Virus record (IMG/VR): IMGVR_UViG_3300044701_000724
Span: 1-35,796 of that record
Reading direction: 5' to 3' (one strand)
DNA: 35,796 nt
Source of the DNA: a virus
Shown: positions 1 to 35,796 of the stretch, piece after piece
Layout of the letters: every line of letters starts with the position of its first letter
How positions within the stretch are numbered: position 1 is the first letter of the stretch
Program-made: the position numbers and the translations under genes
The notes under the pieces: generated by a model
What the model was told of the DNA's origin: nothing
Databases searched by the model: none
Seen by the model: only the letters and a program-made list of their open reading frames with translations

Positions 1-127
1 AATGCCTTGAGAAGATTCATCTATTTCTATTTTATTTGTAAAAGTACAAATTTTACCTAAATAATTTCCCCCTTATCAGCACAAACCCCTCACCCTTCTT
101 TTTCACCATCAACTCAGTCAATCCCCA
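1..127. repeat. Left copy of 127-bp terminal direct repeat
   Basis: These bases are identical to 35670-35796. The repeat holds the first 20 bases of the portal gene (minus strand), the portal-terL spacer and the last 25 codons of terL. An exact 127-bp overlap is what a k=127 assembler leaves on a circular contig; it can also come from a circularly permuted phage genome. The true unit is about 35,669 bp. I cannot tell true terminal redundancy from assembly overlap by sequence alone. Confidence 0.95.
34..51. other. Inverted repeat between terL and portal
   Basis: ATTTGTA and TACAAAT are perfect 7-bp arms around AAAG, two bases beyond the terL stop on the minus strand. There is no strong U-tract in the minus direction, so this is a weak terminator at best. 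It may be an mRNA processing or stability hairpin between the two packaging genes. Confidence 0.35.
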
Positions 128-1288
128 TACCAACGCATCCACTCTATCGGGTGACTTCCCTCGCTCAGGATCGAAGCTCACCATCTGATTCTCTAACGCA
201 GGGAACGACCCTACGTGGTACACCTTCCCCTGCTCATACAACGAGTACACAGGCTCCGCTCGCACATACTTCCCCTTCGTAGCCGACACCAACTTCACCC
301 TCGTTCCAACACCCTGACTCTTCAACACAGCCTCCACCATGTCTCCACCCTGGTTCTTCTCCGCCACAATACAATCCGCATTCCACCTGAACGCAGCATC
401 GTTAGCAATCTTACTCCAATGATTCGGTGAGTACTTCCCACTCAAGTCCTCCAACACATACGCATTCCCATCCCTGTCCTTACCACACACGATGATACCT
501 GTCTCATCACTATCCATGTTCGCAGTCACCGCAGGGTCTAACGCCACCACAATCCTATGCAGGTTCGGTGCCTCTGCCAACCTAGCCTTCTTAATAATCT
601 CCCTGTTCCACAGCAATCCATCCTTGTCATCCAACCACACCCCCAAGAACAAGTGAGCATACCTGTGAGGATTCTCCAACTTCGACTTCTCAGCAGCCTT
701 CACAAACGACTCACTCAAGTTCTGCTTATTATCCAAGTATGTCGTGTGGATATAAGTAGTATCACTTCTCTTATCCCTAACAAACTGCTTATATATCCAA
801 TGACTCTTGAAACTAGGGTTCATCACCAAGATTACCCTGTTCGGCCTATCCTTAGCCCTGATACTCAAATCAATCTTATCAAACACATCCTCATCACCCA
901 ATTCTTCAGCCTCATCCAATACCCATGTCGTCACATTGGCAATCGACTTCAAGTTCGCAGTCGCAGTACCATGATTCGTCTTAATACCCCTAAACAATAT
1001 CTTTGACCCAGTCCGCTTATTGATAATCTCCGTCTGAGTAATCTCAAAATCCGCCTCTTTACCCATTATCTCAATCTTATCAATAAACTCAGGGATAATC
1101 GAAATAAACGCAGACACCAAGGTCCATCTAGTAAACAATATCACATGACCCTTCTCATAAGTCAAGTTCAAGAGAAACAAGGCCAATGTCCATGACTTAC
1201 CCGAACCACGACCACCCGTAATCAAGTAGTACCTAGTCTCAGGATTCTCATAGAATAAAGGCTTGTAGTCAGGTAAGAGCTGAATCAT
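53..1288 (-). CDS. terL: Terminase large subunit (TerL)
   Basis: This is the ATP-driven packaging motor and headful or cos nuclease, acting at the portal. The N-terminal ATPase has Walker A GGRGSGKS at residues 25-32 and Walker B WVLDEAEE at 122-129 (D125, E126). The C-terminal RNase H-like nuclease starts at VVALDP (D251), and RVDALVWGL near 382-390 supplies the last acidic residue (D384). At 411 aa it is the usual size for the PBSX/XtmB-like group. It lies downstream of the small subunit and, through the circular junction, 32 nt upstream of the portal gene. The ATG at 1288 is the only sensible start. Confidence 0.96.
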   Translation of the reverse strand: MIQLLPDYKPLFYENPETRYYLITGGRGSGKSWTLALFLLNLTYEKGHVILFTRWTLVSAFISIIPEFIDKIEIMGKEADFEITQTEIINKRTGSKILFRGIKTNHGTATANLKSIANVTTWVLDEAEELGDEDVFDKIDLSIRAKDRPNRVILVMNPSFKSHWIYKQFVRDKRSDTTYIHTTYLDNKQNLSESFVKAAEKSKLENPHRYAHLFLGVWLDDKDGLLWNREIIKKARLAEAPNLHRIVVALDPAVTANMDSDETGIIVCGKDRDGNAYVLEDLSGKYSPNHWSKIANDAAFRWNADCIVAEKNQGGDMVEAVLKSQGVGTRVKLVSATKGKYVRAEPVYSLYEQGKVYHVGSFPALENQMVSFDPERGKSPDRVDALVWGLTELMVKKKGEGFVLIRGKLFR

Positions 1289-1472
1289 TGAATATCTGAA
1301 TTTTCACCATTTTGATTTTCCGTTTCATTCCTGTACACTCAGGATAAGGGGTACCCCCTTTTTTGAATATCTGAATTTTGGGCATTTGGTATTTGCAACC
1401 TTGTTGCATACACTCATTAACATACCCCCCCCTATATTGATACATATTGTTACATATCCCCCTCATTTTCAA
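1269..1472 (-). CDS. Doubtful 67-aa ORF bridging terS and terL
   Basis: This ORF exactly fills the gap between terS and terL and overlaps them by 23 and 20 nt, the overlap size seen elsewhere in this operon. Against it, the protein is largely made by DNA repeats and a G8 tract: KIQIF occurs twice, 25 codons apart, because the DNA repeat is direct. I recognise no family. The same DNA may instead be a packaging or regulatory site. Confidence 0.25.
   Translation of the reverse strand: MKMRGICNNMYQYRGGYVNECMQQGCKYQMPKIQIFKKGGTPYPECTGMKRKIKMVKIQIFNDSALT
1288..1379. repeat. Direct repeats and palindrome between terS and terL
   Basis: A 17-bp sequence (TTGAATATCTGAATTTT) occurs at 1288-1304 and again at 1363-1379. 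Its core AATATCTGA occurs a third time at 1832-1840, upstream of terS. Between the first two copies is a perfect palindrome GGGGTACCCC (1348-1357), and a small hairpin GCAAC-CTT-GTTGC lies at 1395-1407. Repeats around terS are typical of pac/cos recognition sites, but that role is inference. Confidence 0.5.
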
Positions 1473-1794
1473 GGGATTGGATGCCTATCTTAATACTATC
1501 CACGGGATCAAATTCTATCGACTCTACATCTTTAAACTCGATCCCTTTAGTTAGCCATTGGATCGGCGGGGCTATGGATTCCCCATTGGTAGTAATATCG
1601 ACTTGTTGCCTAGGTAAACCATACCGATAACTAAGCCACAATTTTAAGGCACCAGTATCGCCTTGTTTACATTTGTACAAAAGCGCGCGCCATATTTCAT
1701 CAGGGACCGATATAGCATCCATACTTTCAACAAGCTTGACTTCGTTAACTTTTGGCTTTCTCCCCGATCCTTCTCTTTTTCCGCCTTTAGGCAT
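1450..1794 (-). CDS. terS: Terminase small subunit (TerS), probable
   Basis: This is a 114-aa basic-then-acidic protein immediately upstream of terL. The N-terminus (MPKGGKREGSGRKPK) is the glycine/lysine-rich GxGRKP start common in small terminases, followed by a short helical region (residues 18-60) that could form the oligomerisation or DNA-binding part. TerS selects viral DNA and delivers it to TerL. The call depends on position, size and the GRKP start, since no strict motif exists. It is the first gene of the leftward late operon. Confidence 0.72.
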   Translation of the reverse strand: MPKGGKREGSGRKPKVNEVKLVESMDAISVPDEIWRALLYKCKQGDTGALKLWLSYRYGLPRQQVDITTNGESIAPPIQWLTKGIEFKDVESIEFDPVDSIKIGIQSLENEGDM

Positions 1795-1958
1795 AAATAG
1801 ACAATTTTGTTACAACCGTAATAATTTCTGAAATATCTGATTATTCAAAGGTCTATTATTTAGATTGAATTTAAATTAATTAATTACTAATAATTTATTT
1901 GCATTGAATACAAACCTTTGTACATTTGCTTAATGTTTAATTCAAAACCCCTAAAAAC
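1795..1958. promoter_or_regulatory. Divergent intergenic region between late and early blocks
   Basis: This AT-rich spacer separates terS (minus) from the early plus unit. It contains promoter P1 for the plus strand and one AATATCTGA repeat (1832-1840). For the minus strand I see only a weak candidate: GAccTTTG at 1853-1846, one mismatch from TAnnTTTG, with no clear TTTG upstream. Late transcription may therefore need an activator. Confidence 0.5.
1898..1928 (+). promoter_or_regulatory. Promoter P1, Bacteroidota consensus
   Basis: TTTG at 1898-1901, a 19-bp spacer and TACATTTG at 1921-1928 match the Bacteroidota primary-sigma consensus TTTG-N19-TAnnTTTG exactly. It would start transcription near 1935, about 24 bases before the first small ORF. 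The surrounding sequence (1886-1932) is repeated with about 41 of 47 identical bases at 4011-4057. Confidence 0.8.
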
Positions 1959-2036
1959 ATGGACCTAGTAATCATTTTAACAGGCACGGCCCTAATTTAC
2001 GGCCTAACTTATTTAATAACCCTTAAAACCAGCTAA
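1959..2036 (+). CDS. 25-aa membrane peptide
   Basis: This short ORF (MDLVIILTGTALIYGL...) is one hydrophobic segment ending in LKTS. It is the first ATG after promoter P1 and ends 3 bases before the next small ORF. Nothing but position and a clean transmembrane-like composition supports it, so it may be a leader peptide or a chance ORF. Confidence 0.35.
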   Translation: MDLVIILTGTALIYGLTYLITLKTS

Positions 2037-2039
2037 CAA

Positions 2040-2147
2040 ATGAAAAAAGCTACTCGAGTACTCGGAAAAATTATTTACCTGGTAATTGGATTAAGCCCGA
2101 TCTTTTTTTTGGGATACTTACTAGGGATTAAATTAATGGAAAACTAA
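2040..2147 (+). CDS. 35-aa single-pass membrane protein
   Basis: The product has a basic N-terminus (MKKATRVLGK) and one hydrophobic stretch (about residues 11-30). It starts 3 nt after the preceding ORF and ends 14 nt before the next gene, so it fits tightly in the P1 unit. Predicted topology is N-in with a short external tail. Function unknown; small early membrane proteins often affect host takeover or superinfection. Confidence 0.45.
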   Translation: MKKATRVLGKIIYLVIGLSPIFFLGYLLGIKLMEN

Positions 2148-2161
2148 AAACTAGAAACAAC

Positions 2162-2596
2162 ATGAAAACGATCGAAATTACCCTTTACAGTTTTAACGAA
2201 TTAAGCGAAAAAGCAAAAGAAAAAGCGTTAACTATTTACCAAACAGAAACAGAATACTTTTGGGGCAATGAAGCCCTTGAAAGTATGAAGGCCTTTTTTG
2301 ATGAATTAGGACTTTTGATTATCAATTACCAAATAGATTGGTATTGCCCAAATAATTCTTGGGTAAGGTATGAAGGAAAACCAAGCGGGAAATTTATTAA
2401 GCAAGAATTGACGGGTACATGTTTTGACTATTCCTTGACAATTACTTGGAATAAGACCAAAGACATTAAAGAATGCTTAAGGGCTTTTTTTGAAGACTGT
2501 CAAACTGATTTTGAATACCTACTTGGTGAAGAGTATTTTGCGGAACATTGCGAAGCAAATCAAATTTATTTTGACGAAGAAGGAAACCAATTTTAA
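2162..2596 (+). CDS. Early protein with ELSEKAKEKA N-terminus
   Basis: This 144-aa acidic protein begins MKTIEITLYSFNELSEKAKEKAL. The ELSE-KAKEKAL start followed by aromatic, acidic repeats is shared by a widespread phage family that databases sometimes label 'antitoxin of toxin-antitoxin stability system' without experimental support (from memory). Residues 40-144 are rich in F, W, Y, D and E and could mimic nucleic acid, but that is speculation. It is the first sizeable gene behind P1 and probably acts early on the host. Confidence 0.8.
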   Translation: MKTIEITLYSFNELSEKAKEKALTIYQTETEYFWGNEALESMKAFFDELGLLIINYQIDWYCPNNSWVRYEGKPSGKFIKQELTGTCFDYSLTITWNKTKDIKECLRAFFEDCQTDFEYLLGEEYFAEHCEANQIYFDEEGNQF

Positions 2597-2616
2597 CCAA
2601 TAAACACAAACACAAC

Positions 2617-3132
2617 ATGAAAACAGTATTTTCTAGTAATTCGGAATTAGCAAACGTTTGGGCAATGCAAACGCAAAGCCACGGCAAAGCGAACAGTATG
2701 TTTTTCAATCATAACACGGCCTATTCATACGGGTTTCACTACATGGCGGGTGAACTTTTAACCTTAAAAGGTGAAAAGGTTTGCATCCTAAATAAAACAC
2801 CGTATTCAGTCACAACAAATAAACACGTTAACGAATTAAGAGCGGCCGCCTTGGGTAAGGGCTACAAATGTTTTTCTTTACCTTTTGGCCGTGTATTCGA
2901 TCAAAACAAAATTTGCGTCTATTTATCGGAACTAATAAAAGAAGCTGACGGACTTTTGAAAAAACAACTTAAGGCCCGTACATCAACTTTTAATTTTGAT
3001 CGTGCCGAATACTTAATTTATCAAATAATAGACCTTTGTAGGCTATTTGATGAAGAGCAACCAAAACCAGGAGACTTTAAACATTACACGGAACTAAAAA
3101 ACAAAATTTATGCAATTCAAGAGAATAAATAA
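2617..3132 (+). CDS. Hypothetical early protein
   Basis: The 171-aa protein opens MKTVFSSNSELANVWAMQ and contains a conserved-looking YSYGFHYMAGEL segment (about residues 37-48) that I recall from small phage and plasmid proteins of unknown function (DUF8033-like, not verified). The C-terminal half is helical and charged. It is preceded by the A/C-rich leader ACACAAACACAAC, the kind of leader Bacteroidota use instead of a Shine-Dalgarno site. Its end overlaps the next gene by 23 nt. Confidence 0.8.
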   Translation: MKTVFSSNSELANVWAMQTQSHGKANSMFFNHNTAYSYGFHYMAGELLTLKGEKVCILNKTPYSVTTNKHVNELRAAALGKGYKCFSLPFGRVFDQNKICVYLSELIKEADGLLKKQLKARTSTFNFDRAEYLIYQIIDLCRLFDEEQPKPGDFKHYTELKNKIYAIQENK

Positions 3133-3352
3133 CGATATAAACGGAAACCCCCGTTTTGTATTTCATTTCTTAGCGTTCCTAGGAAACGAAGATGGATATA
3201 TTTTAGACCGTTACAAAATAGCCATAAAAAAAGCCAAAAAGATAGGCGGCAAAGCCTACAAAGGCAAAGATTTTGGCGGGGGTATAGTTCTACAGTCTTA
3301 TAACATAGAAAAGACTATAGAAAGTATAAATAGGTTAGCTGACGAGTCTTAA
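3110..3352 (+). CDS. Hypothetical 80-aa early protein
   Basis: A basic, probably alpha/beta protein (MQFKRINNDINGNPRFVFHF...) with a lysine-rich middle (residues 39-54). Homologues beginning KRINNDxNGNPR are common in Bacteroidota phages (memory). The start lies inside the preceding gene with a 23-nt overlap, suggesting coupled translation. It is the last gene before a terminator. Function unknown. Confidence 0.78.
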   Translation: MQFKRINNDINGNPRFVFHFLAFLGNEDGYILDRYKIAIKKAKKIGGKAYKGKDFGGGIVLQSYNIEKTIESINRLADES

Positions 3353-3363
3353 TGAGACGAAAC

Positions 3364-3388
3364 AAAGGGGGGCAAATAGCCCCTTTTT
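3364..3388 (+). terminator. Intrinsic terminator after first early genes
   Basis: The stem AAAGGGGGGC / GCCCCTTTTT pairs around loop AAATA (inner five G-C pairs, then two G-U and three A-U) and ends in a T5 run. It lies 12 nt after the stop at 3352. Some readthrough must occur, or the next gene has its own promoter. Confidence 0.75.
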
Positions 3389-3413
3389 GTCCTAATCACA
3401 AACACAAAAAAAA

Positions 3414-3578
3414 ATGTACAATTTTAGAATTCAAAAACCAGACGGGCGTTTTTTAAACGCGGGAACTGGTTTACCATCTTGGTTTACTTTGCAACAAGCG
3501 AAAAACCTAGTCACACCTAATCAGGTTATTTTAGAATTTTGCCCCGTTACTGGTGAAAAGTTATGGGAAATTTTGTAA
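3414..3578 (+). CDS. 54-aa hypothetical protein between two terminators
   Basis: The ORF MYNFRIQKPDGRFL... ends ...GEKLWEIL. It is preceded by an A/C-rich leader (CACAAACACAAAAAAAA) and lies between two intrinsic terminators, so it has a separate expression level. The sequence is balanced, with an aromatic N-terminal beta-like part and a GLPSWFTLQQA segment, and looks like a real small protein. No family recognised. Confidence 0.65.
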   Translation: MYNFRIQKPDGRFLNAGTGLPSWFTLQQAKNLVTPNQVILEFCPVTGEKLWEIL

Positions 3579-3584
3579 TTAATT

Positions 3585-3610
3585 AAGCCCTAAAATATAG
3601 GGCTTTTTTT
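3585..3610 (+). terminator. Strong intrinsic terminator ending the P1 unit
   Basis: Perfect 8-bp arms AAGCCCTA / TAGGGCTT surround loop AAATA and run into T7. It starts 7 nt after the stop at 3578 and isolates the downstream repeat region from P1 transcription. Confidence 0.9.
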
Positions 3611-3689
3611 ATGGCTTATTTTAAGCCGTTTTAAGACCTTCAAATACTTTGCCCATGTAATGATACCAAAATAAAAATATCGTCCTGCT

Positions 3690-3790
3690 ACGGGCTTAAA
3701 AATAGCCCCGTTTGACTTGCTAGGTCTAGCCATGCCATGCCATGCCATGCCGTGACGCGCCCAACCGCGCCCAATGGCGGCCGCGTGCCC
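3690..3790. other. GC-rich island with tandem repeats
   Basis: In an AT-rich intergenic region this stretch holds an imperfect hairpin (ACGGGCT / AGCCCCGT, 3690-3711), four perfect tandem CATGC units (3731-3750), two adjacent copies of CGCGCCCAA (3756-3764 and 3766-3774) and a NotI-like GGCGGCCGC. No convincing ORF crosses it. Together with the iterons that follow it may be a replication or regulatory locus. Confidence 0.6.
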
Positions 3791-3797
3791 ATGCCCA

Positions 3798-4009
3798 TAG
3801 TGGAAAACATAGGGTAGTGGAAAACATAGCCTAGTGGAAAACATGGAGGTTTGACCCATAGTGGAAAACAAAACCCATAGTGTAAAACAGAATGATTCTA
3901 AATAAGACCCTAGTGGAAAATAAAATCCTCTACCAGGATACCCTAGTGGAAAATAAAATGTTGGACTTGTCCCCCATAGTGGAAAAAAAAATCACCCTAG
4001 TGGAAAAAA
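3798..4009. repeat. Iteron-like array, nine copies of TAGTGGAAAA
   Basis: Copies start at 3798, 3815, 3832, 3859, 3878 (TAGTGTAAAA), 3911, 3944, 3977 and 3998, most preceded by CC(A/C). Spacings are 17, 17, 27, 19, 33, 33, 33 and 21 bp, so four copies are set exactly 33 bp (about three helical turns) apart. The array starts after a terminator and ends one base before the P2 repeat. It is likely a multi-site binding region for a phage protein: an origin or a P2 control region. Confidence 0.85.
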
Positions 4010-4022
4010 AACTAATAATTTA

Positions 4023-4053
4023 TTTGCATTGAATATAGACTTTTGTAATTTCG
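4023..4053 (+). promoter_or_regulatory. Promoter P2, near copy of P1
   Basis: TTTG at 4023-4026, a 19-bp spacer and TAATTTCG at 4046-4053 match the consensus with one mismatch (TTCG for TTTG). The 25 bases 4011-4035 are identical to 1886-1910 at P1. The -7 box is weaker than in P1, and the repeat array abuts it upstream, so P2 may depend on the array-binding protein. Confidence 0.72.
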
Positions 4054-4075
4054 CTTATCACTAAACACTTTAATC

Positions 4076-4315
4076 ATGTTAAAAGACCATTATTACTGCT
4101 TAGACCAGTCAGGGCTGACCCTGGAGCTGGAATCTTTCGAGAACCAGGGCATAGCCTTGGAACTATATTTTGGTGGGGGAAAGTCCCTGACCTTGGACAT
4201 CTACGATGACCTGACTGAGAAATTCTCAGACCACTACAGGACTATCTGTTCTGTGCTAGATCCATTTATTGTTGAACAATTAGAACAGGAGGTTAAGAAA
4301 TGTTTTATGAAATGA
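4076..4315 (+). CDS. Hypothetical 79-aa protein, first gene of P2 unit
   Basis: This acidic protein begins MLKDHYYCLDQSGLTLELES. It starts 23 nt after the P2 -7 box and ends ...KKCFMK with its stop inside the start region of the next gene. Predicted mostly beta then a C-terminal helix. No family recognised. Confidence 0.72.
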   Translation: MLKDHYYCLDQSGLTLELESFENQGIALELYFGGGKSLTLDIYDDLTEKFSDHYRTICSVLDPFIVEQLEQEVKKCFMK

Positions 4316-4485
4316 TGTCAGCCCAAGAGTACGGTGTACTGAAGGGCTATAGTGAAAAATCAACTCGAGTGCATCAGATCATCAGGTCTGGTAAATTCCC
4401 TGCTGAGTGGACTCATCCTCCTAAGAAGATAGGAAATCAATGGGTAGTATTCGTTGACCCTAATTGGATTAAAGATGGTAGATGA
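4300..4485 (+). CDS. Small helix-turn-helix protein, excisionase-like
   Basis: The 61-aa product contains MSAQEYGVLKGYSEKS-TRVHQIIRSGKFPAEW, the layout of an HTH_17/excisionase-type winged helix: sense-the-site helix, turn, recognition helix, then IGNQWVVFVD as the beta wing. It probably binds DNA, perhaps the adjacent repeat array. Two starts are possible: ATG 4300 follows an AGGAGG at 7-nt spacing, while ATG 4312 makes the ATGA overlap usual in this operon. I see no integrase, so a regulator is likelier than an excisionase. Confidence 0.72.
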   Translation: MFYEMMSAQEYGVLKGYSEKSTRVHQIIRSGKFPAEWTHPPKKIGNQWVVFVDPNWIKDGR

Positions 4486-4618
4486 GTTTATCACCAAGCA
4501 CTACGGGGAAATACCCCTAGAGAAGCGCATAGCGATAGCTACTACCTTCGAGCTTCTGTGGGATAAGTACGGACTAAGGCACGCCAAGTCTGCTACCATA
4601 AGACATCACAAGCCATGA
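4475..4618 (+). CDS. 47-aa hypothetical protein
   Basis: The ORF MVDEFITKHYGEIPLEKRIA... overlaps the preceding gene by 11 nt and the next by 4 nt (ATGA). A helical middle (residues 14-33) is followed by a basic tail (RHAKSATIRHHKP). Tight overlaps on both sides argue that it is translated. No family recognised. Confidence 0.6.
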   Translation: MVDEFITKHYGEIPLEKRIAIATTFELLWDKYGLRHAKSATIRHHKP

Positions 4619-4782
4619 CCTTTGTCTATGTTGCCTGCTTCATGATACTATCAGTCCTGATAGCTCTAGGCATAGGTATAGTGAAAAAGCATAGTGAAAA
4701 ATACTTCATTGTTGACTTTCTCATAGCATCGACACTTCTAATACTCATTAATTTAATTTACTTAATCACATGGAAGACCTAG
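4615..4782 (+). CDS. 55-aa two-helix membrane protein
   Basis: It starts by ATGA overlap with the previous ORF. Two hydrophobic segments (about residues 3-23 and 32-51) are separated by a short basic loop KKHSEK, predicting a hairpin in the inner membrane with that loop in the cytoplasm. Function unknown; size and topology resemble small superinfection or holin-like proteins, but it lies in an early block. Confidence 0.6.
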   Translation: MTFVYVACFMILSVLIALGIGIVKKHSEKYFIVDFLIASTLLILINLIYLITWKT

Positions 4783-4898
4783 TAAAAACATTAGACCAAT
4801 TAATAGGAGAACTTTACTTAATTAAAACAAACACACAAACACATGAAAGAACTAATTGCAATCCAGGCGGAGCTAAAGGCTCCAAAGAATCAGTTTAA
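4770..4898 (+). CDS. Possible 42-aa ORF overlapping ERF start
   Basis: MEDLVKTLDQLIGELYLIKTN looks like a plausible helix, and its start overlaps the previous ORF by 13 nt. Its second half (TQTHERTNCNPGGAKG...) reads across the ERF start in another frame and looks unselected. It may be a short upstream ORF that couples translation into ERF rather than a functional protein. Confidence 0.3.
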   Translation: MEDLVKTLDQLIGELYLIKTNTQTHERTNCNPGGAKGSKESV

Positions 4899-5376
4899 CG
4901 CATTCGGGAAGTACAAGTACCGATCCTGCGAGGACATCCTAGAGGCTCTAAAGCCCCTGCTGTTGAAGTACGAATGTACCTTGACGATTGAGGATGAGGT
5001 AAAAGAAGTAGGTGGAATAGTATTTATTGAATCTACTGCTGCTATTCAGGTGGATAAAGAAGGTAGAACAGAAGGCAGAGCGGTCACGGCTCAGGCAGGT
5101 ATCGACATTACTCGCAAGGGCATGGACATAGCTCAATCATTTGGTAGTTCTAGCTCATACGCTCGAAAGTACGCATTGAACGGGTTATTCCTGATTGACG
5201 ATACAAAAGACCCTGATAGTACAAATGACCATGGTGCAAAAAAGGAGGAGCTTAGTCCAAAGCATCCAAAGTGGCAAGGAGCCAAGGATTCCCTAGCTAG
5301 TGGAAAAGTAACTATAGAACAGATTAAGGCTGTGTATATATTAACAGCTGAAAACGAAAAACTTCTACTAGGATGA
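4843..5376 (+). CDS. erf: ERF-family single-strand annealing protein
   Basis: The 177-aa protein matches the ERF superfamily: an N-terminal KNQFNAFGKYKYRSCEDI segment (16-33), then a core with IESTAAIQV and ITRKGMDIAQSFGSSSSYARKYAL (about 89-112), the GSxxSYARKYAL signature. ERF proteins anneal complementary single strands during phage recombination and repair. It overlaps the exonuclease gene by 4 nt, making the usual annealase/exonuclease pair. Preceded by the leader ACAAACACACAAACAC. Confidence 0.92.
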   Translation: MKELIAIQAELKAPKNQFNAFGKYKYRSCEDILEALKPLLLKYECTLTIEDEVKEVGGIVFIESTAAIQVDKEGRTEGRAVTAQAGIDITRKGMDIAQSFGSSSSYARKYALNGLFLIDDTKDPDSTNDHGAKKEELSPKHPKWQGAKDSLASGKVTIEQIKAVYILTAENEKLLLG

Positions 5377-5972
5377 ATTTTAAATGCAGAGCAAGTGCCT
5401 TGGGTAAGTTAATGACTAACCCAAGGTCTAAGTCTGAGACTTTATCCCAGACTACAAAGAGCTACCTAGAAGAATGGGTAAAAGAGCAGATTTACGGAAT
5501 CAAGAAGCAGATTAATTCTAAGTACTTGCAGAAAGGATTGGCCCTAGAGGATCAGGCTATAGAGTTCTATTCTGTTGCTATGGATAAGGACTTCATGATT
5601 AAGAACCTAGACCACTTTGAAGATGATTTCTTCACGGGTACTCCCGACTGTATGCACGAGGGTATAGTCTATGACTTCAAGACCTCCTGGGACTGCTTTA
5701 CATTCCCTCTATTCGACCAAGAGCCTGACATGGGATACTACTATCAGCTTCAGGTGTATATGCACCTGACAGGGCTTAGAAAGGCTAAGCTAGTGTACAC
5801 GCTTCAGGATACACCTGACTATCTGACCCATGAGGAGCCTGTGAGCTACGCTCATGTGGATAACAGCTATAGAGTAAAAGAGTTTGAGATAGACTATGAT
5901 CCTATGGTAATTGAGACAGCCAAGGCTAGGATTCAAGAGTGTAGAGAGTATGTTAAAGAACTACTATCATGA
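5373..5972 (+). CDS. YqaJ/lambda-exonuclease-like recombination nuclease
   Basis: This 199-aa PD-(D/E)XK nuclease has GLALEDQAIEFY (about 55-66, first acidic residue), FTGTPDCM (87-94, metal-binding D) and YDFKTSW (99-105, the DxK catalytic strand). The later QLQVYMHLTG is the conserved Q-x-Y helix of YqaJ/RecB-type exonucleases. It should resect double-stranded ends to supply single strands to the ERF protein, with which it is translationally coupled (ATGA overlap). Confidence 0.9.
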   Translation: MNFKCRASALGKLMTNPRSKSETLSQTTKSYLEEWVKEQIYGIKKQINSKYLQKGLALEDQAIEFYSVAMDKDFMIKNLDHFEDDFFTGTPDCMHEGIVYDFKTSWDCFTFPLFDQEPDMGYYYQLQVYMHLTGLRKAKLVYTLQDTPDYLTHEEPVSYAHVDNSYRVKEFEIDYDPMVIETAKARIQECREYVKELLS

Positions 5973-6024
5973 GCGATATATTTCTTTGTTTGACGGATTT
6001 TATTTATATTTATTAAAAAAAAAT

Positions 6025-6684
6025 ATGAAATACAAAGAAATAGCTCCTGGTACATTAATGAATAGTCATGGTATAACATATGTAAAAGATTCTGAATGGG
6101 TAAAATCAGGTAATAGAATGAAAAGAATTTGCGTCTACAAATGCCATTGTGGAAATGAATTTAAAGCTGGACTATCTGATGTTTACAATACTAGAACAAG
6201 TTGTGGTTGTAGAAAAGGAAGCAAGCCAAATGAATACAAAGAAGGTGATTTAATAAATGGGGTAAAATTTATTAAATCTTGTGGTACAAGCAAATATGCA
6301 CAAAGAGCAATTTTTGAATGCCCTATTTGTAAATGTGAATGGGAAAGTTTTGTTGGGAATATCCAGGCTGGAAATACAAAATCATGTTGTTCAGTAAAAA
6401 GAGGATGGTCAAAATCTCAATGGTTAAAACTTTCAAAAAAATCTAAATTATACAAGGTTAAATTATTTAATGAAAATGAATCCTTTATTAAAATTGGAAT
6501 TACAACCAAGCCTGTAGAAATAAGATTTAAAAGCATTCCTTATAAATACGAGGTAATAAAAATTATAGAAGGTGAATCTGGTTACATATTTGACTTGGAA
6601 AATAGAATTAAAAGAATCTTTAAAAAGTACTCTTACAAACCAAAAATTCAATTTAAAGGAGAAAGTGAGTGCTATAACAACTAA
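6025..6684 (+). CDS. Putative homing endonuclease, T5orf172/GIY-YIG-like
   Basis: I use ATG 6025 (219 aa); the reading frame is open further upstream but there overlaps the exonuclease gene. The N-terminal half has zinc-binding pairs (CHCGNEF...SCGC, then CPICKCEW, SCC), like the ribbon modules of free-standing endonucleases. The C-terminal part (about 143-210) reads LYKVKLFNENESFIKIGITT...RFKSI...YEVIKIIEG...LENRIKRIF, the T5orf172/MUG113 variant of GIY-YIG (KIGIT with a downstream R and E). Base use is clearly more AT-rich than both neighbours, suggesting recent insertion as a selfish element. Confidence 0.75.
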   Translation: MKYKEIAPGTLMNSHGITYVKDSEWVKSGNRMKRICVYKCHCGNEFKAGLSDVYNTRTSCGCRKGSKPNEYKEGDLINGVKFIKSCGTSKYAQRAIFECPICKCEWESFVGNIQAGNTKSCCSVKRGWSKSQWLKLSKKSKLYKVKLFNENESFIKIGITTKPVEIRFKSIPYKYEVIKIIEGESGYIFDLENRIKRIFKKYSYKPKIQFKGESECYNN

Positions 6685-6696
6685 AATAAAAAATTA

Positions 6697-6897
6697 ATGA
6701 ATATAACGATGTGCGAGGGCATAGATTGCCCCATCAGGAGCAAGTGCTACAGATATACGGCTATTCCGAATTACTACCAGTTTTACTTCATTGAGACGCC
6801 TTACCAATATGACTACTGCGATATGTTTATATCCACTAAGGAGGAAGAAGATTTAAACAATAAGAAATTTGTAAACACTAGAGAAGAAGAACTATGA
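6697..6897 (+). CDS. Small cysteine-motif protein
   Basis: The 66-aa protein starts MNITMCEGIDCPIRSKCYRY: cysteines at 6, 11 and 17, with another at 41 (YDYCDMF), could hold a metal. Short proteins beginning CxGxxCPxRxxCxRY occur widely in phage replication blocks (memory). It overlaps the next gene by 4 nt. Function unknown. Confidence 0.75.
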   Translation: MNITMCEGIDCPIRSKCYRYTAIPNYYQFYFIETPYQYDYCDMFISTKEEEDLNNKKFVNTREEEL

Positions 6898-7145
6898 ACT
6901 TTATTGAATTAGAAGAAGAGCATCTAGGTAGCCTAGACCTTTCAGTAACCCACATCAAGGATGAAATCTATCAGTTTGCTTTCTACGATAGCTACTGGTA
7001 CATCGAGGCCCTGGTGGTAAAAAACAATAGGAGATTCGACCAAATAGTAAGCTATAAGGTAGAATATGATTCAGTACCTATTAATGGTAATGAATTAGAA
7101 CGCATTTTAATAAATATCCTTGACTACTGCAACTTTAACTACTAA
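6894..7145 (+). CDS. Hypothetical 83-aa acidic protein
   Basis: An acidic, aromatic-rich protein (MNFIELEEEHLGSLDLSV...) joined to the previous gene by ATGA and followed after one base by the HTH gene. Predicted beta-rich in the middle (EIYQFAFYDSYWYIEALVV) with a C-terminal helix. No family recognised. Confidence 0.72.
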   Translation: MNFIELEEEHLGSLDLSVTHIKDEIYQFAFYDSYWYIEALVVKNNRRFDQIVSYKVEYDSVPINGNELERILINILDYCNFNY

Positions 7146-7146
7146 C

Positions 7147-7602
7147 ATGACATCACTAACACAGGAACAGAAAGACGAAGTCATCAGACTTTACAAGCTG
7201 AAAATAAAGAATAAGAACATTGCTAGGTTTCTAGGAGTATCATTCCATGTAGTGAACAACTTTCTCTACAAGGAATATCTAAAGACCAATGAGCGTGCTA
7301 AGAATAACGGAGCACATCTTAAACTAGCAGATGAGGTAATCGAAATGTACAAGAACGATTATCCCTACAAGCAGATCACAGAACGCACAGGACTATCACA
7401 TCACCAAATCTGTGAGATTATTAAGTTGACTACCTACCGCAGGAGACAAGGAATAACCATAAAAAATCTTAGAGAAGTGCAACGATTATGGGAGGAAGGA
7501 TACAAAATAGCTAACATTTCTTACAAGCTAGACATACCCTATGGACAGGTCCAATACTGGGTTCGCAAGATCCGTACAGGGGTGTACACAAGTGTACACT
7601 AA
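7147..7602 (+). CDS. Multi-HTH DNA-binding protein next to candidate origin
   Basis: I use ATG 7147 (151 aa), not the upstream TTG 7120. It has three homeodomain-like HTH units in series: EQKDEVIRLYKLKIKNKNIA-RFLGVS (about 5-30), ADEVIEMYKNDYPYKQITERTGLS (about 60-83) and NLREVQRLWEEGYKIANISYKLDIP (about 107-131). Such tandem HTH proteins bind repeated sites. The gene lies just upstream of the GTGTAMAC array, and the first repeats fall within its last codons, so it is a good candidate origin-binding protein or autoregulator (inference). Confidence 0.78.
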   Translation: MTSLTQEQKDEVIRLYKLKIKNKNIARFLGVSFHVVNNFLYKEYLKTNERAKNNGAHLKLADEVIEMYKNDYPYKQITERTGLSHHQICEIIKLTTYRRRQGITIKNLREVQRLWEEGYKIANISYKLDIPYGQVQYWVRKIRTGVYTSVH

Positions 7603-7852
7603 GTGTACACCTAAGTGTAAACCAAAATCGGCCTCCATTGGCTCCAATCGCAATAAGTGAACACTTTGAACACTTTTTGGGAAAAATGAAAAAAAATAAA
7701 TTTTCAGGTGGTAAAAAAAAACACTTTAACAAAAAAAGTGTAAACTTGTAAACCTAAGCCAAAAAAGTGCCAAAAATCGGGCAAATTAGAGAGTATAAGC
7801 GGTTTTAGGGGTTTACACTCTAGTGTAAACTTAGTGTAAACTTAGTGTACAC
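7582..7852. repeat. Candidate replication origin: phased GTGTAMAC clusters flanking an AT-rich core
   Basis: Left cluster: GTGTACAC at 7582, 7592 and 7603, GTGTAAAC at 7615 (spacings 10, 11, 12). Middle: GTGAACAC 7657, TTGAACAC 7666, GTGTAAAC 7738, TTGTAAAC 7746. Right cluster: GTTTACAC 7811 (inverted), GTGTAAAC 7823 and 7834, GTGTACAC 7845 (spacings 12, 11, 11). Helically phased sites flank a very A-rich stretch (about 7680-7740) that could melt. The 296-bp gap 7603-7898 holds no gene and leads straight into the primase-helicase. This is the layout of an iteron origin; function is inferred. Confidence 0.72.
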
Positions 7853-7898
7853 TTTTTGCCAAAAATAGCCCATTTTCTACAAACACTTGTAAAACGCA

Positions 7899-10106
7899 AT
7901 GAACGTCACTTTAGGAAGAGCAATTAATTTATTGAACGCTGGCTTCAGCGTAATGCCCATATCAGAAGGCAAAAAACCGCTGATTTTATGGAAGGAATAC
8001 CAGACTAAAAAGATAGAAAAAGCCGAGCTAGAACGGCTAGAGTCTAAAACCAAAGGTTATGGTATTATTACAGGATTTTATGGTACTGAATGTATAGACA
8101 TAGACCTAAAAGTATTCCCAAGTGTACAAGAGGGTAAGAAATTTTGGAATGAGTTTATCGCATTCGTTTCAGATTACATAGATGACTTCGCTAGAAAGTT
8201 TGTGATCTACAAGACTATCAACTCAGGATATCACATTATCTACAGATGCTCTAAGGTAGAAGGCAACAGAAAGCTTGCTACGCTCAAGGGACATTCTCAG
8301 GCTCTGATTGAGACTAGAGGTTCAGGTGGATACATCTACATCTACGATAATCAGGTCAGCGAATTGTCTTATGAGCAGATTCAGGAGATTACACCTGAAG
8401 AGCGTGATCTGCTGATGAATCTATGTAAGTATTTCCACTATGAAGAGAGGGTAGATGAAACGAGGCCAAAAGAGGCCGATTACAGCGGTCTAACACCTTG
8501 GGATGACTATAACCATAGGAACAAGGCATTGGACCTCTTACAAGGCGAATTTAGTGCCATTAAGCACCTGTCTGACCGCATAGTTCTACGCAAGGTAGAA
8601 AGCAAGGATGCTCTACACGGATTTATCTACAAGGACACAGGTCTGTGCTACCTGTTTACTACTGCAACCATCTACCCGCATGAGACACCGCTTAGTCCTT
8701 TTGCTATCTACGCATGGAAGTTCTTTAGTGGAAATTACTCTGAAGCTGCTAGAGAGTTATACAAGGAAGGATATGGAGAACGCAAGATTAAGAAGGTAGA
8801 GATTGAGCGTATCGAGATTCCAAAGGAAGAGCTGATATTTCCGCTAGAAGTGTTCCCTGAGACATTACAGAATTATATTCTGTTGAATCAGAAAACCTTG
8901 AATCATTCTATTGACTATATGGGTTGCTCCTTACTTTGGTACATTTCTATATGTATTGGTAACAGCTGCAAGGTTCAGGTCAAGACAGGATGGAGAGAGT
9001 CGGTAAACATTTGGCTAGGATTGATTGGCAAGGCAGGTCTAGGTAAGACCCCTAGTATAAATGCAGTCATATTCCCATTGGCTAAAAAGAATAGTTTTGA
9101 GATTAAGCATTATCAGAACGAATACAAGAAGTACAAGGAATATGAGAAGCTTTCTACTAAGGATAAGAAAGATGTGGAGGAAGTCAAAGAGCCTGTTAGG
9201 AAGCAGATTATTGTCAATGATGTGACTGTGGAGGCATTGGCGGATTTACATGAGGAGAATGCTGTAGGCATTGCAGTATTTAAGGATGAGCTTAATGGAT
9301 GGATTAAGGACATGAACAAGTACAAGCCTGGCTCTGACCTAGAGTTTTGGTTGTCCTGTTGGTCGAATCAGGAGGCTATCATGACTCGAAAGACTGCAAA
9401 GAGTAGCTTTATCCAATCCCCATTGATTCCTGTTCTTGGAGGCATACAGCCTGGGATATTCTCGCAGATTTCTACCTTGGAGAATAAGGACAATGGATTC
9501 CTAGACAGATTGCTTGTCTGCTATCCTGATAAGGACATCGAGCATTACAACAGAAATGCCATAGATCAGGAAGTATTGGATTGGTACGAGGCTTATATGT
9601 CTCAGTTCTATAACCTCATAAGAAAAGAAGTCTTGCAGTTTAATAAGTTTGGTGAGATAGAGCCTAGAGTGATACGATTTGATACGGAAGCAGAACAGGA
9701 ATGGGAGCGGATATTTAACAACATCACAGATATGCAGAACTCAGATGATATTTCTGAGTATGTGAAATCCATGTTGAGTAAGCAGAAGGCTTACATCCCA
9801 AGGTTCGCTCTGATAATTAATTCGATTACTGCTTACAATAATTCTAGCGGTTTTGATTGGGTAAGTAAGGATAGTCTCCTGAAGGCAGAGAAGTTGAGTA
9901 ACTACTTCATTGCCATGTCTAAAAAGATTAAGGTGAACTCATTGGAAAGCTCCGAGCTAAATGAGTTGGTTCGCTCATTAAAGAATGAATCGATTGAAAG
10001 AAAGATACAGCAGATTCAGGAAGCCATCCCTGATTTTAACCGCTCTGAGTTAGCAGAGTTACTGAATGTTAGTAGAACCACTATTTATAAACACTTAAAG
10101 AAATGA
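7899..10106 (+). CDS. Prim-pol / DUF3987-type primase-helicase
   Basis: This 735-aa replication protein has three parts. Residues 1-160 are a bifunctional primase/polymerase (AEP) domain: GYGIITG (53-59), the catalytic IDID pair (D67, D69), SGYHIIYR (109-116) and ETRGSGGYI (138-146). Residues about 320-640 match the DUF3987 helicase-like domain with Walker A GKAGLGKT (377-384) and Walker B-like VFKDE (460-464). The last 25 residues (RSELAELLNVSRTTIYKHLKK) form an HTH that could bind the adjacent repeats. It probably primes and opens the origin just upstream. Confidence 0.9.
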   Translation: MNVTLGRAINLLNAGFSVMPISEGKKPLILWKEYQTKKIEKAELERLESKTKGYGIITGFYGTECIDIDLKVFPSVQEGKKFWNEFIAFVSDYIDDFARKFVIYKTINSGYHIIYRCSKVEGNRKLATLKGHSQALIETRGSGGYIYIYDNQVSELSYEQIQEITPEERDLLMNLCKYFHYEERVDETRPKEADYSGLTPWDDYNHRNKALDLLQGEFSAIKHLSDRIVLRKVESKDALHGFIYKDTGLCYLFTTATIYPHETPLSPFAIYAWKFFSGNYSEAARELYKEGYGERKIKKVEIERIEIPKEELIFPLEVFPETLQNYILLNQKTLNHSIDYMGCSLLWYISICIGNSCKVQVKTGWRESVNIWLGLIGKAGLGKTPSINAVIFPLAKKNSFEIKHYQNEYKKYKEYEKLSTKDKKDVEEVKEPVRKQIIVNDVTVEALADLHEENAVGIAVFKDELNGWIKDMNKYKPGSDLEFWLSCWSNQEAIMTRKTAKSSFIQSPLIPVLGGIQPGIFSQISTLENKDNGFLDRLLVCYPDKDIEHYNRNAIDQEVLDWYEAYMSQFYNLIRKEVLQFNKFGEIEPRVIRFDTEAEQEWERIFNNITDMQNSDDISEYVKSMLSKQKAYIPRFALIINSITAYNNSSGFDWVSKDSLLKAEKLSNYFIAMSKKIKVNSLESSELNELVRSLKNESIERKIQQIQEAIPDFNRSELAELLNVSRTTIYKHLKK

Positions 10107-10324
10107 TTGAAGCACTAGACGAAGTATCAGAAATCCCATTTGATGTATTTTGGGATAAGTACATGGAAACAAGACCAGGAGAGTACGATAAGACCTACAC
10201 CCAAGGGATTTGGCTCAAGATGAGAGAAGCAAACAGAGTACTTGCATTTGAATATATGTCCAGATTTGGCACAGACTACAAGACTCCTGTTTTGCATTTA
10301 GAGGCTTTTGATTTGCCGTTTTAA
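10103..10324 (+). CDS. Small replication-associated protein with SSB-like C-terminal tip
   Basis: The 73-aa protein (MIEALDEVSEIPFDVFWDKYM...) overlaps the primase-helicase by 4 nt. Its helical middle, FDVFWDKYMETRPGEYDK...GIWLKM, resembles small proteins often encoded after phage primases. It ends LEAFDLPF, like the acidic-hydrophobic tip of single-strand binding proteins that docks on replication partners. A role as helicase loader or accessory factor is inference. Confidence 0.72.
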   Translation: MIEALDEVSEIPFDVFWDKYMETRPGEYDKTYTQGIWLKMREANRVLAFEYMSRFGTDYKTPVLHLEAFDLPF

Positions 10325-10325
10325 G

Positions 10326-11495
10326 ATGAGACACGGATCACTATTTAGCGGTATAGGAGGCTTTGATTTAGCATCCGAATGGATGGGGTGGGAGAATGTA
10401 TTTCATTGTGAATGGAATCCATTTGGACAGAAAGTACTTAATTATTATTGGCCTAATTCTATAACTTACAATGACATCACAAAGACAGATTTCACTATTC
10501 ACAGAGGAGGAATTGACATCATTACAGGTGGATTCCCATGTCAACCCTACTCATCCGCAGGAAAGCGACTCGGCAAGGAGGATGAGAGACACCTCTGGCC
10601 AGAGATGCTTAGAGCAATACGAGAGATTCAACCGACCTGGGTTGTGGGCGAAAACGTTCGTGGGCTTACTAATTGGAATGGAGGGTTGGTATTCGACGAG
10701 GTGCAGGCTGAGTTGGAAGCTCAAGGCTACGAAGTCACACCGTTTCTACTTCCAGCTTGTGCCGTTAACGCACCCCACAGAAGGGACAGAATTTGGTTTA
10801 TTGCCTACTCCCCTGGCGCAAGCAAGAGAGCAAACGAACTTCGAGGCTTACGATCAGAGAATGGAGAGATTGATAGAGAAGGGTCACAAACCATTCACGA
10901 TGCCATTGGATCAAATGGCATTGAGGGGACTACTTCCAACTCCGACAGCAGTTCAAAGGAATCATCCAGAAAGAGTGGAAGCATTAATAGCAACTGGGGC
11001 AACAACAATGCAGAGCAGAAACAATGGCGAGAATCGACCGAACAGCATATTGGATGCAATAATGTTTCAAGCAATGCTTCCGACTCCCAATGCTTACGAT
11101 TGGAACACTCCGAGAAAACCAGAAACATTTCTGAAAGCAAAAGAAAGACACGCTCAGAAAGGAGTGAATCTTCAGAATCCTTTAAAGCAAATGGCATCAA
11201 TGAATATGCTTCCGACTCCGATGGCATCGGATTGCGGAGAAAAAGTGACAGGATTGGAAACTCAAGATTCTCTAACAAAAAGAGCAAGACAGATAACTGG
11301 ACAAACTTCCCAACTGTCCCCCCAATTTGTGATGGAGATGATGGGCTTTCCGACAGATTGGACTCTATTACCTTTTCTAAATGGAGACAAGAGTCAATTA
11401 AAGCAGGAGGAAACGCAATAGTTCCGCAAGTAGTTTATCAGATATTTAAAGCAATCGAGCAATATAATCAACTTGATAAGCAACTATCAATATGA
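10326..11495 (+). CDS. C5-cytosine DNA methyltransferase
   Basis: I start at ATG 10326 (389 aa), because the upstream extension uses TTG. Motif I GSLFSGIGGFDLA (4-16, SAM binding), motif IV GGFPCQPYS with catalytic C72, motif VI GENVRGL (108-114), motif VIII APHRRDRIWFIA (149-160) and motif X GGNAIVPQVVYQIF near the C-terminus are all present. The target-recognition part (about 162-340) is unusually rich in S, N, E and K, with repeated SDS. That same DNA encodes a well-composed protein in another frame. It probably protects phage DNA from host restriction. Confidence 0.93.
   Translation: MRHGSLFSGIGGFDLASEWMGWENVFHCEWNPFGQKVLNYYWPNSITYNDITKTDFTIHRGGIDIITGGFPCQPYSSAGKRLGKEDERHLWPEMLRAIREIQPTWVVGENVRGLTNWNGGLVFDEVQAELEAQGYEVTPFLLPACAVNAPHRRDRIWFIAYSPGASKRANELRGLRSENGEIDREGSQTIHDAIGSNGIEGTTSNSDSSSKESSRKSGSINSNWGNNNAEQKQWRESTEQHIGCNNVSSNASDSQCLRLEHSEKTRNISESKRKTRSERSESSESFKANGINEYASDSDGIGLRRKSDRIGNSRFSNKKSKTDNWTNFPTVPPICDGDDGLSDRLDSITFSKWRQESIKAGGNAIVPQVVYQIFKAIEQYNQLDKQLSI
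10471..11421 (+). CDS. Overlapping 316-aa ORF inside the methyltransferase gene (LPTP-repeat protein)
   Basis: In the +1 frame relative to the methyltransferase, this ATG-started ORF lies wholly within it. It has an N-terminal region with GQRCLEQYERFNRPGLWAKT (43-62) and WYSTRCRLSWKLKATKSHRF (73-92), four LPTP motifs at 111, 155, 203 and 247 (spacings 44, 48, 44), and a C-terminal QFVMEMMGFPTDWT (285-298). I recall proteins with WKLK...LPTPTAxD...MMGFPxxWT beside or across phage C5 methyltransferases, so the frame appears conserved beyond this genome (memory, unverified). No SSU-binding site was identified. It may act with the methyltransferase. Confidence 0.65.
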   Translation: MTSQRQISLFTEEELTSLQVDSHVNPTHPQESDSARRMRDTSGQRCLEQYERFNRPGLWAKTFVGLLIGMEGWYSTRCRLSWKLKATKSHRFYFQLVPLTHPTEGTEFGLLPTPLAQAREQTNFEAYDQRMERLIEKGHKPFTMPLDQMALRGLLPTPTAVQRNHPERVEALIATGATTMQSRNNGENRPNSILDAIMFQAMLPTPNAYDWNTPRKPETFLKAKERHAQKGVNLQNPLKQMASMNMLPTPMASDCGEKVTGLETQDSLTKRARQITGQTSQLSPQFVMEMMGFPTDWTLLPFLNGDKSQLKQEETQ

Positions 11496-11965
11496 AACCA
11501 CTTGACATTCTTAAACAACTCAAGCAGGAGTCGATGCTAGAATCTTATCCTAATGTGCCTAAGTATGCTATTTCAGCACCAAAGTACGAGGATAAGACAG
11601 CCAATGGACTAACCAAGTGCATTATCGACTACCTACAGCTCTCAGATCACCAGGCCGAGCGAATCAACACCATGGGTAGGCCAATCGACAACCGCAAGCA
11701 GGTAACAGATGTGCTAGGCAGAACCAAGACCATTGGCTCAATGACATGGGGAAAGTCCACAGCAACAAAAGGCTCCTCAGACATATCGGCAACTATCCAA
11801 GGCAGGTCGGTGAAAATAGAGGTCAAGATAGGCAAGGACAGGCAGAGTCAAGATCAGAAAGTCTATCAGGAGAACATAGAAAAGTCAGGAGGTCAGTACT
11901 GGATAGTTAAAAACTTCGATGACTTCATGAAAAAATATGACCAATTCCTAGAATCTTTAAAATGA
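11492..11965 (+). CDS. VRR-NUC-like PD-(D/E)XK nuclease
   Basis: The 157-aa protein ends in a compact nuclease core: GSSDISATIQGRSVKIEVK (about 95-113) provides the D and ExK catalytic residues, followed by SQDQKVYQENIEKSGGQYWI (118-137), the Q-x-x-Y helix and GG of VRR-NUC/Holliday-junction-resolvase-like enzymes. Residues 1-90 add a partner domain. It overlaps the methyltransferase by 4 nt. Likely role: processing branched DNA during replication or recombination. Confidence 0.82.
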   Translation: MKPLDILKQLKQESMLESYPNVPKYAISAPKYEDKTANGLTKCIIDYLQLSDHQAERINTMGRPIDNRKQVTDVLGRTKTIGSMTWGKSTATKGSSDISATIQGRSVKIEVKIGKDRQSQDQKVYQENIEKSGGQYWIVKNFDDFMKKYDQFLESLK

Positions 11966-12004
11966 AACAATTATTATTACTTCACAAACTAAAAAACAAC
12001 AATT

Positions 12005-12319
12005 ATGGCAAATTTATCTGAGATTTTTCTCAAGCAGGAAACACTAGAAACTTTACTAAACACAGTAAAGGCAAAAGGTCTAAAAGGTGTATCAATCACC
12101 ATTAGTCAGAACGACACAGCAAACGAATGGGGTCAGAATGTAAACTCTTATGTATCGCAGTCCAAAGAGGACAGAGAAGCTAAGAAGCCTAAGTTCTACA
12201 CAGGATCAGGAAAGGTATTCTGGTCAGACAACAAGCCATCGGTAGTTGCTGAGAAGAAAGAAGCAGGTCATGTAAGTAAAAAAGAGTATGCCCAAACGGA
12301 AAGCAGCCTGCCGTTCTGA
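12005..12319 (+). CDS. Small protein with SSB-like C-terminal tip
   Basis: This 104-aa protein (MANLSEIFLKQETLETLLNT...) has a beta-rich centre (GVSITISQND...NVNSYVSQSKEDREAKK...KVFWS) and a flexible charged tail ending TESSLPF. The S/D-LPF end resembles the partner-docking tip of single-strand binding proteins. Position among replication genes makes an ssDNA-binding or accessory role possible, but no OB-fold signature is certain. It overlaps the next gene by 32 nt. Confidence 0.75.
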   Translation: MANLSEIFLKQETLETLLNTVKAKGLKGVSITISQNDTANEWGQNVNSYVSQSKEDREAKKPKFYTGSGKVFWSDNKPSVVAEKKEAGHVSKKEYAQTESSLPF

Positions 12320-12545
12320 TTACACGCTTAAACGTAGGTTTATCAATAAATTCAATGAGTACACCCCGTGGCAGGATATAGGTCACGGGGAGTGGCTCTC
12401 ACTAGAGGATGTGCAGGACAAGATTAAGGTCCTAGTGCAAAATTATAGAAGCAAGCACGTTGAAGTATGGTTTGAAAAAGATGGTAAACTGCTAGATTAC
12501 AATGGAAATGTAACTGATGAACCCATTAAATTCATACCTAAATGA
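12288..12545 (+). CDS. Hypothetical 85-aa protein
   Basis: A basic N-terminus (MPKRKAACRSDYTLKRRFI) is followed by WLSLEDVQDKIKVLVQNY and a beta-like end. It overlaps the preceding gene by 32 nt and the following membrane ORF by 4 nt. No family recognised. Confidence 0.7.
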   Translation: MPKRKAACRSDYTLKRRFINKFNEYTPWQDIGHGEWLSLEDVQDKIKVLVQNYRSKHVEVWFEKDGKLLDYNGNVTDEPIKFIPK

Positions 12546-12721
12546 AACCAATACTTTGGAAAATTCTAAAATTCTTAAACGTAGCAATAGGATTCTGCGT
12601 AGCTTTATGGCTTGTAAGCGTAGGATTCGGAATGTTTGCACTAATTCTAGCAATCTACGTTACTTACCTAAACTCAGTTATTGATGAAATACTCAAAGGA
12701 CCAAATCAAGAGGGCTGTTAG
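12542..12721 (+). CDS. 59-aa two-helix membrane protein
   Basis: It starts by ATGA overlap with the preceding gene. MKPILWKILKF leads into two hydrophobic segments (about residues 11-27 and 29-45), with a charged tail NSVIDEILKGPNQEGC. The stop lies 38 nt inside the next gene. Predicted inner-membrane hairpin; function unknown. Confidence 0.65.
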   Translation: MKPILWKILKFLNVAIGFCVALWLVSVGFGMFALILAIYVTYLNSVIDEILKGPNQEGC

Positions 12722-12914
12722 ATCCTGCGTGTTCTGTGAACGCAATGGCATTAAGGCAGACATGGAGATGGAAGATCACCCTGAAGCAGGAGACATCTTC
12801 TACAATTACTTCTGTGGTGCTGTAGAGCCAAGGCTTGCAGAACTGCTACAGAACCCTCGGTATATAATAAAACTAGAATTAATACAGAGACACCTAACAC
12901 ACAACTACAGATGA
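12684..12914 (+). CDS. 76-aa protein with CxxC motif
   Basis: I use ATG 12684 because the upstream start is TTG. MKYSKDQIKRAVRSCVFCERNG has a CxxC, and a second FCGAVEP lies near residue 50; together they could bind a metal. The rest is helical. It overlaps the membrane ORF before it by 38 nt and the next gene by 4 nt. Function unknown. Confidence 0.7.
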   Translation: MKYSKDQIKRAVRSCVFCERNGIKADMEMEDHPEAGDIFYNYFCGAVEPRLAELLQNPRYIIKLELIQRHLTHNYR

Positions 12915-13102
12915 TTAAATACAAATACGAACAACTAGAGTTCTTTGTTGATACGGAAACAGGAAAACTCGTTATTGAATACTTAGATGATTTAGAGGAG
13001 ATTGATAATCACATAGCTATTGAGCTTATTGAGATTCTAAGACAGAAGCTCTACCTCCACAGAGAACAGAAAGAAAGTGTCATTAAAAGATTCTTTAAAT
13101 AA
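12911..13102 (+). CDS. Hypothetical 63-aa protein
   Basis: The product (MIKYKYEQLEFFVDTETGKL...) is a short beta hairpin followed by an acidic helix (EYLDDLEEIDNHIAIELIEI) and a basic end KRFFK. It is joined to the preceding gene by ATGA. No family recognised. Confidence 0.7.
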   Translation: MIKYKYEQLEFFVDTETGKLVIEYLDDLEEIDNHIAIELIEILRQKLYLHREQKESVIKRFFK

Positions 13103-13118
13103 AATTAAACAGGTCTCC

Positions 13119-13193
13119 ATGCGGCTAGGGTTCATAAGCTTAATTATGGCCCTAGCTTATTGGTGGATTAAATTTATTGAGATACACCTATGA
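13119..13193 (+). CDS. 24-aa membrane peptide
   Basis: MRLGFISLIMALAYWWIKFI is one hydrophobic segment with a basic start. Its stop overlaps the next gene's ATG (ATGA), the coupling used throughout this operon. The overlap is the main support; the peptide could be a leader. Confidence 0.4.
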   Translation: MRLGFISLIMALAYWWIKFIEIHL

Positions 13194-13534
13194 CTTTTCA
13201 CGAACAGGTTTACAAAGTCCTTGGAGAGATTCAGGAAATGCTGATAGCAAAGAATCAGAAGTACGGAAACTCTGCACTAGAACCTCTAGGAGTATTCAGT
13301 CATTTGTCTGCAAAAGAAGGACTATTGGTTCGCATAGATGATAAGCTAAAGCGAATCAAGAACGGATCACTAGATAAAGATGATGAGGATGTAGTGAATG
13401 ACCTGATTGGCTACCTAGTTCTGCTAAAGATTTTAGACTCTAAGCCTAGAGCAACTCATGGATGGAGAGAGATTAAAGAAAAGCAGGAGCTAGTAAAGAA
13501 GTTGCAACAAGAGTTGCGAGACGAGATGATATAA
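13190..13534 (+). CDS. DUF1599/Nmad1-like MazG-related protein
   Basis: The 114-aa all-helical protein shows KNQKYGNSALEPLGVF (21-36), KEGLLVRIDDKLKRIKNG (44-61) and DEDVVNDLIGYLVLLKIL (66-83). This K-YGN / R-DDKL-RI / D-D-GYLVLL pattern is that of DUF1599 ('nucleotide modification associated domain 1'), related to MazG-type pyrophosphatases with acidic metal-binding residues. It may trim the nucleotide pool for phage DNA synthesis. Last gene of the early block. Confidence 0.8.
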   Translation: MTFHEQVYKVLGEIQEMLIAKNQKYGNSALEPLGVFSHLSAKEGLLVRIDDKLKRIKNGSLDKDDEDVVNDLIGYLVLLKILDSKPRATHGWREIKEKQELVKKLQQELRDEMI

Positions 13535-13551
13535 TTCGGAAATAATCCGAA
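13535..13551. terminator. Hairpin between convergent operons
   Basis: Six-bp arms TTCGGA / TCCGAA around AATAA fill exactly the 17 bases between the two converging stops (13534 and 13552). There is no U-tract directly after it on either strand, so termination efficiency is uncertain. Position suggests a bidirectional stop. Confidence 0.5.
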
Positions 13552-14091
13552 CTAGAACAACTTTTTTGACACCCCTATCTGATGTACCTTCTGCAATGGC
13601 TGGTACTGATACTCGAACAAATACTTGTTGTCCAGATAGGCAACTTTAGCACCAAGTTCCATTTTGGAACTAACCACTCCACCGAGGTAAATACCCTTTG
13701 GCTTTTGGATAATTGTCCTAGTTTCTGTGTTGGTTATCGTATTAGTTACCACAGGGATATTGTAGTCGCTCGTAGCGGTCATTTTAAGGACTTCTCCGAA
13801 GACTTCTCCGCTAACCTTAGTAATTCCATACTCAAAAGGAAAAGTGGTCTCAAACAGGCTAATTTGTGGCTTAAAATTGATTAGTACTGTATCCCTTAGA
13901 ACCTCTGTTTTTATCTTGTTTTTAGGGATGTAAACCGTGTCGATATGTCGAGAGTAAATTGTGTCAGTTTTTACCTTCGTAGTAAACTTATAGACCTCCT
14001 CATACTTTGGTTTAGGGAACACAATAAACGCAAGTACAACACCTATCATAAATGATAGAGTAGCTATCTTAATTCTTTCCTTGTCCTCCAT
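13552..14091 (-). CDS. Membrane-anchored, spanin-like protein
   Basis: I use ATG 14091 (MEDKERIKIATLS..., 179 aa); the longer form would overlap the 51-aa gene by 77 nt. One transmembrane segment (about residues 9-26, FMIGVVLAFIVF) is followed by a long periplasmic part with repeated DT(I/V)Y / DTV(Y/L) patches. The C-terminal region is beta-like and ends in F (GVSKKLF), as outer-membrane beta proteins do. As the last gene of the lysis module it could bridge inner and outer membranes like a spanin. No lipobox is seen. Confidence 0.62.
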   Translation of the reverse strand: MEDKERIKIATLSFMIGVVLAFIVFPKPKYEEVYKFTTKVKTDTIYSRHIDTVYIPKNKIKTEVLRDTVLINFKPQISLFETTFPFEYGITKVSGEVFGEVLKMTATSDYNIPVVTNTITNTETRTIIQKPKGIYLGGVVSSKMELGAKVAYLDNKYLFEYQYQPLQKVHQIGVSKKLF

Positions 14092-14224
14092 TGGTAAACT
14101 GATAATAACATACAGCAGCTCTTTGATCTCTATCAGGGAACTCACGACCCATTATAGGATCAGAAATACATCTTGAAATAAACTCTGATTGAGTCTCCTT
14201 CGGTTTTGGCTTAGGTAGTGGCAT
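14069..14224 (-). CDS. 51-aa phage protein with SEFISRCISD...RAAVCY motif
   Basis: The ORF starts MPLPKPKPKETQSEFISRCI and continues MGREFPDRDQRAAVCYYQF. I recall this motif from many phages as a short stand-alone protein or as a segment attached to prohead proteases. It overlaps the upstream gene by 1 nt (TAATG) and the downstream gene by 23 nt. Conservation of the motif makes it clearly a gene despite its length; its function is not known. Confidence 0.75.
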   Translation of the reverse strand: MPLPKPKPKETQSEFISRCISDPIMGREFPDRDQRAAVCYYQFTNGGQGKN

Positions 14225-14445
14225 TATTTATCTATGTCTATATTCTCTTCAATTAATAACCTACGAAGGTGATCTCTTGTTTCCTTAAAAGCATCGTATT
14301 GACCATCGCTTAGTTCTTCATATTTCATCTTAGCTCGAAGCCATTGGTCAACATCCCATAGAATAGAATGCATCTTAGAAGCATTTACAGCATCGCAGTA
14401 CTTATCCTCATCTTCAGGAAGGTTAAATGTCAGGGTAGCTTTCAT
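14224..14445 (-). CDS. Hypothetical 73-aa protein
   Basis: MKATLTFNLPEDEDKYCDAVNASKMHSILWDVDQWLRAKMKY is a pattern I recall from small phage proteins encoded near metallophosphoesterases or lysis genes. Predicted a short strand followed by three helices. It overlaps the phosphoesterase gene by 4 nt and the next gene by 1 nt. Function unknown. Confidence 0.75.
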   Translation of the reverse strand: MKATLTFNLPEDEDKYCDAVNASKMHSILWDVDQWLRAKMKYEELSDGQYDAFKETRDHLRRLLIEENIDIDK

Positions 14446-15323
14446 AGCGGAAATTTACAGCTGTCAATCAATAATTCATAATTCTGCTTACCATCTATCC
14501 TGTCTCTTGTACCATGTAGCATGAGAATCCTTCCCCCTACTGGCTTAACAGGTGCACCTCGTTCCACGTGCCAACCAAAGGCACCGTCTTGGTATTCCTC
14601 TTTGTACGATCCAGTGATGGCAAGGTGAATTGGCTTGTGCAGGTATTCATAACTTCGCTTGCCTGTGTTGTACTCCATTGTCTCTCGAACATCATTGCGG
14701 CTTGCATTCTCATGAATATGACCCATAATAAACACATCCATATTCTCGTACATCTCCAATGCCCTAGTCAGGTTTATAGCTCCCTTCGTAACTATGCCAC
14801 CTCCACCTGATCCGTGGAAGTACTTTATATTCTTGCTTAGAATAGTACTCTCATAATATAAATACCTCAATACCAACCAACCTCCGTAACCACCTGTCTG
14901 CACATTTGTCTTATTGGTGTAGTTCAACAAGTCAACGAATCTTTGCAATGGGTCAGTCTCTAGGTTCTTGATAATAGCAGTCTCGTGGTTTCCGTAGCCG
15001 ATAACAGTTAGCAGATGAGCATAAGGACTCCAATACTCAACGGCATCCTCAATTACTGCATCTATGTAGTTTGCCTTGTTATGCTCAGGGAGGATGTCTT
15101 TCTTATTTCTCCTTGGGTCATACTTTCCCTGCATAAGGCAGAAGAAGTCTCCATTGATAAAGATTGGAATGTCGTTCTCCTTGCAGTACTCTAGGTGAGA
15201 CTTAAGCATTTTTCTGTCGCACTTAGGATTGTCCCAATGTATGTCAGACAAAAGAGCTATTCGGTTTTCCTCTTTCGATAACAAAAGAGAATGCACATTG
15301 CGTGCGATTTTAGTTAGTTCCAT
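14442..15323 (-). CDS. Calcineurin-like metallophosphoesterase
   Basis: The 293-aa protein carries the full two-metal signature: SDIHW (D27, H29), NGDFF (D59), GYGNHE (N112, H113), H170 in FHGSGGGG and MGHIHEN (H202, H204). Its substrate is unknown; phage members of this superfamily include DNA-end-processing (SbcD/Mre11-like) and cyclic-nucleotide or nucleotide phosphodiesterases. It directly follows the endolysin in the late operon, an odd place for a replication enzyme, so a role late in infection is possible. Confidence 0.88.
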   Translation of the reverse strand: MELTKIARNVHSLLLSKEENRIALLSDIHWDNPKCDRKMLKSHLEYCKENDIPIFINGDFFCLMQGKYDPRRNKKDILPEHNKANYIDAVIEDAVEYWSPYAHLLTVIGYGNHETAIIKNLETDPLQRFVDLLNYTNKTNVQTGGYGGWLVLRYLYYESTILSKNIKYFHGSGGGGIVTKGAINLTRALEMYENMDVFIMGHIHENASRNDVRETMEYNTGKRSYEYLHKPIHLAITGSYKEEYQDGAFGWHVERGAPVKPVGGRILMLHGTRDRIDGKQNYELLIDSCKFPL

Positions 15324-15788
15324 CTATGGAATGTTTATGTAAGTGGTCTTCCCACCTGAGCGAACTGCTCTAAGCTTCTGCTTTCTGTTTTTCTCTTTAG
15401 AATAGCTAACGTGAACCCAATCAGGGTTAGTATCTGTCCCGAACTCCCAGATAATTTGATCCCACTCTAGTCTTGACACAATAAAGTCAAAGATCATCTT
15501 ATTAGTCACCCCTGCGTTGCTTGCATCCATATCGATGTCAATGGCTTCTCCTTTGCAGTGCTGAGAGTTAGCACTTCCCTTAATAAAATCATTTAAAGCT
15601 TTAGACCTGTAACCTGAGCTGATAAATATAGGTGTCTTGAAATGCAATCTAATCGGTTCAAATACTTTCTCGGCTAGTAACTTAAAGTTCTCCAAATGCT
15701 CTGCCGTTGGCGTGTTGTCGATGCCGTGTCTTTTTGCTGCGTCACTACGTGTAACTTCTGCTAGGTTAAGGTGCGTGCTGATTTTCAT
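15324..15788 (-). CDS. M15-family peptidase endolysin
   Basis: This is a 154-aa D-Ala-D-Ala carboxypeptidase/endopeptidase-like enzyme. SSGYRSKALNDFI (57-69) is followed by SQHCKGEAIDID (75-86), giving zinc ligands H77 and D84, and WVHVSY supplies H126. No signal peptide is visible, so it should need a holin to reach the peptidoglycan. It overlaps the holin-like gene upstream by 4 nt and abuts the phosphoesterase gene. Confidence 0.92.
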   Translation of the reverse strand: MKISTHLNLAEVTRSDAAKRHGIDNTPTAEHLENFKLLAEKVFEPIRLHFKTPIFISSGYRSKALNDFIKGSANSQHCKGEAIDIDMDASNAGVTNKMIFDFIVSRLEWDQIIWEFGTDTNPDWVHVSYSKEKNRKQKLRAVRSGGKTTYINIP

Positions 15789-15985
15789 TTTCTAAATATC
15801 TTTTCGGCAGCAGTAATTCCCAAGGCAGCAGCAGAAAGAGCAGCAACAGAAAATACCAATGCTTCGTTTTGATTATTTAAAAGAGTATAGGACAAAGTTA
15901 TTGCAGTTATTACACCTACAAGACGCTTGCTAGAAGCTTCTCCGTTTTCGCTTAGGAATCCTTTTAACCAACTCAAAAACTTCAT
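15785..15985 (-). CDS. Holin-like membrane protein (66 aa)
   Basis: An amphipathic start (MKFLSWLKGFLSENGEASSKR) is followed by two hydrophobic segments (about 22-37 and 43-62), the second rich in small residues (FSVAALSAAALGITAA), as in pore-forming holins. It is directly upstream of the M15 endolysin with an ATGA overlap. This is the better holin candidate of the two small membrane proteins here. Confidence 0.72.
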   Translation of the reverse strand: MKFLSWLKGFLSENGEASSKRLVGVITAITLSYTLLNNQNEALVFSVAALSAAALGITAAEKIFRK

Positions 15986-16107
15986 CTGCCCTGACCTCTG
16001 TATTTCTTAGGTTTATTTAATGCCTTTGAATAGGACTTCTTAGCCTTTCCTTCTCTACGCTTGCCAAAAGAAGTTGGCTTTAGCTGTGAGTTACTTCCCT
16101 TCTTCAT
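15982..16107 (-). CDS. 41-aa strongly basic protein
   Basis: MKKGSNSQLKPTSFGKRREG continues with KAKKSYSKALNKPKKYRGQGR; about a third of residues are K or R. It overlaps its neighbours by 17 nt and 4 nt (ATGA), so it is very likely translated. It could bind nucleic acid or membrane surfaces. No family recognised. Confidence 0.68.
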   Translation of the reverse strand: MKKGSNSQLKPTSFGKRREGKAKKSYSKALNKPKKYRGQGR

Positions 16108-16294
16108 CTTTTCTCTTGTCAAAAATTGCCTTCTCGTTCTTAATCTTGTAAACCAAGTACACGATTGAAAGCACCGAGATACACATCGTGAATACTACGT
16201 TGATAAAATCCACGCCTATCGCTTGGAAAACATTTGCGAAAATGGCCACCAAGGTCGATGGAACGCCTATCTCATCCTTTTGCAGTATATTCAT
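16091..16294 (-). CDS. Single-pass membrane protein, holin or antiholin candidate
   Basis: The 67-aa protein has one long hydrophobic stretch (about residues 14-48, ending in INVVFTMCISVLSIVYLVY) and a strongly charged C-terminus (KIKNEKAIFDKRKDEEGK). It is the first gene of the lysis group, just after a terminator and a candidate promoter. Size, charge and place fit a holin or antiholin acting with the 66-aa protein. Confidence 0.62.
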   Translation of the reverse strand: MNILQKDEIGVPSTLVAIFANVFQAIGVDFINVVFTMCISVLSIVYLVYKIKNEKAIFDKRKDEEGK

Positions 16295-16317
16295 TTTATT
16301 AATTGCATTTCGTTTAT

Positions 16318-16325
16318 CAAAAATA
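16318..16325 (-). promoter_or_regulatory. Candidate -7 box of a lysis-module promoter
   Basis: On the minus strand TATTTTTG matches TAnnTTTG exactly, 24 nt before the first lysis gene. The expected -33 TTTG at 19-bp spacing is TTTT, supplied by the U-tract of the terminator just upstream. The promoter is plausible but not certain. Confidence 0.4.
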
Positions 16326-16342
16326 AGGCATTTTAAAGCAAT

Positions 16343-16368
16343 AAAAAAAGGGGCTGTTTTAAGCCCCC
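16343..16368 (-). terminator. Intrinsic terminator after tail-fibre genes
   Basis: On the minus strand GGGGCT-TAAAAC-AGCCCC is followed by T7. It lies about 35 nt after the 95-aa gene and separates tail genes from the lysis genes. Confidence 0.88.
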
Positions 16369-16402
16369 TGTTGATTCCTGATGCGGTCGTTGACCGCTAC
16401 CA

Positions 16403-16690
16403 TTACTTTTCGCTCAAAGCCTCGTAGAGCGGTGCTAAAATAAGCACAGTAAAGCCTTTAGCCTTGACCTTCTCCTTGATTAGGTCGGCATCGCTTTTGG
16501 TCATCTCAATCTCGCCTTCGGAGTAATAGATTTTTTTTGCCAACTCATAAACTCGAATCGGGTCATCTTTGTCCTCCGCTGTGAATAGAGCGTTTCCAAC
16601 TAGCTTGCTTAAAAGCATCTGTTCGCCTCTTTCGTTTGGAATTTCATTGCCTTCGATGTCTGTAACGGCAACTGCTAAGTTTACTTTCAT
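16403..16690 (-). CDS. Hypothetical 95-aa protein after the tail fibre
   Basis: MKVNLAVAVTDIEGNEIP... with a helical KSDADLIKEKVKAKGFTVLILAPLYEAL end. The last part resembles small phage proteins encoded near tail-fibre genes that carry an alpha-helical region of about 40 residues (memory). It overlaps the preceding gene by 4 nt and is the last before a terminator. Function unknown. Confidence 0.75.
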   Translation of the reverse strand: MKVNLAVAVTDIEGNEIPNERGEQMLLSKLVGNALFTAEDKDDPIRVYELAKKIYYSEGEIEMTKSDADLIKEKVKAKGFTVLILAPLYEALSEK

Positions 16691-16956
16691 ATAAGTGTTA
16701 AGTTTAATTGCTGTGCAATATAAGTATAGGCATAGTTATTATCGCCATCCCAAGCTAAATAATCTTGTCCTGACATACTTACATTGCCATCCGCAAGCGA
16801 TTGACCGATTGTATCGGGTTGCTCACCGCTAGAGCAAAGGTTGTAGTAAAATGTACAAGACGACTCTAGGTTATCGTTGATAATATAGGCATTTAGTAAG
16901 TCAGCCTCTTGGCTTTCGCCATTTTTCCAGATTGTAATTGGTTCGATTGGTTTCAT
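16687..16956 (-). CDS. Hypothetical 89-aa protein after the tail fibre
   Basis: The acidic protein (MKPIEPITIWKNGESQEADL...) has a beta-like character (ADLLNAYIINDNLESSCTFYYNL) and a GQDYLAWDGDNNYAYTYIA segment. Its ATG overlaps the fibre stop by one base (TAATG). Small proteins of this kind often follow S74 fibres in Bacteroidota phages and may be virion-associated (inference). Confidence 0.75.
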   Translation of the reverse strand: MKPIEPITIWKNGESQEADLLNAYIINDNLESSCTFYYNLCSSGEQPDTIGQSLADGNVSMSGQDYLAWDGDNNYAYTYIAQQLNLTLI

Positions 16957-19900
16957 TAATTCTTTAGTTTATCTATTTGTACTTGTTGTTCTTGTATAGC
17001 TTTAATTAAAATAGGGACTAGTTTAGAATAGTCAACTCCTTGCATAGTTAATGAATCTTTTTGCCCAAAAACTGCATAATTAATTACTTCTTGCAATTCA
17101 TGAGCAACTACTCCATAAGACCTAGAATTATCTGACTTCCACTTAAAATCGTAAGTTTTAATCTTATTAATTAAATCAATTCCGTTAAAATCTTTTAAAT
17201 CCTCTTTTAGCCTATAATCTGAGGATGTATTGTAAGCAGTTGAAGAGCCGTTTTGATAAATAGTACCAACTTGAGTTCCTGAACTATTTACAAAGCTAAT
17301 TGCAATTCCGTCTGTATGGCTACTTCTTATATTCATTCCGTATTGAGTTAATCCTGAATATAAAACGTCTATCCTTCCAGCAGCAGGTCCAATGGTTGTC
17401 GTAGCTCCAACCAAAAGGTTACCGCTAGTGGTAATTCTCATTCTTTCAGTCGCTGTTGTTAAATTTACAGTAGCTTCTTCATGAGTATAAAATCTTAAAT
17501 CAGTTCCCCATCCTGCTGTATTATCTCTTCTTTGCCCTGAAATTCCTGACAAGTGATTAGTACCTGTTCTAAACCAAATACCAACCGATTCGTCACCGTT
17601 GTTGGTGTTATCAACCATAATACCTCTGGTATTCGTTGACCAGTTGGCTGTTCCTGATGAAATAACTACTCCAGTATCAAAAACATTAAGCTTATAGTTT
17701 GGAGTATTTGGACCAATAGCTACATTTCCGTTTAAAAAAGTTTTTGTAATGCTAGAATTTCCAATTACAGCACTATTACTTCCTTGACCTCTAGCACTAA
17801 AACCAATTACAATTTCGTTTGTATTTCCATTAGCAGATGCTCTACTATCTGCACCAATATAAACTGAATTTTCTGAAGTAGAATTATTTGCTCCAGAATT
17901 AATATATGCACCAGCTTGATTTCCAATACCTGTATTTTCACGACCTGTTGTGATAAATCTTAAAGAATCGGTCCCAAAAGCTGCATTTCCATAACCTGTT
18001 GTATTATTATATAAAGAAGTAGTACCAAATGCAGCATTGATATAACCAGTTGTATTAAAATTCATACTGAATTGGCCAACTGCGGTGTTAGAATTACCTG
18101 AGGTGTTATTAGGTAATGTAAGGTATCCTACTGCTGTATTTCCATATCCAGTTGTATTATCTTCTAATGCAAAAACTCCTAAAGATGTGTTATTAGAACC
18201 TAAAGAACTTGCACCACCTCCAGTAGTACTATTTAATCCACCTCCTCCAATCCATATATTTTCACCTGCTGAACCAGCTCCGTAAAATGTAGAAATTTCT
18301 CTTGATTGACCTGAGGTATTGACAAAAAATTTATTTGCCGTCACACTACTCGAAAAGGTAGCTGCGCCTGTAAATAACAATCCATTGCCCTCACCAACAA
18401 TATTTAGTCTATTACCAGTTCTGTCATATCTTACAGAACCTCTTGCAGTAATACTTGTATCAGTAGCAAATTCTAGTAAAAGATTATTATTTCCTGCTGC
18501 ATCATTCCATAATTTTGCAGCCCAACCAGCTTCAGAACCACCAACAAACTTGGCTAAAATAGCCGTGTTATTTGCTGAAGAAACTGCAAATCTTTCTGTG
18601 CTTTGTAAAGCAGCTCCACCTGTTCCAATATAAACATTTCCTCCTGCCGTAATCCGCATTCTTCCTTCAGCATTTGTAGCAAAATCTAAAGAAGCATTTT
18701 CTCTTTGTTCAATACTTGCGTCTATACCTGAAACTACAAATTGAAGTCCATCTCCTGAACCATCTCCTGTGCTATCTGTTTTAAGAGCAAATCTTGCTTG
18801 ACCTGTTGTGCCATTTACAACTAATGTTCTTCCTGATGCTCCGCTTGGTGCATTTGTACCAAAGCCTGCGTTACCATTATCTAAAAGTGTAAATCTTTGG
18901 CCACCGACCCCTGGGGCATCAACAGATATTATACCTGTACCTCCAATACTTATTGCATTTAATCCAGAACCTGAATTAATTCTTATAGCAGTAGTTGCAG
19001 ATTCTGATATTGATAATCTTCCGCCAAAAGTTGTTGTATTTATTCCAACAAAACTACCATTGTCAAAAATTTGACTATTTCCAATCGTTGTACTTCCTGT
19101 AAACTTTGGCAAGTAGTTTGTCGTTCCTGTTCCAGTTACAGGGTTAGTCAAAGCGTTCTGCTTGTTGTTAAAGGTAGTCCAATCTGTGCTAGATAAAGCA
19201 CCATTTGCAGAACCGCTTGCTAGTCCAAGAGATAAAACTTGACCGCTTAATGATAAGCCGTTTGCAGTTCCAATCGTTACGTTTCCAGTGTTTGTACCGC
19301 TTAGGTTGGCAGCAGTTAAGCTACCAGCAAAAAATCCATTACCAGTTTGTAAAGAAATCCAAGCTTGCAAAGTATTCGTGCCACCTCCAATAAATCCAAT
19401 GGAGTTTGCAGGTAATCCACTTACCGCAGTATCTATTTGTCTATGATAAATACCCCAGTTGCTACCTGTGTCTGCTGAGTCTAAATAAATCCAAGCATCT
19501 TTATCGTTTGGAGGTGAATATAAATAAACATTTGATGAAGGGTTAACAGTTGTATAGGTATTTAAAACCAAGCTATTAACTCCTCTATATCTATTTGCAG
19601 TAATGTCACCGCTTAAACTTATACTCGTGCCTCCTAAAGGCCCTGTAAGCGTTCCACCAGTCAAAGGCAGATAACTTGTATTATCGTAGCTTATTGTTGT
19701 GCCACTAACTTTTACAAATCCTGTTCCATTAAGTTGTGCCTGCTTGCTATTAAAAGTACTCCAATCCGTTCCGCTCAACGCTCCAGTTATTCCAGCACTT
19801 GCTAAGCCAAGGGAAAGCACCTGAGTTGATAAACTTAGTCCGTTTGCAGTTCCAATAGTCACCGCATTGTGACGAGCAGCCGTGTTGGCAGCTACATCGG

Positions 19901-21080
19901 TATTTGCACTAACTCTCGCTTGAGTAAAATACAAATTACCACTCTCAGTAACCTGAGCAGTAGTATAGTCACCATTAGCAGCTATGACATTACCTGTTCT
20001 TCCAAACACGCTAAGAACAGCATCTGTGTTTAAATCGCTCCAAGAGGCAGTAATTGTTCCGCCATCCTGCTGCGTCAAAGTCAACGTCTTAGTAGTCGTT
20101 CCTGTAACCGCAGCCGAGTTAATCTTATCGTTATATGCCTGAGTAAACAAGGCCCAATCCGCACTACTTAAAGCACCTCTATTCGTTGCCGATGCAGTAG
20201 GCAGGTTAAACGTATGCGTAGATACCGCACTCGCAATGTTAAAGTCAGTTCCTGTCGTACCTACAGCAAAGTTCTGCACCTGAGCAGTCAAGCCATTCAA
20301 CGCAGTTAATCCTGTCGTGAACGTGGTAATAATCTGGCACAAGGTATTGTTCTCCGTATGCATAGTAATCGTTCTACCGCTGTGCGTAACGTAGTAACGA
20401 ATCGCCAATCTATCAGTCAACGCAAGCGTGGTAGTCGGAACTGCAAGCGTAGAGAAGTAAGGAGTTAATGTAGTGCCAAACGCAATGAACTCAGGAGATG
20501 TAACGCTTGATGCAATTAGAGTGAAAGTAGTGCCATCATACTTGTAAAGTTCTACATAGAATGTTGGTGTACCTCCACTTGATGAGGAGCTGAAGTATGT
20601 TTCAAAGTTCCAGTTACCACCAGGAATCTCTAGCAAGTTAGGATCACCTGCATCGGTTAAAAACGAAGCAATGTATCCGTCTGCTGAAATAGAAAACTGA
20701 GTACCTGCACCAAGGATAGGAACTTTGTTTATCTCCTTGTATGCAACACCTCCAATAGTTCCTTGGTCAACTGATCCGTTCAAGTAGTAGTTTACAGAAC
20801 CTCCTCCACCGCTAGACTCAGGAAAGTCAGCCAATGAACCATCGCCTCGAATATATTGTGCAACAGTTCCTGCACCTGCTACACCTATAGTTCCGTTGGC
20901 AGTCAAAGGAGAATTAGACACAGTAAACGCAGAAGGCATAGTAAGCCCTACAGAGTTCAACGAACTGCCTGGAGGGTTAACAGGAGGTAATGGTTCGCCT
21001 TCAATAGACCCTGCACTACTCGGAGATACGCCTGTTCTTACTTTGGTCGCTCTATAAAATTTACCTGGTACGTCTGCCAT
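16956..21080 (-). CDS. Tail fibre with YadA-like repeats and S74 intramolecular chaperone
   Basis: The 1374-aa protein is the receptor-binding fibre. Residues 1-100 are a Pro/Gly-rich attachment region. The shaft contains repeats such as TIGTANGLSLS-QVLSLGLAS (three related units with GALS-DW-TFN-KQ). About 957-1075 is a run of NTTGYGNTAVG-type repeats of roughly 20 residues, as in YadA-like beta-roll heads. The C-terminus (about 1285-1374) is a peptidase S74 chaperone starting at SSDYRLKEDLKD, which trimerises the fibre and is usually cleaved off at this serine. The gene's 3' two-thirds is more AT-rich than the 5' part, suggesting module exchange. Confidence 0.92.
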   Translation of the reverse strand: MADVPGKFYRATKVRTGVSPSSAGSIEGEPLPPVNPPGSSLNSVGLTMPSAFTVSNSPLTANGTIGVAGAGTVAQYIRGDGSLADFPESSGGGGSVNYYLNGSVDQGTIGGVAYKEINKVPILGAGTQFSISADGYIASFLTDAGDPNLLEIPGGNWNFETYFSSSSSGGTPTFYVELYKYDGTTFTLIASSVTSPEFIAFGTTLTPYFSTLAVPTTTLALTDRLAIRYYVTHSGRTITMHTENNTLCQIITTFTTGLTALNGLTAQVQNFAVGTTGTDFNIASAVSTHTFNLPTASATNRGALSSADWALFTQAYNDKINSAAVTGTTTKTLTLTQQDGGTITASWSDLNTDAVLSVFGRTGNVIAANGDYTTAQVTESGNLYFTQARVSANTDVAANTAARHNAVTIGTANGLSLSTQVLSLGLASAGITGALSGTDWSTFNSKQAQLNGTGFVKVSGTTISYDNTSYLPLTGGTLTGPLGGTSISLSGDITANRYRGVNSLVLNTYTTVNPSSNVYLYSPPNDKDAWIYLDSADTGSNWGIYHRQIDTAVSGLPANSIGFIGGGTNTLQAWISLQTGNGFFAGSLTAANLSGTNTGNVTIGTANGLSLSGQVLSLGLASGSANGALSSTDWTTFNNKQNALTNPVTGTGTTNYLPKFTGSTTIGNSQIFDNGSFVGINTTTFGGRLSISESATTAIRINSGSGLNAISIGGTGIISVDAPGVGGQRFTLLDNGNAGFGTNAPSGASGRTLVVNGTTGQARFALKTDSTGDGSGDGLQFVVSGIDASIEQRENASLDFATNAEGRMRITAGGNVYIGTGGAALQSTERFAVSSANNTAILAKFVGGSEAGWAAKLWNDAAGNNNLLLEFATDTSITARGSVRYDRTGNRLNIVGEGNGLLFTGAATFSSSVTANKFFVNTSGQSREISTFYGAGSAGENIWIGGGGLNSTTGGGASSLGSNNTSLGVFALEDNTTGYGNTAVGYLTLPNNTSGNSNTAVGQFSMNFNTTGYINAAFGTTSLYNNTTGYGNAAFGTDSLRFITTGRENTGIGNQAGAYINSGANNSTSENSVYIGADSRASANGNTNEIVIGFSARGQGSNSAVIGNSSITKTFLNGNVAIGPNTPNYKLNVFDTGVVISSGTANWSTNTRGIMVDNTNNGDESVGIWFRTGTNHLSGISGQRRDNTAGWGTDLRFYTHEEATVNLTTATERMRITTSGNLLVGATTTIGPAAGRIDVLYSGLTQYGMNIRSSHTDGIAISFVNSSGTQVGTIYQNGSSTAYNTSSDYRLKEDLKDFNGIDLINKIKTYDFKWKSDNSRSYGVVAHELQEVINYAVFGQKDSLTMQGVDYSKLVPILIKAIQEQQVQIDKLKN

Positions 21081-21081
21081 A

Positions 21082-23304
21082 TTAACTTCCTATTTCTTCT
21101 AATCTTGCTAATTCTAATCTCCAACTATTCGCCATTAAATCTACCTCCATTGCAACTACCATCCAATAGTACCCATCGTATTCGATGTTCTGATATGGCT
21201 TAATCTCCAATGGATTGGCAGCGTTTCTAGTCAATGTCAAAATCAATCTAGGGTTTTGCTTACCCTTGATGTTTGCTAACTCCTGAAGGAATATCTGAAT
21301 CAATGGTACTGATTCGACACCATCCCTAGACCAAGCCTGAGAATTTGGATACCCATATCCAACCAAGTCGAGCCGTATAGCACTGCTCGAGTTCTCTGTG
21401 TCAACATCACCGATTTTAAACTTGACATCGGGATATACGTTTGAGTACGATTCATCTGTTACAAATTTTTCTGATATTTCAGCAGTCGCAAAGGAATCAT
21501 TTTCCTCGATTTTAAGCGACATATTTCTATAGCCTACTGTGTACTTATCTACAGAAGCTGAGTTGGTTGTAATGGTCTGATATAGCCTGATAATGACATT
21601 GCCATCTTCAGGTACTACTACGTTAGTAATATCTAGCTTATTCCAAGCATACATTGATCCCATAGGGAACTGCATGATTGTAAAAGTATTTGTCCATGTA
21701 AACACGTCAACCCCATCAAATGATAGGTAGCTAGATCCGATGTTTATCAAAACTCCTGCAAACGTGTTTGGTCTTGGTAAATCTCCACTAAATCTTGGCT
21801 CAAAGATAAACTCAATTTGAAAGCTTAATGTATTAGCCAAGTCCTGAGCAATAGGAATGGCTTGACCTGTTCTTGTAGTATCAAGCTCTATAAATGACAA
21901 ATAAGTGTCAGCAGTTCCACTTACAGCAGAAGTTCCCCATATTTTACAATACTCACCTAAAGCATCAGCAACATACTGAATCCTTGCAGGGTTAATTCCT
22001 GTAGGATAAGATGCAGGCTGACCACTAGGAATAGCACTAATGTAGTTCCAAACTCTAAGCTGATAAACGCCTGGATATGCACTTCCTGGTAAATTAAACT
22101 CCCAAGAATCTACAGAAAATGGCTCCTCATAGATACCTCCACGAGCTGAGTAATCTAATACACCAAGCTCTAGCGTTCCTGTAAACTCGGTGTAAACAGG
22201 TCTGCCTGTACGCTGTCCTGCTGTAAACTTGCAGGAGACATCCATCCCAGGAGTTATGGTAGTAATACCCTCTCTAGTAGCGTCTGTGTTGTAGTTAAAT
22301 AGCCTGTAACTATCCTTGGCTAACTCAGGCAAAGAAATGATGTAAAACTCATTCTTCCACAAGAATACTCTGCAAAGAAATGGTTTTAGCAATGCCTCTA
22401 AGAACTCTGAAATATAAACAGATGTGTTCTCAGTAATGCCATTACTTGAAAGATACAAAGGTATCTCACCATCTGTAAACACAGCATTGGAAGGAATTAG
22501 TAGCTGTTCAAATACACCATCGTTAGTATCAAGCCTAGTCTCGTAAATCTCACAAGCCATGTGGATTGGTCTTAGCAATGGAAATGTCTGACTCAATGCA
22601 CCAAAGAAACCACCAACAAATGTATTGCCTGAGAATCCATCGAAATACTGCTCGTTTACTCTCTTAGAATCAAAAGAGTTAAATCCATCAGAAGCTGTGA
22701 ACTCCATGACTTCTGTAATGCCTACCTCATTGATAGTTAAAGTAGAGTTGTTGATGTAGCCTTCCCAAAATAAGTCACCATCAATAAGCAACTTAACCTG
22801 CCACTTTCTATAGCCTCCTTCAAGAATTTCAAAGTATTCGTCACGGGTACCTACTAATCCAAAGTTCAAGAAACTTCTAACTATCGGCTCAATCTCATCA
22901 GCACCAAAGTTTCCCCATCGGAATTGAAAACCTGCTGTTTGTTTTTCAGTAGCAGCACCTATATACCCGTACTCATAAATCTCTAGTCTGATAAGTTGAA
23001 GAGACTGATCCTCAGTTTCAGAAAAGTACTTTAGTTCGTAATCTGTATCGCTAGGGGTAAAGGTACCTGTTAGATTAACCCTAAGTTTAACATCCCTTGA
23101 TGGCATGGTAAATGTCCAAGGGTTTGTGCCTGAAATTAAAAATCCATTATTTATGTCATAACCAATAAGGCTAAACCCTGAATCAAAGGTCCCTAGAATG
23201 GTTAAGCTAGTACCTTCCTCGTAGAATAGCTCAGGAGGATTACTATTGACAGTTATCGTACCTGTTCCGTTAACTATTGCCCAGCTGAATCTATATTGTG
23301 CCAT
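21082..23304 (-). CDS. Distal tail / baseplate protein
   Basis: This 740-aa protein is encoded between tape measure and fibre, the usual place for distal tail or hub proteins. Residues 1-85 look like an Ig/InlB-repeat-type domain (GTGTITVN...FTMPSRDVKLRV). Residues about 90-260 contain WQVKLLIDGDLFWEGYI, a segment seen in Bacteroidota phage tail proteins. The rest is beta-rich and could include carbohydrate-binding folds. One base separates it from the fibre gene. Role in attachment or tip assembly is inferred. Confidence 0.78.
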   Translation of the reverse strand: MAQYRFSWAIVNGTGTITVNSNPPELFYEEGTSLTILGTFDSGFSLIGYDINNGFLISGTNPWTFTMPSRDVKLRVNLTGTFTPSDTDYELKYFSETEDQSLQLIRLEIYEYGYIGAATEKQTAGFQFRWGNFGADEIEPIVRSFLNFGLVGTRDEYFEILEGGYRKWQVKLLIDGDLFWEGYINNSTLTINEVGITEVMEFTASDGFNSFDSKRVNEQYFDGFSGNTFVGGFFGALSQTFPLLRPIHMACEIYETRLDTNDGVFEQLLIPSNAVFTDGEIPLYLSSNGITENTSVYISEFLEALLKPFLCRVFLWKNEFYIISLPELAKDSYRLFNYNTDATREGITTITPGMDVSCKFTAGQRTGRPVYTEFTGTLELGVLDYSARGGIYEEPFSVDSWEFNLPGSAYPGVYQLRVWNYISAIPSGQPASYPTGINPARIQYVADALGEYCKIWGTSAVSGTADTYLSFIELDTTRTGQAIPIAQDLANTLSFQIEFIFEPRFSGDLPRPNTFAGVLINIGSSYLSFDGVDVFTWTNTFTIMQFPMGSMYAWNKLDITNVVVPEDGNVIIRLYQTITTNSASVDKYTVGYRNMSLKIEENDSFATAEISEKFVTDESYSNVYPDVKFKIGDVDTENSSSAIRLDLVGYGYPNSQAWSRDGVESVPLIQIFLQELANIKGKQNPRLILTLTRNAANPLEIKPYQNIEYDGYYWMVVAMEVDLMANSWRLELARLEEIGS

Positions 23305-23337
23305 TGGTCAAAAATACGAAAAAAAATAAGGATTCTC

Positions 23338-23368
23338 TTGACTTAGAATTTTCAATCTAGTATTATTG
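23338..23368 (+). promoter_or_regulatory. Promoter of reversed mini-gene
   Basis: TTGACT at 23338-23343, a 17-bp spacer and TATTAT at 23361-23366 form a textbook -35/-10 pair. The extended TATTATTG (23361-23368) also differs from the Bacteroidota box TAnnTTTG by one base. The ATG follows 7 bases later, so the message would be leaderless or nearly so. Confidence 0.65.
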
Positions 23369-23375
23369 GGTCATA

Positions 23376-23546
23376 ATGAGACGAACACTAAACGAAAGCA
23401 GTACTATAATCGCTAAAACCATTGCTGAAATCAGGTCGCATGGTTCTGAGATAACAGAAGAATTAATTGAGAGAGCTTGCATCAACTACGAGATAGATGA
23501 AGATGTAGTCCGCAAGATTGCAGGATTTAAGAAAAGAGTAACATAG
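23376..23546 (+). CDS. 56-aa moron-like protein, opposite to tail operon
   Basis: MRRTLNESSTIIAKTIAEIR continues with ...SEITEELIERACINYEI and a basic end (RKIAGFKKRVT). It is predicted to be helical, possibly a small DNA- or protein-binding domain. It has its own promoter and intrinsic terminator and lies in reverse between the tape measure and distal tail genes, which are otherwise consecutive. This is the structure of a moron: a gene expressed independently of the late programme. No family recognised; anti-defence or superinfection functions are typical of such genes but not shown here. Confidence 0.65.
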   Translation: MRRTLNESSTIIAKTIAEIRSHGSEITEELIERACINYEIDEDVVRKIAGFKKRVT

Positions 23547-23572
23547 TTTTATTGGGTTTTGAGTTTGTAAAG

Positions 23573-23600
23573 ACCTTGGTTTATGACCAAGGTTTTTTTT
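23573..23600 (+). terminator. Intrinsic terminator of reversed mini-gene
   Basis: Perfect 8-bp arms ACCTTGGT / ACCAAGGT around TTATG, followed by T8 on the plus strand. On the minus strand there is no U-tract after the hairpin, so the tail operon should read through. The end overlaps the tape-measure stop codon. Confidence 0.9.
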
Positions 23601-25530
23601 ATCTCAATCCTCTTCTTATTTGAGCTTGCTCTACGAAGAATAGCAAGTCATCAGGACCTTTTAGTCTAATGTCTACCCCGTAGTTCGATGCCGCCATCGA
23701 AGCACCTGAGTAGTCCATAGATGGCAACTGAGGCACGATAATTCCATTGGTGTTAGGAACAAACAACTCAGGTCTACGTTCTCCTACAATGTAAGCTCTG
23801 CCCTTAGATACAGGACCACCAAATTCTCTTCTATTGGTGTAACTAGATCCTGTGCTAGAAGATACTGAACCTCCTCCTGAAGCTTTACCAAATGCAGAAC
23901 TAATTACAGCGACAGCTCCAGCTATCAATACAGGCAGTAACGCAAGACCTACAGGGCCTAATGATTCAGCAAATTTAGTTCCTTGCTTTATACCACTAGA
24001 TATTGATTCAGCTTTGTCTGTTGCTATGTTTGATGCAGCGGCTGCTTTATTTGCCGCAGATTGTTGAATAATTGCTGCAATAATTTTTGGAGTTGAAGAA
24101 AGTAATGTAGTTACAAAACCTCTTAATGCTCTATCTCCAATATCTAAGGAGGCAGCTATCCCTGCACCGAGAGAACTAAAAGCATCAACAATTATTTCTA
24201 AATTACTTTTTACTTGTTCTCCATTTACTGAAGCTAATTCATTTCTTAATTCAGAAAGTTTTAATTTATATTTTTCTAATTGACCAGGGTCACTAGTTAC
24301 TCTTTTTAAGGATTCATAAAGAGCTATTTCTTTTTCTAATCTCTCTACTATACCTGGGTCTTGTTTTCCAGGTAATTCTAAACCTTGTAATTGGGTTTCA
24401 TCAACTTCAATAGCTGGAGATTCTTCTATTGCCTTTTTTAAACCACCATACTTTTCAATTAATCTATCTAAATAATCTGTTTGTTTATCAGTTAATGCAG
24501 CTTGTAAATCAAAAAATGTTTCTGTTTCTTTTGTAGCTTCTTTTGTTACATCTTTATAAAATCCTAATTGCTGATTTACCTTTTCTAAAAGACCTCTATA
24601 TAAACCAATTTGTTCAGTTGCTAATGATTTCTCTAAAGCAGAATTAGAATTAGCAAAATCTCTAGTTGCAGTTGAAATCTGTTCTGTAAGAAATCTTTCT
24701 AATAACTCAAGTTCACCTTTTCTAAGTCTATTAATTTTACCTGACAAAGCGTCAACAACTTGACCTGCTGTTTCAAATGCAGGTACATCAATTAATTTAC
24801 CTCCAACATTTTCAGTCCTTAATAAACCTACATCTTTAAGTAATTTATTTAATAAATCTTGAGCCAATAAAGCATTGGTATCTTTAAGTGATTTATTAAA
24901 CTCTTCCTGTGCTTCTGTAAGTTCTTGTACAGGAGATTTTGTTTTCTCTGCATTAAGAGCATAGAAAGTTAATGCAGTAGTAACAGCAGACACTGCTAAA
25001 ATAGCAAGGTTAGCAGGAGTAATTAAACTGCTAAAAAAAGATTTCAAAGCAGCACCAGTACTTCCAGTAGTTGTTTTTAAAGCACTTAATTGTTCTGCAA
25101 ACTGCTGAATGTTGTTACCAACACCAATAATTCCAAACGGAGCATCCTGAATAATTCTATTAAATGCAATAGCTGATCCACTAGCTGCACCTGCTGATAC
25201 TCTAAACTTATCAAATGATTGAGTTGAAGTATTTGCAAAACTTTTACCTAAAGCATTAAGCCTCGCTAATTCAATGTTAGTTTGTTCAAGCTCTGCATTA
25301 AAAGAAGCAATCTGCTGCTCATTAGTAGCTTGAGAAAGCGAAACCTTTAACTGCTTCGCCTTAGCAGTAAGCTGTTCAATAAGACCTATCTTGCGTCTAA
25401 AACCGACATTTGATTTCTCAGAATCAGTAGAAGTTTCTGATTCAAATGACTTTAAAGTCTGCTTGGCCTTATTTATGGCAGATTGCAGTCCTTGAATATC
25501 GGCAGTTAGGCGTATCTGAAGTTCGTTCAT
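23599..25530 (-). CDS. Tail tape measure protein
   Basis: The 643-aa protein follows the tail chaperones and shows the usual make-up: a coiled-coil N-terminus (about 1-100), hydrophobic segments (LITPANLAILAVSAVTTALT near 170-190 and LALLPVLIAGAVAVI near 545) and a C-terminal GPVSKGRAYIVGERRPELFV, common in tape measures. Its length sets tail length; about 640 residues suggests a tail near 100 nm if the usual 1.5 Angstrom per residue holds. The middle of the gene is more AT-rich than its ends. Confidence 0.9.
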   Translation of the reverse strand: MNELQIRLTADIQGLQSAINKAKQTLKSFESETSTDSEKSNVGFRRKIGLIEQLTAKAKQLKVSLSQATNEQQIASFNAELEQTNIELARLNALGKSFANTSTQSFDKFRVSAGAASGSAIAFNRIIQDAPFGIIGVGNNIQQFAEQLSALKTTTGSTGAALKSFFSSLITPANLAILAVSAVTTALTFYALNAEKTKSPVQELTEAQEEFNKSLKDTNALLAQDLLNKLLKDVGLLRTENVGGKLIDVPAFETAGQVVDALSGKINRLRKGELELLERFLTEQISTATRDFANSNSALEKSLATEQIGLYRGLLEKVNQQLGFYKDVTKEATKETETFFDLQAALTDKQTDYLDRLIEKYGGLKKAIEESPAIEVDETQLQGLELPGKQDPGIVERLEKEIALYESLKRVTSDPGQLEKYKLKLSELRNELASVNGEQVKSNLEIIVDAFSSLGAGIAASLDIGDRALRGFVTTLLSSTPKIIAAIIQQSAANKAAAASNIATDKAESISSGIKQGTKFAESLGPVGLALLPVLIAGAVAVISSAFGKASGGGSVSSSTGSSYTNRREFGGPVSKGRAYIVGERRPELFVPNTNGIIVPQLPSMDYSGASMAASNYGVDIRLKGPDDLLFFVEQAQIRRGLR

Positions 25531-25542
25531 GACTCAAAAATA

Positions 25543-25858
25543 CTAATTTTTAGCCATGTTATCTAAGAAGTACTTTCTACGAGCCTTGATAAGCTCTGCA
25601 TCAAGTTTAACCCCACCACCATCAGTAGGTAATGGAAAATACTGCTTAATTGACTTATTAGCACTTTTCTTAGGAATAGAAGTGTAAACCTGATAGGCTA
25701 CTAACCTATACTTCTCCCAATCCCTAGACTGAGATGTATGATGCCCTCTCAGAGTAAGTATTGTCTCTGCAAAAGTCATTTCATAAAAATTTTTAGGAAG
25801 TATGCCTACTTCTCCAAAGATTTCTTGGCAGATTTCATACCACGTTGATTTTTTTTTT
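25543..25858 (-). CDS. Tail assembly chaperone, frameshift domain (GT-like)
   Basis: This reading frame has no stop between the slippery run at 25849-25858 and its end at 25543. It is entered by a -1 shift, giving KSTWYEICQEIFGEVGILP, then KNFYEMTFAETILTL. That W-x-x-I...G-VGI-P-x-F--MT-AE pattern is typical of the second tail chaperone domain. The frame also has an internal ATG at 25779, giving a 78-aa ORF, but that start drops the conserved part. The fusion would be about 229 aa. It should coat the tape measure during tail assembly. Confidence 0.8.
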
Positions 25859-26231
25859 CAGCAACAGAGTTTTTCTCTAGTTCTTGAATAGCAGGTAAAT
25901 CAACACCCATAGATTTCCAAAAAGTATTCCACACAGAATAAATTTCATCTCCACTTAGCTCGGAAATCCACTCACCTACCTGCTCTGCTGTTGCAGTCTT
26001 AGAAAAACCAACAACATAGTCATTTCCAATAAGTCCTGCGTAGATTAATGTTTTAACCAACAAATAATGATTCTCTTCATTGAGTTTCATTATTCGATTT
26101 AGCAAGTCCTCAGTTTCAAAATTAGCTTGCTCTCCGTTGTAAATTATCTTAGCCAATTCTATGGCTGAAAAGTTGTTAAATCGCAAGGTTCTTTCCTGAC
26201 CTCCGATGTTTAGTTTCATGATTCCTGTCAT
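25806..26231 (-). CDS. Tail assembly chaperone (G-like)
   Basis: The 141-aa protein lies between major tail protein and tape measure. MKLNIGGQERTLRFNNFSAIE (from residue 5) is a start seen in siphophage chaperones, and a second ATG at 26219 may be the true start. The helical body (LAKIIY...LLNRIMKLN...EQVGEWISEL) ends in a lysine-rich tail, after an A10 slippery run (VAEKKN). It overlaps the shifted frame, as in lambda G/GT. Confidence 0.85.
   Translation of the reverse strand: MTGIMKLNIGGQERTLRFNNFSAIELAKIIYNGEQANFETEDLLNRIMKLNEENHYLLVKTLIYAGLIGNDYVVGFSKTATAEQVGEWISELSGDEIYSVWNTFWKSMGVDLPAIQELEKNSVAEKKNQRGMKSAKKSLEK
25849..25858 (-). promoter_or_regulatory. A10 slippery sequence for -1 frameshift
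   Basis: The minus strand reads GAA AAA AAA AAT, ten A in a row. A -1 slip continues AAA TCA ACG TGG into the chaperone's second domain. Poly-A heptamers are efficient slippery sites. I did not define a downstream stimulatory structure. Confidence 0.75.
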
Positions 26232-26255
26232 GCCGTAAATTTAGTAATTAAAACC

Positions 26256-26282
26256 AAAAAAAAAACCCCTCATAACGAGGGG
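26256..26282 (-). terminator. Intrinsic terminator after major tail protein gene
   Basis: On the minus strand CCCCTC-GTTAT-GAGGGG runs into T10. It lies 37 nt after the major tail protein stop and before the chaperone gene, and should sharply reduce downstream expression. Confidence 0.92.
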
Positions 26283-26318
26283 CTTTAACTAAACACAAAC
26301 ACGGAAAACAGGAAATTC

Positions 26319-26747
26319 TTAGATAGTATCAGCAATAGGTCCAGAACCAGTGATGGTTACAGAGAATGTCTGATATTCAGGAGCTGTAGCAGTCTCGTCA
26401 AATTGGGAGATAAAACCTTCACCATATCTTAGGTAGCTGTTATCAGCAGTAGCAAACTTAAACTTCTTAACATCACGAGCAACAACATAACCGAATATGT
26501 CAGATGCAGAAACTTCGTTTACTCCTGGGTCTGTATTCACATCTCCTTCAAAAGACATAGTCCAAGAAGCAGTAGATGGGAGGTTCTCTACGAAATCACC
26601 AGTGCAATCGTTGTTGATTTCAGTAGCTCCAACAGAGATTGAAAGAGACTTAGAAGAAGTGCATACCGCCAATTTCCAAGCAGGAGTTGAGGTAGCAGAT
26701 GTGTCAACATAGACACCAATATCTTTACTAAATAATTCGTTAGCCAT
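26319..26747 (-). CDS. Major tail (tube) protein
   Basis: I start at ATG 26747 (MANELFSKDIGVYVDTS..., 142 aa); the upstream in-frame start is TTG. Composition and place fit a TP901-1/lambda-V-like tube protein: beta-rich, Ser/Thr-rich, with EINNDCTGDF and the late strand FSVTITGSGP. It has its own consensus promoter and a strong terminator, as expected for a very abundant virion protein. Confidence 0.85.
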   Translation of the reverse strand: MANELFSKDIGVYVDTSATSTPAWKLAVCTSSKSLSISVGATEINNDCTGDFVENLPSTASWTMSFEGDVNTDPGVNEVSASDIFGYVVARDVKKFKFATADNSYLRYGEGFISQFDETATAPEYQTFSVTITGSGPIADTI

Positions 26748-26768
26748 AGTCGTTATCAATTATTATTT

Positions 26769-26799
26769 CAAAGGTAATAGAAAATATCAATTAATCAAA
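26769..26799 (-). promoter_or_regulatory. Consensus promoter for the major tail protein
   Basis: On the minus strand TTTG (26799-26796), a 19-bp spacer and TACCTTTG (26776-26769) match TTTG-N19-TAnnTTTG exactly. It starts inside the last codons of the preceding gene and lies 21 nt before the major tail ATG. Confidence 0.8.
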
Positions 26800-27213
26800 A
26801 GGTACTACAATGTGGAAGTAAGTTCGGATATTTCGATAAATCCAATACTCACCTGTCCGTAACTGAACACTATTTGAAGAGTTCAATCTAGTCTCACCAA
26901 CTCTCCATCCATAGGCAGTGATGTTTATGTCATCCATGTCCATTGGATTGATAATATCGTCAATATCTTCGGCAATGTCAAGAGCCTGATCCATGCCTGT
27001 AGGTCTAGTAAAGCCTGTTACAATATCAACAGTAACTTCAGCATTAAACTTCTTGCAGTCAGCGTTCTGAATCTCGTTTGTCGTGATATTTGATATAATC
27101 ACATAAGGGTAAGCAGCATTCTCAGGAATAGAAAAAGCATCGTACACAGGCACACCAATCTCGGGGTACAAAGCCTGATAGTAACCTGATTTTAACGCTT
27201 TAGATAAATCCAT
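26791..27213 (-). CDS. Tail terminator / completion protein (HK97 gp11/DUF3168-like)
   Basis: I use ATG 27213 (MDLSKALKSGYYQAL..., 140 aa); the longer form overlaps the MuF-like gene by 134 nt. The PVYDAFSIPENAAYPYVIIS segment, then VTVDIVTGFTRP..ALDIAEDI, is the pattern of DUF3168-type tail completion proteins that cap the tube and join it to the head. It lies between head genes and major tail protein. Confidence 0.75.
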   Translation of the reverse strand: MDLSKALKSGYYQALYPEIGVPVYDAFSIPENAAYPYVIISNITTNEIQNADCKKFNAEVTVDIVTGFTRPTGMDQALDIAEDIDDIINPMDMDDINITAYGWRVGETRLNSSNSVQLRTGEYWIYRNIRTYFHIVVPFD

Positions 27214-27232
27214 AGTCAAAGATAAGTTTTTT

Positions 27233-28039
27233 TTAGCGATTGATATTAAATCCAAATCTTGAACCTGTCTGTCGGAAGGCAAGTCTGCATCGGCAATTAA
27301 TTGTGTTATTAGGTGTAGCTCCTTGGGTTGAATCTCCAGGATAGGCAAGAAGTTGACCTTGCACAATAAAGTTGTCCTTCAACGGAATAAAGAACTTAGG
27401 GTCAGTCATAATGTGAGAATCTCTAGTTCTATCATCACGCATAGCTTTCCATGCTTTCTCCCAATTCAATCCTGATGATTCTAAAGCAAATATCTGTGAC
27501 TTGCTCATCGCATTGGTAGTCTCGGTTCTTGCTATCGTGTTAGCACGCAGTTCTAGGTCCACAGAGCGTATTAGCTGCGTTATCTCTTGGTCACTTAACC
27601 CTAGACCTCTCTGCTTAGATATAAGCTCTGTAACACGCTTAATACCCGTGCTAAGGACTTCGTTAATTCTAAAGATAATGTATGTCTGCAAGAAGCCATC
27701 CATAAGCCTTCTCCAAAACGAAGTCATCTCACTTGTCTCTTGAGGTTTAAGAGTACTTGCAACCTCATCAAATATGTCCTTTGTAGTTATTTCTTGGCTA
27801 GTTATCGGAGCAACAATAGAGTTCCAAGTTAATGTACCCTCATCCTCCATAATAAGCTGATACATGGCCTGATAAACCATCCTTAACCCATTGTCATCAA
27901 CTTTGCCAATATCTTGTCCTGTGGCAAATAAATTAGCCATTTCATTGTACTGATCTGATAACGCTCTTCTTATCAAACGAGCAAACCTCTTCTCAAAATA
28001 AGAATGTCGAGATAAGAATATGGAATCTGGGTAATTCAT
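27233..28039 (-). CDS. Mu gpF-like minor head protein
   Basis: The 268-aa protein contains ARTETTNAMSKSQIFALE (about 179-196), the ART-E-N start of the MuF domain, then W-MRDDRTRDSHIM and ends with NTINCRCRL, as in Mu gpF/SPP1 gp7. MuF proteins bind the portal inside the procapsid and leave with the DNA. The gene normally follows the portal, but here it lies between gp10-like and tail terminator genes. It overlaps the 59-aa membrane gene by 4 nt. Confidence 0.82.
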   Translation of the reverse strand: MNYPDSIFLSRHSYFEKRFARLIRRALSDQYNEMANLFATGQDIGKVDDNGLRMVYQAMYQLIMEDEGTLTWNSIVAPITSQEITTKDIFDEVASTLKPQETSEMTSFWRRLMDGFLQTYIIFRINEVLSTGIKRVTELISKQRGLGLSDQEITQLIRSVDLELRANTIARTETTNAMSKSQIFALESSGLNWEKAWKAMRDDRTRDSHIMTDPKFFIPLKDNFIVQGQLLAYPGDSTQGATPNNTINCRCRLAFRQTGSRFGFNINR

Positions 28040-28215
28040 TTAGCACGCTCGTAGATTTCAACTGCTCCCCAAATTACTAAAAAAGCAATAGAAATCGACA
28101 ATAAGTATGCAAATGGCTTATTAAGCCAAATAGCAAATTCTACAATCCCTGAACAGATTGCTAAACACAGAAAAGCTAGAAAGCCAATCTGTGCTAAATC
28201 CTTAAGTTTTATCAT
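28036..28215 (-). CDS. 59-aa two-helix membrane protein in the head-tail operon
   Basis: MIKLKDLAQIGFLAFLCLAI is followed by a second hydrophobic segment (about 36-52) and the end EIYERAK. It shares 4-nt ATGA overlaps with both neighbours, so translation is almost certain. A membrane protein among head-tail joining genes is unexpected and could be a lysis or exclusion factor. No family recognised. Confidence 0.72.
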   Translation of the reverse strand: MIKLKDLAQIGFLAFLCLAICSGIVEFAIWLNKPFAYLLSISIAFLVIWGAVEIYERAK

Positions 28216-28658
28216 GTTTGTTGTAATAGTTTCTTGATGTTTGCTAGAGTCTTATCAAACTCTATCCTAGCGTTCTTGTATAAAAATGACCTAGCAGGTA
28301 AAGGAGAAAATGGAGGTTGAGTTCCCCTAAATTGACTTGCATATTCTACTAATCCATACTGCTGTAAAAAAGATTGGTCTACACCAACTCCCGTACCAAA
28401 CTCTATGTAAGGTGCGTAATCTACATTATTAATACCTCCTGCCTTAACTATCCAAGTAAGACCATTCTGAGATACTACAGAACGAATACTACGCTGCAAA
28501 GCTCCTGTATCAAATGCAACATCTCTCTTAGCATCAGCCTCAGTTCTTTCTGCCCATCCACGAACTTCTTTGTAGACTCCTGCTTGAACTTCCTTCGAGT
28601 ACTTATCTAAGTCTTGTAATAGAATGTTGACCCCACTTACCTTAACTTGGACTGCCAT
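28212..28658 (-). CDS. HK97 gp10-like head-tail/tail completion protein
   Basis: The 148-aa protein has the gp10 pattern: VKVSGVNILLQDL, then AERTEADAKRDVAFDTGALQRSI (about 35-57) and VDYAPYIEFGTG (79-90), with PFSPLPARSFLY near the end. The DTGALxxSI and YAxxxEFGTG motifs are diagnostic. It acts in joining head and tail. It overlaps the adaptor gene by 17 nt. Confidence 0.92.
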   Translation of the reverse strand: MAVQVKVSGVNILLQDLDKYSKEVQAGVYKEVRGWAERTEADAKRDVAFDTGALQRSIRSVVSQNGLTWIVKAGGINNVDYAPYIEFGTGVGVDQSFLQQYGLVEYASQFRGTQPPFSPLPARSFLYKNARIEFDKTLANIKKLLQQT

Positions 28659-28986
28659 TTCTGTTAGTTGTTTCCATTGCAGAGAATGCTCGTATAGTAA
28701 TATACCTTCTCAATGGGTCAACTTTAGGAGCCATAGAAGTAAAGTAAAAACCTCTCCACTCAATCTGATCTCCATTGATAATGGCAACAGAAGGATTGTA
28801 TCTTATTACAACCTCAATCAACGTACTCAAGTCCTGCTTCTGTATAACAGTATCAGCACTAGCACTAATCTCTCGCACACTAGCTCCTTTAGGCTCGTAG
28901 TAAGTAGAAACCGTGTTAATCAACTGACCTGTTACAGGGTCTTGAGTCTGCACAGAACGCTTAAATGCAATTTTCTCTCGCATCAT
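28642..28986 (-). CDS. Head-tail adaptor (SPP1 gp16-like head closure)
   Basis: At 114 aa, MREKIAFKRSVQTQDPVTGQ..., then WRGFYFTSMAPKVDPLRRYI is the Phage_H_T_join family: a beta-barrel that closes the connector below the portal. Two ATGs start it (MM). It overlaps gp6-like by 4 nt (ATGA). Confidence 0.88.
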   Translation of the reverse strand: MMREKIAFKRSVQTQDPVTGQLINTVSTYYEPKGASVREISASADTVIQKQDLSTLIEVVIRYNPSVAIINGDQIEWRGFYFTSMAPKVDPLRRYITIRAFSAMETTNRNGSPS

Positions 28987-29522
28987 GGGAATACAATTCT
29001 TCTGTATGGATTTACAAGCAATTTAACCTCATTCAACAAATCAGGCTTAGAATACTCTTCTCTGTACTCATAATAGTGATACGCCTGACGATAGATTGCT
29101 TGCTTTATTGCTTCGTTTACCAAACTAGCATTGGTTACATAGCTAATGTCAATGTCTTTTCCACCTTCTTTAAGCAAATCACCAAATAAGGTGTAACCTG
29201 CTGTGCTGATAGAAGTGATTGGACCATAAGGCAACTTGTAGTTCTTAGGCAGGTGCAGAGCAATTAACCTAATGGTTCTGATACCAAGAGACTTCTGCAT
29301 ATACTGCTCAATGTTCTGTCTTGCAGATTTTAGAAACAAAGCAATCAAGTTGTCATCTGTATCGAAGTCAATCCTTGCGTAATCCTTAAAGTCCTCAATG
29401 TTGTAAGGTTCAACGTAACTAGCCTCACTAGTGAAAGTTACTTGTAGTCCTGTTGCACCTTGATAGTCATATACTGGCAATATATCGCCAAGCATATCTT
29501 CGTTATATTCGTAGCCTGCCAT
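28983..29522 (-). CDS. gp6-like head-tail connector
   Basis: The 179-aa protein has IEDFKDYARIDFDTDDNLIA (about 41-60) and ALFLKSARQNIEQYMQKSLG, typical of HK97 gp6/SPP1 gp15 ring proteins (YLRxD-x-DDxLI). An added C-terminal helix region (EAIKQAIYRQAYHYYEY) also fits. It assembles under the portal. It is the first gene after the capsid terminator. Confidence 0.9.
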   Translation of the reverse strand: MAGYEYNEDMLGDILPVYDYQGATGLQVTFTSEASYVEPYNIEDFKDYARIDFDTDDNLIALFLKSARQNIEQYMQKSLGIRTIRLIALHLPKNYKLPYGPITSISTAGYTLFGDLLKEGGKDIDISYVTNASLVNEAIKQAIYRQAYHYYEYREEYSKPDLLNEVKLLVNPYRRIVFP

Positions 29523-29536
29523 GTTGTAAAGATAAT

Positions 29537-29563
29537 AAAAAAGCCTTGGAAAAATCCAAGGCT
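29537..29563 (-). terminator. Intrinsic terminator after major capsid gene
   Basis: On the minus strand AGCCTTGGA-TTTT-TCCAAGGCT is followed by T5 (9-bp perfect stem). It is 25 nt after the capsid stop. A perfect 14-bp palindrome TTCCTAATTAGGAA (29582-29595) overlaps the capsid stop codon just upstream. Confidence 0.92.
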
Positions 29564-29588
29564 CTTAATTCAAACTAGTGATTCCTAA

Positions 29589-30749
29589 TTAGGAAGCCAA
29601 AGTTACCTTAATGAAGGCGTTGTCATAGAACACAGGAAGAGCAACTCTCTCTTCAACACGAACTAGGATTACGTTCTTCTCAGCATCGTCAGAGTTCTGA
29701 TCGAAGAATCTGATACGAGGTGCCTGACGAGTCAACAATTGAGCTTGGTTCCAATCACCAACGATACCAGTTCCTTGAGAAAGGTAAGAGTTAGAGAATA
29801 CAGGGATACCTACTACGTTCAACTGTCCAGTCAAAGGATTAACAGTTACAACACCAGGGAAGTCATACTCACCAGAACCAGCAGCTTTACCCAACAAGAT
29901 GTTTACATAATCTTGGTTGCTCAACACGATTCCAGTTGGAGTGTGAAGGTTGTTCTTCAACTGACGCAAAGCAGCATCAATCAAGATTTCGATGCTGATA
30001 GTCTTAGAACCATTGTAGTTCTCAGAGTTAGCAGCGTCAAGAAGCAAACCTTGGATAAAGGTATCTTCCTTCTTCAACAATTCAGCACGACCTTTGTTCT
30101 GCAAGAATGAAGTCATCCAAGCCAAATCCTCAATCATAGAGATTGGAACTCCCTTGATAAGACCTGCAATCCACTCGGCATCAGCCTGGTAAGTAGTCAT
30201 CTTAGGCTCGATTTCAGGCTTAGCACCATCACCATAAGCCCAAGTGTTAGCACCACCTACAGTAGCGTTCTCCTTTGGATACTTAACAAATTCACCTGCC
30301 ATAGTTCCACCAGGAAGGATGTTTCTGTAGTGGAAAGACTCATACTTCACCAAGATTGGATCACGGAAGTCAGTTACGAAAGGCTCATATCCTGTGAAGT
30401 CAGAATAGTTGAAATCTTTCATAGTCATTTCCATGCCCTTACCAGACTTTACGTTCTTAACCATATCAGCGTGGTTAGCCTTCAAAGTCTCATGCAAAGA
30501 CCATCCGAAGTTCTTACGCTCAACCTTCTGAGCAGCTTTTTCGTTAGCCTGAGCCAAAGCCAAATCCATTTCTTTCTGGATGTCAGCATGTTTTGCCTGC
30601 ATATCAGCAGTCAATTTGTCCATTGCGTCTTTAACTTTTGCGTCAAATCCTGCAACGTCTTTTTCTCTTTCAGTAGAGAAGTTCTTCTTAAGAGTAGTTA
30701 ACTCTTCTGCTAGGAAGTCCTGAACTTCCTTAATTTGCAATTCTGCCAT
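29589..30749 (-). CDS. HK97-fold major capsid protein
   Basis: The 386-aa protein has an N-terminal coiled-coil delta domain (about 1-85, K/E/A-rich) that acts as scaffold and is normally removed by the prohead protease. The mature shell part starts around residue 100-120. PFVTDFRDPILVKYESFHYR, PISMIEDLAWM, LLKKEDTFIQGLL and the late GIVGDWNQAQLLTRQAPRIR match HK97-type capsids. It overlaps the protease gene by 20 nt and is followed by a strong terminator. Confidence 0.95.
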   Translation of the reverse strand: MAELQIKEVQDFLAEELTTLKKNFSTEREKDVAGFDAKVKDAMDKLTADMQAKHADIQKEMDLALAQANEKAAQKVERKNFGWSLHETLKANHADMVKNVKSGKGMEMTMKDFNYSDFTGYEPFVTDFRDPILVKYESFHYRNILPGGTMAGEFVKYPKENATVGGANTWAYGDGAKPEIEPKMTTYQADAEWIAGLIKGVPISMIEDLAWMTSFLQNKGRAELLKKEDTFIQGLLLDAANSENYNGSKTISIEILIDAALRQLKNNLHTPTGIVLSNQDYVNILLGKAAGSGEYDFPGVVTVNPLTGQLNVVGIPVFSNSYLSQGTGIVGDWNQAQLLTRQAPRIRFFDQNSDDAEKNVILVRVEERVALPVFYDNAFIKVTLAS

Positions 30750-31788
30750 GATTTCTAAATGTAGATTTAAGTGATTCGATAATTAATTGTGCTTCTATTT
30801 CGGCTTCATCCTCCTCTGAAGTAGCAGGTGCTGGCTTCATAGTCTCATAAAGTGATTTAAGTCTTTCTTCTAGTTTTGCCAAAGTCTCATCAGTAGCATC
30901 TGAAGTTCTTACAAACTTCTCAAGTTTCTCTAGGTACTCGAATGCGTCAGACTCTGACTTTAGGTCGATATATGTAGTCTCAGGATTAGCTCCTAGAAAT
31001 TGTACTGCTGATCCTTCAAACATAATTACTTCTTTAATAACATTTGCCTTTCTGCTCTGGTCAAAGTACTGCTTGTCCTTTGGCACAGAGAATCCAAAGC
31101 TATGTTGGTTAATAAGCCCTGATTCTACCATCTTCATGAAGTCAACTCCAAGAGCATGAGTGCCAATCTTAGCCTCATATCTCAAGCCCTTCATATCCTC
31201 GTCTAGGTTAGTAATAAGAGCTACAGATTTCTTAGAATCATGGTCTAGCAAGTACTTAATAAGTTTCTTGCCTTGAGGTCCACGCTCCATGATAGTCTTA
31301 GTGAATGCACCTCTTTCGATGACATCACCATCTAGGTCTTTATTTCCGAACATTGCAAAGTAACCTGAAACAATACCTTGCTTCATGTCTGCATCTTGAA
31401 AGCCTTGATTTAATCCTTTAGTAAGCATATTTGCGTTCTGTTCTTTTATTTCTCCTAATTCTCTTAGTTTACTTCTACTCCATGATAGAGCAGCTTTTCC
31501 TCCCCAGGCATCGTACATCAAAAGACCGCATCCATCCTCGTAAGAAGTTGAAGCATCTAAATCAACTTCATGTCTACTTAGATAGCTGTACATCCTTTTT
31601 ATTGTATCTACGCTAAGGGCTTCTCCTTTAGCTAGTTGGTTGGCTCTCTGCTTTCCTACATCAGTTCCGCATGGTCCCCAGCCATTCTCTTCAACAAACT
31701 TCAGAACTCTTTTTGCATTGTTTCTAACTGCTTCAGGATAGTCTGAATAGCTGTCAGCGTTTTTTATGCTAATTAATTCCATACACAA
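30730..31788 (-). CDS. Prohead protease (U35-like) with N-terminal accessory domain
   Basis: The 352-aa protein is fused from two parts. Residues about 18-110 carry DYPEAVRNNAKRVLKFVEEN, GWGPCGTDVGKQRANQLAKG and GLLMYDAWGGKAALSW, an accessory domain I recall from many Bacteroidota phage head proteins. Residues about 130-275 are the HK97 protease: SGYFAMFGNKDLDGDVIERG, catalytic H183 (LLDHD) and S230 (NQHSFGFS). It cleaves the capsid delta domain. Start may be the second ATG (MELISIKN). Confidence 0.9.
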   Translation of the reverse strand: MCMELISIKNADSYSDYPEAVRNNAKRVLKFVEENGWGPCGTDVGKQRANQLAKGEALSVDTIKRMYSYLSRHEVDLDASTSYEDGCGLLMYDAWGGKAALSWSRSKLRELGEIKEQNANMLTKGLNQGFQDADMKQGIVSGYFAMFGNKDLDGDVIERGAFTKTIMERGPQGKKLIKYLLDHDSKKSVALITNLDEDMKGLRYEAKIGTHALGVDFMKMVESGLINQHSFGFSVPKDKQYFDQSRKANVIKEVIMFEGSAVQFLGANPETTYIDLKSESDAFEYLEKLEKFVRTSDATDETLAKLEERLKSLYETMKPAPATSEEDEAEIEAQLIIESLKSTFRNHGRIAN

Positions 31789-31818
31789 AGATTGAAAAAA
31801 ACTATTAAAGTAACAAAC

Positions 31819-33009
31819 TCATAGAAGATGACTAATTGCCTTCCTTGTATCCTCTCCATGCTCAAACCTATAGTAGTGAAACAAGTATATACCTTTAGCG
31901 ATACCAATCCTTAATCTGTGTTGCATAACTTTCTTGCAGAAGTGGTAGTCAAAGAAATGCCCTTGTATCTGAATACCTCCCTCAGGGAATCCACCAACTT
32001 GCCTCCACATACTCTTAGGAAACAACATAAACAATCCACCAATCACCTGCTGTATCGGCATAATCTCGATTCCATGCTTGTTATATAGCTCCACAGCAAT
32101 CTTTCTGTGATTTAATATATTAGAATCGTTGCTCTTCCTTCCTCCTACTAGCTGATAGTGCAATCCCAATCGGTTAGTCATACAACCCACTAGATCAAAC
32201 TCTCCTGCTCTAGCTATGTCCTCACATTGCTGATAAATCTTCTCGTGATACATCGGTAGCGTGTCAATGTCCCTAAGACAAATCCAATCGTTCTCAGGTA
32301 GCGTTTCGATTATATCGTTTATAGCCTTTCCAATGTTCTTGTCTGATCTCCCAGGGGTGATGTGATGCACATTTACATTCTTCTTGTCCTCAAGCTGCTT
32401 CTTATGTGCCTTAACCTTAATGTATCGACTCTGCAATGACTGATGCTGAATGTTCTCCATCCGTGACTGCGTAACCCACATAGCAAACGGAACTGCTAAC
32501 TCATCAACAGCAGTATGCTCGTTAACAATATCCCACACCTTCTCCATCAACTTATTCTGCACATCGTTGCGATTCGAACGCACAAAGAAATTGTTGTGAT
32601 ACAATCCTCCCTTGTCGCTGAATCTTAACTCCATGTAGTACCTGATCTGCCTTTTAACCATGTCTAAATCAATAGACCTAGTCATGGCATACTGATAAAC
32701 ACTATTGTGCATTCTATGGGTAAACCATATCGGATTACTAGGAGGCTCTGCTATCAGCTTAACATTCCCATCAATGTAGCAGACCAAATCGTATTCACTT
32801 AGATACACATGAGATAAGAACTTATACTTCCTAGATTCCTTATGTAAATCTTTACCGCCTTCTACATAGCATATATTCCACCCATCAACATTCAACTTTA
32901 AATCATCGGTAAATACCACAAAGTCCCACCCCTCAAACTTAGGAGCAGGACTTATCTCATCATATCCTCCTAGAAGTACAGTATATACTACCTTCTTATT
33001 TCTCTCCAT
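31819..33009 (-). CDS. Two-domain glycosyltransferase (TOD1/DUF616-like plus GT-A)
   Basis: The 396-aa protein joins two transferase-like domains. Residues 1-190 match DUF616/TOD1-MUCI70: VVYTVLLGGYDEI (7-19), WDFVVFTDD (28-36), ESRKYKFLSHVYL (58-70) and YIDGN (78-82). Residues about 212-385 are a GT-A fold: NIGKAINDIIE, WICLRDID with the DxD at 247-249 and GGLFMLFPKSMWRQVGGF. It probably transfers sugars. It overlaps its upstream gene by 22 nt and belongs to a three-gene cassette between portal and protease. Confidence 0.82.
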   Translation of the reverse strand: MERNKKVVYTVLLGGYDEISPAPKFEGWDFVVFTDDLKLNVDGWNICYVEGGKDLHKESRKYKFLSHVYLSEYDLVCYIDGNVKLIAEPPSNPIWFTHRMHNSVYQYAMTRSIDLDMVKRQIRYYMELRFSDKGGLYHNNFFVRSNRNDVQNKLMEKVWDIVNEHTAVDELAVPFAMWVTQSRMENIQHQSLQSRYIKVKAHKKQLEDKKNVNVHHITPGRSDKNIGKAINDIIETLPENDWICLRDIDTLPMYHEKIYQQCEDIARAGEFDLVGCMTNRLGLHYQLVGGRKSNDSNILNHRKIAVELYNKHGIEIMPIQQVIGGLFMLFPKSMWRQVGGFPEGGIQIQGHFFDYHFCKKVMQHRLRIGIAKGIYLFHYYRFEHGEDTRKAISHLL

Positions 33010-33635
33010 GTTCTCTCATCGTAGAAATTTAAGTTCTTGTCAGTAGTGCCATATCCAAAGATACATTCCTCCTTGTTTGCAATTATTGCAGGGAATCTTT
33101 CAGTTAAATACTTGTCCAAAGTAAATTTCTTTAGCCTACTCTTAACCTTCTTTGTATCCATCCAATAAAACGATCCACTATAGTGGAAACTTTCAGGTAC
33201 ATAAGGAGGACAAGGCAACAGCTTACCAAGCACACCTGCAAATATCTTATCGCCAAGCGTAGGAACATTATCTAAATTCTTTCTATACAAGTGAGTAATC
33301 CATGTGTCTAATCCACGCCACATCGGCCGTGTAACACCTTTGCAATGACCATAGAATGTCATGCCTGAATCTATTTCTACCAAAGATTCTAAGAAGTGGT
33401 ATGCTTCTCCTGTTGTGCTGATATTTCTCACAACTCGATACTCGCAATCTTTAGGCAACATATCCACAATAGGTGCCAAACTATAGTTACCATCTACTGC
33501 TATCTTGACAATCCTTTGACCATCAAAGACCTTCCAATAAACCTCTAAGAGCTTTAGATTCAATACATGGTAATGTCCTAGCTTACCATTGTAGTAGATG
33601 AAATAGATTAAATTTTTTCTAGCATCAGAGTCCAT
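32988..33635 (-). CDS. Putative glycosyltransferase or glycan-modifying protein
   Basis: The 215-aa protein has LIYFIYYNGKLGHYHVLNL at its N-terminus, TFYGHCKGVTRPMWRGLDTW (about 93-112) and YSGSFYWMDTKKVKS (about 147-161). The H-KG-TR-W and GSFYW-x-T patterns resemble proteins encoded in polysaccharide gene clusters, including rhamnan-synthesis-F-like transferases (memory, weak). Lacking a clear DxD, its activity is uncertain. It overlaps both neighbours (28 and 22 nt), implying coupled expression with the methyltransferase and the larger transferase. Confidence 0.65.
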   Translation of the reverse strand: MDSDARKNLIYFIYYNGKLGHYHVLNLKLLEVYWKVFDGQRIVKIAVDGNYSLAPIVDMLPKDCEYRVVRNISTTGEAYHFLESLVEIDSGMTFYGHCKGVTRPMWRGLDTWITHLYRKNLDNVPTLGDKIFAGVLGKLLPCPPYVPESFHYSGSFYWMDTKKVKSRLKKFTLDKYLTERFPAIIANKEECIFGYGTTDKNLNFYDERTWREIRR

Positions 33636-34141
33636 CCTGTAGGTGTTTGTGGCTTCTCTAGTAATTTATACCCTAGACCATTCCAAAACTCAATCCACTC
33701 TGGTTCATCCTTAATGTTAATGTGTCCCCATGCCTCATCATTTGGCGTTTTATGAGGAGTAGAACTGAATACTATCAATCGTGGCTCTATAAAATCCACA
33801 GCCTTAAAAATCTCATCATCAGTCATGTGTTCTGCAACCTCAATAAACAACATCAAGTCAGCAACCTTTGGTCTAGCAATCACCTTTAACTCAGGATATT
33901 CCTTCTTGCAGTAGTCCCTGTGACTCTTAAACACATCCAAGGCCATAATATCATATCCATGCTGACGCATTACCTCAGAATAAACTCCTGTGCCACATCC
34001 GTAGTCAATTACATTCTCTGCGTTAAACTTCTTGCAGTACTCCGCAACACTAGTAGCTAGGTTTACAAACGCTACATTATGCATAGTCAAGTTCATATCC
34101 TCGACCTCTGCTCTTAGAAACTCTTCTTCCGTTATTATCAT
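33608..34141 (-). CDS. SAM-dependent class I methyltransferase
   Basis: At 177 aa, motif I is VIDYGCGTGVYSE (44-56), motif II ends with an acidic D69 (ALDV), and FIEVAEHM (motif IV region) with GHINIKDEPEWIEFW follows, the layout of small-molecule or sugar methyltransferases (methyltransf_23-like). There is no DNA-methylase NPPY or PCQ. Neighbouring transferases suggest it methylates a glycan; protein or small-molecule substrates are not excluded. ATGA overlap with the 62-aa gene. Confidence 0.85.
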   Translation of the reverse strand: MIITEEEFLRAEVEDMNLTMHNVAFVNLATSVAEYCKKFNAENVIDYGCGTGVYSEVMRQHGYDIMALDVFKSHRDYCKKEYPELKVIARPKVADLMLFIEVAEHMTDDEIFKAVDFIEPRLIVFSSTPHKTPNDEAWGHINIKDEPEWIEFWNGLGYKLLEKPQTPTGWTLMLEKI

Positions 34142-34326
34142 GGCATCATAGATAGCAGCTTTATAGTCTGCTCTATTATTTCCTTCTTACCGATTCCTTC
34201 TTCAAACTCAAACGTATAGTCCTGAGCCTTGCACCAACAGCTGTATTCGTCTGTCAACCTTTGAGCCTTAACTGTTATCTTCCCATTTAGAGGATCAAAG
34301 TTCTTGGTCAATATCTTCGTCTTCAT
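34138..34326 (-). CDS. Hypothetical 62-aa protein
   Basis: MKTKILTKNFDPLNGKITVK is followed by a WCKAQDYTFEFEEG segment and a C-terminal helix. It overlaps portal by 32 nt and the methyltransferase by 4 nt, so it is likely translated. No family recognised. Confidence 0.68.
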   Translation of the reverse strand: MKTKILTKNFDPLNGKITVKAQRLTDEYSCWCKAQDYTFEFEEGIGKKEIIEQTIKLLSMMP

Positions 34327-35689
34327 CTTCCGTGTCTATTCTGTCTATGTTTTCTGTTTCTAAATCAGTTCCTCGCATATCACTCAACGGCATATAGTTC
34401 GTAGGTACCAACACCTGAGTCTCATCTACCAATGTTCCATATCCTAGAGCTTCTCTAATCTCATCCTGACTGAATACCATTGCCTGACGCATCCAATGTA
34501 CCAACTCCTTCTTATCACCTTCCAATTCAGGATAAACGTCAGTGTCTGACATCACAACCAAGGTGTTGTCATTATACCATTCTCTAGCCATCTTAGTCCA
34601 CACATCATCCATCTTTCTCAACAATGGCAATACGCAGTTAGTCACAACTCTAGTGTCACCTGTCTCACTATTTGCCAATGTTCCCTGCGGAGTCAACAAC
34701 TGAGACGGGTATCCGTAGATATTAGCAATCTGTCTCTCCAAGTCCTGATTAAAGTCCAAGATACCCATGTCCACAGGACTCAAGCCTATCTGCACCCACT
34801 TCAGGTCACTAGGAGTCACAACAATGTCTCCTGCGTTATGCGCACCCATGTGGTTCTGTCTGAACGAATCGTTAATCGCTACAGCCTGCTCGGCAGTCAA
34901 CTCTGACTGATCTGCGTGTCTAGCGTTACCACTAACAATACCGCTAGGACCCATGTTAGCAAACAACGACCCTTGAGCTACATCTGCAAATCTCTTTTGA
35001 GAAATTACATTCAAGCTACTTCTTAGTGGACTCAACCCCCAGAACGTACTCTCGTATCCTTGCCACTCAGAAACAGGGTTAAAGTACTTAAAATGTGCTA
35101 TCTGCTCTCTAGGGATGATATTCTCAAAGTTATATGTAATCGCATACCCTGCCAACGGCTGTGTTCTTTCTCCTGACATTACAGGCTTCACAGTCGGACT
35201 CGGCACACTCCACAACTCTACAGGCTGCTTAGCTCGTAATCCAACCCCAGGCACGCTCGCATACACAATCGCATTCCCTGTAATCAACAGATACCCTGCA
35301 ACCTCTTCTCTCAGCTGTCTGCCTGTGCTAGTCGGGTTCGGCTTATCCATCAGCTCCAAGAACGGATGCTGCTCAATAGATTCAAACGCCTTAACTCTAA
35401 GCTTAGCCAACTCCGTAGCATTCTCCTTGTTCTTCAAGTACTTCTTCTTAGCAAAGTACTTCTCTGCAAATCGCTTGTCCTTGACCTTATACAACATCAC
35501 AGGAGCATCAGCAGACTTCTCTACAATCTTAGAAACCACAGACTGTACTACAGGGATACTCTTATACGCCTTATCTATAAATATGCTGTCTTTTGCATCG
35601 TAAGGCATCCAAACCCCCTTTATATACTGCCATTGCAACGCCTGTGGTAAGCCTAGCTCCTTAGTTCTAAATGCCTTGAGAAGATTCAT
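34295..35689 (-). CDS. HK97-family portal protein
   Basis: The 464-aa protein forms the dodecameric DNA gate. KSIPVVQSVVSKIVEKSADA (43-62) is the usual first core helix, then PFLELMDKPNPTSTGRQLRE, GYLLITGNAIVYA, and EQIAHFKYFNPVSEWQGYES with GLSPLRSSLNVIS, all typical of HK97 gp3-like portals. The acidic tail DEDEDEDIDQEL is notable. It starts at the contig end; its first 20 bases are repeated at 1-20. Upstream by 32 nt in the circle is terL. Confidence 0.95.
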   Translation of the reverse strand: MNLLKAFRTKELGLPQALQWQYIKGVWMPYDAKDSIFIDKAYKSIPVVQSVVSKIVEKSADAPVMLYKVKDKRFAEKYFAKKKYLKNKENATELAKLRVKAFESIEQHPFLELMDKPNPTSTGRQLREEVAGYLLITGNAIVYASVPGVGLRAKQPVELWSVPSPTVKPVMSGERTQPLAGYAITYNFENIIPREQIAHFKYFNPVSEWQGYESTFWGLSPLRSSLNVISQKRFADVAQGSLFANMGPSGIVSGNARHADQSELTAEQAVAINDSFRQNHMGAHNAGDIVVTPSDLKWVQIGLSPVDMGILDFNQDLERQIANIYGYPSQLLTPQGTLANSETGDTRVVTNCVLPLLRKMDDVWTKMAREWYNDNTLVVMSDTDVYPELEGDKKELVHWMRQAMVFSQDEIREALGYGTLVDETQVLVPTNYMPLSDMRGTDLETENIDRIDTEDEDEDIDQEL

Positions 35690-35796
35690 CTATTTCTATT
35701 TTATTTGTAAAAGTACAAATTTTACCTAAATAATTTCCCCCTTATCAGCACAAACCCCTCACCCTTCTTTTTCACCATCAACTCAGTCAATCCCCA
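35670..35796. repeat. Right copy of 127-bp terminal direct repeat
   Basis: Identical to 1-127; see the left copy. In a circular map these two copies are one. Confidence 0.95.
35722..35796 (-). CDS. terL: Partial second copy of terL 3' end
   Basis: These are the last 25 codons of terL repeated by the terminal overlap and cut by the contig end. It is not a separate gene; the full gene is at 53-1288. Confidence 0.93.
   Translation of the reverse strand, partial: WGLTELMVKKKGEGFVLIRGKLFR

Follow-up and report, generated by a model that had tools for sequence, protein, structure and literature searches.

What does a row of nearly identical decamers, all pointing the same way and ending just short of an early promoter, do for the phage that carries it? 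The row, which we call array 1, lies in IMG/VR record IMGVR_UViG_3300044701_000724; the window, by which we mean the whole stretch of DNA that was analyzed (35,796 bases), is probably a complete phage genome in circular assembly. Its terminal 127 bases are identical (1-127 = 35670-35796, an exact repeat). Since 127 is a common k-mer length for assemblers, we read this repeat as an assembly overlap and not as physical ends. Portal, terminase, capsid, tail and lysis genes are on the minus strand, and the plus strand holds an early block encoding an ERF annealing protein, an exonuclease, a three-HTH protein and a Prim-Pol/DUF3987 primase-helicase with a C-terminal helix-turn-helix (HTH) (Table 1). 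The proteins scanned include no integrase. An 80-aa orf at 3110-3352 matches Pfam Phage_TreK, a Staphylococcus phage terminal-repeat protein (E 1e-17). Relatives of the phage were found in IMG/VR only, and a search of GTDB genomes for relatives of the primase found none; matches to named phages are remote, the best being Cellulophaga and Arthrobacter phages at no more than 32% identity. As the promoters have the form reported for Bacteroidota, with TTTG near -33 and TAnnTTTG near -7 (PMC7366714), the host is probably a member of the Bacteroidota.

Table 1. Features of the window discussed in the text
Feature	Position	Strand	Description or basis
Window	35,796 bases		IMG/VR record IMGVR_UViG_3300044701_000724
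Terminator-like hairpin	3585-3605	+	Hairpin and T run, closing the upstream transcription unit
G+C-rich tract	3720-3797		Low complexity, with CCATG repeats; directly before array 1
Array 1	3798-4007	+	Nine direct repeats TAGTG[G/T]AAAA; pattern search, repeat finder, shuffles
Part of array 1	3878-4009	+	Four units exactly 33 bp apart (3878, 3911, 3944, 3977) and the last unit 21 bp further
Promoter P2	4011-4046	+	Bacteroidota-like; sequence, alignment to P1 and to the P2 promoters of relatives
orf 4076	4076-4315	+	79 aa, no known family; first gene after P2
orf 4300	4300-4485	+	61 aa, predicted winged HTH of the Xis/Cox/BldC kind; candidate array 1 binder
ERF single-strand annealing protein	4843-5376	+	Presumably P2-driven
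Exonuclease	5373-5972	+	Presumably P2-driven
Three-HTH protein	7147-7602	+	151 aa from the ATG at 7147; adjoins array 2
Array 2	7582-7860		Repeats of AGTGTA[A/C]AC facing both ways, some at 11-bp intervals; rigidly conserved spacing
Primase-helicase	7899-10106	+	735 aa; Prim-Pol, DUF3987 and C-terminal HTH; likely initiator

Eight units of array 1 are exact copies of TAGTGGAAAA on the plus strand (starts 3798, 3815, 3832, 3859, 3911, 3944, 3977 and 3998), and a ninth on the same strand, TAGTGTAAAA at 3878, has T for G. Start-to-start spacings are 17, 17, 27, 19, 33, 33, 33 and 21 bp. A pattern search thus bears out the sequence-only reading of this DNA, which had described nine near-identical decamers, four of them at an exact 33-bp phase, except that the span is 210 bp and not the 212 bp claimed. 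That reading had also set array 1 apart from the upstream promoter P1, which carries no array although its core copies that of P2, and an alignment agrees: P1 (1886-1910) and P2 (4011-4035) have the exact 25-mer ACTAATAATTTATTTGCATTGAATA in common, which suggests duplication or conversion of the promoter core. Within P2, TTTG is at 4023-4026 and CTTTTG at 4040-4045, the near-consensus -7 element ending in TTTG at 4042-4045.

The commonest 10-mer per 220 bp reaches 8 copies here and never more than 2 in 100 dinucleotide shuffles of the whole window, so a chance origin is excluded. Array 2, just before the primase-helicase gene, is the only comparable repeat cluster in the genome. Two other kinds of repeat could be set aside. 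Array 1 is not a coding repeat, since the units contain TAG and the spacings are not all multiples of three, and a structured RNA or single-stranded DNA element is ruled out by a fold no better than that of shuffles (z = 0.45, folded as single-stranded DNA only) and by the absence of an Rfam family match.

Array 1 lies between the terminator-like hairpin and the promoter-like P2, positions from which its DNA would be non-transcribed. The tract before it has ~67-68% G+C in 60-bp windows, against roughly 40% for the genome, and the stretch after it has 23-25%, though this overlaps promoter P2. Many relatives carry differing G+C-rich low-complexity tracts at the same place.

How general is the array? 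Loci were gathered through the primase, the array pattern itself and orf 4300, and presence was counted among the 104 distinct sequences that extend 350 bp or more upstream of orf 4076. All 104 carry the array, with 4-18 units each, most often six to eight and never fewer than 4; a check for close relatives that keep the flanking genes and have lost the repeats, suggested when the array was first described, therefore turned up none. Conversely, orf 4076 is downstream of practically every array. Among 781 units in 113-114 distinct arrays, none is reversed. Unit counts of 6, 7, 10 and 12 occur in relatives with 94-96% identity in the right flank, and a relative at 93.7% carries 8; units are thus gained and lost while the cores persist.

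The core consensus reads T-A/G-G-T-G-G/T-A-A-A; after it come A/T, C/T, A and a run rich in A. Information per position, taken over 66 promoter-proximal blocks that could be aligned, is 1.84-1.87 bits in the cores, 1.44 in the spacer and 1.11 in the stretch after the promoter. Across arrays, the commonest spacings are 29, 19, 27, 39, 17 and 33 bp, with others to 58 bp and more. There is no strict helical phase; odd-number spacings are in excess (93%), probably a result of shared descent. In 72 arrays, 33 bp separate the last unit from the TTGCA promoter element; 14 arrays have 26-27 bp there and 19 have 32 or 34-35 bp. The distance from that unit to the start of orf 4076 is 77-97 bp in nearly all.

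Some arrays have further elements. Inverted repeats are mildly enriched in the spacers (15 of 93 with p < 0.05). A palindromic element of the type GAACCAGTTC / AACCGGTT occurs within or shortly before 53 of the 113 arrays (L006, L013, L033, L042, L057 and others) and is absent from the window's own. Upstream of the array in L018, L029, L031, L040 and L099, there are several copies of degenerate units such as TAGACGAAAACAAAA and TAGTATAAAACAAAA, in which the A-rich half is kept and the GTG core lost. Pattern matches in L093 and L183 proved to be an unrelated, apparently coding repeat. In 257 Gb of GTDB contigs, the pattern was found in 4 stretches, each with 2-3 copies in unrelated contexts, which we read as chance.

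The limits of the distribution are informative about what the array belongs to. Array-bearing relatives include versions of orf 4076 at only ~60% identity, and distant relatives without orf 4076 lack array 1. Two of these (L284 and L287) have a homologous exonuclease, the primase and all or part of ERF, with no orf 4076, clear orf 4300 or array. In L081/L256, the primase is 64% identical and an orf-4300-like protein is 32% identical, with a different helix segment, and there is no array. Since all of these keep the primase without the array, array 1, by gene content, tracks the orf 4076/orf 4300 module and not the primase as such.

Because every sequenced relative with the same neighboring gene has the row while its numbers change, array 1 most likely serves as a set of landing sites for a protein that regulates early genes. 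More specifically, we lean toward the view that it is a unidirectional multi-site operator or enhancer for P2, bound by a phage protein. The sequence-only reading had left the choice between an iteron origin and a P2 operator. The second of these is favored by the position upstream of P2 and orf 4076 at 104 of 104 loci and the single orientation, and a regulatory site for P2 in particular by the narrow promoter distance, the upstream terminator-like hairpin and the lack of an array at P1. As the stretch between the last unit and the promoter is present in a single copy, the narrow distance could also come from descent alone.

If array 1 is an operator of this kind, how might it work? It is attached to P2 and hence to early recombination and replication genes, namely orf 4076, orf 4300 and those for the ERF annealing protein and exonuclease; P2 transcription probably reaches the genes for the three-HTH protein and primase-helicase as well. 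The units, of which the shortest measure 17-19 bp, would be occupied by a DNA-binding protein that the phage encodes. Since every array has several sites, all facing one way and ending within a narrow range of distances from the promoter, their occupancy, presumably cooperative, probably switches P2 steeply with protein concentration, the protein acting as activator or repressor. Recombination between repeats would add and remove units, letting copy number drift without loss of the core or of the link to the promoter.

The likeliest binder is the winged-helix protein of orf 4300, which from gene order would belong to the same operon and could thus exert autogenous control. It matches HTH_17 weakly (E 0.14, below family cut-offs). 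Its AlphaFold model is a winged HTH (mean pLDDT 82) that in structure comes closest to BldC (Z 5.3) and lambda Xis (Z 4.7), followed by 4lhf, a phage P2 DNA-binding protein that we take to be Cox (Z 4.1), Pukovnik Xis (4.0) and RdfS (3.8); these middling values fall short of what the tool treats as a secure match, and for the predicted model they indicate a common fold only. Residues 19-31 (EKSTRVHQIIRSG, the recognition-helix segment) are invariant in 18 variants that are otherwise 70-95% identical to the window's protein. Against this candidate, L256 encodes a 32%-identical relative of it yet lacks the array. Covariation could not pick the binder, as a comparison by eye of the G/T core variant with variants of orf 4300 or of the three-HTH protein revealed no clear-cut association, and array types seem to have been exchanged between phages by recombination. 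BldC binds direct repeats head to tail (PMC5859096), as do excisionase-type regulators (PMC7498355), at sites 10-11 bp, or about one helix turn, apart (PMC7498355, PMC5859096). Since the units of array 1 are 17-58 bp apart without strict helical phase, a filament of the known type does not fit, and by analogy the orf 4300 protein may work like these regulators without being one of them.

It is also possible, though we consider it unlikely, that the replication initiator binding array 2 also uses array 1 as a second site of binding, through either the C-terminal HTH of the primase-helicase or the three-HTH protein. Array 2 is likely a replication origin and/or an operator of the primase gene, and is the best origin candidate in the window. 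In the clades inspected, repeats persist before the primase: rigidly spaced ones in the window's clade, GTGTAAAA in L081 and TTTTGCAA-type repeats in L082; such persistence with altered motifs would be expected of an origin read by a changing initiator. Array 1 could then be an accessory origin element, an origin-looping site or an initiator sponge, similar to the two kinds of RctB site; in that precedent, there are 12-mers and 39-mers, as well as a 29-mer in the promoter of RctB (PMC6090056). Consistent with a shared binder, the two arrays stand alone in the genome, their cores are alike and in register (TAGTG[G/T]AAAAC and [A/T]AGTGTA[A/C]AC; permutation p = 0.04, only marginally significant), and the repeat before the primase of L081 has the array 1 form. 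However, L081, L284 and L287 retain the primase without array 1; the G at core position 6, commonest in array 1, was not seen in array 2, nor the ACAC half of array 2 in array 1; and array 1 has neither the rigid spacing nor the two orientations of array 2.

A combination of these ideas, which strikes us as rather improbable, is that array 1 is an enhancer of adjustable length, retuned by recombination, that shares its binder with array 2 and thereby couples transcription to replication through competition. The retuning would possibly be done by the phage's own ERF protein and exonuclease, themselves made from P2.

The origin half of the original proposal has weakened, and we doubt that array 1 is an iteron-type replication origin of the phage. 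Its direct repeats in one orientation, its location in the early region, its iteron-like repeat number and its flanking by a G+C-rich tract and by an A+T-rich stretch, which however is also promoter P2, would suit an iteron origin. Nevertheless, a classical one is unlikely, since the spacing is irregular, there are no DnaA boxes (no perfect TTWTNCACA in the arrays with their 781 units), and a second, rigid repeat region abuts the primase-helicase gene. Array 1 is also missing where the primase persists, and array 2, which persists with altered motifs in distant relatives, fits an origin better. GC skew, with its minimum at ~2 kb and maximum at ~14 kb, was of no use as an origin marker because both extremes coincide with the switch in gene orientation.

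Slightly less probable still is a packaging (pac) site read by the small terminase, in which unit orientation would set the direction of headful packaging. The uniform orientation suits this idea, the terminase genes are ~2 kb away, and if the terminal repeat is an assembly overlap, packaging may be headful. However, pac sites are usually in or beside the small-terminase gene, and in all relatives the array precedes P2 and orf 4076.

Could the array be a selectively neutral minisatellite, expanding by slippage or through the phage annealing recombinase? Unit number does differ between near-identical phages, but we think neutrality very improbable for an array that is present at every one of the 104 loci, is never reversed and never falls below 4 units there, and keeps conserved cores between variable spacers even where orf 4076 is only ~60% identical. 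That host DnaA binds the units is scarcely credible: on the other strand, they read TTTT[C/A]CACTA, and TTTT[C/A]CAC fits 8 of the 9 positions of the DnaA box TTWTNCACA, the free N position included, but T replaces the last A, and the arrays contain no perfect box, which speaks against a DnaA-box cluster.

Little is known of early gene control in Bacteroidota phages. Here, a whole uncultured lineage retains putative binding sites, one-way and variable in number, that are tied to one early promoter and accompanied by a candidate regulator in the operon. With their differing site numbers and spacings, the more than 100 natural arrays form a ready series for determining what a phage enhancer needs of its sites and their spacing. 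If it is true that a replication protein also binds the sites of array 1, early transcription would be linked to replication.

How does the favored operator or enhancer compare with known systems? The origins of P4-type phages pair a primase-helicase initiator, which has a C-terminal HTH, with two repeat regions separated by a few kb. The window phage is alike in both respects; however, relatives can keep the primase and lack array 1, and any role of the array in replication is hypothetical. Plasmid iterons and Vibrio chromosome 2, with RctB, likewise have one-way direct repeats and a second region near the initiator gene, whereas array 1 has irregular spacing, no DnaA boxes and an initiator gene that is 3.9 kb away and has repeats of its own.

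The operators of Apl (phage 186), Cox (phage P2), lambda Xis and BldC are also among the closest known systems. They differ from array 1 in the tighter packing of their sites (10-11 bp, against 17-58 bp here with a minimum common spacing of 17; PMC7498355, PMC5859096). Unlike excisionase-type systems, the window phage has no integrase among the proteins scanned, and the sequence relationship of orf 4300 to these regulators and to BldC falls below family cut-offs. What they have in common with array 1 is a small winged-HTH protein of matching fold encoded in the operon (at the level of fold only, with middling Z values), a number of sites that varies, and head-to-tail direct repeats at an early promoter.

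Follow-up and report, generated by a model that had tools for sequence, protein, structure and literature searches.

A phased repeat array beside a prim-pol/DUF3987 gene as the probable replication origin of a tailed-phage family, with a repeat word that follows the recognition helix of the adjacent protein

Background

Classical iteron plasmids (RepA/RepE) are served by tandem winged-helix initiators of the Rep_1/Rep_3 type. In satellite phage P4, primase, helicase and origin binding are united in the alpha protein, which has a DNA-binding domain at its C-terminus; the system uses short iterons, with ori and crr separate. The pri-rep-ori modules of PICIs and SaPIs have, next to a primase/initiator gene, an AT-rich region with a set of short repeats on each side; for one PICI element, origin function was tested in a plasmid, and the layout has been stated to be known from no other bacterial replicon (PMC6092414). 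Plasmid pRN1 has an essential cis element beside its replicase gene, a stem-loop of ~100 nt, with the bound motifs described as "not yet identified" (PMC4234260). For the PrimQH/All3500 AEP primases, DUF3987 is predicted to be the helicase and a C-terminal WH domain is predicted to act in origin recognition; the accessible text of that account gives no origin sequences or specificity data (PMC5862659).

The locus described here lies in a 35,796-nucleotide stretch of virus record IMGVR_UViG_3300044701_000724, which we call the window. As in the PICI/SaPI modules, its primase/initiator gene is accompanied by an AT-rich region that has a repeat set on either side. However, the PICI ori lies immediately 3' of rep, whereas the array of the window lies 5' of its primase gene and those of its relatives lie 3' in 52 of 89 loci; PICIs are satellites, whereas the window genome encodes terminase, portal and major head proteins of its own and so is no PICI (PMC6092414). 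Its initiator, built of prim-pol, DUF3987 and HTH domains, also differs from that of PICIs. Like pRN1 ORF904, it is a single protein with prim-pol, helicase and C-terminal DNA-binding parts, and the two share the prim-pol fold (Z 15.7); however, the pRN1 helicase is of SF3, whereas the domain here is DUF3987 by Pfam with an MCM-like model that has low-confidence stretches, and the pRN1 origin is a stem-loop rather than a repeat array with a deduced word (PMC4234260). The domain order is that of PrimQH/All3500, although our model has no wing, and recognition can here be tied to specific residues and bases, unlike in the accessible part of that account (PMC5862659). The prim-pol of phage NrS-1, which has a helicase-like C-terminus, matches the N-terminal domain of our protein, but its 8-nt motif is a template priming site read by a helix-bundle domain, rather than a duplex array with an HTH reader (PMC8718748). 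P4 alpha with its ori-crr is likened to our initiator by description, for the one-protein build (P4 is named in PMC6092414). No Rep_1/Rep_3-type Pfam match was found in the initiator or in the neighboring triple-HTH protein. The system thus appears to be of known build, with a PICI-like layout and a pRN1-like replicase, and to be new in its legible initiator-origin code. From sequence comparison, we consider 7582-7852 very probably to be the replication origin of this phage, with the adjacent prim-pol/DUF3987 protein as its own initiator.

The repeat array

The octamer GTGTAMAC occurs nine times without mismatch within 271 bp (7582-7852). Four copies form a left cluster on the + strand (7582-7622), in which the sites at 7582-7589, 7592-7599 and 7603-7610 read GTGTACAC and that at 7615-7622 reads GTGTAAAC, with steps of 10, 11 and 12 bp. 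Four more form the right cluster, likewise + (7811-7852), where the first site (7811-7818) is the inverted word, GTTTACAC, followed by GTGTAAAC at 7823-7830 and 7834-7841 and by GTGTACAC at 7845-7852, with steps of 12, 11 and 11 bp. A reading of the DNA from its sequence alone had described two clusters of four octamers in 10-12 bp steps, and these exact sites were all found; to them we add a ninth exact octamer inside the core (7738-7745) and two near-matches, GTGAACAC at 7657-7664 and TTGTAAAC at 7746-7753. The left and right clusters are near mirror images of each other, with 34-nt arms that are 85% complementary. When the whole 35.8 kb was simulated 300 times with a Markov model of local dinucleotide composition, no 271-bp stretch had more than 2 octamers, compared with the 9 observed; elsewhere in the window exact octamers occur only as singletons, at 5793, 22190 and 25682. 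The array is confirmed as real and far beyond chance.

The same reading had the left cluster beginning in the last codons of a gene for a 151-aa triple-HTH protein (7147-7602, + strand), and indeed the sites at 7582 and 7592 lie within these codons, ahead of the stop codon (TAA, 7600-7602), while the third site begins 1 base past it. Its placement of the prim-pol/helicase directly 3' of the sites is also borne out: 46 bp separate the end of the right cluster from the start codon of the prim-pol/DUF3987 gene (7899-10106).

The core between the clusters (7623-7810) is A-rich around 7682-7745. Its best 60-mer, at 82% AT, ranks 103 of 35,736 for AT content, though for nearest-neighbor stability its rank is only about 555, the minimum of the window lying at ~1840. 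The core is thus easily melted, as had been proposed, though it is not the weakest stretch of the window. The 60-mers with the highest AT content and the lowest stability are found at 1840-1900, outside the core, where leftward and rightward gene runs switch. Folding of the core gave z -2.55, with short hairpins; five relatives gave z -4.1 to -6.4, mostly from inverted repeat words, and one gave -1.2. A stem-loop origin like that of pRN1 appears less likely, as the hairpins of the core are short and those of relatives are mostly a by-product of the inverted words. GC skew, which had been suggested as a check, gave no origin signal and no independent support, since its sign tracks gene orientation.

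The source genome and the initiator protein

The 35.8 kb record includes genes for terminase large subunit, portal, major head, head-morphogenesis and endolysin proteins; the terminase, portal, major head and endolysin genes identify it as a tailed phage. Terminase and portal lie in a separate gene block that is transcribed opposite to the block of the array and primase. We found no full-length homologue in INPHARED phages, plasmids, genome contigs or 395 genomes of one bacterial class, the matches in these 395 genomes being to the DUF3987 region only. A bacterial or isolated-phage source was rejected on these grounds, and as no full-length homologue came from such sets, the host is one that we infer; Bacteroidota is suggested. 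All relatives compared below are metagenomic. A C5-cytosine DNA methyltransferase gene (10326-11495) lies a short distance downstream of the initiator gene.

The initiator gene (7899-10106, + strand) encodes 735 amino acids with Pfam matches PF09250, PF13148 and PF08279/PF02954, which correspond to an N-terminal prim-pol domain (aa 9-160), a DUF3987 AAA+ domain (aa 338-676) and a C-terminal HTH (aa 699-735). The structural model has a mean pLDDT of 72, and of 71-88 in the C-terminal HTH blocks. Its prim-pol part aligns with pRN1 ORF904 (1rni) at Z 15.7 over 163 residues with an rmsd of 3.0. The model of the DUF3987 domain (8910-9926 in the window) resembles MCM-type AAA+ proteins at Z ~11, with low-confidence stretches, a predicted likeness that is in line with the published prediction of DUF3987 as a helicase. 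The HTH is modeled as three short helices (699-709, 715-722 and 726-734) with no wing seen, and the profile of the tail matches the NtrC-family DNA-binding domain (E 0.001). The recognition-helix codons (aa 726-734, RTTIYKHLK) lie at 10074-10100 on the + strand and include the putative word-determining residues R726, T727 and K731.

The array in related loci

A first search yielded 80 viral loci encoding relatives of the primase. Essentially all relatives with at least 81% primase identity and enough flank keep the sites at near-equal mutual distances, and in these relatives the triple-HTH protein drops to ~50% identity. Among 56 distinct relatives, 83% of the columns of the left cluster are invariant, compared with 20% in the HTH codons that immediately precede it, and the core has a mean column identity of 0.915; the right cluster is also conserved. 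The array element is therefore more conserved than the triple-HTH gene that it overlaps. Primases at 40-70% identity have arrays as well, although these often start at the stop codon and lie 3' of the gene, and the word is often a different one.

The family was compared over 97 loci below 93% mutual identity. A 7-mer cluster of at least six copies lies beside the primase in 86 of these, compared with 6 of 652 control 700-bp windows from the same loci; the other 11 have fewer than six copies. The array is placed either 5' of the primase, as in the window and its clade, or from the primase stop codon, the latter in 52 of the 89 loci with a called word. In 11 of these 52, the last codon and stop of the primase (GTG TAA) are themselves part of the first repeat. 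Span (median 259 bp overall; 265 upstream, 258.5 downstream) and spacing (peak at 10-12 bp) are alike in the two placements, and the AT-richest 50 bp (93% AT) falls at relative position 0.40-0.60 in 92% of arrays, compared with 23% of control windows. Paired sites occupy one place per genome in each of five ~35 kb records. Word orientation was considered as a left/right rule, and no such pattern was seen across the family. Comparison among loci thus shows a symmetrical architecture with an AT centre, and the position, span and AT-rich centre of the arrays, all conserved across the family, lend good support to the earlier suggestion of an origin-like region beside the primase. The order of protein, sites and helicase, which had been taken for a compact module, does not hold up, since the array lies downstream of the primase in 52 of the 89 loci. 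By this distribution the array goes with the primase, not with the triple-HTH gene or a promoter position.

This bears on whether the array, bound by the primase HTH, is instead an operator through which the replication genes regulate themselves, the origin lying elsewhere. The position 5' of the primase in the clade of the window would suit an operator, as would a weak match in the core to a Bacteroidota-type promoter (TTTG at 7676, a 17-bp gap and TAAATTTT; the host is only presumed to be of Bacteroidota) and the direction of the gene next after downstream arrays, which is on the same strand in 44 of 46 loci and makes these arrays compatible with transcriptional control. However, an array that begins at the primase stop codon does not control initiation of primase transcription, and the arrays so placed, in 52 of 89 loci, have the same span, spacing and AT-rich centre. 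An operator, moreover, needs far fewer sites than the 10 or more that here surround a central melting region within 260 bp. We therefore regard the operator as an improbable account of the array, although an origin array may additionally regulate transcription, and such dual use is possible.

The repeat word follows the recognition helix

In more than 100 related viruses the repeat word shifts in step with the DNA-reading tip of the primase. The recognition helix has the pattern S-x1-x2-x3-I-x5-x6, with R726, T727 and K731 of the window as x1, x2 and x6. Helices of the form R-x-x-I-x-K accompany the word GTGTAAAC, and those of the form R-Q-x-I-x-N accompany GTGTAAAG. Where x6 is R the word is GTGTAAC (in general form ..AAC); where x2 is R it is GTGTGAA, with the TA step gone (TGTG, TGCG and similar); and where both are R it is TGTGACA. 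With L or V at x1 the word is GTTTAAA, GTTT replacing TGT when x1 is L, V or I. Natural words include GTGTAACA in L387, GTGTGAA in L236 and GTTTAAA in L384. The same pairs of helix and word recur across separate clades. On a tree of the primase protein minus its last 90 residues, tree-aware independent pairs agree in 6.5 of 7 cases for x1, 11.9 of 12 for x2 and 10.4 of 11 for x6, with no opposite switches; these 89-locus statistics are partly post hoc, the rules having been drawn from the first loci.

Cleaner tests are provided by held-out loci, a rule-free scan and a control for linkage in upstream and downstream arrays. As the rules had been formed on part of the data, predictions were written before new loci were fetched. 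The held-out set comprised 17 new non-redundant loci, 16 of them with at least 7 copies, and was tallied by hand. The prediction for x1 was right in 5 of 5 loci with L, counted as GTT without TGT (3 of 4 for the stricter word GTTTAAA), and in 11 of 11 with R. That for x2 was right in 3 of 3 loci with R and in 10 of 14 without, the exceptions being L515, L558, L514 and L498; the prediction for x6 as R, where x5 is other than Y, was borne out in 2 of 2 loci, and the remaining loci were as predicted. The predictions on the held-out loci thus mostly held.

When each variable alignment column was scanned without rules, and with overall identity regressed out, residues 726, 731 and 727 ranked first, second and third among 583 variable primase columns; the best 7-residue window was 725-731 (partial Mantel r 0.49, 0 of 2000 permutations). 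Upstream arrays, which are separated from the helix codons by more than 2 kb, gave r 0.55, and comparison of upstream with downstream loci gave r 0.53, with 0 of 1000 permutations as high in either case. Since upstream arrays show an equally strong r, linkage of the tail codons to the array was rejected as the cause of the covariation. Base contacts in Fis- and Hin-type HTHs come from residues at the beginning and in the middle of the recognition helix, and by analogy positions x1, x2 and x6 would fit contacts of this kind. Recognition of the octamers by the C-terminal HTH of the putative initiator is what the covariation shows at the level of sequence, and it is strongly supported, as is the earlier proposal of the primase tail as an alternative binder.

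The triple-HTH protein and a second array

The preferred binder of the sequence-only reading was the 151-aa protein, which would then be an iteron-binding initiator that recruits the helicase. Its gene lies just upstream of the array, it has three HTH units, and a relative is present in every tested member of the clade of the window. A profile search, however, found relatives only in that clade plus one weak match, and none was found near the arrays of ~100 other related loci. The three recognition helices of the protein vary while the word of the clade is constant, and variation of the word is explained by the primase helix. A fold search gave no match at E <= 0.001. With its distribution so restricted and its recognition helices not conserved, the triple-HTH protein was rejected as the octamer binder and is very unlikely to be the initiator; it is probably a clade-specific accessory or regulator rather than a universal binder.

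Its distribution is better matched by another repeat. A second array (3798-4010), of ~10 copies of TAGTGGAAAA(C/T)A, lies in the gap ahead of a rightward run of genes that starts at 4076. With at least 3 copies as the threshold, this array occurs in 21 of 33 relatives that have the triple-HTH gene, compared with 0 of 81 that lack it, and is a candidate site for binding by the triple-HTH protein. The intergenic gap before 4076 also contains GCCAT x4.6 (3729-3751).

A model for initiation

Tandem phased sites are known also in centromere-like elements, but the reading of this array by a replicative primase-helicase whose gene it adjoins, and the location of terminase and portal in another, oppositely transcribed block, make a partition, packaging or phage-maturation site the least probable alternative to an origin.

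At the putative origin, the C-terminal HTH of the prim-pol/DUF3987 protein would bind the GTGTAMAC octamers, the ~11-bp phasing setting several copies of the initiator on one helix face at each side of the A-rich centre. The AAA+ (DUF3987) domains would then assemble at the array to open the centre, exposing strands on which the prim-pol domain would begin synthesis. Helicase loading, melting, priming and firing are here predicted from the domains. A fuller picture, which we offer as speculation that is rather more likely wrong than right, is of a presumed Bacteroidota phage lineage with initiator, helicase and primase in one polypeptide, in which three helix residues give each lineage an orthogonal address word, this code stops co-infecting phages from firing one another's origins, and a symmetrical pair of helicase rings is loaded at the AT centre in the manner of MCM double hexamers.

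Origins of uncultured phages are rarely known, and here the probable origin, its binder and the bases read by individual residues can be made out from sequence. That DUF3987 primases recognize origins through their C-terminal DNA-binding domain had been predicted, and the findings provide evidence for this. They also suggest that an AT core between two sets of repeats, a layout that had been reported as unique to PICIs, serves a widespread family of tailed phages as well. The more than 100 natural pairs of initiator and origin form a resource on the evolution of specificity.

Other arrays with similar words

Arrays of GTGTAAAC in exact 11-bp steps were seen in a Bacteroidales MAG (L202:999-1083), Candidatus Frackibacter (L206:5695-5735) and a Hymenobacter MAG (L209:5874-5914). 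The genomes of L202 and L209 have no homologue of the phage primase, and the three arrays possibly belong to other replicons with a similar word. Three viral contigs carry GTGTACAC arrays (L126:2330-2642, L196:804-978 and L198:9319-9598). No prim-pol/DUF3987 relative was detectable in the fetched stretches of these contigs, where another initiator may read the GTGTACAC word.

Follow-up and report, generated by a model that had tools for sequence, protein, structure and literature searches.

A gene nested in the +1 frame of phage C5 cytosine methyltransferase genes that probably encodes a second subunit of the enzyme

Results

The methyltransferase locus and its nested ORF

The window, that is, the whole stretch of DNA analysed here, is a virus record of 35.8 kb (35,796 nucleotides). 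It carries a C5 cytosine methyltransferase gene within which a second, gene-like ORF of 316 codons runs from an ATG to a stop codon in the +1 frame (Table 1). The main-frame product is termed alpha and the nested product beta. The ATG at 10326 is preferred to the TTG at 10308 as the start of alpha, which meets the features of the PF00145 C5 methyltransferase family, with motifs I, IV, VI and VIII present. The first-pass annotation had described the nested ORF as containing four regularly spaced LPTP motifs and ending in MMGFPTDWT, and the sequence bears this out. The LPTP motifs lie at residues 111, 155, 203 and 247, with the claimed spacing of 44, 48 and 44, and MMGFPTDWT occupies residues 290–298, followed by 18 further residues. 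Also as described, the LPTP codons become SDS-type motifs when read in the alpha frame, where the stretch is of low complexity; the SDS motifs of alpha are thus a shadow of beta, arising because the LPTP codons are read one frame over.

Table 1. Features of the alpha and beta reading frames in the window
Feature	Position	Strand	Evidence or remark
Alpha: C5 cytosine methyltransferase ORF, 389 aa, motifs I–VIII and X	10326..11495	+	PF00145 E=6.1e-46, TIGR00675 1.4e-40; HhaI/HaeIII matches
Alpha catalytic domain, motifs I–VIII (SLFSGIGG, GFPCQP, ENV, HRRDRIW)	10326..10808	+	hhalign 99.9% to ordinary C5 methyltransferases, residues 5–161
Alpha low-complexity linker, residues 180–336, frame shadow of beta modules	10863..11333	+	AF2 pLDDT <50; no alpha-frame constraint
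Alpha C-terminal helix with motif X (GGNAIVPQ at 11406–11429)	11376..11489	+	hhalign places residues 359–380 on motif X, weak score; AF2 helix 351–388
Beta: nested ORF, 316 aa, ATG to stop	10471..11421	+	+1 frame of alpha; phrog_1008 E=3.8e-23
Beta start codon ATG	10471..10473	+	+1-frame ATG within alpha nt 127–190 in 105/108 homologues
Beta N-terminal conserved block, residues 43–99 (C46, W59, LLIG, W73, WKLK, R91, L96)	10597..10767	+	Invariant alignment columns; dNN/dNS 0.37–0.56
Beta module 1 (LPTP, 44 aa, type C)	10801..10932	+	
Beta module 2 (LPTP, 48 aa, type H)	10933..11076	+	88% identical to module 1 of related locus L030, at another rank
Beta module 3 (LPTP, 44 aa; type G in one typing, F in another)	11077..11208	+	
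Beta module 4 (LPTP, 35 aa, type B)	11209..11313	+	99% DNA-identical to last module of related locus L015, other modules of other types
Beta motif IX-like segment LSPQFVMEMMGFPTDW, residues 282–297	11314..11361	+	Conservation in beta is highest here; motif IX is the best hhalign match in ordinary methyltransferases, weak score

The gene directly after alpha (11492–11965, plus strand) overlaps the alpha stop by 4 nt (ATGA) and weakly matches families of phage endonucleases and Holliday resolvases (phrog_824, 93 and 5702). Two genes upstream of the methyltransferase, 7899–10106 (plus strand) encodes a Prim-Pol plus DUF3987 helicase-like protein with a C-terminal HTH. On the minus strand, a glycosyltransferase-like ORF (31819–33009; phrog_26101, E=3.1e-57) is located between the head protease (30730–31788) and portal (34295–35689) genes, and its product might modify sugars of the virion or the host.

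The nested frame is open beyond chance expectation

In 5000 synonymous-codon shuffles of the window alpha, the open run in the +1 frame averaged 98 codons and never exceeded 254; the real run spans 318. Among 115 distinct related methyltransferase ORFs, the median open run was 285 codons in +1, 38 in +2 and about 99 in shuffles; the +1 run exceeded all 200 shuffles in 107 of the 115. When loci were retrieved through alpha and not through beta, 45 of 46 (window included) were open for at least 200 codons in +1, the single exception being a 16-codon fragment. A control set of 30 C5 methyltransferase loci was taken by family profile from 198 genomes. Twenty-nine were ordinary: none matched beta, the open runs in that frame reached only 33–123 codons, and many of these ordinary enzymes contained motif IX (LQGFP, by simple pattern) in the main frame. 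The remaining control locus was itself of the nested type, having 316 open codons and no main-frame motif IX by the same pattern. Stops interrupt the beta frame in a few relatives (L026 and L064), which could represent sequencing errors, decayed genes or natural variants without beta.

Selection alternates between the two frames

Substitutions in 44 non-overlapping sequence pairs were sorted by their effect on each frame, with bootstrap over columns (ranges in parentheses). In the DNA under motifs IV–VIII, dNN/dSN was 0.13 for alpha and dNN/dNS was 0.56 (0.37–0.89) for beta. The corresponding values in the recognition region were 1.78 (1.57–2.05) for alpha and 0.42 (0.36–0.50) for beta. In the MMGFP region, beta gave 0.25 (0.06–0.76), and for alpha the two contrasts gave 0.81 and 0.11. 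The figure of 1.78 for alpha in the recognition region should not be taken as positive selection, because the contrast uses alpha-silent sites, which are second positions of beta codons. An independent enterobacterial replicate yielded 0.20 for beta and 0.95 for alpha in the recognition region, and the same switch between frames was seen in plain codon periodicity.

Stretches coding for alpha alone served as controls. Upstream of the overlap, the +1 frame gave 0.99 (0.57–1.99) and contained stops in 68 of 68 sequences; around motif X it gave 1.01, with stops in 84 of 85. Within the overlap it gave 0.37 (0.23–0.60), with a stop in 1 of 68. Motifs I–VIII and X are conserved in the alpha frame, and the region between them is neutral in that frame and under purifying selection in the nested one. 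From the per-frame rates, selection reads this DNA first mainly as alpha, then as beta and then as alpha again.

Judged on these sequence data, the nested ORF is a real, selected gene, although its expression has not been shown. The first-pass annotation suggested that the dual-coding pair is conserved and little described and that selection in the recognition region acts largely on the nested frame; the open frames in homologues and the per-frame substitution rates support this. The proposal would have been undermined by regular stops in the nested frame of homologous methyltransferases or by dN/dS near 1 in that frame; neither was seen.

Alpha lacks a folded recognition domain and motif IX

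In the AF2 prediction of alpha (on 73 alphas), residues 1–175 are folded, with pLDDT mostly above 90. The 157 residues from 180 to 336 lack secondary structure, with pLDDT below 50, and residues 351–388 form a confident C-terminal helix carrying motif X. Foldseek matched the model to only about 165–178 residues of M.HhaI and M.HaeIII, roughly half of each target; as modelled, the match covers only their large domain. In profile comparison, the best match of alpha to ordinary enzymes stops after motif VIII, and a weak second match falls on motif X. The presence of motif X in alpha rests on the conserved GGNAIVPQ, the hhalign placement and the predicted helix. A target-recognition domain (TRD) and motif IX were not found in the alpha chain, which has no motif IX in its own frame and is disordered over residues 180–336. 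Motif IX is confined to one frame: many ordinary methyltransferases carry it in the main frame and have no nested frame, and the nested ones are without it in the main frame.

The N-terminal conserved block of beta overlaps alpha motifs IV–VIII, and the other end of the protein resembles the motif that alpha lacks. The best hhalign match of beta to ordinary methyltransferases is motif IX, aligning LSPQFVMEMMGFPTDW with LTPREMFRLQGFPDWY. The score is weak (P about 0.03), and the match is best regarded as a tentative placement and not as proof. In 106 of 107 loci, 19.7 codons separate the proline of beta MGFP from alpha motif X, a spacing that is 17–19 residues in one-frame enzymes; in enterobacterial loci the IX–X spacing is only 9.7 codons, not 17–19.

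No family match to beta was obtained in Pfam, NCBIfam or PADLOC, and a PDB sequence search with beta or its profile returned nothing meaningful. Beta does match phrog_1008, which is labelled only 'DNA methyltransferase'. AF2 prediction of beta alone was poor (pLDDT 58.5, pTM 0.27), and because of this low confidence the BFVD matches of the model, which include annotated relatives, were not used otherwise. The poor prediction of the isolated chain might fit a subunit that folds on its partner, which is an inference; no fold has been shown.

Beta contains a shuffled array of modules

The middle of beta consists of one to five LPTP-headed modules arranged as an array, with preferred lengths of 30, 33, 39, 44 and 48 residues. 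At 60% identity, the 310 modules of 106 proteins comprise 66 types; they form 80 architectures, and modules inside one protein are only about 26% identical to each other. In 1314 of 5565 protein pairs, one module is shared at 80% identity or above while another module of the first protein has no counterpart above 40%. The shared module stands at a different rank in 193 of the 1314. From the comparison of the window with L015, which gave 99% DNA identity for the last module, the values for the N-terminal half were left out, since they fall out of register where the first module differs. Such sharing amid unlike neighbours looks like recombinational exchange of beta modules between phages. By analogy with the TRDs of about 40 residues in multispecific enzymes of B. 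subtilis phages, the LPTP modules are probably interchangeable target-recognition units, an inferred role for which TRD function has not been shown.

VADA/ADADN-type repeats, which are common in annotated C5 methyltransferases (L293, L343, L250 and similar alphas), appear to be the shadow of the WPTPT/LPTPT heads of beta modules, and may quickly flag a hidden beta.

The pair is widespread and mostly half-annotated

Searches by tblastn found 70 phage records with the window beta and 215 with the beta of an E. coli prophage. IMG/VR contained 397 relatives, of which the best 80 were kept, and species genomes contained 107, mostly from Bacteroidota. Among sampled genomes, those with beta numbered 10 of 321 for one class of Proteobacteria and 4 of 249 for a Bacillota set. 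Beta occupied the +1 frame of an overlapping alpha in all 245 loci, and likewise in the enterobacterial and named-phage loci; no standalone or alpha-fused beta occurred among the 245 or the further enterobacterial and phage loci.

Named carriers include an E. coli P2-like prophage of strain TOK-001 (L293), N15 gene 58 (L342), epsilon15 (L343), BcepC6B (L345) and Rhodobacter phage RcPeripeteia (L346). Paenibacillus phage Leyra has annotations for both frames, 'DNA-cytosine methyltransferase' twice, as do Kagunavirus K1ind2 and fKuEco01, with 'C-specific methylase' plus 'Mte8-like protein'. Elsewhere usually just alpha is annotated and beta is mostly missed. The phrog_1008 family, the 'Mte8-like protein' and the second 'DNA-cytosine methyltransferase' of Paenibacillus phages are the same nested family, which these annotations merely name. 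No description, function or mechanism of the family was found in the literature, open-licence papers only being covered.

In a human-gut phage contig (L008, 749–2926), the alpha match is split into two distant pieces, methyltransferase residues 1–72 at 794–1009 and residues 36–384 at 1919–3022, which suggests that DNA upstream of beta has been inserted or partly duplicated. On a Bacteroides finegoldii plasmid (L295, 2001–3008), just fragments of alpha and beta are annotated, as if the annotation or the gene were broken; Hachiman HamA lies nearby.

Alpha and beta as parts of one enzyme

The nesting, its conservation, the per-frame selection, the absence of a TRD and motif IX from alpha and the modular shuffling of beta are all shown by the analysis. 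The reading considered probable is that the two frames of the same DNA encode a two-subunit C5 methyltransferase, with beta providing target recognition and motif IX. Alpha would bind SAM and catalyse the transfer through motifs I–VIII and X, a disordered linker standing in place of the small DNA-recognition domain. Beta, built of its N-terminal block, module array and motif IX-like end, would bind alpha and supply the missing parts. Exchange of modules may then change or broaden the methylated sites and allow escape from host restriction. Complex formation, the recognition role, multi-specificity and anti-restriction use are inferred, in the absence of expression, activity or methylation data. 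The earlier suggestion that the nested protein affects methylation specificity accordingly has only indirect backing, from an alpha without folded TRD or motif IX and a beta with a motif IX-like end, and as for counter-defence, its other suggestion, a protein apart from the enzyme that serves this purpose is a less probable reading than a subunit.

Beta could still be a phage protein with a function of its own, such as an inhibitor of restriction or defence or a regulator of host methylation, its overlap with alpha being incidental. Nothing so far shows that it binds alpha, and the lack of a Pfam, NCBIfam or PADLOC match leaves room for such a role. This is nonetheless unlikely: beta was never found without the methyltransferase in the loci examined, alpha is without exactly those parts that beta resembles, and the motif IX-like end sits at the right place.

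Beta probably starts at its own ATG

The first +1-frame ATG is mostly at the same site across homologues, in 60 at exactly the site of the window alone, and the +1 frame typically opens just a few codons ahead of it. No Shine-Dalgarno sequence precedes the beta ATG of the window, as would be expected if, as is inferred, this is a Bacteroidota phage. In enterobacterial loci, a Shine-Dalgarno sequence of at least 4 nt precedes the first +1-frame ATG in 72%, versus 16% for other internal ATGs; these loci are related and do not represent 54 independent cases. Examples are gaaaggag...ATG in epsilon15 and BcepC6B, and gggaggaaaatttgATG in N15. The conserved ATG site, the position at which the frame opens and the Shine-Dalgarno sites therefore favour independent initiation of beta inside alpha over frameshifting, expression data being absent.

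Alpha motif VIII and the LPTP-to-motif IX part of beta are nearly collinear on the DNA, so beta might be made only as an alpha–beta fusion, by a programmed +1 frameshift after motif VIII that would place the TRD and motif IX in a single enzyme chain. Such a route is improbable. It leaves unexplained why 105 of 108 homologues keep the beta ATG at one place, with the frame typically opening just before it and Shine-Dalgarno sites preceding it, and why purifying selection acts on the N-terminal block of beta, which lies upstream of where the shift would occur. A second shift would also be required to reach motif X.

Discussion

An open frame arising merely from the codon usage or low-complexity composition of the methyltransferase is hardly credible as an account of beta. 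Synonymous shuffles do produce runs of about 99 codons, but the observed frame far exceeds them and is kept in widely separated phages, and the purifying selection in the beta frame is absent from the alpha-only flanks, controls which refute the absence of a gene. An out-of-frame ORF within a phage methylase has been published, the ShiLan element of mycobacteriophages (PMC11855218), but that is a discrete homing insert with a nuclease (HNH) domain, and an equivalent origin of beta can be dismissed almost outright, since beta is unrelated, extends from motif IV to motif IX without forming a discrete insertion, matches no nuclease family, HNH or other, and has no uninterrupted allele among the sequences seen.

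The preferred reading, a two-subunit methyltransferase, has precedents. M.EcoHK31I, which recognizes YGGCCR, resembles the alpha/beta pair in that its small-subunit gene is nested inside the large-subunit gene in another frame, as beta is in alpha. Multispecific C5 methyltransferases of the B. subtilis phages SPR, phi3T and rho11 carry several TRD modules of about 40 residues between motifs VIII and IX; like them, the present phage enzymes have several short, in this case shuffled, modules, which here reside in a nested second protein and not within the methyltransferase chain. M.EcoHK31I is a natural two-polypeptide enzyme whose large subunit contains motifs I–VIII and X and whose small subunit alone contains motif IX (PMC3404938). 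Alpha has the same complement without motif IX, and the best match of beta, weakly scored, is motif IX at the right place. The systems differ in that a predicted TRD was reported in the M.EcoHK31I large subunit (PMC3404938), whereas alpha has a disordered, unconstrained linker and beta a modular array, and in that M.EcoHK31I is part of a restriction-modification system whereas alpha/beta is an orphan phage enzyme. By analogy alone, the pair would work like M.EcoHK31I, with the TRD located differently. A DNA search of E. coli genomes for M.EcoHK31I starting from one nested locus found nothing, and a search from another found prophage methyltransferases that also carry beta. M.AquI (CYCGRG) is likewise a C5 enzyme that naturally consists of two subunits; the split falls in the variable region, and the small subunit holds the distal TRD, IX and X (PMC3404938), whereas motif X here stays in alpha. 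The M.EcoHK31I precedent, the module shuffling and the breadth of distribution are all additions to the first-pass annotation; the breadth in phages, the selection map by frame and the shuffled module array are new.

The data also bear on a broader proposition, on which judgement is evenly balanced. A large, mostly unannotated class of 'orphan' C5 methyltransferases of phages and prophages would be a two-protein enzyme in which beta is a traded array of recognition modules. Recombination would take place in the DNA repeats that encode LPTP, and with each module a methylated site would be added or changed; the main frame would be only a tolerated spacer there. If this is true, hundreds of one-protein annotations are half-annotated, among them those of N15, epsilon15, BcepC6B, Kagunavirus, and Paenibacillus and Bacteroidota phages, and the hidden subunit would be lost from versions that are codon-optimised or re-cloned, so that activity and specificity assays on them would fail or mislead. 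The locus also provides an unusually clear and testable case of a long, ancient same-strand overlap with selection alternating between frames, and it may represent a modular route by which phages change methylation specificity and evade restriction.

Follow-up and report, generated by a model that had tools for sequence, protein, structure and literature searches.

The window analysed here, the whole 35,796-nucleotide stretch of IMG/VR record IMGVR_UViG_3300044701_000724, carries a 56-aa ORF that runs against the tail genes between the tape measure and the distal tail gene, and comparison with related contigs identifies this ORF as a real gene with its own conserved promoter and terminator (Table 1). 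In our preferred reading, to which we assign a probability of roughly 40%, it encodes a cytoplasmic regulator-type or host-directed, moron-like accessory protein, made while the late genes are silent and almost fixed in one group of flavobacterial siphophages.

The best annotated matches of the portal protein are Cellulophaga phages, and the tape measure matches Flavobacterium phage 11b and Cellulophaga phage phi10:1; the host is therefore probably a flavobacterium. Positions 1-127 and 35670-35796 are identical over 127 bp, so the window is probably a complete, circularly closed genome. Searches for a tyrosine integrase, a serine resolvase and an HTH_3 domain returned no match; the phage is probably virulent, which leaves room for other routes to lysogeny. 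Among the head genes, on the minus strand, lie glycosyltransferase-like and methyltransferase-like genes (31819-33009 and 33608-34141), and in Cellulophaga phage phi18:1 genes for a methylase and a glycosyltransferase are similarly placed behind the portal gene.

Table 1. Features at the junction of the tape-measure and distal tail genes (positions in the window unless a contig is named).
Feature	Position	Strand	Support
Distal tail gene, 740 aa, divergent from the small gene	21082-23304	-	Beside the tape measure in all relatives read; function assigned by position
-7 box of the distal gene, TATTTTTG, head-to-head with the small-gene promoter	23309-23316	-	Identical in 16/16 distinct upstream sequences
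-33 element TTG, within CTTGACTTA	23338-23340	+	Kept in all 16 distinct upstream sequences; spacer varies
-7 element TATTATTG	23361-23368	+	5/6 consensus bases of TAnnTTTG
Small reversed gene, 56-aa ORF	23376-23546	+	Intact homologues at this site in 33 other contigs; dN/dS 0.07-0.22
Intrinsic terminator, 8-bp stem, 5-nt loop, T8	23573-23600	+	Scan match; covariation among relatives
Tape-measure-like gene, 643 aa, convergent with the small gene	23599-25530	-	PHROGs tape-measure families, best E 7.4e-6
Unrelated reversed 86-aa ORF	L061, 6659-6919	-	Behind a TATATTTG box; single contig

Layout and conservation of the small gene

The ORF starts with ATG and ends with TAG. Its ATG lies 9 nt past TATTAT (23361-23366) and 7 nt past the TTG that ends at 23368, and the 17-bp spacing between TTGACT (23338-23343) and TATTAT agrees with the original prediction, as does the terminator with its perfect 8-bp stem (23573-23580/23586-23593) and T8 (23593-23600). 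All parts of the self-contained reversed mini-gene proposed there, promoter, 56-codon ORF and terminator, are thus present. Taken singly, however, such elements do not rise above chance: scanning the window gave 26 sigma-70-like sites against 27.8 expected, and 9 terminators against 5.6. Their combination, scored as a TTG/TAnnnTTG promoter, a near ATG, 40-150 codons and an 8-bp terminator, was found a single time in the window and in none of 300 shuffles. It is the comparative data on relatives, selection, promoter and terminator that establish the gene.

A protein search of IMG/VR with the small protein returned 13 loci and a profile search 35, with identities across both searches of 57-100%. 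Further contigs were collected via the flanking tail genes, so that presence of the ORF was not presupposed; those matched by short or weak similarity to the tape-measure C-terminus (L066-L104) offer no comparable junction. The comparison of the junction for presence or absence, named beforehand as a check, found the reversed ORF intact in 33 of the 36 other IMG/VR contigs readable there, with a constant 71 bp from its ATG to that of the distal gene in all 33. Far from being absent or broken in every close relative, the ORF stands. Contig L044 has lost it cleanly from start to stop while retaining promoter and terminator, and in L040 an 11-bp deletion after codon 3 shifts the frame. In the third exception, L061, identity in the distal protein is 29% and the junction is occupied by an 86-aa ORF, also reversed but unrelated; a family match for that ORF was looked for and none was found, and a search for more members of this type returned L061 itself as the sole one. 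Because of the two independent natural losses and the different reversed ORF in L061, the comparison marks the gene as dispensable and the site as variable.

Variable sites in the ORF fall mostly at third codon positions, and pooled Nei-Gojobori dN/dS values of 0.22 in the window's clade, 0.07 in a second clade and 0.18 between the clades indicate that the ORF is under purifying selection.

Promoter and terminator

The upstream boxes had been described as a -35/-10 promoter. The boxes are indeed there, but a Bacteroidota -33/-7 type fits better than the E. coli type; the latter was rejected, as the second clade shows TAGATTTG and has no TATAAT-like hexamer of equal fit. The flavobacterial sigma-A consensus is TTTG/TAnnTTTG (TAHHTTTG in F. 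johnsoniae), in which G stands at -5 and transcription starts 4-5 nt further on (PMC6847099). All 16 distinct upstream sequences share a TTG-N20 spacing to the -7 box, which fits a -33 TTG/TTTG about 19-20 bp upstream. Across the same 16 sequences, TA and TTG of the -7 box are invariant, and the boxes are conserved whereas the spacer and the leader are not. The box of the window's clade has an A at -8 and matches the consensus imperfectly, and that of the second clade has 6/6 consensus bases but a G at -10, which is rare in F. johnsoniae. The small-gene promoter is accordingly better read as a putative Bacteroidota sigma-A (ABfr) type, with a match that is good yet imperfect in both clades. 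A TAGA-N8-TCTA palindrome in the promoter spacer was considered as an operator and discarded, the spacer being unconserved in the second clade.

When TTG-N20-TATTATTG is read in this way, and the start site is positioned from the published consensus (PMC6847099), transcription is predicted to begin at about 23373-23374, which would leave a leader of 2-3 nt and a nearly leaderless mRNA. Leaderless transcripts make up 5.5% of the mapped mRNAs in F. psychrophilum (PMC9723704).

At the other end of the gene, the T8 of the terminator overlaps the tape-measure stop codon. Changes on both sides that preserve pairing occur at 4 of the 8 stem pairs among the relatives, two of the four in the ORF-less L044, these being counts from related sequences and not independent events. 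The empty unit of L044 (about 5617-5746) persists with its promoter boxes and a terminator carrying two compensatory pair changes. Because the minus strand of the terminator lacks a T-run, tail transcripts would be expected to read antisense across the small gene.

The tail-gene junction

The small gene had been placed inside the tail operon. It does lie reversed between tape measure and distal gene, but a single operon is doubtful, since the distal gene has a conserved -7 box of its own, a perfect one 4 nt before its ATG. The junction therefore looks, from its sequence, like a boundary between two tail transcription units with their promoters head-to-head. Counterparts of the distal-gene box precede the distal genes of L061 and of phage 11b. 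Perfect -7 boxes (TAHHTTTG) also occur elsewhere on the minus strand. Those at 25535-25542, 23309-23316, 27217-27224 and 26769-26776 precede late genes: the likely ATGs of the tape-measure, distal and tail terminator genes follow 3-5 nt after their boxes, and the major tail gene follows at a distance of about 20 nt. The tape-measure box overlaps the end of the gene upstream. Just 7 of 681 minus-strand ATGs have a perfect box 2-15 nt upstream. The late operon may contain several internal, nearly leaderless promoters.

In other flavophages the junction either has no gap or holds two small ORFs in the same orientation or a reversed ORF unrelated to the present one. Flavobacterium phage 11b resembles the window in having a gap between the tape measure and a remotely similar distal gene (hhalign E 2.8e-6, probability 88%) with its own -7 box TATATTTG; unlike the window, it lacks a reversed gene there and has two small ORFs on the strand of the tail genes (L125, 6763-7445), one of which probably encodes a membrane segment. 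After these two ORFs, immediately ahead of the distal-gene box, comes a hairpin with a T-run. In phages phi18:1 and phi10:1 the tape measure and the next tail gene abut, without insert and without a -7 box, the site being equated by gene order and a weak distal-gene match (hhalign E 1.9e-5 and 1.8e-4, probabilities 78 and 49%). Phage phi18:1 shares a related portal and has two reversed small genes, gp46 and gp47, but these lie within the head genes, and 2 bp separate its tape measure from the tail gene that follows. The distal gene itself varies: in L124 (4615-7692) about 285 aa are inserted in frame behind codon 176, a repetitive-looking stretch with repeated YGNG..V and W motifs and perhaps an added binding domain.

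The 56-aa protein

The protein had been said to belong to no recognised family, and no significant family was found in the libraries searched. None of the 24 members matched an HTH family in Pfam, PHROGs or NCBIfam, and weak Pfam leads to PqqD and Sp-DndD (best E 0.01-0.02) fell under the cut-off and were not believed. A profile search of PDB sequences gave nothing below E 0.2 and the viral fold library nothing below E 0.5; no homologue was confirmed in a one-per-species collection of bacterial and archaeal genomes or among annotated phages. PADLOC, a library that covers defence and not anti-defence proteins, had no match for it either. No transmembrane segment is predicted (highest 19-residue hydropathy 0.14-0.22), and the protein has a net charge of about 0, whereas small DNA binders usually carry a strong positive charge.

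The structure search proposed with the original prediction was carried out on two AlphaFold2 models, of lead sequences from different clades. Both show three helices (about 5-20, 28-38 and 42-49 or 42-54), with mean pLDDT of 70 and 81. Their PDB structure matches are almost all homeodomains, the best with Z = 6.8 (r.m.s.d. 2.2, 50 aligned residues) and Z = 5.8 (r.m.s.d. 2.4, 49 aligned), values below the tool's trust level. The search thus yielded homeodomain-like top matches, but weak ones, with Z below 7 and Foldseek E-values above 0.5 for both models, and the HTH-like fold suggested by the models is a lead and not a finding.

Comparison with known morons

An own promoter and terminator, as expected of a moron, are indicated by the conserved boxes and the covarying terminator. 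Loss or replacement in relatives is seen in L044, L040, L061, phi18:1 and phi10:1, though the gene is near-fixed in close relatives and the distal-gene homology to the Cellulophaga phages is weak. Base composition does not deviate, the ORF having 38.0% GC against 39.3% for the window (36th percentile). The term moron, as first applied, consequently suits the layout and the variability of the site at long range, but sits less well with near-fixation, ordinary GC and the lack of an integrase, resolvase or HTH_3 match. Given that lack, expression from a prophage is not an obvious role.

The closest parallel is pid of phage P22, an 86-aa ORFan moron in the late region, transcribed against its neighbours and provided with a Shine-Dalgarno sequence and a Rho-independent terminator; it is seen in the carrier state, where it derepresses the host dgo genes, and not in strict lytic or lysogenic growth (PMC3573128). 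Like the small gene, pid is an orphan, reversed in the late region and followed by a terminator, and in relatives its site is vacant or has other content; the likeness is one of layout. P22 is temperate, however, and pid has its Shine-Dalgarno sequence, whereas the present gene belongs to a probably virulent flavophage, has a nearly leaderless start, is near-fixed and is ordinary in composition. STMMW_20121 of the Salmonella prophage ST64B likewise has its own promoter and lies antisense to lytic genes, a layout called typical of accessory loci (PMC7067206). This too is a likeness of layout, with no relationship claimed, and STMMW_20121 differs in being a prophage-expressed candidate accessory gene. 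The reversed-moron layout is thus already known; the protein family is without match in the libraries searched.

Discussion

Under the preferred reading, the host's own sigma-A polymerase would transcribe the small gene as soon as, or for as long as, late transcription is low. Translation of the nearly leaderless mRNA would yield a 56-aa cytoplasmic three-helix, HTH-like protein that would act on transcription, in the host cell or in the phage, and late tail transcription, running antisense across the gene, would then turn it down. In its working the protein would resemble P22 Pid, whose small gene, reversed in the late region, is expressed outside the lytic programme of late genes. Several observations are consistent with this: an ORF conserved in 33 of 36 contigs, always in the same orientation and at the same spacing; purifying selection; boxes conserved without their spacer, and a covarying terminator; the lack of a transmembrane segment; three helices in two models with homeodomain-like top matches; no integrase, resolvase or HTH_3 match; and the pid precedent. 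The two losses, the L061 ORF and the missing insert in phi18:1 and phi10:1 point to a dispensable gene at a variable site. Against it stand the weak HTH matches and a net charge near 0, a -7 box that is imperfect in either clade of a gene whose transcription is itself inferred, and near-fixation, which suggests a role more central than that of a typical accessory gene.

Ranked next, and possible though less likely, is a role in counter-defence or host takeover, in which the protein would be made early by host polymerase and would disable a host protein, for example a defence enzyme, without binding DNA. A small, soluble protein of no family, dispensable in two lineages, behind a host-type promoter and confined to one phage group would suit such a role, but anti-defence genes usually vary among close relatives whereas this one is near-fixed, and it resembles no known family and has no match in the defence-only PADLOC library.

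We consider it rather improbable that the protein is a local regulator, binding the 71-bp region between the two ATGs and timing the distal tail gene and itself. The head-to-head promoters with their well conserved upstream stretch and the HTH-like model would agree with this; on the other hand, the region has no conserved palindrome or operator and a spacer that changes from clade to clade, and L044 retains the distal gene without the ORF. Similarly doubtful is a wider proposal, namely that the junction is a dedicated flavophage cargo slot whose divergent promoter pair would drive small genes away from the tail genes, and only when late transcription is off, for instance in a carrier state of a virulent phage.

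Two further explanations are very unlikely. The transcript might be the main product, either as a short RNA or as a transcription unit with an antisense or insulating role, given that L044 has lost the whole ORF but neither promoter box, and that the two outer pairs of its terminator have changed in a compensatory way; all other lineages, however, show strong codon-level constraint, no Rfam match was found, and L044 is one contig and maybe a recent loss. The superinfection-exclusion moron first suggested, taken here as a membrane protein, draws on the self-contained layout adjoining the tape measure, where lambdoid phages are reported to carry morons such as HK97 gp15, but is made unlikely by the low 19-residue hydropathy maximum and the lack of a predicted transmembrane segment in a phage with probably no lysogeny.

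Returning to the regulator-type accessory protein that we favour, the small gene adds a protein family, without a match in the libraries searched, that is conserved across about 35 uncultured phage contigs, and it indicates that the reversed-moron layout of temperate enterobacterial phages can be near-fixed in probably virulent phages of Bacteroidota. The layout suggests that late antisense transcription silences the gene; if so, the promoter of the small gene would readily serve to report flavobacterial infections that are early or in the carrier state. If the junction does serve as a cargo slot, the small protein would be a marker of the carrier state in Bacteroidota phages.
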